DNA from: Brasilonema sp. UFV-L1
GTDB taxonomy: Bacteria > Cyanobacteriota > Cyanobacteriia > Cyanobacteriales > Nostocaceae
Direction: 5' to 3'
Assembly: GCF_012912105.1 (NCBI RefSeq)
Contig: NZ_QMEA01000009.1
Coordinates: 1-64,000, forward strand
DNA: 64,000 nucleotides
The notes under the pieces are model-generated. The model ran no database searches and had not been told where the DNA came from. It was given only the letters and a program-made list of their open reading frames with translations. Below are positions 1 through 64,000 of this stretch, piece after piece. Each line of letters begins with the position of its first letter. The first letter of the stretch is position 1. The position numbers and the translations under genes are program-made.

Positions 1-23
1 TACTCCGAATCAGTGTGGGTAGT

Positions 24-1046
24 TTACTCACGAATCAGTGCCGTCAGAATCACCCGTTGACCGTTGAAGGCAGTTCTACCATGTGCTGCCAGAATGTTAT
101 CTAGTATTAGTACATCAGAGCGTTGCCAGCGTACTGGTACTGCTGCATCCTCGAGCAGATCGCAAATGTGCAGTATGTCATTCTCATCTACTGCTGTACC
201 ATCACTATAAAACATTTGATCTAATAAATCCGGATTTTTGCTTAATGTAGTTTCCATCTGCTGAACAGAATCATGCCGCCCATCTCTGAGTGCCCATTTT
301 AAAGAAGCTGTAGGGGTAAACAAATGTATCTGATTGCACCAGACTTCATCGTTAGTTCTAGGGTGCGTTCGCATGGCAGGGTGAACTTCCTGCCATAGAT
401 ACATCGATTCATCTGGTAGCCACTCAACTTTCCAACCACGCTTCACGACAATGCGTTCGACTTCTGCACGGTCAATGGTATTGAAAACCTCAGTCCATGA
501 CTTGGGGACGCCTGGTTTGTGATCAACATTTTCCTTGCTTGGAAGGTTACGGCGCAATTGAAGGTTTTTCTTTTGTTTAAAGCGATCGCGAACTGTTGGA
601 TCAATGCGTTGGGTGATGGTACGCATATCACCGATTGTTGTGTCACCGCCGCTAGTGGGTGGTACTTGACAAAAGAAGGCAATACGCTCTGGAGGATAGA
701 GGGTATAAGCCATTTCTTGATGAAGCGGAATCGAATAGTTACCAGGCAGTTCAGTTGCGCTCATAACTTTACCATAGACCACTTTACGCGGGGAAGTGCC
801 ACCAATGTAATCCATCAAGTTCGGTGCAATTGTAGTGATCACTCGCTCGAAGTCACAACCAGTAGCAATGTTATAGAACCCACGCAGCAAAATAGCACCA
901 TATTTGTCGAGAAGTCCATCTATTTTAGGTTTGTATTCGCTCAGCCAAGCACAAATCTTGTCAAGACTAGCATCGTTGTCCTTGGTAATCTGCCACACTA
1001 ACGGTAGAGAATGATCTCCTAGAAAGCCTTGTTCAAACTGAATCAT
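24..1046 (-). CDS. TauD/TfdA-family Fe(II)/2-oxoglutarate dioxygenase
   Basis: The 340-residue protein resembles the TauD/TfdA (SyrP-like) family of non-haem iron oxygenases, which hydroxylate small or carrier-bound substrates. The iron facial triad can be placed. H109-Q-E111 is the HxE variant of the usual HxD, within LHQEMAY. The distal histidine is in LAAHGR near residue 322, and an arginine about nine residues later (GQRV) would bind 2-oxoglutarate. The region PPTSGGDTTIGD after the first motif is typical of the family. Length is normal. The substrate cannot be predicted. No NRPS or sulfonate genes lie on the visible side, and an 870-bp gap separates it from the next gene. Confidence 0.85.
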   Translation of the reverse strand: MIQFEQGFLGDHSLPLVWQITKDNDASLDKICAWLSEYKPKIDGLLDKYGAILLRGFYNIATGCDFERVITTIAPNLMDYIGGTSPRKVVYGKVMSATELPGNYSIPLHQEMAYTLYPPERIAFFCQVPPTSGGDTTIGDMRTITQRIDPTVRDRFKQKKNLQLRRNLPSKENVDHKPGVPKSWTEVFNTIDRAEVERIVVKRGWKVEWLPDESMYLWQEVHPAMRTHPRTNDEVWCNQIHLFTPTASLKWALRDGRHDSVQQMETTLSKNPDLLDQMFYSDGTAVDENDILHICDLLEDAAVPVRWQRSDVLILDNILAAHGRTAFNGQRVILTALIRE

Positions 1047-1275
1047 GAATTATTTTCTCTGTGAATTGAATATTTGTTAGGAATATTGTCTAGGTATGTA
1101 AAAATAACAGACATGCTAAAATCGCTCTAATATCTCTGATTTTACACCACACAACCGTTTAAACTCCTCTGTTTTGAGAGCTTTAACTTGCTCGTATCTC
1201 ATCAGCAATACTTATTTTTTTGGGAGATTGCTCACCAATTTGTCCCCTAAAAAATGGGCGTCGCACTTGGGCGAA

Positions 1276-1375
1276 GAAAAAGAGCCAGCCTAGCCCCAGC
1301 AGGGGGCGCTACGCAAATGTTTGTTGATCTGTGGGCGTAGTCGAGTATTCGTTTTTATAAGGCTGGCTCTTTTTC
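1276..1375. repeat. Inverted repeat, 16-bp perfect arms
   Basis: The arm at 1276-1291 (GAAAAAGAGCCAGCCT) is the exact reverse complement of 1360-1375. The 68-base loop carries the GC-rich motif also found elsewhere (CTAGCCCC, GGGGGCGCTACGC). It could be a small palindromic element or a long transcript hairpin. Confidence 0.7.
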
Positions 1376-1557
1376 CCAGTCGCAACCCCGTCAGGGCTTG
1401 TTAGCGCAGCGTCCCTCTTAGGGACTAGCCCCATGATTAATCCTAGGGACAAGACGACTATCGTATTAGCTCTGCCCATTTTTTTCGTGTTAGACTCGCT
1501 CACCTGTACCTGGTTAGCGTACTCGCTTCTTACAAGTCCTCATTTTACTCTAACAGG

Positions 1558-1576
1558 GACTTTTGCAAGAGGTCTA
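1558..1576. repeat. Solitary MITE end
   Basis: The bases GACTTTTGCAAGAGGTCTA match the end of the 124-bp element at 21254-21377. No partner end was found nearby, so this looks like a solo end or decayed copy. Confidence 0.55.
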
Positions 1577-1913
1577 TTCATGAACAACAAGATTCCCGAC
1601 TTTTCGCGAAATTAGGAGTTGTAAAGAAATTCATCTAAAGATTTCACAGAATTTTTAGTCAGAATCAGACTGTAAAAAATTATTACAAGTTGGAATTCAA
1701 TTGCAAATATTCAAAGCTATTTTCAAGCGATGTTTAAATTTTGATAAAGCTTATTGTATGGATTAATATTATTAGTCTATATTGACGTTGCATGTGTTAA
1801 GAAGTAAAAACGATTAAATTTTATAGTCTTTTAACAGTTTTCAGAAAAAACATGACAAATCCTTCTATAAGCTAGGGATCATCGTTAAGTTTTGAGCAAA
1901 AATTTAGGTAAAA

Positions 1914-2336
1914 ATGACGGCACAATTATTGAATTTAGAGAAACAATTCCATTCACAACAAGCGAAACGAATTTTGCTCATTGAAGATAATGATATCAAT
2001 AGAATGTTACTGCATGATTATCTGAGTTACTCTAAATATCATGTTCAAAGCTTAGCACAAGCTTCTCATTTTTTTGCAACTATAGATGAGTTTCAACCAG
2101 AACTAATATTATTAGATATAAAGTTACCAGATATTGATGGTTACTCGTTGCTCAAACAACTCCAGCAAAACCCAGAGCTTTCAAAGATACCCGTGTTCAT
2201 AGTTTCAGCTTTTGCATTCAAATCAGATCAAGAAAAAGCCTTGAGATTAGGGGCTCGTCGCTACTTTGTGAAACCTGTCAATCTTACAGTTCTGATGATG
2301 GCAATTGAAGAAGAGTTGACTAGTCTTCGCACGTAA
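1914..2336 (+). CDS. Single-domain response regulator (CheY-like)
   Basis: The protein is 140 residues and essentially one receiver domain. It has the acidic pair E24-D25 (IEDND), the phospho-accepting D68 (LLLDIKLPD) and K120 (VKPVN). The first 17 residues are a short extension. No output domain follows, so it should act by protein contact or in a phosphorelay. No histidine kinase is adjacent. The gene lies 65 bp upstream of uvrC on the same strand and might be cotranscribed with it. Confidence 0.9.
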   Translation: MTAQLLNLEKQFHSQQAKRILLIEDNDINRMLLHDYLSYSKYHVQSLAQASHFFATIDEFQPELILLDIKLPDIDGYSLLKQLQQNPELSKIPVFIVSAFAFKSDQEKALRLGARRYFVKPVNLTVLMMAIEEELTSLRT

Positions 2337-2401
2337 ACTTTTATCTGAAAATTTACTTAAAATAGATATAGGTAAATTTGTAGAATTACCAAACACTTGT
2401 T

Positions 2402-4285
2402 GTGACAACATCTGCTCAAACAGTATCACTCGTCAAAGAACCTGAACGCCTGGAGTGGCGACTACAAGAAATTCCGCTAGAACCGGGAGTTTATTTGATG
2501 CGAGATGGAAGCGATCGCATCATCTATATAGGAAAATCGCGGAAGTTGCGATCGCGTGTTCGTTCTTATTTCCGAGATTCACAAAAACTAAGCGATCGCA
2601 TCGCGACAATGGTTAAGCAGGTGACAGAAATTGAATTCATTGTCACCGATACCGAAACTGAAGCTTTGGCGCTGGAAGCCAACCTTATCAAACAGCACCA
2701 ACCCTATTTCAACGTATTACTCAAGGATGATAAAAAATATCCTTACGTCTGTATTACGTGGTCAGAAGATTATCCGCGTATTTTTATCACTCGTAAACGC
2801 CAAATAGGTAAACAAAAAGATAAATTCTACGGTCCTTATACAGATTCTCGCATATTGCGGGAAATATTGCGCTTGTGTAAGCGGATTTTTCCTTTGCGAC
2901 AACGTCCTCAGCCACTATTTAAAGACCGTCCTTGCTTAAATTATGATTTAGGACGCTGTCCAGGTGTGTGTCAGCTGCTGGTTTCACCAGAAGAATACCG
3001 CAAAACAGTACAAAAAGTAGCGATGGTTTTCCAAGGTCGAAGTCAAGAACTCATTGATATCTTAACCGAGCAAATGCACAAAGCAGCTGAGGCTGAGAAC
3101 TTTGAGTCAGCAGCACGGATTCGCGATCAGATTATTGGGTTAAAGTCACTGAGCGCTGATCAAAAAGTCTCTCTACCAGATGATACAGTTTCTCGGGATG
3201 CGATTGCGCTCTTTTCAGACGAGAAACTCGCCTGTATTCAATTATTCCAGATTCGTGCTGGGCAATTGGTGGGACGCTTAGCTTTTGTTGCGGATGCTCA
3301 TGCTGAACCGGGTGCTATCTTACAAAGAGTGTTGGAAGAGCATTATCAAACAGCTGACTCAGTAGAAATTCCCACAGAAATTTTGGTACAACACGAATTG
3401 CCAGATGGGGAGATATTAGCGGATGTCTTAACAGAGCGCAAGGGAAGAAAAGTCACGATTTTAAATCCACAGCGACAAGTTAAGGCAGAATTGATTGAGA
3501 TGGTAGAGCGAAATGCTCAATATGAATTGCAAAGAACGCAAAAATTCAGCGAACGCAATCACGAAGCAATGCAAGATTTAGCTACCATTCTCGATTTACC
3601 TGATGTACCTCACCGCATCGAGGGTTACGACATTTCCCATATCCAAGGTTCAAACGCCGTTGCTTCTCAAGTCGTGTTTGTTGACGGTTTACCCGCCAAA
3701 CAGCACTATCGCCATTACAAAATCAAAAATCCTACTGTGACAACGGGACACTCAGACGATTTTGCGAGTCTTGCCGAAGTCATTCAGCGTCGCTTTCGTA
3801 AGTATATCGAAGATCCGCAGCTACAGAGAATGGGAAATCCTGATTGGCCAAATCTTATCATGATAGACGGTGGTAAAGGTCAGTTGTCATCTGTCGTTGC
3901 TGTCTTACAAGAAATGAATTTATTGGAAGATTTACGAGTCGTCAGTTTAGCAAAACGGCGAGAAGAAATCTTTTTACCAGGAGAGTCACAACCGCTGGAA
4001 ACTGACGCAGAACAAGCGGGAGTACAACTGTTGCGGCGTTTACGAGATGAAGCGCATCGATTCGCCGTCAGTTTTCATCGACAGCAGCGTAGTGATAAAT
4101 TAAAGCGATCGCGTCTAGATGAAATTCCCGGTTTAGGACATCATCGACAAAAGCAGCTTTTAGGACATTTTCGCTCAGTTGATTATATTCGACAAGCAAC
4201 ACCTGCACAGATTGCTGAAGTTCCGGGTATTGGCGATCGCTTGGCTCAAGAAATTTACAATTATTTCCATCCTTCTTCAAATTAG
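2402..4285 (+). CDS. uvrC: UvrC, excinuclease ABC subunit C
   Basis: The protein is 627 residues and starts at GTG. It makes the dual incision around bulky lesions in nucleotide excision repair after UvrAB loading. The GIY-YIG nuclease domain lies at about residues 27-110 (PGVYLM, then IIYIGKS). The UVR motif that contacts UvrB is near 215-245. The RNase H-like 5' incision domain follows ([10 protein letters not shown], then MIDGGKGQL). Two helix-hairpin-helix motifs close the protein (DEIPGLG, AEVPGIG). An alkyltransferase-like gene, a family known to feed alkyl lesions into this pathway, lies about 2.5 kb away at 6435-6857. Confidence 0.98.
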
Positions 4286-4361
4286 TATCACTCAATACTG
4301 TTTTTGTCACCAAAACAAAAAAAAATGATGGGTAATTGAAATTTGGGAAAAACCCATGACT

Positions 4362-4396
4362 CATTACCCATTACCCATTACCCATTACCCATTACT
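4362..4396. repeat. Heptanucleotide tandem repeat (CATTACC)
   Basis: Five near-perfect head-to-tail copies of CATTACC lie just after uvrC. This fits the short tandemly repeated repetitive (STRR) sequences known from heterocystous cyanobacteria. Copy number at such sites usually varies between strains. Confidence 0.85.
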
Positions 4397-4557
4397 AATA
4401 ACCAGATTAGCAAACATAAGTCACCATATTAATCTCCATCATTGGAATTTTTTATTAAATTTTTGCTCACAATATCAATACTAAACAAAGCTTAATAAAA
4501 GCGAAGAATTAACATTTTGTTACTCATCATCAAGATATATTTAGTTTTTAACGACTA

Positions 4558-4584
4558 CTTTCTTTCTTTCTTTCTTTCTTTCTT
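4558..4584. repeat. CTTT microsatellite
   Basis: Six CTTT units in a row plus a partial unit, followed by a C-rich pyrimidine tract. It is a pure simple repeat in a noncoding region. Confidence 0.85.
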
Positions 4585-5045
4585 CCTTACACCCCTACAC
4601 CCCTTCTTCCCCACATAAGGCAGTTTGAGAACTTGAGGTTGAGAAAAAGTAGGTGATGATTGCTATTCTTCGACTATTCTGGAGTTTTTAACTGTTTCCT
4701 GTAAATACCGCTTCAAAAAAAAACTTGCATTGCTCATCGTTAAGAAAGATAAAGTAGATCTGACTAAAAAAAGGTGAGTCTCAACGTCTTAGTCATTGGG
4801 ATCAGAAAATTCATTATGAAGGTTGAATGGCTTGAGATGATTTATATATCTACAGTTGGATAACATTTCGTTTCAAAATAAACATAATTAAACAATACAA
4901 ATAAAAAAATAACAGCTAATTTTGTGTTATTTTAGACGATATATAATTTATCGTTTGTTGTTTGTTGTTGAGTTTCGTAAATCTTTTAGATTTACAGGTT
5001 GAATTTACGTTTTTTCAAAAGAGCATGACATATAAGGGTTTCAAA

Positions 5046-5225
5046 ATGCAGATAGTACAAAAAATTCGCTGTCCCAATTGCGGTAGTGAAGGTGAAAGGC
5101 ACTATTTATCAGAGAGTCAACTGACTCGAACACAATGCCCAAGTTGTGACTACTTAATGATTAGTTGTACACGTACAGGCAAAGTGATTGAAGCTTATGC
5201 CCCAGGTATTCTTGCACAATGTTAA
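5046..5225 (+). CDS. Small zinc-ribbon protein
   Basis: The protein is 59 residues with two CPxC knuckles (CPNCGS and CPSCDY) about 20 residues apart, a classic four-cysteine zinc ribbon. I chose the ATG at 5046 because AAGGG lies seven bases upstream and the protein then begins directly before the ribbon. An upstream ATG at 5025 and a further start at 4962 are possible. Function is unknown. Such small ribbons bind nucleic acid or protein partners. Confidence 0.7.
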   Translation: MQIVQKIRCPNCGSEGERHYLSESQLTRTQCPSCDYLMISCTRTGKVIEAYAPGILAQC

Positions 5226-5244
5226 TTGAGGGTTAAATCAGTAG

Positions 5245-5280
5245 ACAGTTATCAGTTATCAGTAAACAACTGATAACTGT
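5245..5280. terminator. Hairpin between convergent genes
   Basis: A 13-bp perfect inverted repeat (ACAGTTATCAGTT at 5245-5257 with its complement at 5268-5280) sits between the convergent zinc-ribbon gene and rlmN. It is well placed as a bidirectional terminator but lacks a T-run. CAGTTATCAG is also a common cyanobacterial repeat, so this is tentative. Confidence 0.4.
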
Positions 5281-5309
5281 TGAGTATCGAGTACTGAGAG
5301 GAAATAACT

Positions 5310-6407
5310 TCAGGATTCAGAACTTGGAACCTTTTTGACTCGCAACTGTCCACAAGCAGCATCAGCTTCTAAACCACGGGAGTAGCGAACACTAACTGCT
5401 ATTTGTTGCTGCTTGAGGACTTTAACAAAAGCTTGAATTCGATTTTGGTTGGGGCGTTTGTAGTCTGCTTCTGTGATGGGATTGTATGGAATCAAATTAA
5501 CGTGACTCTGAAATCCTCGCAGGTGTCGTGTTAATTCTAGTGCATGTTCTGGCAAATCGTTCACGCCAGCAAGGAGAATATATTCAAAACTCACACGACG
5601 CCCAGTCATTTTTACATACTCCCGACATTCAGCAAGCAAATCTTCTATAGGATAAGAACGAGCGCTGGGAATGAGTTGTTCCCGCAGTGCTTGGTTGGGA
5701 GCATGAAGACTCACAGCAAGAGTGACTTGCAACTGATGTTGAGCAAAGGAGCGAATGCGATCGCGTATTCCAACAGTAGAGACAGTCAAGTTACGCTGTC
5801 CAATACCCACATCTTGATTTAAAGATTTGATAGCTCCTATAACATGATCTGTATTCAACAACGGTTCACCCATACCCATAAATACCACATGGCTGACTCG
5901 TTGTTGAAAATCCTCCTGAACTGTCAGCACCTGATCAACGATTTCATGACGTGCTAAATTGCGTTTATAACCTTCTTTACCAGTCGCACAGAAATCACAC
6001 GCCATCGGACAACCGACTTGAGTTGAAACGCAAACAGTCAGGCGCTTTTCTGCGGGGATACCGACACATTCAATAATTTGATTATCTGCAAGTTGCAAAA
6101 GATATTTGACAGTGCCATCAGAGGCGACAGAGCGGTAATGTATGTTTGAGCGTCCAATTGGAATTTCTGCAACTTCAGCACGCCATTGTTTAGGAAAGAC
6201 AGAAATATCCGAGAGCGATCGCACTCCCTTTTGATAAATCCATTCGTGCAGTTGCTTTCCTCTGTAAGCAGGTTGTCCCTGATTATATACCCAAGCGGTT
6301 AACTCCTCTAAACCTGCTCCGACAAGCGGTGGAATAGAGAAGTTTGCCTGTTGCGCAATATTACTAGTTTTGGGGGAAGGGAGTACAGGGACAGACTTAG
6401 CAGACAT
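5310..6407 (-). CDS. rlmN: RlmN, dual-specificity 23S rRNA/tRNA adenine-C2 methyltransferase
   Basis: The 365-residue radical-SAM enzyme methylates A2503 of 23S rRNA and A37 of some tRNAs. The CxxxCxxC cluster-binding motif is visible ([12 protein letters not shown]). GMGEPLLN and the C-terminal cysteine that carries the methyl intermediate (AACGQL) are also present. The N-terminal accessory domain has the expected [12 protein letters not shown]. Length is normal. It lies 27 bp downstream of the ATL gene on the same strand, so the two probably form an operon. Confidence 0.97.
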
Positions 6408-6434
6408 GGTAGTTAAAAAATTCGCCTTGAATCT

Positions 6435-6857
6435 CTATGTTAGGCGATCGCTGTTCTTATTGTCTGGGTTTGTGATTGCAGTTTCCAACACTTCTCCTGA
6501 GTCATCTAAACTTAAGGAGGGCTGCCACAGATATTCTCGCAAGTTAATTTTTCCTTCTGGGTTAAATTTTATGCCTTCTTGCTCAAGGAGCGATAGCTGT
6601 AAATTATCTGCTCCGTATCGTGAAGGAGATTGGGATATCTCGCCTTTGGCATTAATAACTCGATGCCACGGGACGTCGGATAAGCTTATATCCACACGGT
6701 AGAGAGCATAACCTACCAGACGCGCTTTCCCATACAAGTTTGCTAAATCTGCTACCTGTCCATAGGTTGCTACTTTCCCCTTGGGAATTTGACGCACTAT
6801 TTGATAGATGACATTGTAAGTAGACACTGGCGCTAATTCAATAGAGTTCCAAGACAT
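6435..6857 (-). CDS. Alkyltransferase-like (ATL) DNA-lesion-binding protein
   Basis: The 140-residue protein has the MGMT DNA-binding fold: GKVATYGQVA, then ARLVGYAL for the arginine-finger region. The active-site PCHR motif reads P63-W64-H65-R66, so the alkyl-accepting cysteine is tryptophan. This substitution defines ATL proteins, which bind O6-alkylguanine without repairing it and flag it for nucleotide excision repair. It cannot be a working O6-methylguanine transferase. A tail of about 35 residues beyond the domain looks unstructured. It is the first gene of a likely pair with rlmN, and uvrC lies in the same neighbourhood. Confidence 0.88.
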   Translation of the reverse strand: MSWNSIELAPVSTYNVIYQIVRQIPKGKVATYGQVADLANLYGKARLVGYALYRVDISLSDVPWHRVINAKGEISQSPSRYGADNLQLSLLEQEGIKFNPEGKINLREYLWQPSLSLDDSGEVLETAITNPDNKNSDRLT

Positions 6858-6999
6858 TATTACAATTTTTATTTCTCGCGTGATGACGCTGCATAAATTA
6901 AGCCTTTGATATTCACGTAGCTAGAGGAGTGTCAATTGGATACTATTGAGGAGATTGTGCTTTTGCTAAAATACCTCTTGAAACGATAAGCAACAAATA

Positions 7000-8757
7000 A
7001 TGCTAGTCTCACGTCTGCATAAATTTTTTACTGCTCCGATAGACAAATCATCTACTTGTGAACACTTTAGAACCTCTACATCAGTTATATTTTGGTTTGG
7101 TCTGAGCCTATCGTTTGCATTTTTTTATGGTATTTTAGGGCTTCTGAAAGCTGTCAGAAATGAATACGTTGTCCAGGATGATGCGCGGGAGTATGTGTTT
7201 TGGATGCAGCGGTTTATAGATCCAGAATTACTGCCTGATGATTTGATTGCAGATTACTTTAAATCCATCACACCACCTGGATTTGCTACTGTTTACCAGT
7301 TGATGGCAAGTCTAGGTATTAATCCACTTTTACTCAGTAAAATCTTACCAATCGTATTGAGCTTGATTGCTACCGCCTACTGTTTTGGCGTTTGCCTCCA
7401 GATTTTTCCAGTGCCTATGGCTGGATTTATTACTACATTCCTCCTAAATCAAAGTCTTTGGTTCCAGGATGATTTGGTTTCTGCTACACCTAGATCTTTT
7501 GTATATCCATTGTTTTTAGCATTTTTGTACTATACGCTACGTACATCTTGGCTAGTCGTGTCCGTAATACTCGTTCTGCAAGCGCTTATTTATCCTATAC
7601 TTACATTTATTTCAGAAGGAATTTTGTTCTTACGGTTATGGGACTGGAAGTATTGGTCACCCCAGCTTAAGCAAAAGCACAGTAGCTTATTGTTGTGTGT
7701 GGCTGCTTTGGGGCTAGGCTTTCTCGCAATGCTCCCTTATGCCTTAGCTTCCTCTGAGTTTAGTCCACTTGTCACCGCTACACAAGCCAGAGCAATGCCG
7801 GAGTTTTGGTCGGGAGGACGACATCCTTTTTTTGACGACAACTTTTGGAGGTTTTGGCTAATTGGACAACATAGTGGTATTGTGCCGCCGTTATTACCTC
7901 CTTTGATTTGGGTTGGGTTATTGTTGCCAATAGTGCTGCAAAATATGTCTTACTTCCCATTGGTTAAGCAGATCAAAAGCGAGGTTATAGTTTTATCTCA
8001 AACCGTGTTGGTATCCTTGTGTCTATTTTTTGCATCTCATGCTTTGCTACTAAAACTGTTTTTTCCTACCCGATATACAGGTCATACTTTGCGAGTTGTC
8101 ATGGCGCTTGCTGCTGGAATAATGTTGACCCTAATACTGGATGCACTCTTTCGGGCTTGTGAGCAAATGACAGAATCCAGTCTCCGAAGAAAAAGGTTCG
8201 GGATTTTAGTATTAATGCTAACATTAGGAGCGACGCTCTTGCTGTTTCCTAATTTATCCAATGGCTTTCCAAGAACGAATTATAGAGTGTCTAATGAATC
8301 AGCTTTGTATAAATTTTTTCAGAGCCAACCGAAAAACATTCTTATTGCTACCCTATCTGATGAAGCAAATAATATCCCGACGTTTGCCCAACGATCTATT
8401 TTAGTTGGTAAAGAATATGCACTTCCCTTCCATCTAGGCTACTACCGCCAGATTCACCAACGAAGCATTGATTTGATTCATGCTCAATACAGTCAGGACT
8501 TATCAGCAGCACGACAGTTGATTCAGAAGTATGGGATAACTTTCTGGCTGTTGGATCGCGTAGCGTTTACACCTGATTATTTGAGCGGCAAAAGCTGGCT
8601 TAGAAGTTTTCAGCCAGCGTTTACAGAGGCTTTAACCAGCTTGGAACAGGGAACAGTTCCGGCATTAGTAATGCTAACAAAACGCTGTTCTGTGTTTGAG
8701 ACTAAGGGTATGGTTGTGCTGGGAACAGACTGTATTACTCATGCACTACAGCAATAA
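7000..8757 (+). CDS. Polytopic membrane protein, possibly GT-C-like
   Basis: The 585-residue protein has about ten hydrophobic segments from near residue 28 to 410, then a soluble C-terminal part of about 160 residues. An acidic pair follows the first segment (VVQDDAREYVFW, near residues 60-70). That placement resembles the first-loop aspartates of GT-C glycosyltransferases, but this is only an analogy. The C-terminal part contains ILIATLSDEANNIP and alternating hydrophobic strands. No close family was recognised. It is divergent from the ATL gene with 142 bp between them. Confidence 0.6.
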   Translation: MLVSRLHKFFTAPIDKSSTCEHFRTSTSVIFWFGLSLSFAFFYGILGLLKAVRNEYVVQDDAREYVFWMQRFIDPELLPDDLIADYFKSITPPGFATVYQLMASLGINPLLLSKILPIVLSLIATAYCFGVCLQIFPVPMAGFITTFLLNQSLWFQDDLVSATPRSFVYPLFLAFLYYTLRTSWLVVSVILVLQALIYPILTFISEGILFLRLWDWKYWSPQLKQKHSSLLLCVAALGLGFLAMLPYALASSEFSPLVTATQARAMPEFWSGGRHPFFDDNFWRFWLIGQHSGIVPPLLPPLIWVGLLLPIVLQNMSYFPLVKQIKSEVIVLSQTVLVSLCLFFASHALLLKLFFPTRYTGHTLRVVMALAAGIMLTLILDALFRACEQMTESSLRRKRFGILVLMLTLGATLLLFPNLSNGFPRTNYRVSNESALYKFFQSQPKNILIATLSDEANNIPTFAQRSILVGKEYALPFHLGYYRQIHQRSIDLIHAQYSQDLSAARQLIQKYGITFWLLDRVAFTPDYLSGKSWLRSFQPAFTEALTSLEQGTVPALVMLTKRCSVFETKGMVVLGTDCITHALQQ

Positions 8758-8868
8758 CTACTAATTATTGCCATTGTCATACTGATACCAAATCCAGTTT
8801 TCAAACCCGTAAGGGTTGGTAGTATATGAGGATGTCAAAGAAAAACTGGCAGCATTTGTACAAAAAAA

Positions 8869-9222
8869 TTAACCGAAAGTTGTACCATTCCAGCCCCACA
8901 TCATACCCCTAGCGTCAGCAAACTCTATGTAAATGCGATTTTGAGGTACCTTGAGTGCTTTGTTAATCTCCTGGCAAAAGTCTTGGCTCATCGCCTGGGT
9001 TTGGTCTGGCTTCATTGTACCAACACTTTTAACCTCGATGTAACATACTGAGTCAGTCGTGCCAGCAAATGTCATCGGAACTCCTGCTTCAAAAGCTGTC
9101 ATCACGTAGGATTCTGGTTTTCCCGTATACTTGGCTAATTTAGCTGATAGGCTTTTGAGTAGTGCTTCAACTTCTTCTCCAAGAGGAGCAGATACGGAAG
9201 TTTGTACTTTAATTAAAGGCAT
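8869..9222 (-). CDS. MIF/phenylpyruvate tautomerase-like protein
   Basis: The 117-residue protein belongs to the macrophage migration inhibitory factor family in the tautomerase superfamily. Pro follows the initiator Met (MPLIKVQTS) and would be the catalytic base after Met removal. KYTGKPESYVMT and the end NRIYIEF match family blocks. These are small trimeric enzymes; the bacterial substrate is unknown. The gene is convergent with the membrane-protein gene and stands alone. Confidence 0.88.
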   Translation of the reverse strand: MPLIKVQTSVSAPLGEEVEALLKSLSAKLAKYTGKPESYVMTAFEAGVPMTFAGTTDSVCYIEVKSVGTMKPDQTQAMSQDFCQEINKALKVPQNRIYIEFADARGMMWGWNGTTFG

Positions 9223-9429
9223 TGTAACAATTCAATATTCAAAATTATCAATCTTGATAGTATCAATTCCCCTGTTTATTTTATCGAACCACATGAGGCA
9301 ACTTTAAATTATCTAGCTACGTAGTTCAGTGTATTCGCACTGGTAAGTATTCTATTGCCAGTGCTAGCTTGGCACCATGACTCAAAGTCCTGTTGTGTCA
9401 TACATTTAACTACTATAGGCAGGGATAAA

Positions 9430-11616
9430 ATGGATTCTAGTCATGAAGAGCAAAGTAGCAAATTTATCACTACTGAGCCATTAAAAGTTAGCACTGAAGC
9501 AGGTGAGCAGAAAGTTTGGGATGCTGTAAAGAGTGCTTTTTCTGATAGAAACTGTATCGGATACTGGCGCTATCCAATTTTCTCGAAGGTTGGAGAAATC
9601 CGTAAAGAACCTGATATTCTGATTGTTGATAAAGAATTCGGTTTAGTGGTTATCGAGGTCTTACCAGTCGTTATTGACCAAGTTGTTGCTATTAATGGTG
9701 ATATTTGGCAGTTGCAAAACTATCACACCACAGAAGCTAACCCTAATCAACGAGCACAACATCAACTGCGAGCGTTGATTGCCTATACAGATCGCGAATC
9801 TGCTATTTGGCGTAAAGTCACCGGACGAGCGATCGCTGTATTACCTCTGATCACCCAAGAACAATGGCAACAAAAAGGTTTTGATCAATTACCTGAGTGT
9901 CCTGTTGTGATATTCCAAGATCAATTAGGTAAAGTTGGTTTAACCGAACGCATTCAACAAACTCCTGCCATAATTCCAGGAGAAAATCTGGAAGATAAAG
10001 ACTGGGAATTGCTACTGTCAGTTATCAGTGGAACACCCGTACTTCGCAAACCTCCTCGTGCGACAGTTTCGACGACAGGCATAACCCGCGCCACTATAAT
10101 GGACAGTTTACGGCAAAGACTATACGAAATAGATTTACAACAAGAACATATTGGTAAAGAAATTCCCCCAGGACCTCAGCGAATTCGCGGTATTGCTGGT
10201 TCAGGTAAAACAGTGTTGCTGTGCCAAAAAGCGGCGATGATGCACCTCAAGCATCCAGATTGGGATATTGCCTTGGTATTTTTTACCCGCTCTCTTTATG
10301 ATTTAATGATTGGGTTACTAGATCAATGGATACGGCGTTTTAGTGGTGGCGAGTTGCAGTATGACCCGAAAACTAATCTTAAGCTGCGAGTACTGCATGC
10401 TTGGGGAGCAAAGGAACATCCTGGTTTGTACAGCACAATTTGCGACTACCACGGTAAAAGACGCGGAACGGTTGTAGATACCAAAGAAGGACAACCTAAC
10501 CGAGGTTTGGCAGACTTATGTAAACGTCTACTCGAAGAGATAAAAATTGAACCGATGTTCGATGCCATCCTGATTGATGAAGGTCAGGATTTAGTGGCTG
10601 AAGATGATTTAAAATATCAAGATAAACAAGCAATTTATTGGTTAGCTTATCAAGCGTTACGACCTGTGAGTGAAGAAACACTAGAGGAGAGGCGCTTAAT
10701 TTGGGCTTATGATGAAGCACAAAGTCTCGATAGTATAGCAGTCCCAAAAGCAAAAGAGGTATTTGGCGAGAACTTAAGCAATCTTTTGAGTAAGCAACCA
10801 CAATATCATGGTGGTATTAAACGTTCTGAGGTGATGCGTCGATGTTACCGCACTCCGGGACCAATTCTCACAGCAGCTCATGCAATTGGTATGGGTTTGC
10901 TACGTTCAGAGGGGATGCTTGCAGGTATCACTAACAAAGATGATTGGAACAAAATTGGTTATGAAGTTAAGGGAGACTTCCGACGTGTTGGTAAGCCGAT
11001 AACTATACATCGACTCCCACAATCTTCACCCAACCCAATTCCTGAACTTTGGGGCAAACCTGTTTTGGAATTTCAAACTTACAGTTCTCGCGAAGAAGAA
11101 ATGACAGTACTGGCCCAGAACATTATGCATAATATTGTTCATGATGGTCTTAATCCTAGCCGTGATATCTTAGTCGTGATTTTAGGTTCTCCTTCCGAGG
11201 CGATGGATTTAGAAACTGAAGTTGCGGGTTTTTTAATGGACCAAAATATTGATGTTTATATCCCCACAGCTTTGACTTTAAATGATTTGGTTCCTCAATG
11301 GCCCAACAACGACCCAGATAAATTCTGGCATGAGGGTGGGGTTACAGTGTCTCGCATCAATCGCGCTAAGGGACATGAAGCTGATATGGTTTATGTGGTG
11401 GGCTTTGATAATGTCGCTCGTAATGAAGATGATGTCAATTGCCGTAACCAATTGTTTGTTGCTTTAACTAGAGCGCGGGGTTGGGCAAATCTGAGTGGTG
11501 TCGGTCATTATCCGATGTATGATGAAATGCGGCAAGTCGTTGCTAGTGGTGATACTTTCACGTTCACTTATAAGCGTCCATCGAAACGTGATATTGGTGA
11601 TGGGGAAGCAGTCTAG
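9430..11616 (+). CDS. NERD-domain superfamily 1 (UvrD-like) helicase
   Basis: The protein is about 728 residues. An N-terminal NERD-like region (about 30-150) contains EPDILIVDKEFGLVVIEVL. The helicase core follows: Walker A GIAGSGKT at about 254-261, Walker B DAILIDEGQD near 378-387, then SRINRAKGHEADMVYV and LFVALTRARG for the C-terminal motifs. Where NERD nucleases usually read ExK, this one reads E-V-L, so the nuclease centre may be altered. I chose the ATG at 9430 because CAGGGA precedes it; a TTG at 9355 would add 25 weak residues. Such proteins are implicated in DNA repair or phage defence. It stands alone. Confidence 0.85.
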   Translation: MDSSHEEQSSKFITTEPLKVSTEAGEQKVWDAVKSAFSDRNCIGYWRYPIFSKVGEIRKEPDILIVDKEFGLVVIEVLPVVIDQVVAINGDIWQLQNYHTTEANPNQRAQHQLRALIAYTDRESAIWRKVTGRAIAVLPLITQEQWQQKGFDQLPECPVVIFQDQLGKVGLTERIQQTPAIIPGENLEDKDWELLLSVISGTPVLRKPPRATVSTTGITRATIMDSLRQRLYEIDLQQEHIGKEIPPGPQRIRGIAGSGKTVLLCQKAAMMHLKHPDWDIALVFFTRSLYDLMIGLLDQWIRRFSGGELQYDPKTNLKLRVLHAWGAKEHPGLYSTICDYHGKRRGTVVDTKEGQPNRGLADLCKRLLEEIKIEPMFDAILIDEGQDLVAEDDLKYQDKQAIYWLAYQALRPVSEETLEERRLIWAYDEAQSLDSIAVPKAKEVFGENLSNLLSKQPQYHGGIKRSEVMRRCYRTPGPILTAAHAIGMGLLRSEGMLAGITNKDDWNKIGYEVKGDFRRVGKPITIHRLPQSSPNPIPELWGKPVLEFQTYSSREEEMTVLAQNIMHNIVHDGLNPSRDILVVILGSPSEAMDLETEVAGFLMDQNIDVYIPTALTLNDLVPQWPNNDPDKFWHEGGVTVSRINRAKGHEADMVYVVGFDNVARNEDDVNCRNQLFVALTRARGWANLSGVGHYPMYDEMRQVVASGDTFTFTYKRPSKRDIGDGEAV

Positions 11617-11942
11617 GAACGGATGCTGTCACAGATGTAGCGGAAAACGCCCTTAGATCGTGACAATATCACTTTGATTGGGGCGATCGCCCCAATCGAG
11701 TTTGTACCTCAATCTCCTCTCCATTCCTCATTTCTTACCCTGTATCCCACATAGCTTTTGTCAGAAATTTTCCATGTGACACTTCAAAGGGCGGAATGTG
11801 GGATAAAATTATCTATTGTGCCATTCTCAAGCAAACCAGGATAATAAATCTATCCAAAAATTAGTCCAAAACCCTTTTATCACTTGGATTTAGGATTTGA
11901 GTGTAATTTCCACAAAGGTGTAATCAATTAAAGGCTAGAAAT
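11617..11942. other. Intergenic region, no gene
   Basis: These 326 bases hold the HIP1-centred palindrome at 11676-11697 and otherwise AT-rich sequence. Nothing else is recognised. Confidence 0.5.
11676..11697. repeat. Perfect 22-bp palindrome around HIP1
   Basis: The sequence reads GATTGGGG, then CGATCG, then CCCCAATC, a perfect self-complementary palindrome centred on the HIP1 octamer. It lies 60 bp past the helicase stop codon and could act as a hairpin, but no T-run follows. Confidence 0.7.
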
Positions 11943-12260
11943 ATGACGTTGCTATCACCCAAGGGCGAATATAACTATAAATCGCACCTTGCTGATACAG
12001 TTTACGAAGAAAAACTACGTCAAAGTTTTGCTTATTGCTCAAATAAATGGGATAATGAAACTTTAAGTTATCATTCAAAAATTAGAAGGCAGTGGTTGTT
12101 AAATACAATCCACGAATATTGTCAAAAGACACTAAAAAATAATTTTCATCTGAAAATATTAGATGGTGGATGCGGCAACCGTCTCTATCTAATAGAGATT
12201 GTAGAAGCTTTAGGAAATATTTATGGTGTAGGCGTTGAGCTAACTATATTCAGGCTTTAG
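11943..12260 (+). pseudogene. Truncated SAM-dependent methyltransferase
   Basis: The open frame gives 105 residues. The end has the SAM-binding glycine-rich motif (LKILDGGCGNRLYL), then strand 2 (YGVGVEL), after which the frame stops. A class I methyltransferase needs another 100 or more residues, and I see no continuation before the next gene at 12408. The preserved start and motif I suggest a recently shortened gene. It sits just upstream of the ribA-ribD fusion operon. A short functional protein is possible but unlikely. Confidence 0.65.
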
Positions 12261-12407
12261 TAGATAGCGATGCTCTTCAAAAGAGTTTCAGCAAAAAAAT
12301 AGTTTAATATAGGTTTTGAGTATTTCAAAAAGTTTAAAGAATCTGTAATCTCTCTTAGTAGAAGCTATTTAAGCACAAGTAAAGAATTGAGAAAATTCTC
12401 ATAAATT

Positions 12408-14132
12408 ATGAGCAACCAAAAACCAATTACAGAAAGTGCATTTGCAGAAACTGTAGCGATCGCCAAATTACCCAGCGAATTTGGTCAGTTCAAAATTTAT
12501 GGTTACCGTAATACTCTGGACAATTCAGAAAACCTTGCCATCATCAAGGGAGAAGTGGAAAAGTTCGACAACCCGTTAATGGTAAGAATACACTCGGAAT
12601 GCCTAACGGGGGATGCCTTGGGTTCTCTGCGCTGTGATTGTGGAATGCAGTTGCAAACAGCACTGAGGATGATTGAAAAAGCAGGTCAAGGGGTGATAAT
12701 TTATTTGGCGCAAGAGGGGAGAGGGATTGGTTTGTTGAATAAGGTGAAAGCCTATTCTTTGCAAGATTTGGGACTGGATACAGTAGAAGCAAATGAACGT
12801 TTGGGATTCTCTGCTGACCTCCGGGACTACAGCATGGCGGCGCAAATACTTAGGGATTTAGGGGTGAATCAAATTCGCTTGATTACTAATAATCCTCGCA
12901 AAATAGCTCGTTTGCAAAACTACGGTATTGAGGTAGTCGAACGAATTCCCTTAGCGATTGAACCCAATGACTACAATTTCAATTATTTGACGACTAAAAC
13001 CACGAAGCTGGGGCATCTTCTCGAATTAAAAACCCGACAATCTCTAGCAATAAATGCGTTTAAAATTGATGATCATTTAGACGATATTTGGTCGGCATTG
13101 CTGGAATGTAAAGAGGCAATGAAAAATGAATCTCCCCAAAAGAATGAGTATTGGGCTTTTTTTGGGAATGCTGAAAGTCCGTGGAGTTTCCAAAAAGTTT
13201 CTAACAAAAAGGTACCCAAGATTCCGGAAAGTGATTTCTTGATTATCGTCGATTTGACAAATGATTTTTGTCAAAACTTGAATTTTGCCAATCAGGTATT
13301 TTCTCAAGTACACTCTGCCATTGTATTCAAAAGCGGCTTCCCTTTGAAAACTGATTTCGTGCAAGATGCTCAGTGTTTTAAAGGAATGTGGAGCAGCGAT
13401 GGATGGCAAATATTTTCCTTATATATAAGGCTTTTAGTTGCTCAACGAGAAGCTTACCTAGAAAAGCGTCCATTTCTGATGGCTCACTTGGCACAATCTC
13501 TGGACGGCAGAATTGCAGCAATCAATGGACATTCTCAATGGCTTAGCAACGAGGCTAACTTGAAACATGCTCATCGTCTGCGTGCTCTTCATGATGCCGT
13601 TATGGTAGGGGCACTAACAGCAACACTCGACAACCCTAAACTAACCGTTCGTTTAGTAACAGGTAAGCATCCAATTCCTGTCATTATTGAAGGACAAAGC
13701 GATTTGAAGCTGGATGATTTGCAGATGATGGCAGTCCATGAAAAAGTTATTGTGTTGTATCCTCAAGGAAAGCAAGATCGAGTCATACCAAAAGCAGTCA
13801 AAGACAAAATTTTAGAGATTCCTATTTCTCCCAAAACAGACTCTCAAAAAAATAGCGTTTTGGCTCCTTCAGAAATATTAAACGTTTTATACGAAAATGG
13901 CATTTCTAGTATTTTTTTGGAGGGTGGAGGACAAACCGTATCCTATTTCTTGCAAGCTGATTGCATAGAGGTATTGCATCTCCATTTTTCTCCTTTGATT
14001 TTGGGTTCTGGACGGTCGAGTTTTACCCTTCCAGTTATAGACTCCATCAATAAAGGACTCCGTTTTCAAATGAAATACTTCGATCTTGATGGAGAAATTT
14101 TGATAGAACTTTCGCATCTCAATAAGAACTGA
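12408..14132 (+). CDS. GTP cyclohydrolase II fused to RibD-type reductase domain
   Basis: Residues 1-210 are a full GTP cyclohydrolase II. The zinc cysteines C65, C76 and C78 lie in ECLTGDALGSLRCDC, followed by AQEGRGIGL and YLTTKTTKLGHLL. This enzyme opens GTP to 2,5-diamino-6-ribosylamino-pyrimidinone phosphate. A linker of about 140 residues is not recognised. Residues from about 353 to the end resemble the RibD C-terminal reductase (MAHLAQSLDGRIAA, then FLEGGGQTVSYFL), which reduces the ribosyl to a ribityl chain. The zinc deaminase half of RibD and the DHBP synthase usually fused to RibA are both absent. This suggests a dedicated pathway rather than standard riboflavin supply. It heads a cluster with a dehydrogenase, PTPS homologue and glycosyltransferase. 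Confidence 0.88.
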   Translation: MSNQKPITESAFAETVAIAKLPSEFGQFKIYGYRNTLDNSENLAIIKGEVEKFDNPLMVRIHSECLTGDALGSLRCDCGMQLQTALRMIEKAGQGVIIYLAQEGRGIGLLNKVKAYSLQDLGLDTVEANERLGFSADLRDYSMAAQILRDLGVNQIRLITNNPRKIARLQNYGIEVVERIPLAIEPNDYNFNYLTTKTTKLGHLLELKTRQSLAINAFKIDDHLDDIWSALLECKEAMKNESPQKNEYWAFFGNAESPWSFQKVSNKKVPKIPESDFLIIVDLTNDFCQNLNFANQVFSQVHSAIVFKSGFPLKTDFVQDAQCFKGMWSSDGWQIFSLYIRLLVAQREAYLEKRPFLMAHLAQSLDGRIAAINGHSQWLSNEANLKHAHRLRALHDAVMVGALTATLDNPKLTVRLVTGKHPIPVIIEGQSDLKLDDLQMMAVHEKVIVLYPQGKQDRVIPKAVKDKILEIPISPKTDSQKNSVLAPSEILNVLYENGISSIFLEGGGQTVSYFLQADCIEVLHLHFSPLILGSGRSSFTLPVIDSINKGLRFQMKYFDLDGEILIELSHLNKN

Positions 14133-14231
14133 CCCATTTGATTTGCTCGTTAAGGCTGAACAGATACGTTGAGGAGAGAAATTAACCGTTTTTGCTCTCG
14201 CTTAAGACTACGCAATTGAGATGTACAAAAG

Positions 14232-15239
14232 ATGTCTACAAATTCTGCCGCTTATGCCTACTGGTTAGTCTCTCCAAGCGTTGGTGAAATTAGAGAAACC
14301 TCACTAACACCCTTGCTTAGAGAACCTCTGTTTTTGGAAACGCTATACAGTGGTATTAGTCCGGGTACAGAACGGCTGGTAGGTCAAGCAAAAGTCCCCG
14401 AAGAATGCTGGGAAACGATGCGCTGTTGGTATATGGAAGGCAGTTTTGCCTTACCTTTAAAGTATGGTTATAGTCTTGTCGGTCAAGCTTATGAAGGTTT
14501 CAATCAGGGTAAACGATTTTTTGTCATGCATCCCCACCAATCGAGAGTCGTAGTGGAGAGTTCTGATGCTTTAGAATTGCCAGATTGGTTACCTAGCAAG
14601 CGGGCAACTTTAATTCCCAACACGGAAACAGCCCTGAATGCTGTCTGGGATGCCGAAGTGAGTCAGAAAGATAGCTTCGCTGCTGCGCTTTGCGCAGATC
14701 GCATCTTAATTGTTGGTGCAGGTATTGTAGGTATTCTCATTAGCTTTGTCCTCAGCAAAGAGTATGGCATTGGGGCAGACTTTTTAGAACAGGATCAGCA
14801 GCGAATTCAATATCTAAAACAACTACCTTGGCTACAAAATTCTCGCTTAGCAACCGACTATAAAGAAGGCAATTACAATATCGTTTTCCATACCAGCGCT
14901 TCTGCTTCTGGACTTCAGAGTGCAATTAATGCACTAACTTTTGAAGGTCGCTGTATTGAACTGAGTTGGTACGGAACACAATCAGTTTCCTTGCAATTGG
15001 GTGGTTCCTTTCATTACCAGCGCAAACAAATTATCGCTTCTCAAGTTTCCGCGATCGCCAAACCCATGCGAAAGCTAATTGACTATCGCCAGCGTAAAGA
15101 ACAAGTTTTGAGCTTGCTCGCAGATGCAGCCGTAGATATTCTCCTGGAACCTGTGATTTCTTTTAGAGACTTGCCACAATTTATGTCACAGTTATATCAG
15201 CGTCAAGTGCATCCAGTTTCGCCGTTAGTTGAGTATTAA
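14232..15239 (+). CDS. BchC-like medium-chain dehydrogenase
   Basis: The 335-residue protein is of the MDR (zinc alcohol dehydrogenase-like) superfamily. The N-terminal GroES-like part contains SGISPGTERL, a signature of BchC-like members that lack the classic zinc ligands. The nucleotide-binding Rossmann motif is ILIVGAGIVG, near residue 155. The glycine-rich fingerprint predicts NAD(P) use. Substrate is unknown; from its neighbours it may oxidise a side chain of a GTP-derived ring compound. It starts 99 bp after the cyclohydrolase fusion and ends 5 bp before the PTPS homologue. Confidence 0.8.
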   Translation: MSTNSAAYAYWLVSPSVGEIRETSLTPLLREPLFLETLYSGISPGTERLVGQAKVPEECWETMRCWYMEGSFALPLKYGYSLVGQAYEGFNQGKRFFVMHPHQSRVVVESSDALELPDWLPSKRATLIPNTETALNAVWDAEVSQKDSFAAALCADRILIVGAGIVGILISFVLSKEYGIGADFLEQDQQRIQYLKQLPWLQNSRLATDYKEGNYNIVFHTSASASGLQSAINALTFEGRCIELSWYGTQSVSLQLGGSFHYQRKQIIASQVSAIAKPMRKLIDYRQRKEQVLSLLADAAVDILLEPVISFRDLPQFMSQLYQRQVHPVSPLVEY

Positions 15240-15244
15240 AAATT

Positions 15245-15622
15245 ATGTTTTCTGTTGCAGTAAAAGACCATATCATGATTGCCCATAGCTTCCAAGGAGA
15301 AATTTTTGGACCCGCTCAAAAGCTGCACGGAGCAACCTATATAATCACAGCTGAATTTAAAGTAGCTCAGTTGGATAAAGATGGCTTAGTGATTGATATC
15401 GGTCAGGCGATCGCAATTCTCAAAGAAGTTCTAGAACCGTTAAATTACCAAAATCTAGATACTCTTGAACAATTTAAGGGTATCAATACAACAACGGAAT
15501 ACATGGGTTATTATATCCACCAACAAATTAGCAAAAAGGTCGGCTCTTTTTTTAAAGGCTCTCTCAAAATCACCCTGGAGGAAAGCCATATAGCTTGGGG
15601 AAGCTATGAAGCAGAGGTATGA
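15245..15622 (+). CDS. Degenerate 6-pyruvoyl-tetrahydropterin synthase/QueD homologue
   Basis: The 125-residue protein has the T-fold pattern of PTPS/QueD: IAHSF with H14, LHGATY with H28, LDKDGLVIDIGQ and the C-terminal ITLEES. Two features depart from the family. The protein has no cysteine, so the usual catalytic Cys is missing. The HGH zinc motif reads H28-G-A30, so one of three zinc ligands is lost. It probably does not catalyse the normal pterin reaction as described; it may bind a pyrimidine or pterin ring or do different chemistry. Spacing of 5 and 8 bp to its neighbours shows a tight operon. Confidence 0.78.
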   Translation: MFSVAVKDHIMIAHSFQGEIFGPAQKLHGATYIITAEFKVAQLDKDGLVIDIGQAIAILKEVLEPLNYQNLDTLEQFKGINTTTEYMGYYIHQQISKKVGSFFKGSLKITLEESHIAWGSYEAEV

Positions 15623-15630
15623 ACTGAAAT

Positions 15631-16677
15631 ATGATCTATTTTATTCAGCCTAAACTAAATTTCACATCAGGAGGGTCGCTCTACAATTTAGAAATTGTCA
15701 AGCGCTTGGAGGAGGAAGGCAAAGGAGAGAATTTTTTTTATCCCTTAAATGGATCTGTTTCTGGGCTTCTTGAACATTTGAGTACTTTGCCGTCTAATTG
15801 TATCCTTGTGATTGACGCACTCTACTTGACAATTCCTGAGTTCAATGCTTCCTTAAAGGAATTTCTTCCCTATGCTCAACGGACTTACTTGATGCTCCAC
15901 CATCTTGAGTCATTGAATACCTACTACTCGACTCAGGAAAAGAAAGCGCTCTGGAGTGATGAAGCGCGGTGGTTAAAAGCTATGAAGGGTATTATCGTTC
16001 CTAGTTTCCAACTGCGGAATTATATGTTAAGTGGTGGCATCGAAACAGATAAAATCGTGGTAGCATCACCTGGTATCGATAAGGCTCAAGCTTGCCATTT
16101 GCCTAATCTTAAAGACCGCTCGGAAAATGAGCAGATAACTCTAATTACCATAGGAACCTTCTATCGACGCAAAGGCCAACTTGAATTAGTGGAAATGTTA
16201 GCCCAGATGGAAACAAAGAATTTTAGGCTGCATTTGATTGGTGAGTGCGAAGAAGAAGACTACAAACAGAAGACTCTGGCGTTAATCAAGCGTGCGGGAC
16301 TACAAGATGCCGTCATTGTTCATGGGCTTGTTCCTCAGAAGACTATGTTGGAGTTGTTGTCCCAGTCCGATCTTTATATCTCCCCAGCTACCTATGAGAG
16401 TTATGGTATGGCCACAGCTGAAGCAGTTGCTCATGGGTTACCAGTATTAGCTTATGCAACTGGAGCAATTGCTGACTGGATTGAGGATGGAGTCAATGGG
16501 ATACTGATTGAGCTAGGTCAGCAAGAAGAATTTTTCATGGCACTCAAAAGGTTACTTACAGATCGTAGTGAACTTAATCAGTTACGGAAAGAAGCTTTAA
16601 ATCGTACTGTAAACTTATCCTTTAACGATTGGAATCAAACTTATAGAGATTTTTTACAAGCATTTACAAATGACTAG
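15631..16677 (+). CDS. Family 4 glycosyltransferase
   Basis: The 348-residue protein has a GT-B fold. The C-terminal nucleotide-sugar half shows IGTFYRRKGQ, LHLIGECEEEDY, VIVHGLVPQ and the E-x7-E motif (ATYESYGMATAEAVAHG), typical of retaining GT4 enzymes. The N-terminal acceptor half is short (about 150 residues). It starts 8 bp after the PTPS homologue and probably glycosylates the product of this operon. Cyanobacteria are known to make pterin glycosides, which fits but does not prove that role. Confidence 0.85.
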   Translation: MIYFIQPKLNFTSGGSLYNLEIVKRLEEEGKGENFFYPLNGSVSGLLEHLSTLPSNCILVIDALYLTIPEFNASLKEFLPYAQRTYLMLHHLESLNTYYSTQEKKALWSDEARWLKAMKGIIVPSFQLRNYMLSGGIETDKIVVASPGIDKAQACHLPNLKDRSENEQITLITIGTFYRRKGQLELVEMLAQMETKNFRLHLIGECEEEDYKQKTLALIKRAGLQDAVIVHGLVPQKTMLELLSQSDLYISPATYESYGMATAEAVAHGLPVLAYATGAIADWIEDGVNGILIELGQQEEFFMALKRLLTDRSELNQLRKEALNRTVNLSFNDWNQTYRDFLQAFTND

Positions 16678-17024
16678 TACCGCTGCCTTGGAAGTCAAAA
16701 GCATGCCCTTGTTAGCGCAGCGTGCCGTAGGCAGCGTTTGCGCAGCGCCCCCGAACGGGGCTAGCGAAGGGTCAAAAGCATGCCCTTGAGCGATAGCGTT
16801 GCGGTCAAAAGTAGTATATATCAAGACTTTTGGCTGTTTCAAATGGTGAATCCAGCGCTGCAGGAGGGTTTCCCTCCGTAGGCGACTGGTGTTAGCGTAG
16901 CGAGACCGGAGGTCTTCCCCGATAGCCGTAAGGCGTGGCGTTAGCCATAGGGTTGCTTTATTTCCGCCGCGTTGTACTAGACAGATATAATAACATCTAA
17001 GTTATGATTTGATCGGGGTTGATA
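16678..17024. repeat. Cluster of GC-rich palindromic repeats
   Basis: This gene-free stretch holds an exact 18-base direct repeat (GTCAAAAGCATGCCCTTG at 16694-16711 and 16771-16788), a third partial copy at 16804, the hairpin GGAGGG-TTT-CCCTCC at 16863-16877 and motifs such as TTAGCGCAGCG, GTGCCGTAGGC and GGGGCTAGCGAAGG. Similar text occurs near 1290-1430, 29880, 35045-35130 and 59930-60030. It looks like stacked dispersed repeats between the operon and the broken methyltransferase. Confidence 0.75.
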
Positions 17025-17711
17025 ATGAAATGGGAAGAAACTTTTACTTGGAACGGAAAATCTTTACCATACAATCGAATTCCTTATAATAATACTGCGG
17101 AGCGCTCGATTGAAATACCAATTGTACTAAATTTTCTATCTACTAATGGTAAGGTAGAAGATAAATTACTTGAAGTAGGAAATGTACTTTGTAACTATGA
17201 GAACTAATACAATAAAATATCTCGCACAGTAGTTGACAAATATGAAATAGCTACAGGTGTTCTAAACATAGACTTAATGGATGTCTCTGCTGTGGAAAAA
17301 TATGATCTGATAGTAAGCATATCAACAGTTGAGCATATAGGACAAAACTGGGCTAATTTTGAAAGTTCTATAGAGCGAGATTTAGAAGCTCCTCTTAAAG
17401 CTATTGTTAAAATTTACAGTCTGTTGAATATTGCTGGAAAAGCTATTATTACCGTCCCTTTTGGGAAATTCACTGATGGGATTTGGTATATTCAATTTAA
17501 CCAAGATTATTTAGAATTGCTTATAAAAAAATACAAATTGCCTGAAAGAGCCATTCAAGTAAGTTACTTCAGACGTATTGCTTCAGAAGTAGAAACTGAT
17601 AATCCTTATCAAATTTGGATACAGACAAATCAAGATGAGCTAAAAAATGTTTGTTATGATTCTCCTTATAGTTGTGCTAATGGATTAGCTGTTATAGAAC
17701 TTAAAAGATAG
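17025..17711 (+). pseudogene. Methyltransferase-like gene with one in-frame stop
   Basis: Two stretches in the same frame form one protein when read through a single TAA at 17205-17207. The first reads KWEETFTWNGKSLPYN and ends LLEVGNVLCNYEN. The second resumes at once (YNKISRTVVDKYEIA) and contains YDLIVSISTVEHIG, the post-II motif of class I SAM methyltransferases, then AIITVPFGKF. No frameshift is needed, so the lesion is one nonsense codon in a gene of about 228 codons. The ATG at 17025 was preferred over TTG at 17019. Either a recent pseudogene or a sequencing error would explain it. Confidence 0.75.
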
Positions 17712-17946
17712 ATAATTTGTAAGGATTCAGGTAGGGGTGGGTCGTTGACAGGGAATTAGAAAAGATTAGAAGGAATTAGTTCACAAATTAAATTTTTAAA
17801 CTTTTCTATGGTATTGGACTTTGGACAAAAAAAGTTGTTCGCGAATACATGACTTTGTTGGCGAATCCCGTTTACCAAATTGATGATTTGTGAAATAAGT
17901 TCATAGCAATGAGAACAGTACTAAAAATCAGCAGGAAACAATTAAT

Positions 17947-18717
17947 ATGTCATCTTTCTGGCAGCAGGTAGGGATTCTTCGCTCATTATTAATGTACTAT
18001 GGTATTCCCTTTCGCATCCGTCAGTTATCACGCTTTTATTCACTGTTTGTTCAACCAGGCGATCTTTGTTTTGATATCGGTGCCCATGTTGGCAATCATC
18101 TTCTTGCCTTGTCTCGTCTTGGTGCCCACGTTGTCGGCATCGAGCCTCAACCTCAATGTATGCAACTCTTGAAACGCTGGTACGGTGATCATTCCCAGAT
18201 TACACTTATTGAACAGGCTGTTGGCGTAGCTCCTGGAACGCAAACCTTGTTGGTGAGCCGACGTACTCCAACTGTAACCACTCTCTCCCGTGATTGGATG
18301 CAAGCTGTTCAACAGGTTGACTCTTTTGCTCATGTGCGCTGGGATACAACTGTGTCTGTTTCGGTAACAACCCTTGATAGCCTCATCACTCAGTATGGTA
18401 AGCCAGCTTTTTGCAAGATTGACGTTGAGGGTCACGAACTCGAAGTTTTACGTGGTTTGTCGCAACCTATCCGTGCTCTTTCGTTTGAATACACTCCGAG
18501 TGCAATAAACATTGCTCTGGCTTGCATTGAACAATTGAACCATTTGGGACCTTATGAGTTCAACTGGAAACCGGCAAAGTTCGGTGAATCGTATCAATTG
18601 CAGTCAGCTAACTGGCTGAATTCTCACGAAATGATCACTCTACTCAAAAGCATACCTATTAATGCAAACTCTGGTGATGTCTATGCACGTTCTCTGCTGA
18701 CTCTCGATAGCCTATGA
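17947..18717 (+). CDS. FkbM-family methyltransferase
   Basis: The 256-residue protein has the FkbM pattern: motif I FDIGAHVGNHLL, the acidic strand-2 end VVGIEPQP and the conserved KIDVEGHELEVLRGL. FkbM enzymes O-methylate sugars or polyketides with SAM. It lies after the glycosyltransferase and the broken methyltransferase and could modify a glycosylated product. A 235-bp gap separates it from the broken gene. Confidence 0.88.
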   Translation: MSSFWQQVGILRSLLMYYGIPFRIRQLSRFYSLFVQPGDLCFDIGAHVGNHLLALSRLGAHVVGIEPQPQCMQLLKRWYGDHSQITLIEQAVGVAPGTQTLLVSRRTPTVTTLSRDWMQAVQQVDSFAHVRWDTTVSVSVTTLDSLITQYGKPAFCKIDVEGHELEVLRGLSQPIRALSFEYTPSAINIALACIEQLNHLGPYEFNWKPAKFGESYQLQSANWLNSHEMITLLKSIPINANSGDVYARSLLTLDSL

Positions 18718-18881
18718 AGCAATTTTTATTCCAACAGACTCATTCATCCCAGTTAAATTTTATCTCAATAAATAATTTTAAGGCTTGATTGAATGGTTGC
18801 TAAAATTCAGCAAGCATTTGAGCTGCTTTTGCGGGAATATTTTCTTTAAGAACCAGAATTCTTTTCTTTGCAAGAAGTCCA

Positions 18882-19757
18882 ATGAATAAAAATCAGAAAT
18901 TAGCCGAATGGCTGGAATTGCGCATTCCCTATGATGCCAAGGGACGTAACTCAATTGTGGAAGCAAGCTGCCAAGAATACCTGAAAAAGCGCAAAAGCCT
19001 TAAAATCGTTGATTTAGGAGCTGGTACGGGTGCTAACTGTCGCTACTACCTTAGCAAGATTTCTCAGGATCAGGAGTGGTTTTTAGTCGAACAAAATCAA
19101 GAACTTTTAGAAATCGCCCTCAATAGGTTAATCATGTGGGCGCAGGAAAATCGATATGATTCACAATTGCAAAACTCAACATTGGTCTTGAAAAATCAAG
19201 TCTATAAAATTACTATCCACAGAATTGTCGGCTCTATTTTGGATCTGGAGAATCTAATAGACTTAAATACTTTCGATTTAGCTGTCGCCAATGCAGTGTT
19301 CGATCTATTTAGCGAAAAGCAGTTTCAAACATTCCTGGAATGTTTAAAAAAGTACCAATTGCCGCTTCTAGCTACTATTAACTATACTGGCACAAATTTT
19401 CTTCCTCAAACTGAGGACGATTCTTACTTTATTAAATACTACAATCAGCATATGCAGCGCCAGCAAGACTTCGGCAGGGGGATGGGACCTGACTGCGGTT
19501 CCTATATGTGGGAAGCAATGAAGCATATTAACATGAAGGTATTACAAGGAGAAAGTCCGTGGGAAATTAGTAGCAACGATTCTGTCTTTCTTCAGTTAAT
19601 GTTAAGGTTTATGGAAGAATCAATTCCAGAAATTCTTGAGGAAATAACTTTACAGGATAAGCTAAACACTTGGTTGCTTAAAAAACAACAGATGATTGCT
19701 CAAAAAAAACTTAGTTGTAACGTTACGCATCAAGATTTTTGGGGTTACTGGGAGTAG
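18882..19757 (+). CDS. Class I SAM-dependent methyltransferase
   Basis: The 291-residue protein has motif I LKIVDLGAGTGANC at about residues 43-56, an acidic strand-2 end (WFLVEQNQELL) and FDLAVANAVFDLF as post-II. Family-specific substrate clues were not recognised. It is collinear with the FkbM gene and may belong to the same modification set. Confidence 0.8.
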   Translation: MNKNQKLAEWLELRIPYDAKGRNSIVEASCQEYLKKRKSLKIVDLGAGTGANCRYYLSKISQDQEWFLVEQNQELLEIALNRLIMWAQENRYDSQLQNSTLVLKNQVYKITIHRIVGSILDLENLIDLNTFDLAVANAVFDLFSEKQFQTFLECLKKYQLPLLATINYTGTNFLPQTEDDSYFIKYYNQHMQRQQDFGRGMGPDCGSYMWEAMKHINMKVLQGESPWEISSNDSVFLQLMLRFMEESIPEILEEITLQDKLNTWLLKKQQMIAQKKLSCNVTHQDFWGYWE

Positions 19758-19827
19758 CTATAATTTAAGTATCAAGAAAAATACTTAAGAACAAAATCTT
19801 ATATATAAAAAAGATATTTTGCGAAAA

Positions 19828-21141
19828 ATGTCTACAATCAAAAAAACAAAACAACAGCAGAAAATATTACAAAAACTCAAATGGCGTACAGGAATATTTT
19901 TTGCTATTGTATTGGTCATCATCTTGCTTTCCATCCCGCAAGCCATATCACAGGAACTAGTCGTCCTGAATATGATGTTGAATGCTACTGATGCTGCACT
20001 TTGGAAGCAAAGCATTATCAAAGACTTTGAAGCAAAAAATCCGGGCATTCGTATCAATCTTATCGAAGGTCCAGGTATGCCTAATTTACAGGAAGACCTG
20101 CTGACTTCAGCATATATCTTGGGAGATTCTCCTTATGACATGGTAATGATGGATGTCATTTGGACACCCAAGTTTGCTGCTGCTGGATGGTTGTTAGATT
20201 TGAGCGATCGCATAACAAAAGAAGAGTTAGCTGATTTTTTTCCGGCACATGTAGAAGCAGGACGTTACGAAGGTAAGCTCTACAGAATTCCCATGTATGC
20301 TAGTGCTGGAGTTCTCTACTACCGTAAAGACTTGCTCAAAGGCGCAGGTTTTCAACCACCAGAAACATTCGCAGATCTACTCAGAATTTCTAAGTCATTA
20401 CAAGAGCAAGGAAAAGTTAAGTGGGGTTACCTTTGGCAAGGTCGCCAGTCCGAAGGACTAGTTGCCATGTTTATGGAAGTTTTGCAAGGTTTCGGTGGAT
20501 TTTGGATTAATCCTGATAATTTAGAAGTAGGGCTAGATAAACCTGAGACATTAAAGGCGATCGCTTTTCTCAAAGATACAATTCAACAAGGAATTTCTCC
20601 GCCTGGAGTCACAACATATATTGAAGAAGATACAAGACGCATATTTCAAAGCGGTCAAGCAGCATTTTTACGGAGTTGGCCTTATGTTTGGCCTCTAGCT
20701 AATGCTGAAGATTCCCCTGTAAAAGATAAAATAGCCATGAAACCAATGGTTGCTACCCCAGGCAACAGTCCAGGAGCGTGTTTAGGTGGTTTTGGTTTAG
20801 GAATTAGCAAATCTTCAAAACATCCTCAAGAAGCTTGGAAGGCAATTCAATTCTTTACCAGTAAAGAAACACAGCGCCAATTTATTTTTAAATCGGGTTT
20901 TGTACCAAGCCAACGTTCACTGTTTACAGACCCACAAGTTGTCAGCAAATATCCTCATTATCCTGAGTTACTCAAGATAGCTGATAAAAGCATTTTACGT
21001 CCGTCCATTGGCCAATATGCTCAAGCATCAGATATTTTGCAACGTTATCTGAGTGCTGCACTGACAAATCGCATGACTCCTGAGCGCGCGATGCAAGCGG
21101 CTGCTAGTGAAACCAGGCTATTACTAAGGACTAAAAGCTAA
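19828..21141 (+). CDS. ABC transporter extracellular sugar-binding protein
   Basis: The protein is about 437 residues with an N-terminal hydrophobic segment (GIFFAIVLVIILL) followed by AISQ, consistent with a signal peptide or anchor. The mature part matches family 1 solute-binding proteins: FEAKNPGIRINLIEGP, PYDMVMMDVIWTPKFA, YRIPMYASAGVLYYRKDLL and GGFGLGISKSSKHPQEAWKAI. No permease or ATPase gene is adjacent, so it must use distant partners. The ATG at 19828 is chosen over a TTG at 19819. Confidence 0.88.
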   Translation: MSTIKKTKQQQKILQKLKWRTGIFFAIVLVIILLSIPQAISQELVVLNMMLNATDAALWKQSIIKDFEAKNPGIRINLIEGPGMPNLQEDLLTSAYILGDSPYDMVMMDVIWTPKFAAAGWLLDLSDRITKEELADFFPAHVEAGRYEGKLYRIPMYASAGVLYYRKDLLKGAGFQPPETFADLLRISKSLQEQGKVKWGYLWQGRQSEGLVAMFMEVLQGFGGFWINPDNLEVGLDKPETLKAIAFLKDTIQQGISPPGVTTYIEEDTRRIFQSGQAAFLRSWPYVWPLANAEDSPVKDKIAMKPMVATPGNSPGACLGGFGLGISKSSKHPQEAWKAIQFFTSKETQRQFIFKSGFVPSQRSLFTDPQVVSKYPHYPELLKIADKSILRPSIGQYAQASDILQRYLSAALTNRMTPERAMQAAASETRLLLRTKS

Positions 21142-21253
21142 TAATGTAGAGAATTTGTAAGTCTCTACAATGACTATTGAATTGCTTAAGTATAGTCTTC
21201 AACTTGGGGCGATCGCTGCATTAGCAGAGCGGCAGGATTATATTTTTCTGGAC

Positions 21254-21377
21254 TAGACCTCTTGCAAAAGTCAAAAATCGTGAATGTCATTCTGAGCGAA
21301 ACGCAGTGTAGCGAGGAATCTCAGAGATGTTTCGCTCCGCTCAACATGACAATTCAAGCATTTTTGCAAGAGGTCTA
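21254..21377. mobile_element. 124-bp MITE-like element
   Basis: Perfect 16-bp terminal inverted repeats (TAGACCTCTTGCAAAA at 21254-21269 and its complement at 21362-21377) both end in TA, which could be a TA target duplication of Tc1/IS630 type. The inside is a second palindrome (TGTCATTCTGAGCG to AACATGACA). It has no coding capacity. Confidence 0.8.
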
Positions 21378-21466
21378 CTGTATCGCGACTCGTTAAATAA
21401 CTTAAACCTAAAAGTCGTTTGACTGAATTGAAGATGCTTTTTTATTGGGAGGTGTGAACAGTCACC

Positions 21467-22897
21467 ATGCAAGGTTTGAGTGAATTTATCAACAAGACGA
21501 TGCAAGAGTGGAAAGTACCAGGGCTGGCTATCGCCATCGTTAAAGATAGCCAAATCATTTTTTCTGAAGGCAATGGATTGCGAGATGTAGAACAAAATTT
21601 AATTGTTACACCACAAACTCTCTTTGCAATTGGTTCTTGTACAAAACCCTTTACCACAATGGCGATGAGTATCCTGGTAGAAAGAGGTCTCTTAGACTGG
21701 GATAAACCTGTCAGAAATTATTTACCTACTTTTAAACTTTATGACTCTTATGCAACTGAACATATCACACCCCGTGACCTCGTGACTCATCGGTCTGGCT
21801 TACCCCGTCATGATGCTATGTGGTCTCAAAGTCCCTTCACCCGTCAAGAAATAATCGACCGCTTACAATATCTCGAACCCACTCACGAATTGCGTACTGT
21901 TTTTCAATATCAAAATTTGATGTACATGAGCGCTGGCTATTTGGTTGGTGAAATTGCACAGAGTAGCTGGGAAGAATTTGTGCAACAGGAAATTTTTAAT
22001 CCTTTAGAAATGAGAGATAGTAATTTCTCTGTAGAGAAATCCCAAAAAGCTGCTGATTTTGCACTTCCTTATGCAGAAAAAGACGACAAAGTTGAGAAAA
22101 TCCCCTTTTGTAATGTCGATGTTAGTGGTCCAGCAGGTTCGATAAATTCCAATGTTGTTGATATGGCTAACTGGCTTTTACTCCATCTTAATCAGGGTAA
22201 GTATGGCGATAAACAAATTATTTCACCAAGTCATCTGCAACAGATGCACTCTCCACAAATCGTGATGACTCAAACACTGGAATATCATGAACTTTTTTAT
22301 TATTTTTATGGTTTGGGATGGGCGATGACCTCTTACCGAGGTCATAATTTAATTCAGCATGGCGGTAATATTAATGGATTTTCTGCGCGGACAACTTTGC
22401 TGCCTCAAGACAATATTGGTATAGTAGTTCTGACTAATATGGATGACAATCCAGTCATACATATTGTGACTTATTATGTATGTGACCGTTTGCTCGGTCT
22501 AGACGAAGCTCCTTGGAATGAACGAATGAATAAAAAATATGCTCAAGCTAAAGAAGCTACTGCAAAAGCCAAAGAGCAAATAGTCTCAACCCGTAAAACT
22601 CCAACTCAGCCTTCTCATCTTCTAGAAGATTACACAGGTGATTTTGAGCATCCAGCATACGGAATCTTATCAGTTGAAATTGATGATAATCGTTTAATAG
22701 CAACTCATAATTCAAATATTTATAAATTAGAACACTACCACTATGATATTTTTGTTGAATATGAGTTGTTTGATCAACCAAAACTTATATCTTTCTTAAC
22801 TGATACCAAAGGCAATATTAGTAGCCTGACCGTTCCCCTAGAACCGACTGTGAAGGAGATTTTATTTACCCGCATACCTGAAAGCAACTCTCGTTAA
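21467..22897 (+). CDS. Serine beta-lactamase-like hydrolase
   Basis: The 476-residue protein is of the class C beta-lactamase/penicillin-binding family. The nucleophile motif is S57-C-T-K60, the Tyr motif is in FQYQNLMYMSAGY and the third motif is HGGNINGF. The last 100 residues form a beta-rich C-terminal domain (LEDYTGDFEHPAYG) often found on esterases and peptidases of this family. No signal peptide is evident, so it may be cytoplasmic. Confidence 0.88.
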   Translation: MQGLSEFINKTMQEWKVPGLAIAIVKDSQIIFSEGNGLRDVEQNLIVTPQTLFAIGSCTKPFTTMAMSILVERGLLDWDKPVRNYLPTFKLYDSYATEHITPRDLVTHRSGLPRHDAMWSQSPFTRQEIIDRLQYLEPTHELRTVFQYQNLMYMSAGYLVGEIAQSSWEEFVQQEIFNPLEMRDSNFSVEKSQKAADFALPYAEKDDKVEKIPFCNVDVSGPAGSINSNVVDMANWLLLHLNQGKYGDKQIISPSHLQQMHSPQIVMTQTLEYHELFYYFYGLGWAMTSYRGHNLIQHGGNINGFSARTTLLPQDNIGIVVLTNMDDNPVIHIVTYYVCDRLLGLDEAPWNERMNKKYAQAKEATAKAKEQIVSTRKTPTQPSHLLEDYTGDFEHPAYGILSVEIDDNRLIATHNSNIYKLEHYHYDIFVEYELFDQPKLISFLTDTKGNISSLTVPLEPTVKEILFTRIPESNSR

Positions 22898-23051
22898 TCC
22901 AGGTAGCAGCGTAGAGACATACCCTGATACGTCGTCACCAAGGCAACTATCTGTTAGCTACTATCAAATACTACATGCTGAGTTTCCAATCCAGGAGCGA
23001 TCGCCCCAAAGAGCGAATCGCACCCTTAGCAATCTTCTCAACTAACAATAC

Positions 23052-23954
23052 CTATTCCGAAGGCTTGTTCCTTGCTCGTTCTGCACGCGCCTGGGCTGAT
23101 GCCATCACTTCATCCATATTTTCTAGCATCTCACCAGCAAAATTTTCCAAAATTCTCGTGGAAAGAGCAACTCGACCTTTACCTTCATCTATGTCTATTA
23201 TGACAGCTTTTATCGGCTGACCGATTTGAAACACCTTTTCGAGATTTTCGATAAATTTCTGGCTCACTTGCTTAATATGAAGCAAAGCGCCTGTGCCATC
23301 TAAATCCACAAATACGCCGAAGGGTTTAATGGCACTTACTTTCCCTTCTACTAGCTGACCAACTTCCAATATACTGAAAGTAGCAGAACGAGTTGCTATG
23401 CGTTGCGAAAGAATAAGTTTATTGTTACTGCGGTTAACTTCTAAAAAGCCAGCAGTCAGTGATTGACCTTTAAGTGCTTCTAAATTATCTCGCTCAACCA
23501 AGTGCGATCGCGGGATAAATCCCCGTAAACCCTGCACATTTACGGTGACACCGCCCTTATTCATATTGATCACACGCACTTGTGTTGTTTGAGAATTTTC
23601 TTGCATTTGCGCCAGTCGTTCCCAAATGTGATTGATTTCTAACTGCCGTCGCGAAAGGGTAATTTGACCTTCGGCATCTTGATCTCTGATGATGATGAAC
23701 TCTAAACTCTCATTTAGTGGCAGCACCTCCGACAAATCAGTGACTGCTCTCAAAGAAGCTTCATCGCGGGGGACAAATGCTGACGACTTGCCACCAATAT
23801 CGACATATGCCCCATCTGGATCAAGTTGGAATACTCTTCCGTTTACCACCTGTCCTTTTTGAAACTGGTAATCGTGTTTTTCCAGTGCTTTGGCAAAGTC
23901 GTCCATTGTAAATGGCGAATCGGCTTTTTGAGAAAACTTTGCTTCGGAATCCAT
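23052..23954 (-). CDS. rpsA: S1-domain ribosomal protein S1 homologue
   Basis: The 300-residue protein has three S1 RNA-binding domains: about residues 33-100 (KGQVVNGRVFQLDPDGAYVDIGGK), 118-185 (MNKGGVTVNVQGLRGFIPRSHL) and 200-270 (GQLVEGKVSAIKPFGVFVDLDG). Short three-domain S1 proteins are normal in cyanobacteria, which often carry two S1 paralogues. This one lacks a clear acidic tail. It likely assists translation initiation or RNA stability. Confidence 0.88.
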   Translation of the reverse strand: MDSEAKFSQKADSPFTMDDFAKALEKHDYQFQKGQVVNGRVFQLDPDGAYVDIGGKSSAFVPRDEASLRAVTDLSEVLPLNESLEFIIIRDQDAEGQITLSRRQLEINHIWERLAQMQENSQTTQVRVINMNKGGVTVNVQGLRGFIPRSHLVERDNLEALKGQSLTAGFLEVNRSNNKLILSQRIATRSATFSILEVGQLVEGKVSAIKPFGVFVDLDGTGALLHIKQVSQKFIENLEKVFQIGQPIKAVIIDIDEGKGRVALSTRILENFAGEMLENMDEVMASAQARAERARNKPSE

Positions 23955-24102
23955 GACTCTTAAAGATAAATTGTTATTCTAGCTGATGCCACTGGAGTTT
24001 TATTCAACACCAAACAACACTATTCGAGTGACTATGATTGCTTATAAAGACTGTCCTTAGGAACGTGGAGCAAATAACATGCAATTTTTCTTGTTGCGAT
24101 GT

Positions 24103-24160
24103 AACCTCACCCCTATTGGTGTGAGTTCCCATAAGGGTGCTGCACTTGGTGGGTGAGGTT
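24103..24160. other. Inverted repeat, possible transcript hairpin
   Basis: A 10-bp perfect inverted repeat (AACCTCACCC at 24103-24112 with GGGTGAGGTT at 24151-24160) encloses a 38-base loop. TTGTTT follows on the plus strand, but both flanking genes are on the minus strand. It lies in the leader of the S1 gene and might be an RNA element there. Confidence 0.4.
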
Positions 24161-24265
24161 TTGTTTGTCTTTGATCAAATCCATGTTCCTTAGTCATTTG
24201 CCATTATGAAAGACTAATGACTAGGAACGAGCTTAAAGCAATCAAAAATTTAATCAATTGAATAG

Positions 24266-25003
24266 CTAGAGTTGTTTAAACAGTTGTTTTACCTGCTCCC
24301 AAGCATCGGCTGCGGCTATAGAATTATAACTGGCACGTTGGTCGCAGAAAAATCCGTGGTCAGCTCCATCGTAGCGAAACACACGATGAGGAATGTTGTA
24401 TTTTTCTAACTCTGCCTCAATTTGGTCTACCTGTTCCACTGGAATGCTAGCGTCTTCCATACCAAAAAAGGTGTAGATGATGCCTTTAATGTCTGGGGTA
24501 CGTGTAATGGTGGAATTTCCACCTCCAAATGTCCGAGTAGGGATACCAGCACCGTAAAATGAAGCAGTGGCTTTGATATCTGGTAAAGTAGCGGCAAGAT
24601 AGGCGACATGACCACCAAAACAAAAGCCGATGGAACCGAAACCATCTTGCTTTACATTTGGTAAAGTTTTCAGATAGTCAATGGCTTTTTGAATGTCGCT
24701 CAATAGTTCTGACGCTTTTGTTTGGTATGCGTATTGTCTACCCACTTCTATATCTTCTGCAGTGTAGCCAGTTTCAAATCCAGGGGCAACTCTTTGGAAG
24801 AGCGCGAGTGCAATTGTCACATAACCTTCCTTGGCGATACGTTCTGTGATGTTCCGAATGTGGGAGTTGACTCCAAAAATCTCTTGCAAAACCACAACTC
24901 CTGGGTAAGCACCTTCTTCAGAAGGCTTTGCTAGATATGCGTCGATTTGCAAATCATCTTGCGAAAGATTAACTCTTATGCTGTCTATTGCTCGCTCTGC
25001 CAT
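24266..25003 (-). CDS. Dienelactone hydrolase-family protein
   Basis: The 245-residue alpha/beta hydrolase has nucleophile elbow GFCFGGH with Cys, as in dienelactone hydrolases, and the late catalytic region DGADHGFFCD with Asp and His. The start of the domain (YPGVVVLQEIFGVN) is typical. The natural substrate in cyanobacteria is unknown. It stands alone. Confidence 0.9.
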   Translation of the reverse strand: MAERAIDSIRVNLSQDDLQIDAYLAKPSEEGAYPGVVVLQEIFGVNSHIRNITERIAKEGYVTIALALFQRVAPGFETGYTAEDIEVGRQYAYQTKASELLSDIQKAIDYLKTLPNVKQDGFGSIGFCFGGHVAYLAATLPDIKATASFYGAGIPTRTFGGGNSTITRTPDIKGIIYTFFGMEDASIPVEQVDQIEAELEKYNIPHRVFRYDGADHGFFCDQRASYNSIAAADAWEQVKQLFKQL

Positions 25004-25206
25004 AATAGTTTTTACCAGTGCTGTGTGACGACTATAAAGATATAGCTGTGCTCATCGCTTAAGGCAATGTTCAATCAAATTATTAACTATAAGTAACAAC
25101 CACACCAGAATTTTCCAATAGAGAAATTCAATATATAAGTAAAATATTTGACGGTTAGTAGTCACAGCTGGTTACATGCAGCCACTATCACGCAGGAGAT
25201 TTGGTG

Positions 25207-26193
25207 ATGATTCAATTTCGTATTCAGCCAGACAGTGAAATCCCGGCATCAACCCAGCTGTTTAATCAAATCCAGTTTGCGATCGCCTCTGGGCAATATC
25301 CCCCCGCTTACAAACTGCCGAGTACGCGGGCGTTGGCAATGCAAACGGGGTTACACCGCAACACGATCAGCAAGGTTTACCGCCAGTTGGAAGAAGAGGG
25401 ATTTGTAGAAAGTCTTGCTGGATCAGGAATTTATGTTCGCGCTCAAGGACATGAGGGCGGTAGTAAACTGCAATCGCCAATTCTCAAACAATATCCTCAA
25501 GCGTACAAAGTTGTCCAGCAAGCAGTTGACGAACTGCTCTCTCAAGGTTGCTCGCTTAATCAAGCGCGTGAGATATTTTTAGCTGAAATTGATTGGCGTT
25601 TGCGTTGTAGTGCGAGAGTGCTGGTGACAGCACCAAAGCAAGACATTGGTGCTGGGGAATTGATGGTGCATGAATTGGAAGAAGCCCTTAAAATCCCAGT
25701 GCAGTTAGTCGCTATGGAACAATTAGCTGCTGTGCTAGATCAAACTTCCTCAGCGACAGTGGTGACACATCGGTATTTTATCGGGGAAGTGGAGGCTCTA
25801 GCAGCGCCGAAAGCTGTGCGCGTCATTCCTCTTGACATACAAGACTATGCCAAAGAGTACAACCAGTTTAAAAATCTACCAAAAGACAGTTGTCTTGCGA
25901 TCGTCAGCCTCAGCCCTGGCTGGCTGAGAGCCGCAGAAGTTATCATCCACGGTTTACGGGGTGATGAAATACTGGTGATGACTTCGCAACCAAAAGATAG
26001 CCACAAACTTCAGGCGATGGTGAGGCGGGCACAGGTAATTTTTTGCACCGATAAACCGAGTTTGACTGCGGTGCAAGAAGCTATGCAAGTTGTTCATGAA
26101 GATATTATTCGTCCACCCAAGCTGATATGTGGTGAAAATTTTATCGGTAGTAACTCGATTAACTTGCTCAAACGGGAGCTAGGGTTGGGATGA
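25207..26193 (+). CDS. GntR-family transcriptional regulator
   Basis: The protein is about 328 residues. The N-terminal winged helix is clear (LPSTRALAMQTGLHRNTISKVYRQLEEEGFVE). The remaining 250 residues are not the MocR aminotransferase type and may be a ligand or dimer domain. I chose the ATG at 25207 because AGGAG lies eight bases upstream (25194-25198). It is divergent from the dienelactone hydrolase gene, which it could regulate. Confidence 0.85.
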   Translation: MIQFRIQPDSEIPASTQLFNQIQFAIASGQYPPAYKLPSTRALAMQTGLHRNTISKVYRQLEEEGFVESLAGSGIYVRAQGHEGGSKLQSPILKQYPQAYKVVQQAVDELLSQGCSLNQAREIFLAEIDWRLRCSARVLVTAPKQDIGAGELMVHELEEALKIPVQLVAMEQLAAVLDQTSSATVVTHRYFIGEVEALAAPKAVRVIPLDIQDYAKEYNQFKNLPKDSCLAIVSLSPGWLRAAEVIIHGLRGDEILVMTSQPKDSHKLQAMVRRAQVIFCTDKPSLTAVQEAMQVVHEDIIRPPKLICGENFIGSNSINLLKRELGLG

Positions 26194-26767
26194 AGAAGGC
26201 AGCTATACTGGAGGCAGCGGCAGTCGAAGGGTTTCAAACAAGGACGCCTTATTTTTTCGTGCCTACTCTCCGTTCAAAACCAATCTTTTTCTTTTCCTGA
26301 TATCTTGCAGCATTCTCAACAAGACCCAAACAAGCGGGTTTCTGAACCAGAAATTAAGGTTTATAAAAGCAAGCATTGTCAAGAAACCCGGTTTTTCACT
26401 TCATGCAAGATCTGAGTTTCTCCATACCTTAACCTGAACCAAGGGATTGTGTTGCAAAAACTAGTGCTGCTTTGAAAAAAAGTCTTTTGGGTTGAGTGTC
26501 GGTAGTACTTGTATGCATAAAAATAAGACTTAACCCAGATAAATATTTAGCAGCTAAGAACTACAGATAAAGTAGTTGACAAGCAACGGTGACAGAATAC
26601 ACCACAGAATGACAATTCTTCATACTCTGATTCAGCAACACTAAATTCAGGAATACTGTGTGTGGCTTGTGTTTTTATTTAAGTGTATTTTTACAAATTA
26701 ACTCCTGAACTTATTGCTCCATAGTTGAATAATTTTATGAATCGTATCTCAGTAATGGTGTACGCTT
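26194..26767. other. Intergenic region with an imperfect hairpin
   Basis: This gap of about 570 bases has no gene. It contains the hairpin at 26335-26390; the rest is AT-rich leader of the next gene. Confidence 0.5.
26335..26390. repeat. CGGGTTTCT hairpin
   Basis: CGGGTTTCT at 26335-26343 pairs perfectly with AGAAACCCG at 26382-26390. The same AGAAACCCGG core builds the hairpin at 29944-30011 and occurs inside the element at 52956-53050. Confidence 0.6.
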
Positions 26768-28093
26768 ATGAACTCAGAATCAGAATTTTCATGGATAATT
26801 GCCAAAGATTTTGTTGATCAGGCTGTATTGTACAATACAGGTAAGCATCTGAGCGATATTGAAATAATGGTTATTCAAGGCGCTTGGGAGGGAAAAACTT
26901 ATGATGACATAGCAAGAATTTATGGCTATAGCGTTGAGTATTTAAATAAAGATGTTGGGAATAAATTATGGCACAAACTTTCAGAATACTTAGGAGAAAG
27001 AGTTACCAAGAAAAATTTTAAGGAAGCATTAAGAAGAGCATGGAATCAACAAATATATACATCATTTAACACCACAAAAATACCCTTTCCTGAAGGGTCA
27101 GTGGCAAAAAACTCTCCTTTTTATGTCAAGCGTTCTGACATTGAATCTCTATGCAATGAAACAGTTATGAAACCTGGTGCTTTAATTAGAATTAAAGCAC
27201 CAGAGCTAATGGGTAAAACCTCTTTAATGAACAGGATTTTAAACTATGCTGCTAAACATAATTATCAAATAGTGTATTTGGATTTAAAAAGTGTAGACAA
27301 AGAAATTTTAACTCATTTAGAGAAATTCCTTCGCTGGCTTTGCTGCATGGTTGGTCGGCAGTTAAATTTAGAAAACAGGTTAAATGATTATTGGGATATA
27401 GAAATTTTAGGCAGCAATGATAACTGTACAGTCTATTTCGAGGAATATTTATTGACAGAAATAAACAGTCCAGTTGTTTTAGGATTGGATGAAGTGGATA
27501 GGATTTTTCCCTATACTGAAGTGGTTGAAGATTTTTTCGGAATGCTGCGAAGCTGGCATGAGAAGGGGAAAATTTTTAAGATTTGGGAACAACTGCGGTT
27601 AGTCATAGCACATTCCACCGAAATTTATATTCCCTTGGACATGAATCAATCTCCATTTAATGCAGGAATACCAGTGGAATTGGGAGAGTTTGATGCCAAA
27701 CACATAAAAGATTTATCTTGTCTTCATGGCTTGAATTGGAATGATACCCAAGTAGACGAATTAATGAAAATGGTTGGAGGACATCCTTATCTGGTGCGGT
27801 TGGCAATGTATTACGTTAGTTCTCTTAAAGTGATGCTAAAGCAGCTTTTGCAAGAGGCTTCCACAGAAGCAGGAATTTACAGCAACCATTTGCGACGATA
27901 TTTGAAGATACTGCAACAAGTTCCAGATTTAGCTCAGGCGTTAAAACAGGTTGTCACTTCACCTGAACCAGTGGAATTAGATCCCATGCAAATTTATAAA
28001 TTGCATAGTATGGGATTGGTACAAAGGCATGATAATCATGTTACGCCTCGGTGTCATTTATATCGGGAGTATTTTCAGCGAGTTTTGATCTAA
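26768..28093 (+). CDS. HTH-AAA ATPase (AAA-like domain protein)
   Basis: The 441-residue protein has an N-terminal helix-turn-helix of the type found on cyanobacterial STAND/AAA proteins (LSDIEIMVIQGAWEGKTYDDIARIYGYS). The AAA-like domain follows: APELMGKTSL as a variant P-loop near residue 150, and VVLGLDEVDRIFP as Walker B. GGHPYLVRLA and the end MGLVQRHDNHV form the winged C-terminal part. It has no sensor repeats, unlike many relatives. Role is unknown; such ATPases are suspected in signalling or defence. Confidence 0.8.
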   Translation: MNSESEFSWIIAKDFVDQAVLYNTGKHLSDIEIMVIQGAWEGKTYDDIARIYGYSVEYLNKDVGNKLWHKLSEYLGERVTKKNFKEALRRAWNQQIYTSFNTTKIPFPEGSVAKNSPFYVKRSDIESLCNETVMKPGALIRIKAPELMGKTSLMNRILNYAAKHNYQIVYLDLKSVDKEILTHLEKFLRWLCCMVGRQLNLENRLNDYWDIEILGSNDNCTVYFEEYLLTEINSPVVLGLDEVDRIFPYTEVVEDFFGMLRSWHEKGKIFKIWEQLRLVIAHSTEIYIPLDMNQSPFNAGIPVELGEFDAKHIKDLSCLHGLNWNDTQVDELMKMVGGHPYLVRLAMYYVSSLKVMLKQLLQEASTEAGIYSNHLRRYLKILQQVPDLAQALKQVVTSPEPVELDPMQIYKLHSMGLVQRHDNHVTPRCHLYREYFQRVLI

Positions 28094-28123
28094 AATTCAT
28101 CCAACTAAACGTTTGAATATGAG

Positions 28124-29305
28124 TTATTCATCGTCTGGCTGATCCGGTTTGATTGTATCGTTGATGGGTTTACCAAATTGAGTTGTACCAAGCACAGCCA
28201 TATTACCCAGGTATGCACCTAATGTCCTTGGTTCATGATTGCGTCGATTGGAAAGAACAACCACAACCACACCGTCATCAGGATAAATTCTCCAGTAAGA
28301 TCTTGCACCAGTCCAACTACCAGAGTGTGCTACGACTTTTTGATTACTGACATTATCTTTTCCCACATTCCAGCCAAAACCATAGCCAGTGAGTCCAGCT
28401 TGGGACTTCTGTCTAGTCCACATTAAGTCTCGTGATTCCTGATTCAGAATTTCACCTTTAACGACTTTCATCCCCAATTGACACAAATCAACCACAGAGG
28501 ATTGATAACCACCACCAGCATATTTCCAACTCAAATCATCACGTTTTATGAGTTGGTTATTTGTATTGTAAATTTGTGTGTGATTTGCGTCTTGAACTTG
28601 TAAATTTTCTGGTTCGAGACTCTTTAATCCCCAAGCAGAAAACCGCTGCGAAGCATACTCCCCAAAGCTTTTGTTTGTCATTTTTTCCATTGCAGCAGCC
28701 AGGACAGTATATCCATGAGTGCTGTATTTGTAATTACTTCCCGGTTCGATAACTAACTGGTCGTTGATAAACAATTTCAAGGCATCTTGAGCGGTAGAGT
28801 AGTATTGGTTTGGATTTTTAGTTGGGTCATTGCCTTTTTTGTAATGACGAACGCCAGATTGGTGAGACAGTAGTTGAGCGAGAGTGTAATTATGTTGTGA
28901 TGGCAATCCAGATAGGATATTGCGAATATTACTATTGAGTTTTAGTTTACCTTTATCCCGTAATTCCATTGCTAGAATTCCTGTTACAGCTTTACTGACA
29001 GATGCCAATCGATAGCGGGTGTTTTGAGAAGCTTTAATTTTCTTTTCTACATTGCTCAAACCAAACCCTTTTGCGTAAATAAAATTAGCATTTTTACAGA
29101 TAGCAACAGACATACCGGGAATATTATTTTCATTTCTGTATTTTTCAATTGCCTCATCTGCTTGATTTGTCAAACTCCATTGTTTCGCTCGTTGAACCTG
29201 AGATAGTGTTGGTGTAGGATGAAGAGCAATGGGACTTATAAAAGAAAAGGAAACAGCAAGTGAAATTGCAGTTTTTGCTAATAAAAACCGAGTGTTTTTA
29301 GCCAT
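28124..29305 (-). CDS. Secreted serine hydrolase (beta-lactamase/DD-peptidase family)
   Basis: The 393-residue protein has an N-terminal signal-like segment (TAISLAVSFSFISPIAL). Motifs are S102-V-S-K105, Y-S-T in YKYSTHGY and HSGSW. The arrangement is that of class C beta-lactamase-related DD-peptidases and esterases. It likely acts in the periplasm on peptidoglycan or esters. It is convergent with the HTH-AAA gene, 30 bp apart. Confidence 0.87.
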   Translation of the reverse strand: MAKNTRFLLAKTAISLAVSFSFISPIALHPTPTLSQVQRAKQWSLTNQADEAIEKYRNENNIPGMSVAICKNANFIYAKGFGLSNVEKKIKASQNTRYRLASVSKAVTGILAMELRDKGKLKLNSNIRNILSGLPSQHNYTLAQLLSHQSGVRHYKKGNDPTKNPNQYYSTAQDALKLFINDQLVIEPGSNYKYSTHGYTVLAAAMEKMTNKSFGEYASQRFSAWGLKSLEPENLQVQDANHTQIYNTNNQLIKRDDLSWKYAGGGYQSSVVDLCQLGMKVVKGEILNQESRDLMWTRQKSQAGLTGYGFGWNVGKDNVSNQKVVAHSGSWTGARSYWRIYPDDGVVVVVLSNRRNHEPRTLGAYLGNMAVLGTTQFGKPINDTIKPDQPDDE

Positions 29306-29386
29306 ATGAAATTATCCTGATACTAAATAAATGAGTCATTTTTACAGTGACGTGTACTAAATCGGCGGGAATCCCGCCGACTTCCT

Positions 29387-29725
29387 TTAATCTCTTGGTA
29401 CAGGGATTGGGTTGTTTTCAGGACAATCTACTGGATCAATGACACCCTGTTTACATTTATTAATACGAAACTCTTGAGGTATTTCTGGGGGAAATTTGAC
29501 GCGACTTGACGGAGTCGTATTTCTAATTCTCCTGTTCTCTTGTACAGGTTGTTTCGTCCTTATCTTATTAGGAATACAACCAATTTTGGGATTAGGTGCA
29601 GGAACCCAACCATCGGGACAACCTGGTTGAGGATGTGGTGTAGATGCAAAAGTCACGCTTGATATTGAGAGTGTAACTAAAGCATTTACGACCATGAAAG
29701 AAGTTAATAATTTATGTTTCAACAT
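29387..29725 (-). CDS. Small secreted cysteine-containing protein
   Basis: The product is about 112 residues. It begins with a signal peptide (LLTSFMVVNALVTLSISSVTFA, cleavage probably after TFAS or nearby) and is then Pro-rich with four cysteines (PGCPDGWVPAPNPKIGCIPN, then KCKQG and DCPEN). No family was recognised. Two disulfides are plausible. It lies 80 bp upstream of the secreted hydrolase on the same strand. Confidence 0.6.
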   Translation of the reverse strand: MLKHKLLTSFMVVNALVTLSISSVTFASTPHPQPGCPDGWVPAPNPKIGCIPNKIRTKQPVQENRRIRNTTPSSRVKFPPEIPQEFRINKCKQGVIDPVDCPENNPIPVPRD

Positions 29726-30071
29726 CACATGAACTCCTAAAAAATATGCGGAAGTATGACATTAGTGAAAAATTAGGTTTTTGTGCGATCGCGCTGGCTC
29801 CTCTGGAGCGGAGCATCGCACTATACTAGAAGCACGCTACACAGAGAATTAGCAGGCTGACCTTTTTTGAATGAGCGAATGAGCGAATTTGAGCGTTTGC
29901 GCAGCGCAAGAAAGCGGAGCTAGAGCATCAGTACAGTAATCCCAAAAACCCGGTTTCTTTAAGGTGGCTCAACGAAAAATTAGTCTTTTCGACGACAGAA
30001 ACCGGGTTTTTAATCGCTCCTGCTTGACTAATGTACCGGCGCTCTAGCGAGTGACTTTGGTGTGACTACAA
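29726..30071. other. Intergenic region with repeats
   Basis: The region contains a GC-rich repeat fragment (GCGTTTGCGCAGCGCAAG, near 29893), the tandem GAATGAGC pair near 29868 and the hairpin at 29944-30011. No gene is seen. Confidence 0.5.
29944..30011. repeat. Inverted repeat, 15-bp perfect arms
   Basis: AAAAACCCGGTTTCT at 29944-29958 is complementary to 29997-30011, with a 38-base loop. It shares its AGAAACCCGG core with 26335-26390 and 52956-53050. It could also terminate transcripts running in either direction. Confidence 0.75.
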
Positions 30072-30470
30072 TTAATTTGTAATTTTTACAGTACAGCCAC
30101 TCCAACCTAAAGTTTGGCGCATATTCATAGCTTGTGTAAAAATGTCACTTCCGTTTCCTGTGACTTTTTTCTTTCCTTGAATACAGGAAAGCTGTCCTGT
30201 ATTCTGAGCATTGGTTTTATAGTATCCCCATTCTCCTCTATCTACACTTTTACCAGCATTCAAAAGTTTAGTAAAAACCTCAAAACAAGCTTCTTCTACC
30301 GTACTACTTCCCCATCTCATCCAACTAACACCTTGATTTGACGCTGATGTGCAATAAGGCTTTTGATTAGCTGATTGTGCAATAGCTTCATTTGTAGTTA
30401 TCGATTGTGAGAAAGTGACAACACCCAGCAATAAAGCTGTAGATATAGCTAGTTTAAGCTTCATATTCAT
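30072..30470 (-). CDS. Small secreted protein of unknown function
   Basis: The 132-residue protein has a good signal peptide (LKLAISTALLLGVVTFSQS) and a predicted cut near AIAQS. The mature part has four cysteines (KPYCTS, EEACFEV, LSCIQG, SGCTVK) and is fairly small and polar. No family was recognised. Like its neighbour at 29387 it is probably periplasmic. Confidence 0.65.
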   Translation of the reverse strand: MNMKLKLAISTALLLGVVTFSQSITTNEAIAQSANQKPYCTSASNQGVSWMRWGSSTVEEACFEVFTKLLNAGKSVDRGEWGYYKTNAQNTGQLSCIQGKKKVTGNGSDIFTQAMNMRQTLGWSGCTVKITN

Positions 30471-30688
30471 GACCTCTTAAAATTAGATTTTTTGGTATGA
30501 ATAAGCAAACTAATTTGCTTTATAACCAAAGACTGAGTATGGAAAATGGGAAAGTAACCAGTTACAAATTTCTTTGTTTCCTCTGTTCTATTATTTATTG
30601 ACTCAACTAAGAATCAGAAGTTAACTGATTACTTTTACCCCATCCCTTAAACCTTTGCCTTAGTTTTTGGTTGTTCTATGTCAGTCTT

Positions 30689-31036
30689 CTATATATCGAA
30701 TTGGGTCAACAAAATAACATCTGCAAATGTTATTTCACCGTTTGTTACCACAAAGTTAATAGTGTTATTGCCATGTTGGAGAACATTGGCATCAATAACT
30801 TCATGGAAGGTTTTTACTTCACTCGTACCAAAGGTATAGTTAAGTTGGTTGGAGCCGTTGACTTCAACTCTGAAACTAACTGTTGCATTATTCAATGTTC
30901 TAAAAATAAGGATAGAGCGAGAACCTAGATGAGTCTCATTAGGAAGAGAAAAAGGGATCTGTCTATCAATATCCCCACCGACTCTCAACGTGAAAGGAGC
31001 ATCTTGAATGACACTGTAGTCTGCAATTCTAGGCAT
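30689..31036 (-). CDS. Small beta-rich protein of unknown function
   Basis: The product is 115 residues starting at the ATG at 31036, chosen because AAGGAG lies six bases upstream. The sequence alternates polar and hydrophobic residues (FTLRVGGDIDRQIPF, SILIFRTLNNATVSFRVEVNG, NTINFVVTNGEITFADVILL), as in a jelly-roll or lectin-like sandwich. There is no signal peptide. No family was identified. Confidence 0.6.
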   Translation of the reverse strand: MPRIADYSVIQDAPFTLRVGGDIDRQIPFSLPNETHLGSRSILIFRTLNNATVSFRVEVNGSNQLNYTFGTSEVKTFHEVIDANVLQHGNNTINFVVTNGEITFADVILLTQFDI

Positions 31037-31333
31037 GATTTTCTCCTTTTGAAAAAATAGAATCAATTGAATACCCTATCAAGCTGTTTTATCAGAATTT
31101 GTTTTACTGCTTGATATTAATTATTTTGTTATAGGGTTTAGAAAGTAACCAGGGGATAAAATCAGGTATCTTGATTGTTTATAAAATTTATTTTTTAAAC
31201 AAGCTTGCTCACAAAATCAGTATAAATTAGGCACGTAAAGCAAAAAATAGGAAAAAATCAGGTACTTTGGTGAAACTGAACCAATCTATAGCAGCAATAG
31301 TATACTCATAGAAAGAGTTGACACTCTGTAATC

Positions 31334-34300
31334 ATGACAGAATCAACATCAAACTATGAATATCAAGTTGGTGGAAGTCTCCCCATTGATTCACCCAGTT
31401 ATGTCACGCGACAAGCTGACACAGAACTTTACAAAAGTTTACTCTCAGGCGAATTTTGCTATGTATTAAATTCCCGGCAAATGGGTAAATCCAGCTTGCG
31501 AGTACGGACAATGCAAAAACTGCAAGCCGAAGGATTTATCTGTGCTTTTATTGACTTAACCGGAATTGGTAAAGAAGATGTCACAGCAGAAAAATGGTAT
31601 GCTGGAATTGTTCAATCTATTGTGAGTAACTGTCAGTTAAGCCAAAAAATAAACTGGCGCAATTGGTGGCGAGAAAGGAAGGATTTACTTTCCCCTGTGC
31701 AGCGTTTAAGTTTGTTTGTTGAAGAAGTTTTGTTAGTCGAGGTTGAGCGAAGAGTTTTTATTTTTGTAGATGAGATTGACCGAGTTCTCAGTCAGAATTT
31801 TTCTCTTGATGATTTTTTTGCTTTGATTCGGTATTTCTATAATAAAAGAGTTGACAGTACAGCATTTCAACGTCTAACTTTTGCTTTATTGGGTGTAGCA
31901 ACTCCCAGTAATTTGATTACCGATAAAACCCAAACCCCCTTCAATATTGGCAAAGCAATAGAACTACATGGTTTCCAACTTGACGAAGCGCAACCATTAG
32001 CAAAAGGATTAGAGGGAAAAGTTGAGTATCCCCAAGCGGTGATTCAAGAGATATTGAATTGGACGGGAGGACAACCGTTTTTAACACAAAAAATATGTCA
32101 ACTTGTGTTTCAAGATACCCAGAATGGGAGTCTAGTCACTGCTAACTCTGTTTGCGAGATAGTGCAAAAACGCCTGATTGAAAATTGGGAAACCCAAGAT
32201 GAACCAGAACATTTAAAGACGATTCGTGACAGAATTCTCAGGAATGAACAAAAAACTGGACGATTGTTAGGAATCTATCAAGAAATCTTACAACATGGAG
32301 AATGTTTGGCTGATGGTAGTTCGGAACAAACCGAGTTGCGTTTGTCGGGTTTAGTTGTTCAGCAGCAGGGAAAATTAAAAGTTTATAACCAGATTTATCT
32401 GAATGTCTTTAATCAAAATTGGGTTGATAAACAATTAGAAAAACTACGCCCTTACTCTCAAAATTTTCGTGCTTGGGTTATTTCTGATTTCCATGATGAA
32501 TCACGACTTCTGCGAGGTCAAGCTTTACAAGATGCCCTGTCATGGGCAAATCATCAAAGTTTGAGTACTCTTGATTATCGATTTTTAGCTGCTAGTCAAG
32601 ATTTAGAAAACCGTGAAGTTCAACAGAGTTTAGCTGTCAAAGAAGAAGAAAGTCGAATATTAGCTCAAGCCAATGAAACCTTAACTCTGGCAGAACAAAA
32701 AGCTACAGCAGAATTGACTCAAGCAAAACGCAAAGCAAGGAGGATTACTGCCATTGGTTCTGTCATTTTAGCAATTTCCTTAGTCACAGCAGCCGTCATT
32801 CTGTTACAAGTTAAAAAAAGGGAGCGAGAACTAGCAGAAAGCAACGTATTACTTCTCAGTTCATCTTCACAAACAACCTTAGCTGAAAATCCCTTTGAAG
32901 CAATGTTGAAAGCTGTGAAAGCAGCGCAAAAACTCAAGGAATTAGAAACATCAAGACCTGTAAAAGCTGAGATAAAGAAAGAGGTAACATCTGCGCTTCA
33001 ACAGGTCATTTATAGTATCAGAGAACGTCATCGTCTTCAGAGTCATCAGGGTGCTGTTAGAAGCGTTAGTTTTAGTCCAGATGGCAAATTTTTGGCTTCT
33101 GGTAGTGAAGACGATACAGTAAAGTTGTGGGATAAAAATGGTAGCTTGCTATTCACCCTTAAAGGTCATCACGACAATATTTGGAGTGTCAACTTTAGTC
33201 CAGATGGTAAAATTTTGGCTTCTGCAAGTGATGATGGTACGGTAAAGTTGTGGAATGTGCAAAATGGTCTCTTACTAAAAACCATCGCTGCTCATCGTGA
33301 ATGGGTTAGAAGTGTTAGCTTTAGTCGGAATGGTAAAATTTTGGCTTCTTCTAGTTCTGATGGCACAATCAAGCTGTGGAATGTCGAAAATGGAACTTTA
33401 TTAAACACCCTTAAAGGACATCGTGGTTGGGTTACGTATATAAGTTTTAGTCCAGATGGTAAAACTCTCGCTTCTGCTGGTGCTGATACAACAATCAAAC
33501 TGTGGAATTTAGAGAACGGTACAGTAGAGCAAACTCTCAAAGGTCATCGTGAGACTGTCAGAAGTGTCAGCTTTAGTCCAGATGGCAAAACTTTGGCTTC
33601 CGGTAGCGAAGACAACACAATCAAACTGTGGAATCTAGAAAATGGCAAGGAACTGAAAACTCTTGCAGAGCATCGTAGCGATGTTTGGAGTGTTGTTTTC
33701 AGCCCAGATGGTAAAACCCTAGCTTCTGCCAGTTCTGACAGCACAGTGAAATTATGGAATATAGATGATATCAATGATGCTTTACCAGAGCCGCAAACCC
33801 TCAGAGGACATCAAGGTAGAATCTGGAGTGTGGTTTTTAGTCCAGATGGCAAAACTTTAGCATCTGGAAGTGTCGATAAAACGGTAAAGTTGTGGAGTTT
33901 AAATGCCGGGGAACCACAAACTTACTATGTTTCTCGTAAGGATGTCATCAGCGTCAGCTTCAGTCCAGATGGAAAAATTTTGGCATCCGCAGGTAACGAA
34001 AGTACAATTAAATTGCGGGATATGCAAAATGGTAATCTACTTTTTTCCCTCAAAGGACATACTAAAGCCATCCGCAGTGTCAGATTCAGTCCCAATGGTC
34101 AGTTATTAGCTTCTGCTAGCAGTGATAAAACAGTACGTTTGTGGAATGTTAAGGATGGCACTCCCTTTAAAACTCTTACTGATAAGAACAGATATAGTAT
34201 TGTCAGATTTAGTCCAGACGGCAAAATCTTAGCAGCCCAAGGTACTAAAAGGGTGAAACTATGGAATGTTGAGGATGGTACCCCGATAAAAACCCTCAAA

Positions 34301-34888
34301 GAAAAACCAGACAAACGCTGCGGTGTTAAGAGTATCAATTTTAGTCCTGACGGGAAAACCCTCGCTGTTGCTTGTTCTTATGGTAATTTGCAACTATGGG
34401 ATGTCACAACAGAAACTGTGGTCTTAAACCTCAAAGGTCACAGTAGTCATGTTTCTACCGTCAGCTTTAGTCCAGATGGTAAAATTCTCGCTTCTGGCAG
34501 TGCGGACAGTACGGTAAAGCTATGGAAAGTTGCAGATGGCAGCCTCATCAATACTATCACAGCCCACTTGGATCATGTTAGAAGAGTAACATTTAGTCCA
34601 GATGGCAAAACTTTAGCTTCAGCAAGTGATGACAAGACAATCAAACTATGGAATATACCAGATGGTAGCCCAATAAAAACCCTCAAAGGACATCGCGGAG
34701 CGATTATCAGCCTTAGCTTTACCCCAGATGGTAAAACTCTTGCTTCTGGTAGTTCTGATAACACCGTGAGAATATGGAATTTGGATCTTGATGGGGATTA
34801 TTTACTCAAGCGTAGTTGCTTGTGGCTGAAAGATTACCTCACGACCCATCCGCAGGAAGAAGGAATACGAGAAATTTGCCTACCCTAG
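31334..34888 (+). CDS. AAA-like ATPase with 14 WD40 repeats
   Basis: The 1184-residue protein starts with an AAA-like domain (residues about 10-380): variant P-loop NSRQMGKSSL and Walker B VFIFVDEIDRVLS, then GGQPFLTQKICQLVF. A coiled segment and one membrane helix (ITAIGSVILAISLVTAAVILL, about 473-493) follow. I count 14 WD40 units by their FSPDGK-like blocks, enough for two seven-bladed propellers. Several units are nearly identical, which points to recent duplication. This AAA-WD40 plan is common in filamentous cyanobacteria; the signal sensed by the propellers is unknown. The protein is likely membrane-anchored. Confidence 0.9.
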   Translation: MTESTSNYEYQVGGSLPIDSPSYVTRQADTELYKSLLSGEFCYVLNSRQMGKSSLRVRTMQKLQAEGFICAFIDLTGIGKEDVTAEKWYAGIVQSIVSNCQLSQKINWRNWWRERKDLLSPVQRLSLFVEEVLLVEVERRVFIFVDEIDRVLSQNFSLDDFFALIRYFYNKRVDSTAFQRLTFALLGVATPSNLITDKTQTPFNIGKAIELHGFQLDEAQPLAKGLEGKVEYPQAVIQEILNWTGGQPFLTQKICQLVFQDTQNGSLVTANSVCEIVQKRLIENWETQDEPEHLKTIRDRILRNEQKTGRLLGIYQEILQHGECLADGSSEQTELRLSGLVVQQQGKLKVYNQIYLNVFNQNWVDKQLEKLRPYSQNFRAWVISDFHDESRLLRGQALQDALSWANHQSLSTLDYRFLAASQDLENREVQQSLAVKEEESRILAQANETLTLAEQKATAELTQAKRKARRITAIGSVILAISLVTAAVILLQVKKRERELAESNVLLLSSSSQTTLAENPFEAMLKAVKAAQKLKELETSRPVKAEIKKEVTSALQQVIYSIRERHRLQSHQGAVRSVSFSPDGKFLASGSEDDTVKLWDKNGSLLFTLKGHHDNIWSVNFSPDGKILASASDDGTVKLWNVQNGLLLKTIAAHREWVRSVSFSRNGKILASSSSDGTIKLWNVENGTLLNTLKGHRGWVTYISFSPDGKTLASAGADTTIKLWNLENGTVEQTLKGHRETVRSVSFSPDGKTLASGSEDNTIKLWNLENGKELKTLAEHRSDVWSVVFSPDGKTLASASSDSTVKLWNIDDINDALPEPQTLRGHQGRIWSVVFSPDGKTLASGSVDKTVKLWSLNAGEPQTYYVSRKDVISVSFSPDGKILASAGNESTIKLRDMQNGNLLFSLKGHTKAIRSVRFSPNGQLLASASSDKTVRLWNVKDGTPFKTLTDKNRYSIVRFSPDGKILAAQGTKRVKLWNVEDGTPIKTLKEKPDKRCGVKSINFSPDGKTLAVACSYGNLQLWDVTTETVVLNLKGHSSHVSTVSFSPDGKILASGSADSTVKLWKVADGSLINTITAHLDHVRRVTFSPDGKTLASASDDKTIKLWNIPDGSPIKTLKGHRGAIISLSFTPDGKTLASGSSDNTVRIWNLDLDGDYLLKRSCLWLKDYLTTHPQEEGIREICLP

Positions 34889-34922
34889 GTTGGTTAGATT
34901 CGCGACTTCGCAGAAGTTATTA

Positions 34923-34955
34923 GGAATCTTGCGAAATCGTGGTGAGAAATTCGGG
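34923..34955. repeat. Dispersed 33-bp repeat, copy 1
   Basis: This segment (GGAATCTTGCGAAATCGTGG, then TGAGAAATTCGGG) matches 46784-46816 at 32 of 33 positions. Both copies lie between genes. Confidence 0.75.
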
Positions 34956-35039
34956 ATTACTCCCATCCCGCTATAGATTACCTATGTTCTCTGTCTCCTT
35001 CTCCTCTGCGTTCTCTCTCTTGAAAAGGTATGATTCTCC

Positions 35040-35140
35040 TTCACCAGATGCTGCGCGTTAGCCCTTTGGGCGTGCGCATTAGGCGCAGCCGTGCCGTAGG
35101 CATAGCGCATACGGAGGAAACCTCCGCTCATACTTTTCGC
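35040..35140. repeat. GC-rich palindromic repeat
   Basis: The stretch contains CGTTAGCCCTTTGGGCG, GTGCCGTAGGCATAGCGC and the perfect hairpin CGGAGG-AAA-CCTCCG (35112-35126). These modules recur at 16678-16980 and elsewhere in the window. Confidence 0.7.
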
Positions 35141-35157
35141 TGCTTCCTCTGCGGTTT

Positions 35158-36063
35158 TTAATATTGCAAAAACTCTCGCACCCGTATGAGGTAAGTAGCT
35201 GCATCTTCCAACATTGGAAAATGAGCCGTATTTGGAATCATGACAAACTCAACTTTATCGTTGAGTGCGGCTGCCTGACGACCCATCTCGGCTGGAATAA
35301 TTTTGTCGTACTCACCTGCTACTAGTAGTGTAGGTACACTCAGTTGAGCAAATTCCTCCGGCATCAATTCAGCTGCGGCTTTACTAACAGATGTAAAAAT
35401 TGTGCCCAAAGCTGCATCATAGTCTGCTATCAGAAAATCTTGTAAGAAAGCCTGACGTTCTGCTGCTGGAATGGAACGACGTAGAAATCGTGCCATAAAC
35501 ATCCTGTCAACAAACGGTATTTTCTCCAACCACTTTGGACGAAATTTGACTACGTAGCCACCGAATTTATGAAAAGCTGTGAATGCTTTTTCGTCGTACT
35601 CAAAAATACCGCTACAAGTCAAAATTGCTCTTTCCACTCTTTGAGGGTAGCGGTTGATAAACAAAGTCGCAATGGATGCGCCCATAGAATGAGCATTAAT
35701 ATATACGCGTTGAAGCTGCAATTTATCGAGAAAAGCTGCCAAGTCGTCAGCATATTCCTCAAGCTCATAAGTTAACTCTTGAATTGCCAGAGATTCTGCT
35801 GACGGCGACTGCAACTCAATAGACTCAACAACAGCTTCACTTGCTTTGGCTACGGTTGGTTTTCCACGGGAACGCCCGAACCCCCGTAAATCGTAAAGTA
35901 AACAATCAAATTGTTCTGATAGAGCATGAGCAGTACCCTGCCAATACCCACAAGAACCTGCCCAACCGTGGATAAAAACCATCACAGGCTTACCCCCTGT
36001 ATCTGATGGCTTTTTTATCCACTCGTAGTAATGCTCAACAGCACGGACGTTTATGTAGGGCAT
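35158..36063 (-). CDS. Alpha/beta hydrolase
   Basis: The 301-residue protein has the alpha/beta hydrolase fold. The oxyanion motif is FIHGWAGSCGYW, the nucleophile elbow INAHSMGAS gives Ser, the acid region is LLVAGEYDKIIP and the late His is in PNTAHFPMLED. An acidic insert of about 30 residues (near 70-100) precedes the nucleophile and is unusual. Substrate is unknown. It lies 70 bp downstream of clpX on the same strand, with a tandem repeat between. Confidence 0.88.
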   Translation of the reverse strand: MPYINVRAVEHYYEWIKKPSDTGGKPVMVFIHGWAGSCGYWQGTAHALSEQFDCLLYDLRGFGRSRGKPTVAKASEAVVESIELQSPSAESLAIQELTYELEEYADDLAAFLDKLQLQRVYINAHSMGASIATLFINRYPQRVERAILTCSGIFEYDEKAFTAFHKFGGYVVKFRPKWLEKIPFVDRMFMARFLRRSIPAAERQAFLQDFLIADYDAALGTIFTSVSKAAAELMPEEFAQLSVPTLLVAGEYDKIIPAEMGRQAAALNDKVEFVMIPNTAHFPMLEDAATYLIRVREFLQY

Positions 36064-36109
36064 TTGTCAAAAGTCAAATATGAAAAGTCAAGAGTTAAGA
36101 GTATTTTAC

Positions 36110-36130
36110 TAATGACTAATGACTAATGAC
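36110..36130. repeat. Heptanucleotide tandem repeat (TAATGAC)
   Basis: Three exact copies of TAATGAC lie between clpX and the alpha/beta hydrolase gene, another STRR-type repeat. Confidence 0.75.
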
Positions 36131-36132
36131 TA

Positions 36133-37473
36133 TTAAGCTGATTCTGGTTTGGGTAATGTAGACGGGTGCATCAGGAGTTCGGCAGTGGAACGCTTTTCTA
36201 CCATTTCCCGTGTGACTGTGCAACGAGTGACATCTTTACGTGAAGGCAACTCGTACATCACATCCAGCATCAATTCTTCCACAATACCCCGCAGTGCCCT
36301 TGCGCCTGTTTTGCGCCGGTATGCTTCTTGAGCGATCGCTCGCAGAGCTTCTGGTTTAAAGTCTAACTGGACGTTATCCATCTTCAGCAGTTTTTGGTAC
36401 TGCTTCACCAACGCACTACGTGGTTGGGTCAAAATTGCCATCAGCGCTTCTTCATCCAGCGGATCTACGACCGCTACCATTGGCACCCGCCCAATAAATT
36501 CTGGAATCATACCAAACTTCACAAGATCATCTGGCTCTAAATAGCGCAGAGTATCTGCTGTACGCTTGTCTTTGGTCTGACCTTCTCCTGGTTGTACGAA
36601 ACCTATTGACTTTTTGCCAGTTCTCTGCTCTACAACTTTTTCTAAACCCACGAAAGCACCACCGCACACAAACAAGATATTGCTCGTATCAATCTGTATG
36701 CAGTCTTGATAGGGGTGCTTGCGTCCTCCTTGGGGTGGTACATTGGCGACTGTCCCTTCTAACATTTTCAGCAAAGCTTGCTGTACGCCTTCGCCGGAGA
36801 CATCTCGCGTAATTGAGGGGTTCTCGCTCTTGCGAGCAATTTTATCTATTTCATCAATGTAGATAATTCCCCGCTGCGCTTCTTCTACATCCAAATCTGC
36901 AACTTGTAACAGTCGCAACAAGATATTTTCCACATCTTCCCCTACGTACCCTGCTTCTGTCAGAGTTGTGGCGTCAGCAACGGCAAAAGGGACATCAAGA
37001 ATTTTTGCTAGAGTTTGTGCTAGCAAAGTTTTACCACAGCCTGTGGGACCAATAAGCAAAATGTTAGACTTTTGCAGTTCTACCGCATCATCCAAACCTT
37101 TGCCACTGCCTTTAGCCTGAATCAGTGATAGCCGCTTGTAATGATTGTAAACTGCGACTGAAAGTACTTTTTTAGCTTCGTCTTGACCGATGACGTGTTC
37201 ATCTAAGTACTTTTTAATTTCTTGTGGCTTAGGTATTTGATTCAACGAGAGATTAGAGGAGCGGGCACGACGTTTCTGGGGTGGTTCTGACTTAGGTGCT
37301 GGTTGCGACGCTGTTGCACCATTTGTGTCGAGTAACTCCTCATCCAGAATTTCATTACACAAGTCAACGCATTCATCGCAGATGTAGACTCCCGGTCCGG
37401 CGATTAATTTACGTACCTGCTCCTGAGACTTTCCGCAAAACGAACATTTTAAATGGGAGTCGTACTTAGACAT
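36133..37473 (-). CDS. clpX: ClpX, ATPase subunit of ClpXP protease
   Basis: The 446-residue unfoldase recognises and threads substrates into ClpP. The N-terminal zinc domain has CSFCGK and CDECVDLC. The AAA+ core has Walker A GPTGCGKT and Walker [12 protein letters not shown]. The IGF loop that docks on ClpP is visible (KSIGFVQ). The linker near residues 55-75 is Ser/Pro-rich and basic. It follows clpP by 9 bp. Confidence 0.98.
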
Positions 37474-37482
37474 ACCAGCCTC

Positions 37483-38178
37483 TTATTTCAGAATGGTGAC
37501 GTTTTCCCCTGGTGAGGGAAGATTTTGCCTGGAGATAACCTGATCAATCAACCCGTAGTTTTTTGCTTCTTCGGCCGACATGAAGAAATCGCGCTCAGTA
37601 TCGGCTTCAACTCTTTCTAACGGTTGACCAGTATGAGTCGCCAGTAACTGATTCAACTTAGACTTATGATAAAGAATTTCTCTAGCTTGTATCTCGATAT
37701 CAACGGCTTGCCCTTGCGCACCACCGAGTGGTTGGTGAATCATAATCCGGGAATCGAGAAGAGACATCCGTTTACCAGCGGTTCCTGCTGCTAACAAAAA
37801 CGCCCCCATACTCGCAGCTAATCCAAAACATATGGTGACTACATTAGGGCGAATTTGCTGAATGGTATCATAAATTGCCATGCCTGCTGTCACAGAGCCA
37901 CCAGGAGAATTAATGTACAGTTGAATGTCCTTTTCTGAATCTTCAGCGTCTAGAAACAACAACTGGGCAATAATTGAGTTGGCAACGTTATCGTCGATTG
38001 GTGTCCCTAGAAAAATAATCCGTTCCCGAAGCAAGCGAGAGTAGATGTCAAAAGCGCGTTCTCCGACGCCGGATTGTTCTACCACCATCGGGACGATGTT
38101 GCTAGGACTGTTCAGGGAATAGAGTGTAAACTGACTCAAACTATTAACTTGGTAGTTTCCCGACTGCGATACAAGCAT
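37483..38178 (-). CDS. clpP: ClpP, proteolytic subunit
   Basis: The 231-residue serine protease has triad S123 (GLAASMGAF), H148 (MIHQP) and D197 (TERDFFM). Residues 1-30 precede the usual start of the fold ([19 protein letters not shown]), so translation might also begin at Met31. Cyanobacteria have several ClpP paralogues; this one, in a tig-clpP-clpX operon, pairs with ClpX. Confidence 0.97.
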
Positions 38179-38483
38179 AAAAGAACGTTTGACACTAAGT
38201 GTAACAATGATTTCGACAGCAACAGCTGCCTTTTTGAAGAACCTAATTTTTGATGTAGCTATGTGTTAACCATTATGCCTTATATAAATTCTTATCGTGT
38301 AAAGCAGTATTAAAGCAAGGCTGTGAGGTACACTCTAACTTCTACCCCCCTCAGAGGGAGATGGGAGGCTAGGGGTGCCTACTGACCTTTGTCCCGTTGT
38401 CTCCAGTCGCTTAAATTCAAAGTTCAAAAAAAATTTTTATTATTTTGAATTTTGAACTTTGAATTGGTTTGTCCTCTTGTCGT
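38179..38483. other. tig-clpP spacer
   Basis: The 305-base spacer holds the long inverted repeat at 38414-38465 and a possible clpP promoter region. No gene is seen. Confidence 0.5.
38414..38465. repeat. Inverted repeat, 16-bp perfect arms
   Basis: AATTCAAAGTTCAAAA at 38414-38429 pairs exactly with 38450-38465 around a 20-base AT-rich loop. On the minus-strand transcript it lies just after the tig stop codon and before clpP, so it may attenuate readthrough. The T-rich loop and arms would also suit a dispersed repeat. Confidence 0.7.
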
Positions 38484-39947
38484 TTATTGTCCCTGTGTTG
38501 ACTCTGTGTCTTGAGACGAAGTTTCTGCACTCTCCACAAGAGGTTGTTCTGGAGTTTCTGTCGCTGCGACTGGTTCACCTACGGTGACTTCTTCAGTCTC
38601 AGTTTCTGTAGTACTCAAAGAACCTTCAGGTACCAACTCAATTGTTGAACGTTCTAGAAGCCAATCAATGATTTTTTCGGTCAACAATTCGTTTTCTACA
38701 ACTTCACGCAGTCTTTCCTTGTCTACATCTGTGTTGGAATACTGCTCCATCAATTCTTTGACTCTGGCTTCGATTTCATCTGCTGACACTTGAATGGACT
38801 CGCGTTTACCAATTTCCTGCAGCGCCAGAGAACGTTTCAGGCGCTCAACTGCTTCACCACGAGAACGCTCCCGTAACTGAGGAATCACATCTTGGGTAAA
38901 TAACTTTCTGACATCAAGTCCCTGCTGAGAAAGCCGCATGGCTGTTTGCGTCAGCATCTCGTTGACTTCTTGTTGAATCATTGTTTCAGGTAAGTCAATT
39001 TCTATGTGCTTGAGCAGTTCAGCTAACAGGGCTTCTTGTTGATTCGATTTTGTTTTCTGTTGGGCCTCTTTTTGAAAGCGCTCTTCTAAAGATCTACGCC
39101 ATTCGTCAAAACTATCATAGTCCCCAACTTCTTGGGCAAAGTCATCATTCAATTCAGGCAGTTCTTTTTCCTTGAGTTCTTTGAGGGTAACTGTGAAAAC
39201 AGCAGGTTTTCCAGCTAAATCTTCGTTGACATAAGGATCTGGAAACCTAGTTGTGATTTCTCTAGTTTCGCCAGGATTCATTCCTACTATCCCTGTGACA
39301 AAGCCGGGAATAAATTTGTCTTCCTGCATTTCCAATTGGAAATCAGTGGCTTCCCCGCCGGGTATTGGTTCGGGTTCGGCGGTTTCGTCTTCACCTTCAC
39401 CTTTGACCAAAACACCTTTAAAATCGACCACAGCGACGTCACCGATTTGTACCGCTCGCCCTTCCACAGGAATTAATGTAGCCATTTCTTGGCGTTCTTT
39501 TTCCAAAACTTTGTCTACCTGTTCTGGATTATACTTGATTTCCTCGGCTTGAAATCGCAAGCCCGTATATTCTCCCAAATGAGCTTCTGGTTCCACATCC
39601 ACAGCAGCAGAAAATATGAGGGGTTTTCCTGGTTCATAATTATTAATTAATTCCTCATATGGAGAGCGTAGCTGTGGTTGACCAAGCACTTGGATTTTTT
39701 CCTGTAAGAGTGCTTGCTCAATGCCATCTTGAATGACTTCTTCTAGCGCAGCTGCCTTAATTCGAGTGACGCCAAGACGCTGTAACAATATTTGCCGAGG
39801 TACCTTGCCTTTGCGAAACCCAGGAATATTTGCAGTACTCGCTAAGTTTTTAACAACTTTTTCGTAAGTTTCCTTGGTCTTTTCTGGCGTAATCTCTATT
39901 TCCAGACCAATTTGACTGGCGGGAAGTTTTTCCTGGGTGACTTTCAT
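38484..39947 (-). CDS. tig: Trigger factor, ribosome-associated chaperone
   Basis: The 487-residue protein has three parts. The ribosome-binding N-terminus contains IPGFRKGKVPRQ, the signature loop. The FKBP-type PPIase domain starts about residue 165 (GDVAVVDFKG). The C-terminal helical arms run from about 265. A tail of about 50 acidic, Ser/Thr/Glu-rich residues extends beyond the domain. It is the first gene of the tig-clpP-clpX block. Confidence 0.97.
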   Translation of the reverse strand: MKVTQEKLPASQIGLEIEITPEKTKETYEKVVKNLASTANIPGFRKGKVPRQILLQRLGVTRIKAAALEEVIQDGIEQALLQEKIQVLGQPQLRSPYEELINNYEPGKPLIFSAAVDVEPEAHLGEYTGLRFQAEEIKYNPEQVDKVLEKERQEMATLIPVEGRAVQIGDVAVVDFKGVLVKGEGEDETAEPEPIPGGEATDFQLEMQEDKFIPGFVTGIVGMNPGETREITTRFPDPYVNEDLAGKPAVFTVTLKELKEKELPELNDDFAQEVGDYDSFDEWRRSLEERFQKEAQQKTKSNQQEALLAELLKHIEIDLPETMIQQEVNEMLTQTAMRLSQQGLDVRKLFTQDVIPQLRERSRGEAVERLKRSLALQEIGKRESIQVSADEIEARVKELMEQYSNTDVDKERLREVVENELLTEKIIDWLLERSTIELVPEGSLSTTETETEEVTVGEPVAATETPEQPLVESAETSSQDTESTQGQ

Positions 39948-40867
39948 GCTTCGTCTCTATTATTTAGTATTTATTTTTACTAACTGTGTACTGAGGATTC
40001 AAAAAATGACATCTTTGAAGTTGAAGTTGTCTGACTGAGAGCAAAGGTGCCTACATCGGTTGCCCTGTTCCAAGTACAGAGGGCTGCCTGACAGTTATCG
40101 TGTTTGCTGAACGTTGTCAAAAGCCTTGACATTCTAGCGCAAACTAGTTTGTTTGTTTCAACTCCAAATTGTTCTTTCTCAAAGGGCTAACACCGTGATA
40201 TCCTGGTTTTCAACAAGCAGTTTGCTTTAGCCAAGCTGTAACGTTGGAACAAACCGCTATGTGAAATTGAGCTCAGCTTGTGCCTTGCTCCTGTGTCGGG
40301 GAGGTCAGCTTACACAGCTTTGCCAGTTTAAGTCCATTGAATCATAGTACACTAATCATCTTAACAACGCATCTCACAGGCAAAAAACCTGTCTTGAATT
40401 CAGCAAAAGTTCAGGTCAATTCAGAAGTTGAAAGATGAACTGATGTATAATAGGAGTCTTACTTAAATTGAAAGTTTAGTAATAAACTGTAAACTGCTAT
40501 ATTAATCAGCATAGCTAACAAAAGAAATGTATTACATTAAGAATTACAATCATTTTTTCAAAACACTCAACTATTAAAAGGTAAAAATTGCTGTACTCAA
40601 GAGTGATTCGTCAGAAGTTGTAAGGAGTCTAGTATGATTAATATATTCATGCATCAAATATTTTCTTGATTCTTTTTAACTATTCTAACTTTTTGGCAGA
40701 GCGTAGGCATGAGTCTGCTTCAGCCTCTGAGCGTAGGCGTGGGTGGGATCCACCAGTTCTGACGAATGATTCTTACAACAGAAGGTTTATTGAATGTCTG
40801 CTATTGCCATTTAACAGTGTTTGAATATCTAAAAATTAAGTAAAGTTTAGTAAAGGAGGAAGTCAAT
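39948..40867. other. Long divergent promoter region between tig and asd
   Basis: No gene is seen in these 920 bases. They lie between two divergent essential operons and must hold both promoters. A TATAAT with an upstream TG (TGATGTATAAT, 40441-40451) reads toward asd, though no good -35 box lies 17 bp before it. A TTGACA is present near 40127. The asd leader would be more than 400 bases, long enough for an RNA regulator, but I recognise none. Confidence 0.5.
40441..40451 (+). promoter_or_regulatory. Candidate -10 element for asd
   Basis: TATAAT at 40446-40451 has a TG dinucleotide close upstream, like a strong -10 element. It lies about 415 bases before the asd start. No mapped transcript supports it. 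Confidence 0.3.
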
Positions 40868-41908
40868 TTGTCTAAATCCTACAGGGTAGCTATTTTGGGA
40901 GCAACTGGTGCCGTTGGTCAAGAGTTGTTGGAATTATTAGAAAGCCGTCATTTTCCTGTTTCTGATTTAAAGTTATTGGCATCAGAACGCAGTGCAGGAC
41001 GAACACTGGCTTTTGAAGGGGAAAATTTCCCGGTAGAGCCAGTGAGTGAAAAAGCGATTGAAAACGTAGATCTGGTGCTGGCGAGTGCAGGTGGTTCCAC
41101 CTCAAAAACTTGGGCACCAAAAGCTGTTGCGTCTGGTGCTGTAGTGATTGATAACTCCAGCGCATTTCGCATGAATCCGGATGTTCCTTTGGTGGTTCCA
41201 GAAGTTAATCCAGAAGCAGCGGCCAAGCACAAAGGTATCATTGCTAATCCCAACTGCACGACGATTTTGATGACAGTCGCAGTATGGCCCTTACATAAAG
41301 TTTCACCAGTGCAACGCCTTGTTGCTGCAACTTACCAATCAGCCAGTGGTGCAGGTGCTAAGGCAATGGAAGAAGTGAAAACTCAAGCAAGTGCCATTCT
41401 ACAAGGCAAGCAACCTGTTGTTGAAGTCTTTCCACATCCATTAGCATTTAATGTGTTTCCGCACAACTCCCCCTTGAACGATTTGGGGTACTGTGAGGAA
41501 GAAATAAAAATGGTTAACGAGACTCGTAAAATTTTTGGGACTCAAGATATAAGAATTACTGCAACTTGTGTACGGGTTCCCGTACTGCGTAGCCATTCAG
41601 AAGCAATTAACCTAGAATTTGAAGTACCATTTAGCCCAGATAAGGCGAGAGAAATTCTAAGTCAAGCACCTGGTGTGAAATTGGTAGAAGATTGGAAAGT
41701 AAACCGTTTCCCAATGCCAATAGAAGCTACAGGTCAAGATGATGTATTGGTAGGGAGAATTCGTCAAGATATTTCTCACCCGTGTGGCTTAGAACTGTGG
41801 TTATGTGGTGATCAAGTTCGCAAAGGTGCAGCTTTGAATGCAATACAAATTGCTGAGTTATTGGTAGAAAAAAATCTGCTAAAACCAGCAGTAGCTGCGA
41901 CTCATTAG
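40868..41908 (+). CDS. asd: Aspartate-semialdehyde dehydrogenase
   Basis: The 346-residue enzyme reduces aspartyl phosphate to the semialdehyde for lysine, threonine and methionine synthesis. GATGAVGQELL is the NADP-binding start, the active-site Cys is in NPNCTTI and the later RVPVLRSHSE holds catalytic basic residues. The start is TTG at 40868, supported by the strong AAAGGAGG at 40852-40859 and no suitable ATG nearby. It leads the asd-dapA-rnj series conserved in cyanobacteria. Confidence 0.97.
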   Translation: MSKSYRVAILGATGAVGQELLELLESRHFPVSDLKLLASERSAGRTLAFEGENFPVEPVSEKAIENVDLVLASAGGSTSKTWAPKAVASGAVVIDNSSAFRMNPDVPLVVPEVNPEAAAKHKGIIANPNCTTILMTVAVWPLHKVSPVQRLVAATYQSASGAGAKAMEEVKTQASAILQGKQPVVEVFPHPLAFNVFPHNSPLNDLGYCEEEIKMVNETRKIFGTQDIRITATCVRVPVLRSHSEAINLEFEVPFSPDKAREILSQAPGVKLVEDWKVNRFPMPIEATGQDDVLVGRIRQDISHPCGLELWLCGDQVRKGAALNAIQIAELLVEKNLLKPAVAATH

Positions 41909-42145
41909 TTCTCACCTCATGAGTGATTTAGTGATGAACACAAAACAAAAGACTCTTGGAGTTTGCTAGTCGTCGATTTGTTGTGACAGTTGGAAAGCAA
42001 CTTGGGTGCGCTAGCTCACAAATGACATAAGCATAATGTGTAAATTACGCTTGAAAGTCATAGTCAGATCGGTTATCACAATATAAAACCACCAAGACCC
42101 ACAAAAAACGCAGAACAAAAAAGAATATTTAGGAGTGAAAATAGG

Positions 42146-43030
42146 GTGGTAGATTTTGGCAGAGTTCTAACCGCGATGATTACGCCGTTTAAAGAAGACG
42201 GCAGTGTTAATTATGATGTCGTAGCATCACTGGCAGCACATCTAGTTGGCAACGGAACGGATACAATTGTGGTATGTGGCACCACAGGAGAATCTCCAAC
42301 CCTGAGTTGGGATGAACAATACCAGCTGTTTTCTGTGGTGTTGCAGGCGGTAGCAGGAAAAGCTTTTGTGATAGCAGGGTGTGGCTCCAATTCAACCAAA
42401 GAAGCAATCGCGGCTACTCAAAAGGCGGTTAAAATAGGAGTACATGGCGCATTGCATGTGGTTCCTTACTACAATAAACCCCCGCAAGCAGGGCTTTATC
42501 AGCACTTTAAGGCGATCGCCCAAGCAACGCCTGACTTACCACTGCTGTTGTACAATATCCCTAGTCGTACTGGTCAAAATCTTCAACCAGAAACAGTTGC
42601 TCGGTTAGCTGAAATTGACAATATTGTCGGGCTGAAGGAATCTACTGGCAATATAGACCAAGCAAGCGAAATTTGTGGGTTGACGCCAAAAGAGTTCCAG
42701 ATTTACTCTGGTGATGACCACATGACTTTGCCTCTTTTGGCAATAGGGGCAAAGGGTGTCGTCAGTGTGGCTTCTCATCTGGTAGGAAACCAACTACAAA
42801 AGATGATTCAAGCCTTTGAGTCGGGTCAAATTCAAGTAGCCAGGGAAATACATCTCCAACTCTTCCCTCTGTTTAAAGCTTTATTTGCAACCACAAACCC
42901 CATCCCAGTCAAGAAAGCACTAAATCTTTTAGGTTGGGAAGTTGGTTCAACTCGTCCGCCGTTGTGCGAAGCTGACTCACAAATCAGTCAAAACTTAGAA
43001 GTCGTTCTCAAAAAAGTTGGTCTCATTTAG
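42146..43030 (+). CDS. dapA: 4-hydroxy-tetrahydrodipicolinate synthase
   Basis: The 294-residue TIM-barrel lyase condenses aspartate semialdehyde with pyruvate. The Schiff-base lysine is in GLKESTGN, Tyr in [10 protein letters not shown], and the substrate motif GTTGESPTL is intact. The start is GTG with AGGAG ten bases upstream. It uses the product of asd directly, 240 bp upstream. Confidence 0.97.
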
Positions 43031-43337
43031 CAGGAACTTAATAAAACTGACAGGTTAATTTGCTGAAGATTTTTATAAGAATTTGCTTTTTTTACGAGAT
43101 TTTGAGTAAAAATTCTGTGCAAAGACTGGATAAATATATCATGAATTTTGAGCTTTTAAAGCCCAATTAATCAAGTAACAATTGAACATCTGATAAAAAA
43201 TCAGCTGTTTTCAGACTGATTTAATAGACTGCTTGTCTTGTCAGTTTTACAACAAGGTTAAATTCCACATTTTTACCGACAAAGAACAATCTCTAAATTT
43301 CACTTTTTTATTAACTAAAAAACACTCTCAGGAGAAA
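43031..43337. other. rnj leader region
   Basis: About 300 AT-rich bases precede the chosen rnj start. A small 7-bp stem (AAATCAG at 43198-43204 with CTGATTT at 43216-43222) is present. RNase J genes can be self-regulated through leaders, but no specific element is recognised. Confidence 0.4.
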
Positions 43338-45110
43338 ATGGCTAAAAACGAAACTTTAGCCGCCCTAAAAATTATTCCGTTGGGCGGTTTGCATGAAATT
43401 GGCAAAAATACGTGTGTTTTTGAGTATGATGACGAAATTATCCTCTTAGATGCAGGATTGGCTTTTCCCACAGACGGGATGCATGGAGTCAATATTGTTC
43501 TCCCAGACATGACCTATGTACGGGAAAATCGTCATAAAATTAAAGGAATGATTGTGACTCATGGTCATGAAGACCATATTGGTGGGATCGCTTTTCATCT
43601 TAAGCAATTTGAAATTCCTGTGCTCTATGGTCCTAGACTAGCACTGGCAATGCTAGAAGGAAAATTGGAAGAAGCAGGAGTACGCGATCGCACCGAATTG
43701 AGAAGCGTCCTTCCCCGTGATGTCGTCAGAATTGGCAAACATTTCTTTGTAGAATATATTCGCAATACCCACTCCATCGCTGATAGCTTTACCGTAGCAA
43801 TTCATACACCTGTTGGTGTGCTCATCCATACAGGAGATTTTAAAATTGACCATACGCCCGTAGATGGTGAGCGTTTTGACTTGCAAAGGCTCGCTGAACA
43901 CGGTGAAAAAGGCGTACTGTGCTTGATGAGCGACTCAACAAACTCAGAAGTACCAGGGTTTACACCTTCAGAACGTTCGGTATATCCAAATTTAGACAAG
44001 ATATTCAGTCAAGCGACTGGACGACTGTTTGTGACAACTTTTGCTTCTAGCGTACATCGCATTAACATGGTTTTGCAACTAGCGCAAAAGTACAAGCGCG
44101 TCGTGACCGTAGTCGGTCGTTCCATGCTGAATTTGATTGCCCATGCCCGTAATTTAGGATACATCAACTGTGATGATAATCTCCTTCAGCCGTTGCATGC
44201 TGTCCGCAATCAACCAGATGAAAATGTGTTGATTTTGACGACTGGTTCTCAAGGTGAGCCAATGTCAGCGATGACGCGGATTGCCAATCAAGAACATCCT
44301 CATATTAGAATTCGACAAGGAGATACAGTCGTATTTTCAGCTAACCCGATTCCTGGAAATACAATTGCTGTGGTCACTGTCATCGATAAGTTGATGATGC
44401 AGGGAGCAAACGTCGTTTATGGTCGGGATAAAGGAATTCACGTCTCTGGTCATGGATGTCAGGAAGACCAAAAGCTGATGATTGCTTTGACTAGACCCAA
44501 GTTCTTTCTCCCTGTCCACGGAGAACATCGAATGTTGGTCAAGCATTCTCAAACCGCTCAGAGTATGGGTATTCCTGCAGAAAATATGGTTATTATTCAA
44601 AATGGGAATATCGTCGAACTGACTGAGGAATCCATCCGTATTGCTGGTAAAGTACCATCCGGTCTGGAACTGGTAGATACTTCTGGTAGTGGCATGGTTA
44701 GTGCAAAAGTCTTGCAAGAACGACAACGCATGGCAGAAGAAGGTATTGTGACAATTGCAATGGCGGTAGATTGGCATGGCAAGCTGATGGCAAAGCCAGA
44801 AATTCACCTGCGAGGCGTTGTGACGAGCATCGAGCGCTCTTTGCTGCAAAAATGGGTACAACAGAGAATTGAAGAAATTCTTAGTGTTCGGTGGTCAGAA
44901 TTTACCCGACCTTTTGATGGTGAAAATCAAGAGGTAGACTGGGGTGGATTGCAAGGACATTTAGAGCGGGAATTAGCACGCTCTTTGCGAAAGGAATTAC
45001 ATTGTCAACCATCTGTAACTTTATTGATGCAAATTCCTGACGAACCACCAGTAAAAGTTTCTGATGGCAGAAGGCGGCGTACTCGTACTGCGGCTCAAGT
45101 TGCATCGTAG
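43338..45110 (+). CDS. rnj: Ribonuclease J
   Basis: The protein is 590 residues from the ATG at 43338 (AGGAG close upstream). An earlier in-frame ATG at 43233 would add 35 residues that do not resemble the family. The metallo-beta-lactamase motif VTHGHEDHIGG binds the two metal ions, and the beta-CASP domain follows with DSTNSEVPGFT and SGHGCQEDQKL. A short Arg-rich C-terminus (GRRRRTRTAAQ) ends the protein. RNase J processes and degrades RNA by endo- and 5' exonuclease action. Confidence 0.95.
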   Translation: MAKNETLAALKIIPLGGLHEIGKNTCVFEYDDEIILLDAGLAFPTDGMHGVNIVLPDMTYVRENRHKIKGMIVTHGHEDHIGGIAFHLKQFEIPVLYGPRLALAMLEGKLEEAGVRDRTELRSVLPRDVVRIGKHFFVEYIRNTHSIADSFTVAIHTPVGVLIHTGDFKIDHTPVDGERFDLQRLAEHGEKGVLCLMSDSTNSEVPGFTPSERSVYPNLDKIFSQATGRLFVTTFASSVHRINMVLQLAQKYKRVVTVVGRSMLNLIAHARNLGYINCDDNLLQPLHAVRNQPDENVLILTTGSQGEPMSAMTRIANQEHPHIRIRQGDTVVFSANPIPGNTIAVVTVIDKLMMQGANVVYGRDKGIHVSGHGCQEDQKLMIALTRPKFFLPVHGEHRMLVKHSQTAQSMGIPAENMVIIQNGNIVELTEESIRIAGKVPSGLELVDTSGSGMVSAKVLQERQRMAEEGIVTIAMAVDWHGKLMAKPEIHLRGVVTSIERSLLQKWVQQRIEEILSVRWSEFTRPFDGENQEVDWGGLQGHLERELARSLRKELHCQPSVTLLMQIPDEPPVKVSDGRRRRTRTAAQVAS

Positions 45111-45126
45111 GCGGATAGATGATAAA

Positions 45127-45177
45127 CTCACACCAAGGTGCAAGGAAGCTAAGAAAAAATTTGCACCTTGGCGTGAG
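45127..45177. terminator. Bidirectional terminator-like hairpin
   Basis: Arms of 17 bp with one mismatch (CTCACACCAAGGTGCAA at 45127-45143, partner at 45161-45177) flank a 17-base A-rich loop. It lies between the convergent rnj gene and the gene at 45277. The mismatch becomes G-U on the minus strand. A clear T-run is lacking. Confidence 0.6.
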
Positions 45178-45276
45178 ATTTGAAACGATTTTCTCCCGCT
45201 TCTACAAGCGTAAAGTGTTCACAAAGCTAGGTGCTGCCAATTCAGGGTAGTGCATAGCCAGGTCTTTTGCTCGTTA

Positions 45277-45702
45277 CTAACTAATACCAAGAGCAGGTGT
45301 GTGAAGCTCGAACTTCTTAGCATCAGTTGCCCACACGTAGTAGTCACTGTCTCCCTCGCGTTTATACAAGATTCTATGCCCCTCATCAGCGTCTCCTGGT
45401 TCTACAGAAAGGAGAACACTCACCTGAGATTGCGCTGATCCGGTTTCATTTTTCTCGACTGAGATCGTAGCGTGGTAAAACTCGCGACTGCCAATAGGGA
45501 TAATACCATTAAACGTCAGCCTTTCACTGTGAAAGTCCACATCCTCTATACCATGCTGCCAAATAAAATTTGCTGTACCGTTCTTGGTAGTGACGATGAA
45601 AGTCCCCACACTCGGAGCGAGAAATCCCACATCCTCGAAATCAGCAGGAATAGTAGGCTTGGCACTCGATAGATCTTCACTGAAAGTTTTGGGAAACGTC
45701 AT
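45277..45702 (-). CDS. Hypothetical protein
   Basis: The 141-residue protein has no signal peptide or membrane segment. It looks like an all-beta domain (GTFIVTTKNGTANFIW, REFYHATISVEKNE, QVSVLLSVEPGD, YYVWATDAKKFEL). No family was recognised. Codon use looks normal. It stands alone next to the rnj terminator. Confidence 0.65.
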   Translation of the reverse strand: MTFPKTFSEDLSSAKPTIPADFEDVGFLAPSVGTFIVTTKNGTANFIWQHGIEDVDFHSERLTFNGIIPIGSREFYHATISVEKNETGSAQSQVSVLLSVEPGDADEGHRILYKREGDSDYYVWATDAKKFELHTPALGIS

Positions 45703-45782
45703 ATGTAAATTCCTTTGTGTACTTGAGTCAAGTTGAACACAAGGCGTTTTGATGCCTTGTAACTTTTAATAGATTTCAATGA

Positions 45783-45923
45783 AATCAACTTACGCAGTTA
45801 TCGTTATATGCTGCGGGTGATGGAGGAGTGATTCGGATAGCGCACTTGATGAAAGCGGCGTCACGGGAGTATGAAAAATTGGGGCGGACGTGGCAGATGA
45901 GGGTGCCTCCTAGTGGAACATAA
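45783..45923 (+). pseudogene. Possible C-terminal remnant of an eCIS-type AAA ATPase
   Basis: Between stops, 46 codons read LYAAGDGGVIRIAHLMKAAS and then REYEKLGR. This resembles the last helix region of the AAA+ ATPases of contractile injection systems (Afp15-like), recalled from family patterns, not from a search. There is no start codon and no upstream part. A minus-strand open frame overlaps it but looks less protein-like. Confidence 0.35.
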
Positions 45924-45990
45924 CCTTGGCTATAATTCAGATGCATACCTGAAGTAGTGCTAACAACAGGGCAAGGGACGTGCGATCGCC

Positions 45991-46569
45991 ATGACGACAG
46001 CGACAAAAAAACTAACCCTAGAAGAATACCTCGCTTATGACGATGGGACAGACACGAAATATGAGTTAGTGGATGGAGAATTAGTGGAAATGCCGCCAGA
46101 AACTAATAGAAATAACCGGATTGCTCTCTATCTGCTATCTGAATTTCTCAAGCTCGTCCCTTTACACCTCATCTGTCACAAAGATACCGAGATTGTAGTA
46201 ACGGGCAGTCGCACTCGCGTGCGCCTACCAGATTTGATGATATTAACTGAGGAGTTATTCGCGGCGATTGGTGGCAGACGTGCTACAATTACTCAGGATA
46301 TGCCATCTCCTGTACTGGTAGTTGAAGTTGTTTCACCAGGCAAAGTTAACGAAGATCGGGACTACCGCTACAAGCGATCAGAGTACGCCGCACGGGGAAT
46401 TCCTGAATACTGGATTGTTGATTCGCTTAAGGCAAGAGTTACAGTGTTGACGCTGGTAGATGGATTATACGAAGAAGCGGTGTTTCAAGAAAGCAATGAT
46501 ATTGTCTCAGCTACTTTTCCTAATTTGAAACTGACTGTAGTGCAAGTTTTGGCAGCAGGCGAAGGGTGA
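45991..46569 (+). CDS. Uma2-family (DUF820) putative endonuclease
   Basis: The 192-residue protein is of a family vastly expanded in cyanobacteria, with a PD-(D/E)XK nuclease fold. The start [29 protein letters not shown] is typical. Core residues lie in RLPDLMIL and [10 protein letters not shown], followed by [20 protein letters not shown]. Function is unproven; many copies lie near transposons. Confidence 0.9.
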
Positions 46570-46783
46570 ATTGATTGACAAACCTTGCTTAAAACTTTTC
46601 GCTACCATAGTTAAAAACTCCCCTATTGCAATATTTATTAACTAAAATTTATCTTCAAAGACATTTATAAATTTTACTTAAATAAATGTTTTCTAAGGTA
46701 CTTTATTTTTTTATTGTTGATCAAACAGTGCGCCAAACTTATTTACTTTGGTTAGTCAGATTTCCGCCTTTTTGAAGAAGTCG

Positions 46784-46816
46784 GGAATCTTGCAAAATCG
46801 TGGTGAGAAATTCGGG
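46784..46816. repeat. Dispersed 33-bp repeat, copy 2
   Basis: It matches 34923-34955 with one difference (GCAAAATC for GCGAAATC). It lies at the 3' end of the transporter gene. Confidence 0.75.
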
Positions 46817-46827
46817 CTAAAGATATT

Positions 46828-48027
46828 CTAATGAATCAACAGGTACACTAGAAGCAAAGTCACAAGTGTCAGCGGTACCCCAAAGCGCAGATGTTCCCAA
46901 AAAGTCAATTTGTAGCCTAACTTAGCAGCAGCTTCCGCGACGATTAAGTTGGCGACTGAACCAAACAAAGTTAAATTTCCAGCTAAAGTTGAGCTCGCTG
47001 CAAGTAATAGCCAAGATTGGGGATCATCTTTAGGAATTAAGGGTTGTAGTAGGAGTACAGCAGGAACGTTAGAAATTAGGTTAGATAATATAGCTGTTAC
47101 GCTCAAAAGACCAACGGAAGAGTTGACTGCATAAGTGAATGGCTCTAACAAGTTCAACTTTTGTGTGACTTTTGTTAATATGAAAAGTCCGGAAAACATC
47201 ACCAGCAAATTCCAGTCTACCTCTTTGAGAATCCGCTGTGGTTTAATCCTTCGAGTCATGAGCAAAAGGCTAGCAGCCACCAAAGCAGACACTGCAAGGG
47301 GTAAACCCACAGCAAAAGCGATAAGCAACCCAGTGGTGATGATAATGGTTTTTTGATAAAGAGGTTTGAAGATGCGCCCCTTTCCAAGGAGTAATTGTTC
47401 GCTGGGTTGAGTTGAGCGCACTTCAGGGTAAAGTAGCCATAGTAATCCTACCTGAATTGCCAAGCCTATCAGGGCGACAGGAGCTAACGTTCGCAGAAAA
47501 TCTATGTAGCTAATACCAGAGAAAGAGGCAATGAGAATGTTTTGGGGATTACCGCTCAAAGTGGCTACAGAACCAATGTTAGTTGCTCCAGCGAGTGCAA
47601 GTAAATAGGGGAGCGGATTCAAATTGAGCGCTTGTGTCAGACTCAAGGTTAATGGTGTGAAAATTAGCGCTATGGTGTCATTGAGAAAAAAAGCGGAGAG
47701 GACACCACTGGCAAAAGTCAAGGCGATTAACAAGCCAAAGGGACTGCGGGTGACACTCAACAGCACTGCTAGTGCCCGCTGAAAAAAACCAGCAAAGGAT
47801 AAATTAGCATTGACAACCATCATGCTTAACAAAAACACGATGGTAGTGGCATCAATGGCATCCCATGCTTCTTGCAAACTCAAAACACCTAAAGCAATCA
47901 GAAATGCAGAACCTACCAGAGCAATTGTGGCACGATTCATGCGTAGACCTGGAAGATAGCCCAGTGCTAATCCTAGGTAAGTTAGCCCCAATACGCCATA
48001 AATTGCAAGTTGTCGCAGAAGAATCAC
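46828..48027 (-). CDS. ArsB/NhaD/SLC13-type ion transporter
   Basis: The 399-residue protein has about ten membrane segments. Two symmetrical re-entrant motifs are visible: FFLNDTIALIFTPLTLSL and NLISNVPAVLLLQPL. After the first comes GATNIGSVATLSGNPQNI and after the second STLAGNLTLFGSVANLI, the duplicated signature of the ion transporter superfamily. The substrate (arsenite, sodium/proton or carboxylate) cannot be told. It stands alone. Confidence 0.88.
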   Translation of the reverse strand: MILLRQLAIYGVLGLTYLGLALGYLPGLRMNRATIALVGSAFLIALGVLSLQEAWDAIDATTIVFLLSMMVVNANLSFAGFFQRALAVLLSVTRSPFGLLIALTFASGVLSAFFLNDTIALIFTPLTLSLTQALNLNPLPYLLALAGATNIGSVATLSGNPQNILIASFSGISYIDFLRTLAPVALIGLAIQVGLLWLLYPEVRSTQPSEQLLLGKGRIFKPLYQKTIIITTGLLIAFAVGLPLAVSALVAASLLLMTRRIKPQRILKEVDWNLLVMFSGLFILTKVTQKLNLLEPFTYAVNSSVGLLSVTAILSNLISNVPAVLLLQPLIPKDDPQSWLLLAASSTLAGNLTLFGSVANLIVAEAAAKLGYKLTFWEHLRFGVPLTLVTLLLVYLLIH

Positions 48028-48673
48028 AAATTTATTTAGCTATTGTCAGCAACGATATAGCTATCAGCAAAATTACTCATATCCCAATGTAAGATTACCA
48101 TTTTTAAACTGCGAGTGAGAATGTGGGGAAAATCATAGAAAAATAGGTTTGAAAAAATCGTAATTCTTGATTTTCGATAAATTTTCTTGCTTTTCTTCTT
48201 TCTATCTCCTACTTAGCCTCTTTTATATATAAGTATTTTTTTTGGGAAGGTTGTAATATTTAAAAGTTGCTATCAGCGTGAAATTTACGCAGCGTTGCTA
48301 TTGACGAATAACTACCTGAATGCAAAACAACAGTATTTATACTTAAGCATAGATGCTGATGTCAAAATGTAGTTAGAAAATTTTAGTAAACGTGACATTT
48401 TTTTCTATCTAACAGTAGATGTCTTTACTAAAAGTTTAATTAAGTCAAGCGAAAAACAAGATTTTTCTATCGCACCCTTGACAAAAAGAAAATCGCGCTT
48501 AACTTGACGTAATATAGAACAGGCTCTGATGTCAGTAGCTACTAAATCATCAGATCAAACAAATCATCAGATTGTATCTTAGTCAGGACAAGATTCTTCC
48601 GGGACAAGTCGTGGCAACGTTGTAGATGTTCATCGGGTAGTTCAGAAGCCTCAATCGAACAGAGGAGTGAACC
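48028..48673. other. Intergenic region, no gene
   Basis: These AT-rich 646 bases lie between divergent genes. A TTGACA at 48478 has no good -10 partner at the usual distance. Nothing else stands out. Confidence 0.45.
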
Positions 48674-49048
48674 ATGAAGGTATACCATAATACCACAAAA
48701 AGAATTTTTCTGGCAAGCTGGGTGTCGATAAATCAAACACAGGAAAATGCTCCAGCATCTCAAATGCATCGTCCTTCCGCCAAGCCTCACTTTGATATTT
48801 TTCAATCCATACGGCGATGGTTAGACAATGTTCCAATTCGCGATCGCCAACTCGCCCATCGTTTGTGTAAGCTTATTCCTTCCCAGTGTCCGTTTGAGCG
48901 CGATGTGAAATTACTTGGGAAAACCCTGTTTCATATTCCGCCAATGTGCAAACTCAATCCTGTCTATGAAGAATTAGTTAGCTTACGTTTTCGAGCACTA
49001 TGCTATCTAGCTGATGAATGCGGCGAAGACGTTACACAGTACTGCTAA
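48674..49048 (+). CDS. Mo-dependent nitrogenase C-terminal-domain protein
   Basis: The 124-residue protein matches the Mo-nitro_C family found almost only in cyanobacteria: IRRWLDNVPIRDRQLAHRLC, LIPSQCPFERD, HIPPMCKLNP and LRFRALCYLADECGED. The N-terminal 40 residues are variable. AGGAG lies six bases before the ATG. Despite the name it is not part of nitrogenase; it may bind metal through its cysteines. Function is unknown. Confidence 0.9.
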   Translation: MKVYHNTTKRIFLASWVSINQTQENAPASQMHRPSAKPHFDIFQSIRRWLDNVPIRDRQLAHRLCKLIPSQCPFERDVKLLGKTLFHIPPMCKLNPVYEELVSLRFRALCYLADECGEDVTQYC

Positions 49049-49127
49049 TAAGCCAGTACCGTTGTTGTTGAGAATTATTTTGTCAGTGACCAGTTATCAG
49101 TTACCAAGGAAGCGCAGTATCAGTTAT

Positions 49128-49160
49128 CACTGGTCACTGGTCACTGGTCACTGGTCACTG
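49128..49160. repeat. Heptanucleotide tandem repeat (CACTGGT)
   Basis: Four exact CACTGGT units plus a partial one, with related CAGTTATCAG motifs just upstream. It is a clear STRR-type repeat. Confidence 0.85.
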
Positions 49161-49197
49161 TATACTGTTTTAATAATTGCTCATGATCAAAAACTAG

Positions 49198-50916
49198 TCA
49201 TGACTGACTGTTTTTTCGCCATTGTGCAATTGCATTTTGCGCTTCTTTGTATGCGGCTGTTCCCTCTGGAACGAGAGCTGCGGTTTCAATTGCAGCTTTA
49301 AATTCTTTTCGGGTAGCTCGTTTTTTGGCAAGATGCAAAATATTTTCGCTCCATGAGTTGATAGATTTTTGAGCAATATCAAAACCTGGTTCATCTCGTG
49401 GGACTTTTTGAGCAACTTCTATCGCGCGATTGTAAGTAGAAGCCTGTCCATCCCGAATTAAGCCAACAGCAGCATCGATAAGGGTTGTATTGCTCACATA
49501 CTGCTTTGCTTCTAGCCGCCATTGCTGAATAGATGTTTGTGCTTCTGAGTATAAAAGTTGCTCTTTAGGGACTAACTGTGCAGCGGAAATAGCATTAGCA
49601 TATTGTCTTTGCTGAGCACGATTTTGGGCTAAATCTAAAATCATGCGGCTCCAAATCTTGATGTTTTCCTGAGCTTGTGTGTAGTTGGAATCACCAGGCT
49701 GAATTTTACTAGCCGTATCAATTGCTTGTCTCAAATCACTCGCTTGATTTTGACTCAGTGACATTTTCCGCAATTCCAACAGTGCTTGATTTCGTTGTTT
49801 AGATTCGTCGGGGCTAGGAGTGACTTGGGGAGTAGAAGTAACTTGAGGGATGATTAATTGGGTTTTTGGTTGAGTGAGTACGGTTGGTGATGGTGTGAAG
49901 TCAGGTTGTGGTGATACCTGATCAATCTTTTTGTTGTTAGTAGTCCTCAAAGATGGTGGTAATATCTCCGCTAACCTAAATCTTGCGCGATCGCGGAACA
50001 AAATAACCACAATTAAGCATAGAAGAAGCATCGTAGCTATGCTCCACACCAGAAGCTGCAGCAAAAATTGGTTGTTTGACGATCTTTTCTGGGTATGAGG
50101 AGATGAGGGAGTTGGGGGAGTTGGGGGAGTCGGGGAAGAAATGACTTGCTGGGCTTGACTTTCTACTTTTGCTTCAGTTTTATCCTCCAATTGAGGCGAG
50201 GTTACCTGCGGCTTGGGTACAAGAACAATGACAGGGTTTTGTGTGGGACGCCAGTAGTGTTGACAAAGTTCCGGCGTGCGAACACTCAAATATTTTTCTA
50301 GATTCGTCAAATTGCGGCCATGATTGTAACGCAGAGCTTCCAATAACGCAGCTGTAAAGAACCCGTGACCTAATTCCCGACTTTCGTGAGAATATTGCTC
50401 TGGTTGGCAAGAAAGAATAGTAGTAATTTGTAGTTCTTTAGCTAGTTCTATTGTTTCTTTCCCAATGTAAGCATCTGCGTAGGTTCCGAAGGCGCGGTTG
50501 ATATCAAGCAATAGCAATGCATCGAGGTTAGCCACTTGCAGGCTTTGCATTAAGGTTCGTACTTCTATACCCGTTTGTTCAACGTTATTGGGATCGCCTT
50601 CCACTGGGATTAAATAATCTTGTCCCTTGTAGTTGACGCCATAACCGCTAAAGAAAAACCACAATCGGTCTTGCGGACGCCAGAAAGCAGCAGCAAAATC
50701 TTCAAGCAACAGTAAAATGTTCTCTTTAGTGGGATAGGTAGATCTATCTCCAAATGGTGGCGAAGTCTCTGTGATTAGCAGACACTGTTGCGACAAAAAA
50801 CCACCATTTGTCACCAAAAAATTTTTGACCGCCTCAGCATCTGCTTGAGCGCAGTCTAAAGGTTGAAAGAACTGATATTGATTAATACCAATTGCGATTG
50901 CCCAGTTATTTGCCAT
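49198..50916 (-). CDS. Pseudo-orthocaspase with membrane segment and helical repeats
   Basis: The first 230 residues are a caspase-like p20 domain (AIAIGINQYQ, then WFFFSGYG and LLLDINRAFG). The catalytic His position is Y92 (SGYG instead of SGHG) and the catalytic Cys position is N140 (DIN instead of DxC), so it cannot be a normal protease. Variants with Tyr in place of His are known in cyanobacterial orthocaspases. A Pro/Thr-rich linker, one membrane helix (LLVWSIATMLLLCLIVVILF, about 288-307) and about four repeats of the form A-x-VP-x-AQ-x-I-x-W follow. It may work as a membrane-bound scaffold or regulator. Confidence 0.87.
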   Translation of the reverse strand: MANNWAIAIGINQYQFFQPLDCAQADAEAVKNFLVTNGGFLSQQCLLITETSPPFGDRSTYPTKENILLLLEDFAAAFWRPQDRLWFFFSGYGVNYKGQDYLIPVEGDPNNVEQTGIEVRTLMQSLQVANLDALLLLDINRAFGTYADAYIGKETIELAKELQITTILSCQPEQYSHESRELGHGFFTAALLEALRYNHGRNLTNLEKYLSVRTPELCQHYWRPTQNPVIVLVPKPQVTSPQLEDKTEAKVESQAQQVISSPTPPTPPTPSSPHTQKRSSNNQFLLQLLVWSIATMLLLCLIVVILFRDRARFRLAEILPPSLRTTNNKKIDQVSPQPDFTPSPTVLTQPKTQLIIPQVTSTPQVTPSPDESKQRNQALLELRKMSLSQNQASDLRQAIDTASKIQPGDSNYTQAQENIKIWSRMILDLAQNRAQQRQYANAISAAQLVPKEQLLYSEAQTSIQQWRLEAKQYVSNTTLIDAAVGLIRDGQASTYNRAIEVAQKVPRDEPGFDIAQKSINSWSENILHLAKKRATRKEFKAAIETAALVPEGTAAYKEAQNAIAQWRKNSQS

Positions 50917-51237
50917 CGCGATTTTTTTGACTCGTTGTTTACTGACCCACGAGAGTGGTTGGCTTTACAAAAAACAAGGCTAACCTATGTCTACTAACCT
51001 ATGTCTAATAGTCTAGGTGATTCTCGTTCAACTTTTATAGCACCTGCCGTCCCTTTGTTGTCTGTCTAATGGTAAGGAAGTTGAGGAATTGCAGTTTTTA
51101 GTTAATCCAAACAGCAGGACTCGACTTATGCATCACCAACGCAAACCATAAGATAGCGATTTGTACCTAAGCACTCACCGCATTTGTTTCTATGCCTTAG
51201 AATGGAAAGGCTGTCTACATCTAGAGTACCCGTTACT
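50917..51237. other. Leader region of rpmF
   Basis: About 320 bases without a gene between the divergent caspase-like gene and rpmF. No specific regulatory element is recognised. Confidence 0.4.
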
Positions 51238-51414
51238 ATGGCTGTTCCTAAGAAGAAAACATCCAAGTCCAAACGAGATAAACGTCGAGCAACATGGAGG
51301 CACAAAGCCGCAGTTGAAGCTCAGAAAGCTCTTTCTCTTGGCAAGTCTATTTTGACTGGACGTTCTACTTTTGTCTATCCAAGTGCTGAACAAGAGGAAG
51401 AAGAGGAATCATAA
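51238..51414 (+). CDS. rpmF: 50S ribosomal protein L32
   Basis: The 58-residue protein starts with the diagnostic [20 protein letters not shown] and ends with an acidic tail (EQEEEEES). Longer in-frame starts exist upstream but the ATG at 51238 gives the known family start. As in other cyanobacteria it lacks the C-terminal zinc cysteines. Confidence 0.97.
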
Positions 51415-51577
51415 GACGGCTATTCGGTAATTAGTAGCTGGTTGTTGACCTGATGTTAGTTGTTAGTGATTTTTCTACTAACTACTAACTGTTTACCATC
51501 ACCCATAACTTATGACTGATTACTCTATCACCATATAAAAATTAGAGTGTCTTCAGAAAACTTATTTTTTTGCAATT

Positions 51578-52171
51578 ATGGTGAGAAAATTCTTTCAGAA
51601 GCCTGCACAAGAACAAAGCGATCGCGTTCCTCCTGGTCAGTACTTAACTAAGGGATTCCCTGTATTAACTTATGGTGCGACTCCTCAAGTCAGCACAGAC
51701 GAATGGGAATTTCGGGTATGGGGTTTGGCAAAACCTACAACCTTTACCTGGTCAGACTTTATGGCGCTTCCGCAGCACGAATTTACAGCGGATTTCCACT
51801 GTGTCACGCGCTGGTCGAAACTTGATGTCAAGTGGACTGGTATCAAGGTTACAGATTTTATGAAACTCATTGAGGTAGGCGCCAAAGCAAACCATGTTAT
51901 GGAACACTGCTACGGTGGTTATACTACCAATATTTCAATGAAAGACTTTGTGCGAGAAGAAAACTTCTTTGCTTTTAAAGTCTTTGGAGAACTGTTACCA
52001 GCAGAACATGGGGGACCACTGCGGCTTGTCGTTCCTCACCTCTACGCTTGGAAAAGTGCCAAGTGGATTAATGGTTTAGAGTTCCTAGAACGCGAAGAGT
52101 TAGGTTTTTGGGAACGCAACGGCTATCACCGTCGTGGTGAACCCTGGGCTGAAGAACGTTACAGCAATTAA
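51578..52171 (+). CDS. Sulfite-oxidase-like molybdopterin protein
   Basis: The 197-residue protein is of the sulfite oxidase Moco-binding superfamily. C75 in DFHCVTRWSKLD would ligate molybdenum. GGYTTNISMKD and LRLVVPHLYAWKSAKWINGLEFL are conserved blocks. No Tat signal and no dimer domain are present, so it is a short cytoplasmic type. Its substrate is unknown. Confidence 0.9.
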   Translation: MVRKFFQKPAQEQSDRVPPGQYLTKGFPVLTYGATPQVSTDEWEFRVWGLAKPTTFTWSDFMALPQHEFTADFHCVTRWSKLDVKWTGIKVTDFMKLIEVGAKANHVMEHCYGGYTTNISMKDFVREENFFAFKVFGELLPAEHGGPLRLVVPHLYAWKSAKWINGLEFLEREELGFWERNGYHRRGEPWAEERYSN

Positions 52172-52203
52172 AAGGTTAGTAGGGCGAGTCATGCCCTACT
52201 GGC

Positions 52204-52905
52204 TTAATTCATACTTAATTTATAAGTACCTATAACTTTTGTTGTTTTGGGATGACAAACAGCGTTGCATATGACAAGGCTAATTTCAGTCACCCGCATT
52301 TCTCCAATATAAAGACTTTCCAATTCTTTGACTTTCTTTTGAAATGATGAGCTAGGCTCACGTGTAAATCTACATAAAGTCATATTTCCAAAAAAGACTG
52401 TATCAGAAATATATTTTTTATTATCCGGTACACCTATTTGTTTTAAGCCCAAATCTAACGCTTGAACTAACTTTCTTAGCGTTTCATCACAATACCCTAC
52501 AAGAGAAACACTCGTTGGAAATAAAATTAAACCCTCCAAACGAAAAGTGAATGATTGAAATTTTGGAACTATTTGAGTAAATAATTCATTCACTTTCACC
52601 ACATCTTCGTTTTTAAAAAGCGGAGGATTGTTTACATATCGTATATTTTTTATAGTTATATGTAGGCATTCACTCGAATAATAGAAATGGTGGGAATCTA
52701 CGCTTTGTAACTGAGCAATGATTTCTTTTGAAATTATTTGGGTAATGTCTTTTGGAGGAAAAGAAAGTGATGCTAGACCAATGGCGTCATCGTTTTCATA
52801 ATCACTTCGCATCTCAACAATGCTTAATTGACTTTGCCTTTGCTGAATATTATCTTTCAGTTGTTGGATAATTTGTTTTTGCTGTTTGATGTAGTTGTCA
52901 CTCAT
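52204..52905 (-). CDS. 2H-phosphoesterase-like protein (one motif degenerate)
   Basis: The product is about 233 residues from the ATG at 52905. It resembles the LigT/2H fold in outline. The first HxT motif is intact (LHITIKN, near residue 90); the second reads N-M-T (FGNMTLCRF), so the second catalytic His is Asn. The N-terminus is a coiled-coil-like Gln-rich helix (QQKQIIQQLKDNIQQRQSQL). Activity is doubtful. It is AT-rich compared with neighbours. Confidence 0.55.
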   Translation of the reverse strand: MSDNYIKQQKQIIQQLKDNIQQRQSQLSIVEMRSDYENDDAIGLASLSFPPKDITQIISKEIIAQLQSVDSHHFYYSSECLHITIKNIRYVNNPPLFKNEDVVKVNELFTQIVPKFQSFTFRLEGLILFPTSVSLVGYCDETLRKLVQALDLGLKQIGVPDNKKYISDTVFFGNMTLCRFTREPSSSFQKKVKELESLYIGEMRVTEISLVICNAVCHPKTTKVIGTYKLSMN

Positions 52906-52945
52906 TATGAAATAGTTGTTTTTGTGCAAATAAGCGTCTATTGCT

Positions 52946-53060
52946 GGACGTTAAGCAATACGGTTCGGACAAGCACCCGGACAGAAACCCGGTAACTTTT
53001 GCAAAACCAGGTTTATAAGCACGCGAAATACCCTTAACCGAACCGTATTGGGACGTTAAG
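52946..53060. mobile_element. 95-bp MITE with 10-bp target duplication
   Basis: The direct repeat GGACGTTAAG at 52946-52955 and 53051-53060 flanks an element (52956-53050) with perfect 13-bp terminal inverted repeats (CAATACGGTTCGG). The inside holds AGAAACCCGG. It has no coding capacity, so a transposase elsewhere must move it. Confidence 0.88.
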
Positions 53061-53090
53061 AAGACAATCCTACTTTAACAGCTAAAATTG

Positions 53091-54470
53091 CTAACCAATG
53101 AATCGTTTCAGTGTAGATAACTTGTCTTTATAAGGAGCGTATCGCAATTTTAAATCGAGCCAGAAGGAATTGTGCAAGACACTTTTGTAATGTGAAAAGG
53201 TGTCAAAACTAGATTTCCCGTGGTACTTGCCAATTCCACTGTCACCCACACCGCCAAATGGTAAAGATGAAACTGCAACCTGTATCACTGTATCGTTAAT
53301 ACAAACTCCTCCAGATGAAGTTTCTTGCAAGACTTGTTGTTGTAGATTTTTGTTATTAGAAAAGAAATATAAAGCCAAGGGTTTCGATTTAGAGTTAACT
53401 AAATCAATTGCTTCGCTTATGTTCGTGTATTCTATCACTGGAAGAATCGGACCAAAAATTTCTTCCTGCATAACTAAGTCTGTTAAGGAGACATCTTCAA
53501 GCACTGTTGGAGCAATATAAAGTTCTGAAGAGTTGGTTTCTCCACCAATGCGAACTTTGCCTTCTTTCAGGAAATGAGTTAACCTGTCAAAATGTTTTTG
53601 ATTGATAATCCTTGCATAATCAGAACTACTTTCAGGATTCTCACCATAAAATTCTTGCAAGCATTTCTGAATTTCATTTAATAAATTTTCTTTGATTTTT
53701 GTATCTACTAAAAGATAGTCTGGTGCGATACAAGTTTGTCCGGCGTTGAGAAATTTGCCCCAAGTGATACGTCTTGCTGTGTGTTTGATATTAATATCAG
53801 AATCTACAATGCAAGGACTTTTCCCACCCAATTCTAGGGTGACGGGTGTCAGATTTTTAGCAGCTGCTTCCATCACTATTTTGCCGACAGCCGTTCCACC
53901 AGTGAAAAAGATATGGTCAAACTTTTCTGCTAGTAGTTGTTGACTTGTTTGCACACCTCCTTCGATAACTGTAATATAAGCTGGCTCGAAAGATTGTTCT
54001 ATGATCTCACTGAGAAGACGAGAAGTGTTTGGTGCAAGTTCTGAAGGTTTGAGAATCGCACAGTTACCTGCAGCAATAGCGCCGATTAAGGGTGAGATGA
54101 TTAAATTAAATGGATAGTTCCAAGGACCAATAATTAAAACCACTCCTAGCGGTTCTGGATAAATGCTTGCGGATGCAGGAAAAAATTGCAGGGAAACTGG
54201 TGTTTTCTGAGGTTTAGTCCAAGTTTTGATATGCTTGATAGCATAGTTAATTTCTTGGATTGCTCCAATTTCTGTTGCATAACTCTCAAATTCGGGTTTA
54301 TTTAAATCTGCTTTCAGTGCGCTGATGATAGCTTCTTTATGCTCAGTGACTGCTTGTTTTAAAGTTTTGAGTTGTTCAAGTCGGAAATTAATATCTTTGG
54401 TCTTACCAGTTTTAAAAAAAGCACGTTGTTTGTGTATGATATCGGCAATTGAGACTTCTTGAGAAATCAT
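53091..54470 (-). CDS. Aldehyde dehydrogenase
   Basis: The 459-residue protein is of the ALDH class 3-like type, NAD(P)-dependent. It shows GPWNYPFNL, the base Glu in TLELGGKSP, the nucleophile Cys in NAGQTCIAPDY and EEIFGPILPV. The length and lack of a leader fit the cyanobacterial fatty-aldehyde dehydrogenases linked to alkane synthesis. The substrate is inferred, not shown. Confidence 0.92.
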   Translation of the reverse strand: MISQEVSIADIIHKQRAFFKTGKTKDINFRLEQLKTLKQAVTEHKEAIISALKADLNKPEFESYATEIGAIQEINYAIKHIKTWTKPQKTPVSLQFFPASASIYPEPLGVVLIIGPWNYPFNLIISPLIGAIAAGNCAILKPSELAPNTSRLLSEIIEQSFEPAYITVIEGGVQTSQQLLAEKFDHIFFTGGTAVGKIVMEAAAKNLTPVTLELGGKSPCIVDSDINIKHTARRITWGKFLNAGQTCIAPDYLLVDTKIKENLLNEIQKCLQEFYGENPESSSDYARIINQKHFDRLTHFLKEGKVRIGGETNSSELYIAPTVLEDVSLTDLVMQEEIFGPILPVIEYTNISEAIDLVNSKSKPLALYFFSNNKNLQQQVLQETSSGGVCINDTVIQVAVSSLPFGGVGDSGIGKYHGKSSFDTFSHYKSVLHNSFWLDLKLRYAPYKDKLSTLKRFIG

Positions 54471-54520
54471 TGTTGTTTGTCCTAGTTAGCTAAGTTTCAT
54501 CAAGTCTTCAGCACGTAAAA

Positions 54521-55618
54521 TTACTGTTTAATGGGCAAACATACTGTAAATACACTCCCTTTACCGACTTCTGAATTCATGGAAATTGTACCTTGATGTG
54601 CTTCGACAATTCGGCGAGAAAGATACAGTCCTAAACCACTACCAGAACGCGTATGACTTCCTTGGCGAAATCTTTCAAATAAAGTGACTTGTTCTTCAGG
54701 AGAAATTCCTGGACCTGTATCTGCGACTTCAACTGTTATACAATCATCTGAAGGGGTCGCTGGAGTGATGCGAATGCTGACTGAACCAGTGTCAGTAAAT
54801 TTGACAGCATTACCTATAAGATTGGTGAATAACCTGTGGAGTTCTAGGCGATCGCCCATAACTGCACTCATCCCTAAGTCCTCACCGACATCTAAATTGA
54901 CTGTAAGATGTTTTTGCTCGGCTAAAGGACTCAATTCTTCTGAGACTTCTTGTAGTAACTGACTCAGGTTGACTGGTTGAAACGCTAAGTTTTTGCGACC
55001 TGCCTCAAAGCGATAAACTTCCAGTAAGGTGTTTACCATAGTCAGCAAGTTACTGTTACTGCGAGCCATAATATCTATGACTTCCTGCATTTGCGATGAC
55101 AGCTGTCCCAAAGCACCCTCAGCAAACAGCATCAACATCCGATCCGCTGCAACCAAGGGTGTACGTAAGTCGTGAGTCAGGCGAGAGACAAAATCTTGCC
55201 GTTGACGAGCGATTTCATCGCGTTCATCTATACTATGCTTGAGACGGAGGAGCGATCGCACCCGTGCCAACAATTCACCGACTGTGACAGGCTTACGGAT
55301 AAAATCGTCCGCGCCCAAGTCTAATCCATGAGCAATGTTAGGTGAGTCATGTGCGGTAATAAGCAGAATTGGGATAAATGGCAAAGTCATATTTTGCCTG
55401 ATGCGTTTAGTAACCTCATAACCATCCATTCCCGGCATCATCAGATCTAGTAATACCAAATCACAAGTCGATATTTCGAGTTTTGCCAATGCTGAAGCAC
55501 CATTCTCTGCCGTGCTAACCGTGTAGCCTTCTTCCTCTAAAATGGTTTTGACCAAAAATACATTGTCAGCAGAATCATCTACAACCAGAATCTTGTCAGA
55601 CTTAGAAGATTTAGACAT
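54521..55618 (-). CDS. Hybrid receiver-histidine kinase
   Basis: The 365-residue protein has an N-terminal receiver domain with phospho-acceptor D58 (LVLLDLMMPGMDGY) and K109. The dimerisation domain has H149 (SRLTHDLRTPL). The ATPase domain has N, G1 and G2 boxes (NLIGNAVKF, DTGPGIS, SGSGLGLYLS). No membrane segment or separate sensor is present, so the receiver is probably its input. It is cytoplasmic. Confidence 0.93.
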   Translation of the reverse strand: MSKSSKSDKILVVDDSADNVFLVKTILEEEGYTVSTAENGASALAKLEISTCDLVLLDLMMPGMDGYEVTKRIRQNMTLPFIPILLITAHDSPNIAHGLDLGADDFIRKPVTVGELLARVRSLLRLKHSIDERDEIARQRQDFVSRLTHDLRTPLVAADRMLMLFAEGALGQLSSQMQEVIDIMARSNSNLLTMVNTLLEVYRFEAGRKNLAFQPVNLSQLLQEVSEELSPLAEQKHLTVNLDVGEDLGMSAVMGDRLELHRLFTNLIGNAVKFTDTGSVSIRITPATPSDDCITVEVADTGPGISPEEQVTLFERFRQGSHTRSGSGLGLYLSRRIVEAHQGTISMNSEVGKGSVFTVCLPIKQ

Positions 55619-55695
55619 ATAGCATAGAAGAGACGCTCATTTCACAAAAAAGAAAAATAGCTTTAGCTCTTTGCTACTTTTCTCCTTTACCAATA

Positions 55696-55917
55696 CTACC
55701 CACTTATTTGGATATCATCATGTCTTTGTGGTTGTTCAGGTAAAGATTCTCGCGGTGTTTTGAGTAAAACCCAAAAGAGGTAAAGTGAGAGAATCTGCTT
55801 TTTCAGCAAGAAGTTGAGGCGTTTGAGATTGCGCTCATTCAGCAGCCATTCCCCAAACTTCTCTAGTAACAGACCAAAAATAATTTCAATAGATTTATTA
55901 ATGATTATTTCCAGCAT
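55696..55917 (-). CDS. Small hypothetical protein
   Basis: The 73-residue product has an amphipathic, Leu/Ile-rich helix (EIIINKSIEIIFGLLLEKFGEWLL) and a polar tail. No family was recognised. It is divergent from the NACHT gene with 169 bp between. A chance frame cannot be excluded. Confidence 0.4.
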   Translation of the reverse strand: MLEIIINKSIEIIFGLLLEKFGEWLLNERNLKRLNFLLKKQILSLYLFWVLLKTPRESLPEQPQRHDDIQISG

Positions 55918-56086
55918 TGCGATCGCCTCAGTTGCTTGACTGAGTGTACTGTCGCAATTTTCTTTTGTAGTTATTTACTTGACTTGCGGTGACTTAGCTT
56001 GACTTATCCTGATATGTCTTGATTTGCAAGAATTTTTCAGAAAAGTTTGGCTAAACTGAATTTGAGAGCGATTTCAGGCAAGGTAT

Positions 56087-58531
56087 ATGTCGTTACCAGA
56101 AAGCTTCCTGACACAACTGGAGCAATATAGTGAATTGTCGCAACGAGAAAAGGAAGTTTTTCTGGAAATATTTGGTCGTGGCAAAAGTCGAGTCGAAGTC
56201 ACTCAAGCGATTAACATCTCCGATAGCAATCTCGGTAGCTGCTTAACAGGAATATACAAGAAATTCAGCATTAGTGGTAGTGGTCCTATTAAAGAAAACC
56301 GCCTGCGGGAGTACTTGAGCAAAAGATACGCGCAGCAGCAACCCTCTGGTCACTTAACTATTGATATTTCAGATAATGATATAGATACGTTAGTTCAAGA
56401 AATCCGTGAACAAGTCAAACCCAGCATCAAAGAACGCTGTGGAACCATGCGCGTGCTGGACATGACTCAACCGATTGAGTTGACTGGAGAACGGGGTATT
56501 TATACCAACGTCAATATTTTGGAGAAAATCACAGGACGCAGGCGACAAGAAATTGCAGAACTGCTGCAAAACTGTGACGTGGAAAATTTTGAGCGCTTTG
56601 GACTTAGCCGCGTGAGTGAGAAACGAGTACCAGGACTGGAGGCGGTACAACGGTACAGTAAGCTGATAGTGTTGGGGAAACCAGGAGCAGGAAAAACCAC
56701 GTTTTTGAAGTATTTGGCGATGCAGTGCATTCAGGAACAGTTTCAGACAAACCGAGTTCCCTTGTTTATCACTCTCAAGAATTTTGCAGAAGAATCCAAA
56801 CAGCCAAATATTCTGGAATATATTGCTCAACAGTTGTCGGTTTGCGGGGTGAGTGACGCTAACCTCAAAGTAGAGGAACTACTGAGACAGGGTAAAGCAT
56901 TGATATTGCTCGATGGGTTGGATGAAGTTCGAGAAGAAGATACAAAGCGGATTTTACGGCAAATTCGGGAGGTTTGTGATCAGTTTCACACAAATCAGTT
57001 GGTCATCACCTGTCGTATTGCTTCCAAAGAATATACCTTTGAACGGTTCACCGAAGTGGAAGTGGCAGATTTTGATGAGGAGCAAATCGCTATCTTTGCT
57101 CAAAACTGGTTTAGAGCTAAAGACTTCGATAATTGTCATGCTGAATGGAGCGATAGCGGAGTGAAGCATCTCGAAGATTCTAAAGATTCTGGATTCTATG
57201 TCCTTCGGACACGCTTCGCTAACACTCCACTGCGTTCCGCTCAGAATGACAAGGCAGAGAAGTTCATTCAAAAACTGAAGGATAACAAGCCAATTCAAGA
57301 ACTAGCAACTAATCCCTTGCTGCTGACTTTACTTTGTTTGGTCTTTGGTGAAGCTGGAAATTTTCCGGTCAATCGTTCCGAACTTTATAAAGAAGGTTTG
57401 GACGTGTTGCTGAAAAAATGGGATGCCAAACGCAACATAGAGCGAGATCAGGTTTATAAAAACCTGTCTTTACAACGCAAGGAAGACTTACTAAGTCAAA
57501 TTGCCTTAACTACATTTGAGCAGAAGGACTATTTCTTTAAGCAAAAAACTGTTGAAGCATACATTGCTGATTTTATTCGCAACTTACGCGATGCTCGTAC
57601 TGAGCCAAAGGAATTAGAACTGGACAGCGAAGCTGTTTTGAGGTCGATTGAAGGACAGCATGGGCTACTGGTGGAACGGGCAAAGGGGATTTATTCCTTT
57701 TCACATCTGACGTTTCAGGAGTATTTTGCTGCATGGGAAATTGTTGCGAATTCTGCATGGGAAAAGTTGGTGGAGCATATTACGGAGAAACGCTGGCGAG
57801 AGGTGTTTTTACTCACTGCTGGGATGATGAGGAAGGCTGATGATTTGGTGTGGTTCATGAAGCGGAAGGTTGATGGTTTGGTTGCTTCGGATGAAAAGTT
57901 ACAGGAGTTTCTTACCTGGAACAATCACAAGTCTCTTTCAGAGGATTTACCTTATAAACCAATCGCAGTTCGAGCATTTTACTTCCTATTTTATCTTTCA
58001 AAAATTAAGCCTACAGCTGCTCGTTCTGTTGCTAAATTTTTTGCTAACACTTTTGATATAGGCTTTAAGTTATCATCTAAATTAGAAGTTGAGATTGTTC
58101 TTGCTCGAGTGATTGATGAAGCTGTCATGATTTCTTACAACTTTGGTCGTGCTCATACCCGTACTCAAGCGATTCATCTTCTTTATGACATTGATACTGT
58201 TATTGAGCTAGATCATGAGTTACGGTACCAGATAGAAGACCTCAAGTGTCAACTCCCTGATCCTTTTCAAAGAGAATTTAAGGAGTGGTGGCAAATTAAA
58301 GGTAAAGTCTGGATTGAGCAACTGAGAGCCATGATGATTGAGCATCGCAATATTGGGCATGATTGGCAGTTCAGCGAAGCACAAAAGCAACTCTTGCAAC
58401 AGTATTACGATGCCAATAAACTACTAGTAGACTGCTTAAATAGTGATTGTTATGTCAGCCGCGAAGTCAGACAGGAAATTGAGGAGACTTTGCTGTTACC
58501 TATGGCGGAGATTGAGAAACGACAGGGGTGA
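56087..58531 (+). CDS. NACHT-domain STAND ATPase with N-terminal HTH
   Basis: The 814-residue protein resembles bacterial NACHT proteins of the NLR-like defence type. Residues about 10-80 form a helix-turn-helix (LSQREKEVFLEIFGRG). The NACHT core has Walker A VLGKPGAGKTTF near 197 and Walker B ALILLDGLDEV near 271, then ATNPLLLTLLCLVF and the SFSHLTFQEYFAAW sensor region. The C-terminal 250 residues are helical and were not matched. Residues about 349-389 are encoded by a palindromic repeat element inserted in frame. Such ATPases oligomerise on ligand binding; the antiviral role is inferred from homologues. Confidence 0.88.
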   Translation: MSLPESFLTQLEQYSELSQREKEVFLEIFGRGKSRVEVTQAINISDSNLGSCLTGIYKKFSISGSGPIKENRLREYLSKRYAQQQPSGHLTIDISDNDIDTLVQEIREQVKPSIKERCGTMRVLDMTQPIELTGERGIYTNVNILEKITGRRRQEIAELLQNCDVENFERFGLSRVSEKRVPGLEAVQRYSKLIVLGKPGAGKTTFLKYLAMQCIQEQFQTNRVPLFITLKNFAEESKQPNILEYIAQQLSVCGVSDANLKVEELLRQGKALILLDGLDEVREEDTKRILRQIREVCDQFHTNQLVITCRIASKEYTFERFTEVEVADFDEEQIAIFAQNWFRAKDFDNCHAEWSDSGVKHLEDSKDSGFYVLRTRFANTPLRSAQNDKAEKFIQKLKDNKPIQELATNPLLLTLLCLVFGEAGNFPVNRSELYKEGLDVLLKKWDAKRNIERDQVYKNLSLQRKEDLLSQIALTTFEQKDYFFKQKTVEAYIADFIRNLRDARTEPKELELDSEAVLRSIEGQHGLLVERAKGIYSFSHLTFQEYFAAWEIVANSAWEKLVEHITEKRWREVFLLTAGMMRKADDLVWFMKRKVDGLVASDEKLQEFLTWNNHKSLSEDLPYKPIAVRAFYFLFYLSKIKPTAARSVAKFFANTFDIGFKLSSKLEVEIVLARVIDEAVMISYNFGRAHTRTQAIHLLYDIDTVIELDHELRYQIEDLKCQLPDPFQREFKEWWQIKGKVWIEQLRAMMIEHRNIGHDWQFSEAQKQLLQQYYDANKLLVDCLNSDCYVSREVRQEIEETLLLPMAEIEKRQG
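57133..57252. mobile_element. Palindromic element inserted in frame in NACHT gene
   Basis: The 120-bp segment has 20-base arms (57133-57152 and 57233-57252) complementary at 16 of 20 positions, TTGTCATTCTGAGCGGAACG being one arm reversed. Its length equals 40 codons and it adds no stop. Relatives of the protein usually run from WFRAKD to KAEKFIQKL without it. The same palindrome family forms the inside of the element at 21254-21377. Confidence 0.8.
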
Positions 58532-58620
58532 GGTGATAGCACTAGGGAGAAATTAGGCGATCGCCCTCCATTACACAATTTCCACTAACTGAATGTTAAT
58601 TTCTATTAAATTAGCCAATC

Positions 58621-58833
58621 TCACATCTCATCCCTAACTTGCTGCTGATATTCTAAAGGATCTTGAGTAAGTTTAATGACACCTGCATACTTGTTTAAAT
58701 TAAACTCTTCTTTTTGTTGTGATTGATAAGCCTCCAAGATTTGCTCAATCTTTTGCCAGTCCTGATAATCAATCAACACTGCCACTGGACGCATTGCTTC
58801 ATCAGTTACAATTTTTTTGTGAAAAGATAGCAT
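58621..58833 (-). CDS. Phd/YefM-like orphan antitoxin
   Basis: The product is about 70 residues, starting at the ATG at 58833 rather than a TTG at 58854. It begins LSFHKKIVTDEAMRPVAVLIDYQDWQKIEQIL, a pattern of small DNA-binding antitoxins. No toxin gene is adjacent: the next downstream gene is the opposite-strand NACHT. It may pair with a distant toxin or be a remnant. Confidence 0.65.
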   Translation of the reverse strand: MLSFHKKIVTDEAMRPVAVLIDYQDWQKIEQILEAYQSQQKEEFNLNKYAGVIKLTQDPLEYQQQVRDEM

Positions 58834-58912
58834 TATAGTTTTCTTCCAACGCAAAGTTTAACTCTTACAGAGTATATTGAATAAAATAAATACAAGATAG
58901 GAATTTTATATT

Positions 58913-59884
58913 TTACAATTCTCCCTCAGATATTCTCTCATTCAGAACCTGCTGAAACTCTTCTATAGAACCAATTGTAATAGCAGTTGTGAAAAGCATT
59001 TTTAGCACAGATAAATTCTCGATTCCATTAATACTTTCCACAACTGGCTCAGGCACTACTCCAAAGCGAGTTTGTAGAATTTTAATCACATGTTCTCGAT
59101 TTGTTAGGAGCATTCCTTGCTCAATTCCTTCTTCCTTTGCCAAGCGCTCAATACTTGTCACGTACCGCATTCTATCTGCCTCCTCGTCATTTCTCAATTC
59201 TTGTTTAAAACTACGCGCTAATTCCTCTGGCAATACCATTATCCAGTCGATAAACCGAAATAACCCCAGAATATTTTCTCGACTATATCCCCGTTCAAAT
59301 AATCTTCTAACTAGACTCAATTTCCAATGTAACCGACTTTCTGGATTTCGGTGCGTAGCCTTAGTTTTCAGATGTGCCATGACGACTACACTGAAAGGAT
59401 TGGTGCTTTGTTCTAGAGTTTCCCACTGTGCTTCATAGTCCAACAGTTTCGCCACGGGAAACTCTAAACTAACACGACATCCTCCTAGTAAATACCCGTA
59501 ACTTGAAGGTCGCCAAGAAGCTTCTTCGTCTGCCAAAACTGCTAAACTAATAACTTGTTTCTTGTGGCGGTCAAATAACCGATAATTGTACGTGTACATC
59601 CGTTGACCAAATTCAGTGTCGTACTGTCCTTGGACTTCCACATGAACCAATACCCAAGCTTCTTCACCATCAAGTAGCCAAACCTTCGCCACTTTATCGA
59701 CGAGTCGCTTACCAATTTCTGCATCCGGTTCTAGTTGTTGTAATTCAGTATCGAGAAATTCATAGCCTCGTTCCCAGTCAATGACGGCGTAAGCCTGAGG
59801 AAAAAAGAATTCCAAAAAGCGAGGAAAAAAGCTTTCAATAACGTCCTTCCAAGGACTGTCGTAATCAGTGCGTTGCTCGGTCAT
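58913..59884 (-). CDS. Rpn-family PD-(D/E)XK nuclease
   Basis: The 323-residue protein matches the recombination-promoting nuclease/DUF4351 type. The nuclease core is KVWLLDGEEAWVLVHVEVQGQYD (D and E-x-Q). Helices follow, and the C-terminal part has the ILQTRFGVVPEPVVESI repeat domain. It is often called a putative transposase, but no transposase activity is implied here. Such proteins are very common in cyanobacteria. Confidence 0.85.
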   Translation of the reverse strand: MTEQRTDYDSPWKDVIESFFPRFLEFFFPQAYAVIDWERGYEFLDTELQQLEPDAEIGKRLVDKVAKVWLLDGEEAWVLVHVEVQGQYDTEFGQRMYTYNYRLFDRHKKQVISLAVLADEEASWRPSSYGYLLGGCRVSLEFPVAKLLDYEAQWETLEQSTNPFSVVVMAHLKTKATHRNPESRLHWKLSLVRRLFERGYSRENILGLFRFIDWIMVLPEELARSFKQELRNDEEADRMRYVTSIERLAKEEGIEQGMLLTNREHVIKILQTRFGVVPEPVVESINGIENLSVLKMLFTTAITIGSIEEFQQVLNERISEGEL

Positions 59885-59919
59885 TCAATCTATTTTTTAT
59901 TTATTGTAGTTGTTTAAAA

Positions 59920-60045
59920 GGCGATAGCTTCGCTTGCGCTCCTTTGCAGATCGCCTCTGACACTGCGCAAAGGGCGATAGCTAGCCCCTTAGGGGGCCTG
60001 CGCTAACGCTGCTGTGCAAAGCGCAGATCGCATTGAGGAGAAATT
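59920..60045. repeat. GC-rich palindromic repeat
   Basis: The intergenic stretch contains GGCGATAGCTTCGCTTGCGC, GCGATAGCTAGCCCCTTAGG and CTGCGCTAACGCTGC, the same modules as at 1290-1430 and 16678-16980. Confidence 0.7.
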
Positions 60046-60105
60046 AAGCGATCAGCCTTTGGCTTTAGCTTGTGCATATTGCATTCTCAGCTTCGATTGC
60101 AACAC

Positions 60106-60441
60106 TCAGGATAATACTTGTAAAATTGCTTCTATTTGCTGCTTCAGGTTTGGCAAATCTCGCTCAACAGCAAACCAAACCACGTCTAAATCAATTTCAA
60201 AGTAATTGTGAGTCAAAATATTTCGCATCCCGATAATTTGTGACCAAGGTACTTCGGGATGTTGTAACTTAATGTCAGCAGATAAGGCGCGAGATGCTTC
60301 ACCGATAATTTGCAGATGTTGAATAAACCAAGTTTGAATCAGTTCATTTTGTTCAAAGCTTTGCCTTCCTTGAATTGCGTACTTGTCTATACGTTCAATT
60401 GCTTCTAAGATATCACGCAATTTTTCGCGATCGTCTCTCAT
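60106..60441 (-). CDS. hepT: HepT-family toxin (DUF86)
   Basis: The 111-residue HEPN protein has the R-x4-H motif (RNILTHNYF, near residues 73-81). HepT is a ribonuclease toxin controlled by its MntA partner, which AMPylates it in known pairs. It overlaps the MntA gene by 4 bp (ATGA). Confidence 0.9.
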
Positions 60442-60728
60442 AACGGAACAGCTTCTGTTAAAACCCGTTCCCGAATACGCTGGCGTAATCCCTTTTCAGT
60501 TACCACATCTACATCACGATCCAGTAGCTGTTGCAACTCCATCAGCAGTCCACCTAAGTCAAAAAGGCTTCGTCCAGGTTCCATTTCTACCAGAAAATCA
60601 ACATCACTGTCTGCATCAGCCTCTCGGCGTGCCACAGAACCAAAAATACGTACGTTGTATGCTCCATGTTTAGCAGCACTTCGGAGGATTTCTTCTCGTT
60701 TTGCTTGCAAAAGGTCGTAAACATTCAT
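60438..60728 (-). CDS. mntA: MntA-family antitoxin nucleotidyltransferase
   Basis: The 96-residue minimal nucleotidyltransferase has [18 protein letters not shown], the GSx10DxD motif of the MNT family. It would transfer AMP to the HepT toxin to silence it. The gene precedes hepT as usual. Confidence 0.9.
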
Positions 60729-60830
60729 GGTTTGACTCCCGTATCTACAAACAGTTTAGCCAAATCAACAGTCATGTTTGACCGTCCTAATCAAAGGAGT
60801 AATGCTTACGCACTTTCAACATCGCCTACA

Positions 60831-61049
60831 TCACAACCGTTCCCACTCATCCTTGCCAATTCCAGCTTGTCGTAATATCTCAGCCAAAAGTCCCTTGCCA
60901 ATGTCACTTTTGTGAGGGTTTGGTATTCGTACTGTAATATGGTCTTTGACCATATACTGATGCTTGCTACCAGAGTACGGTCTTTCAAAACCAAGTTGTC
61001 TCAAATACCGAATTAAATCTGAGCGCTTGATAAGTCCGAAGGAAGGCAT
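60831..61049 (-). CDS. hicA: HicA-family toxin
   Basis: The 72-residue double-stranded RNA-binding-like mRNA interferase has the conserved GSKHQYMVK with the catalytic His, and ITVRIPNPHKSDIGKGLLAEILRQAGI is typical of the end. Its start codon overlaps the HicB stop (TAATG). Confidence 0.9.
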   Translation of the reverse strand: MPSFGLIKRSDLIRYLRQLGFERPYSGSKHQYMVKDHITVRIPNPHKSDIGKGLLAEILRQAGIGKDEWERL

Positions 61050-61291
61050 TATGCTACTTGCTTGATTGACAGTTCAATGCCATCAATTATGGGTAATGGC
61101 AGATTGCGAGAAACTCGTAATAAAATCCACTCTTCCAAAACCTCTGCTAATTCTTCTCTACAAGCTTCCAATGTATCCGCATTAGCCCAAACTCCCTGAA
61201 ATCCCGGAATCTCTCCGTAAAATGTGCCATCTTCTGACAAAATCTTATATTTAGCTTCATACATTGCGGCTTGTATGTACTTTGTGAACAT
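61049..61291 (-). CDS. hicB: HicB-family antitoxin
   Basis: The product is about 80 residues from the ATG at 61291; an ATG at 61264 is also possible. The partial RNase H-like fold reads YKILSEDGTFYGEIPGFQGVWANADTLEACREELAEVLEEW. No C-terminal DNA-binding domain is visible. The antitoxin precedes the toxin. Confidence 0.87.
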   Translation of the reverse strand: MFTKYIQAAMYEAKYKILSEDGTFYGEIPGFQGVWANADTLEACREELAEVLEEWILLRVSRNLPLPIIDGIELSIKQVA

Positions 61292-61505
61292 AAGCAGAGT
61301 CTCTGAATTGTTTAGACATAGTTTTGTCAAATTAACAGTTATCATATAACATTTCAGCCCAGTTTTTATAAAGCAAGTCAAAAGTCAACAGTCAAAAGAA
61401 ATAAATTTTTCTTTTGCCTTGTTCAGTCAAGAAAAGGGGTGTGGGGGTATAAGGGGAAAGAGCTAAAAACTTTGCTAAACTTACTTGTACTGATTTAGTT
61501 GGATG

Positions 61506-63224
61506 TCAAAACAAAAAGTATCTTTGCGCCATCGGTAAAACCGTCGCAGGTTCACAAATCAGTAACTCTCCATCAGCCCTGACTTCATATGTTTCGGGAT
61601 CTACTTCAATATGAGGTAATGTATCGTTGAGCTTCATATCTTGCTTACTCAACTGACGTGTTCCGGAAACAGGGACAGCTTGCTTGTGCAAACCCAACTG
61701 ACTAGGAATCTCCCTTTCCATAGCTGCTTGCGAGACAAAAGTTAACGATGTAGAGTGACGCGCACCTGCGAAACTACCAAACATCGGTCGCATATGTACT
61801 GGTTGCGGTGTGGGAATACTTGCATTTGCATCGCCCATTTGTGACCATGCAATCATTCCTCCTTTTAGAACTAGTTCTGGTTTCACACCAAAAAACGCTG
61901 GACGCCACAAACACAAATCTGCTAATTTACCTTCTTCCACTGAACCCACATACTGAGCAATACCATGAGTTATTGCTGGATTTATAGTATACTTAGCAAC
62001 ATATCTTTTGGCACGGATATTATCATTAACCGTTACATCTGTTCCTAATCCTTTGTTACCGCGTTGCACTTTCATTTTATGTGCGGTTTGCCAAGTACGA
62101 ATTATTACCTCACCAACTCGTCCCATTGCTTGCGAGTCGGAAGAAATCATACTGAATGCACCTAAATCATGTAAAATATCTTCAGCAGCAATCGTTTCTC
62201 GTCGAATGCGCGACTCTGCAAACGCCACGTCCTCAGCGATCGCTGGGTCGAGGTGATGACACACCATTAACATATCTAGGTGTTCATCTAAGGTATTGAC
62301 GGTGTAAGGACGTGTAGGGTTAGTTGAAGAAGGTAGAACGTTTGCTTGACCACAAACTTTGATAATATCTGGTGCGTGACCGCCGCCTGCGCCTTCTGTA
62401 TGGTAAGTATGAATCACACGATTCTTAAAAGCGGCGATGGTATCTTCCACAAACCCCGCTTCATTCAAAGTATCTGTGTGGATTGCGACTTGTACATCGT
62501 AGTCATCAGCAACGCTAAGACAGGTATCAATTGTTGCGGGTGTAGTTCCCCAGTCTTCGTGCAGCTTTAACCCGATGGCACCAGCTTCTACTTGTTCCAC
62601 GAGTCCTTGGGGTTGACTAGTATTACCTTTGCCTAAAAATCCTAAGTTCATAGGGAAGGCGTCGGCGGCTTGTAGCATTCGGTAAATATTCCAAGGTCCA
62701 GGAGTGCAGGTAGTCGCATTTGTACCTGTAGCAGGACCAGTACCACCGCCAATCATGGTGGTGATTCCGGAGGCGATCGCCACTTCAATTTGTTGAGGAC
62801 ATATAAAATGAATGTGGGTGTCGATACCGCCAGCAGTAAGAATCATTCCTTCTCCAGCGAGTGCTTCAGTACCAGGACCAATAATAATATCTACATTGTC
62901 TTGAATATAAGGATTTCCAGCTTTACCAATTTTGAATATTTTACCGTCTTTAATGCCAATATCTGCTTTGACAACACCCCACCAATCAACAATCAAAGCA
63001 TTCGTAATCACTAAATCAACTGCACCATCAGCGTTGGAAATAGGAGACTGTCCCATTCCATCACGAATAACTTTACCGCCACCGAATTTTACCTCATCGC
63101 CGTAGGTGGTGAAATCTTGTTCAACTTCGATAAATAATTCTGTGTCGGCTAGTCGGATGCGATCGCCTACTGTTGGACCAAAAGTTTCCGCATAAGCGCG
63201 GCGATCCATTCTATAACTCATCAC
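61506..63224 (-). CDS. ureC: Urease alpha subunit
   Basis: The 572-residue amidohydrolase hydrolyses urea. Metal ligands are visible: [14 protein letters not shown], the carbamylated Lys in GLKLHEDWG, and [10 protein letters not shown]. The flap region VCHHLDP is intact. No ureA or ureB lies in the 775 bp upstream, nor any accessory gene downstream, so the urease genes are dispersed here. Confidence 0.98.
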
Positions 63225-63797
63225 CTAGTTCCTCTTATCTAAAATTCACTTATGAATGTAAACTGACGTTGGTTCAATTCTTAATTCAGTTCTCCATTTT
63301 GATAAAGATTTATCCCATTGTTCTTCCCACTTTTGCGCCAAGCGCGGGTTTTGCTTTTCACCTTATTTTATATCCCATGGTTATGTGCTCTAACAAAGCA
63401 CCAATGCTTTCTGGTGATTTTATGAGTGTAATTAATAACCCTCCTCCCTATCGGTTTTTTTTAGGATAGTGTCTCTTTTGTCAATAAGTCAATATACTTA
63501 AATTTGTTAAAACTTGCTATTTCCCGCTTATTGATAATGAAGCGGAATCAGTATGAGTTCAATTTTTTAGCGGGTTTCTAGCCCAAATGGGGAAGCTGTG
63601 AACATTCAAACCCAGGATTTAATCTTCTAACACTTGATTTTCTACATCGTACTGCTTGTTTCTCCCCTACTTGGTGAACACCGATGAGATTTTTTCTATG
63701 TAAGTTATGACTGCACTAATGGTATGAAATATTTAGAATGCATTTGTGGACTTCAAAGGTTTTATCGTTGGTAGCACTCTTTCATAGCTAAAAAGAA
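63225..63797. other. Intergenic region, no gene
   Basis: About 570 bases between divergent genes. A 98-codon open frame overlapping the ureC start is not protein-like. No urease subunit is seen. Confidence 0.5.
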
Positions 63798-64000
63798 ATG
63801 TCAACACGAGAACTGAACGAATTATTACTAAAAAACCCTGTCTTAATTGGTATTTTTACTGGTACAATTGGTGCTTTTATTGGAGCAGTGATTACTATAC
63901 TTAACACATTGTTATCTAATGTATTCCAAGAACGTAGAGAAAAACAACAAACTTTTAGAGAAAATTTGCAACAACTATATAGAGATTCTCTTTCTGTGCT
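63798..64000 (+). CDS. Membrane protein, 5' part only
   Basis: The first 67 codons are visible; the gene runs off the window. One hydrophobic segment (LIGIFTGTIGAFIGAVITIL, about 15-34) is followed by a charged coiled-coil-like stretch (FQERREKQQTFRENLQQLYRD). The family cannot be told. Confidence 0.6.
   Translation, partial: MSTRELNELLLKNPVLIGIFTGTIGAFIGAVITILNTLLSNVFQERREKQQTFRENLQQLYRDSLSV

Follow-up and report, generated by a model that had tools for sequence, protein, structure and literature searches.

A palindromic repeat inserted in-frame in a NACHT ATPase gene of the cyanobacterium Brasilonema sp. UFV-L1

Rickettsia palindromic elements (RPEs) are usually taken as selfish DNA that is tolerated in proteins. 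They are represented by palindromic repeats of about 150 bp, located in-frame in protein-coding genes (PMC10969869). Another example is presented by the intragenic GTAG/CGTC REP elements, short palindromes found in-frame within ORFs of several bacteria, whose hosts are mixed and include many DNA-repair genes, with different REPs found at about the same recB site in two Xanthomonas species (PMC3733652). STAND proteins also vary by another route, that of the DGR-diversified STAND/NACHT conflict systems, in which the sensor domain is hypermutated via reverse transcription (PMC10907252). Most known in-frame palindromes come from Rickettsia, with a few REP-bearing bacteria in addition, and their host genes are mixed. 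We describe at least six in one cyanobacterial genome, mostly in NLR-like STAND NTPases, one of them within the window, by which we mean the whole 64,000-nucleotide stretch analysed (positions 1 to 64,000 of contig NZ_QMEA01000009.1).

The event in the window is of the already known Rickettsia type, a palindromic repeat inserted in-frame in a coding gene, that of a NACHT ATPase, whose homologues are without it, but it belongs to another phylum, and the likeness to RPEs is one of kind and not of compared sequence. Unlike elements residing in many unrelated genes and encoding a conserved peptide, about 50 elements are present here with few in-frame cases, in varying reading frames, and with hosts concentrated among the STAND NTPases (four of six). 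With the intragenic REPs these insertions share the in-frame placement of short palindromes, sometimes at a nearly identical site in homologous genes, but the arms are of the TGTCAT type and the modules often lie within MITE shells; the association with Y1/RAYT genes that would be typical of REPINs was sought in the gene flanks and not found. As in the DGR systems, STAND immune-type proteins of multicellular bacteria gain variation from a process related to mobile elements, but in the present case the variation comes from whole repeats inserted in linkers.

The module (57133 to 57252; TTGTCATGCTGA...CTCAGAATGACAA) is exactly 120 nt long, or 40 codons, and free of stops in the NACHT frame, in agreement with the original prediction of a 120-bp element of 40 codons inside this gene. 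Its first base is the third of a codon, and only one of its three forward frames is open, the one in use. The 20-base inverted arms of that prediction are also present, at 57133 to 57152 and 57233 to 57252, but they are imperfect, complementary at 16 of 20 positions, which is why they escaped a repeat search seeded with 9 nt. The fold energy of the strand is -47.4 kcal/mol (z = -4.3), none of 200 shuffles being equally stable, and Rfam recognizes no RNA families at 56900 to 57500. Nested at 57199 to 57223 is a smaller dispersed element (TGTCCTTCGGACACGCTTCGCTAAC) of about 24 bp net, and it occurs alone and inside other modules, standing alone also in other genomes of the genus. We take it to resemble the cyanobacterial small dispersed repeats, and Elhai et al., in 2008, reportedly described mobile repeats of this kind, very small and nested, from genomes of the Nostoc type. 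The peptide encoded by the insert is exemplified by HLEDSKDSGFYVLR. The copy in the NACHT gene is naked, with no MITE shell and no target duplication evident, and thus does not qualify as a MITE.

The host gene (56087 to 58531, plus strand) encodes a protein of 814 aa, with Pfam NACHT at residues 193-344 (PF05729, 65.6 bits versus a curated cut-off of 26.7) and NCH2 at residues 713-805. Its Walker A motif GKPGAGKT (56675 to 56698, residues 197-204) and Walker B region LILLDGLDE (56900 to 56926, residues 272-280) are invariant at nearly every position in the alignment, and past the insert the motif NPLLLTLL (57311 to 57334, residues 409-416) has an invariant PLLLT (410-414), all three on the plus strand. 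The structural neighbours are NOD2, NLRC4, and NLRP3 (Z of about 14-15 over about 250 residues of a low-confidence model), these being Foldseek's own best chains, a list in which the absence of a family was given no weight, and the model, of low confidence as it is, is consistent with an NLR-like NBD-HD1-WHD fold. Sequence search of solved structures gave no match. The named anti-phage NACHT families EruA and DS8 (NCBIfam) were rejected, with 49.8 bits versus an equivalog cut-off of 1000, and 31.2 versus 790, respectively.

In the orthologues of Brasilonema sp. CT11 (G005) and of two further genomes, G001 and G004 (89-91% identity), the match ends at residue 346 and restarts at about residue 389, with 6 nt between. 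When exactly 57133 to 57252 is deleted in silico, 774 codons and a stop remain, reading NWFRAKDFDKAEKFIQ, collinear with NWFRLSDAVKGKSFIQ of the CT11 orthologue, which is also of 774 aa, about 90% identical and without the insert. The original prediction looked to NACHT homologues for the absence of this segment, and those without residues 349-388 are indeed abundant, including many more distant ones; the opposite outcome, the same 40 residues shared across many genera, did not materialize in 59 relatives, none of the examined homologues possessing them. In these 59 relatives the insert peptide is found in a clearly similar long ORF in this gene only, the sole other long-ORF match being at 30% identity (E = 0.43), and the remaining matches lie in short, often interrupted frames. 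By this comparison, 57133 to 57252 is an insertion and not ancestral sequence. The gene is intact and under purifying selection, with dN/dS versus CT11 of 0.174 overall, and of 0.15 and 0.18 in the parts before and after the insert, a whole-branch average not datable to the time after insertion. Lineage counts are 29.75 nonsynonymous to 50.25 synonymous changes, against 20.5 to 40.5, with no marked amino-acid excess on the window lineage.

In two AlphaFold runs, of low mean pLDDT (58 and 55), the insert (about residues 349-388) is modelled as coil with pLDDT < 50, and its placement, which rests on the alignment too, is between helices 331-351 and 388-399 (first-run numbering), ahead of NPLLLTLL and within the HD1-like domain. 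The 40 residues are thus predicted to form a loop without order, joining helices 1 and 2 of those that follow the nucleotide-binding core. The loop once proposed is in this way seen, as a predicted disordered segment of low-confidence models; as to its place between the NACHT core and the helical region, it does lie past the core, Pfam NACHT ending at residue 344, but it interrupts HD1 itself, between helices 1 and 2.

The family is well represented in the whole genome, where related stretches number at least 46, the arm pattern GTCATNYTGARYG is matched exactly 98 times versus 13 for the reversed control, and about 50 two-armed modules lie around 72 merged sites, as counted by pattern searches and in fetched stretches. 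Most modules are the cores of MITEs whose ends are unrelated: GGCGTTGCTGA (with 8-bp duplications), AGACCTCTTGCA (with TA), AGAGGATGTCTGA, GGACTTACGCA, and others. One example is the free copy originally reported at 21254 to 21377, which proved real: it is an intergenic MITE bounded by TA on both sides, whose 16-bp ends (TAGACCTCTTGCAAAA) are perfect and which holds the same module at 21285 to 21351. The GGCGTTGCTGA shell with its 8-bp duplication also carries several other, unrelated palindromic cores, suggesting exchange between core and shell. Mobilisation by RAYT, considered as well, gained no support from the flanks of the 12 Y1 transposase genes: the module adjoins none of 11, and arms are found near only one (C104), within a MITE inside the ORF and also elsewhere on that contig. 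A search of plasmids for the module returned one 40-bp match only, and the open-access literature returned no report of the arm sequence or of a STAND host bias. Short ORFs across other modules were treated as spurious, and several overlaps of ORFs with the arm pattern are probably fortuitous, 13-mers that arose by chance within ordinary genes.

At least five further in-frame insertions are present in the same genome, for a total of six, and these five hosts are two NACHT proteins, a CHAT-STAND-TPR protein, a TPR-CHAT protein, and a Y1 transposase, all aligned with homologues without the insert. One example is the second NACHT protein (C177, at about 4540-4880), with TGTCATTCTGAG (TGTCAT) half-modules in a 21-codon tandem array, which holds a 100-N assembly gap, in the same HD1 linker. 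Another is a NACHT-HEAT protein (C79) with five tandem in-frame half-modules, mostly of 18 codons each and with a nested sub-element among them, just past the Walker A helix. The CHAT-STAND-TPR protein (C271) possesses an in-frame module of the TTGCGAG type in the linker ahead of the TPRs, common to three genomes (the source genome, CT11 contig C2, and G006 contig C136) and missing from four relatives, and the CT11 gene has gained a further 24-nt sub-element, also in-frame. A partial MITE is in-frame in the TPR-CHAT protein (C147), and a whole TA-flanked MITE is in-frame near the C-terminus of the Y1 transposase (C104, 4454-4521 of the fetched stretch). The orthologue of the window gene in Tolypothrix campylonemoides possesses, in the same linker (6060-6145 of the fetched stretch), an unrelated GC-rich hairpin repeat of the CCCTCCCC type, with 88 pattern matches in its genome versus 0 for the reversed pattern (both strands, up to 2 mismatches). 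The G037 homologue has a 36-residue insert in the same linker, not counted as a repeat since it is single copy in its genome.

Most likely, a selfish palindromic repeat has inserted once, in-frame, and is tolerated at the HD1 linker of a gene that still works. A small non-autonomous TGTCAT...ATGACA module would have inserted in the NACHT gene of this lineage in a single event, by some mechanism that left no target duplication. Its length of 120 bp, together with an insertion in the sole forward frame that is open, would explain why 40 codons were added without a stop. The added residues would make a disordered loop joining helices 1 and 2 of the HD1-like domain, a linker tolerant of length change, and thus the protein, if made, probably still folds and works, the insert being presumably close to neutral. 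The insertion would be mainly selfish DNA that survived where the harm was small, by a process that has been repeated in this genome, with survivors concentrated in STAND NTPases and at least one older insert seemingly retained as protein. Such inserts, most likely, are selfish repeats living on in tolerant linkers, with occasional domestication.

The original prediction went further and called the NACHT copy domesticated. Under such a proposal the loop would change the way in which HD1 moves, nucleotides are exchanged, or oligomers assemble, and STAND proteins would recurrently vary their linkers via captured palindromes, which we consider unlikely for this copy, even if several data are in line with it. 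One is the choice of hosts, four of six being STAND, while STAND genes make up about 1.6% of coding sequence in an 800-kb sample, chosen by contig and not at random, and searched with home-made profiles that may miss STANDs; for a STAND frequency of 1.6% the binomial probability is about 1e-6, and for one of 8% it is 5e-4, or 4e-5 and 5e-3 with the window copy left out, the six cases being derived from two arm patterns. This excess may result from long, linker-rich proteins tolerating more inserts, without any benefit, and insertion preference and survival are not separable from these data. Another is that the same HD1 linker has been struck in both an orthologue and a paralogue. A third is the CHAT-STAND-TPR insert, in which CT11 and the source genome differ by 8.5 synonymous changes per 27 sites and 5.5 nonsynonymous changes per 87 (pS 0.31, pN 0.06; Fisher P = 0.004 after rounding of the counts to 8 and 6), a test of few changes in one gene, suggestive but not conclusive of an insert constrained and retained as protein. 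The NACHT insert, on the other hand, is present in one genome only, its peptide is not conserved, and it is predicted disordered, so that tolerance is the simpler reading, and the in-frame inserts of the genome use several reading frames. Domestication is thus better supported for the CHAT-STAND-TPR insert than for the NACHT copy. A broader proposal, that in multicellular cyanobacteria palindromic repeats recurrently supply new linkers to NLR-like immune ATPases, entering in-frame at preferred loops (notably between HD1 helices 1 and 2), followed by tandem expansion or uptake of smaller repeats, some selected for tuning activation, we offer only as speculation.

Damage to the gene is somewhat less likely still, through an mRNA hairpin cut by RNase III or stalling ribosomes, or through a loop blocking folding, with the gene becoming a pseudogene. 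The low fold energy of the module would fit such a scenario, as would the related orthologues, one of which is truncated to an open frame of 539 aa (G004) while another has a stop (G009), but the window gene has a full-length open frame, intact catalytic motifs, and a constraint that is not relaxed on the window lineage. An assembly artefact or chimera that placed the repeat in the gene is most improbable, even for a draft genome of 337 contigs with many repeats, as the copy is unique (the nearest other long copies are 78-82% identical), the two flanks match, collinearly, the two halves of a single orthologue, and the insert preserves the frame exactly.

The same structural linker was struck in two different proteins and in the orthologue of another genus, providing a natural, directly testable collection of immune-type switches with inserted loops, and in one case, that of the CHAT-STAND-TPR protein, a captured repeat is apparently maintained as protein. 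The wider pattern merits a systematic survey. As to the surroundings of the NACHT gene, two small adjoining ORFs are found downstream on the minus strand (60106 to 60728), which by eye resemble a toxin-antitoxin pair of the HepT/MNT type.
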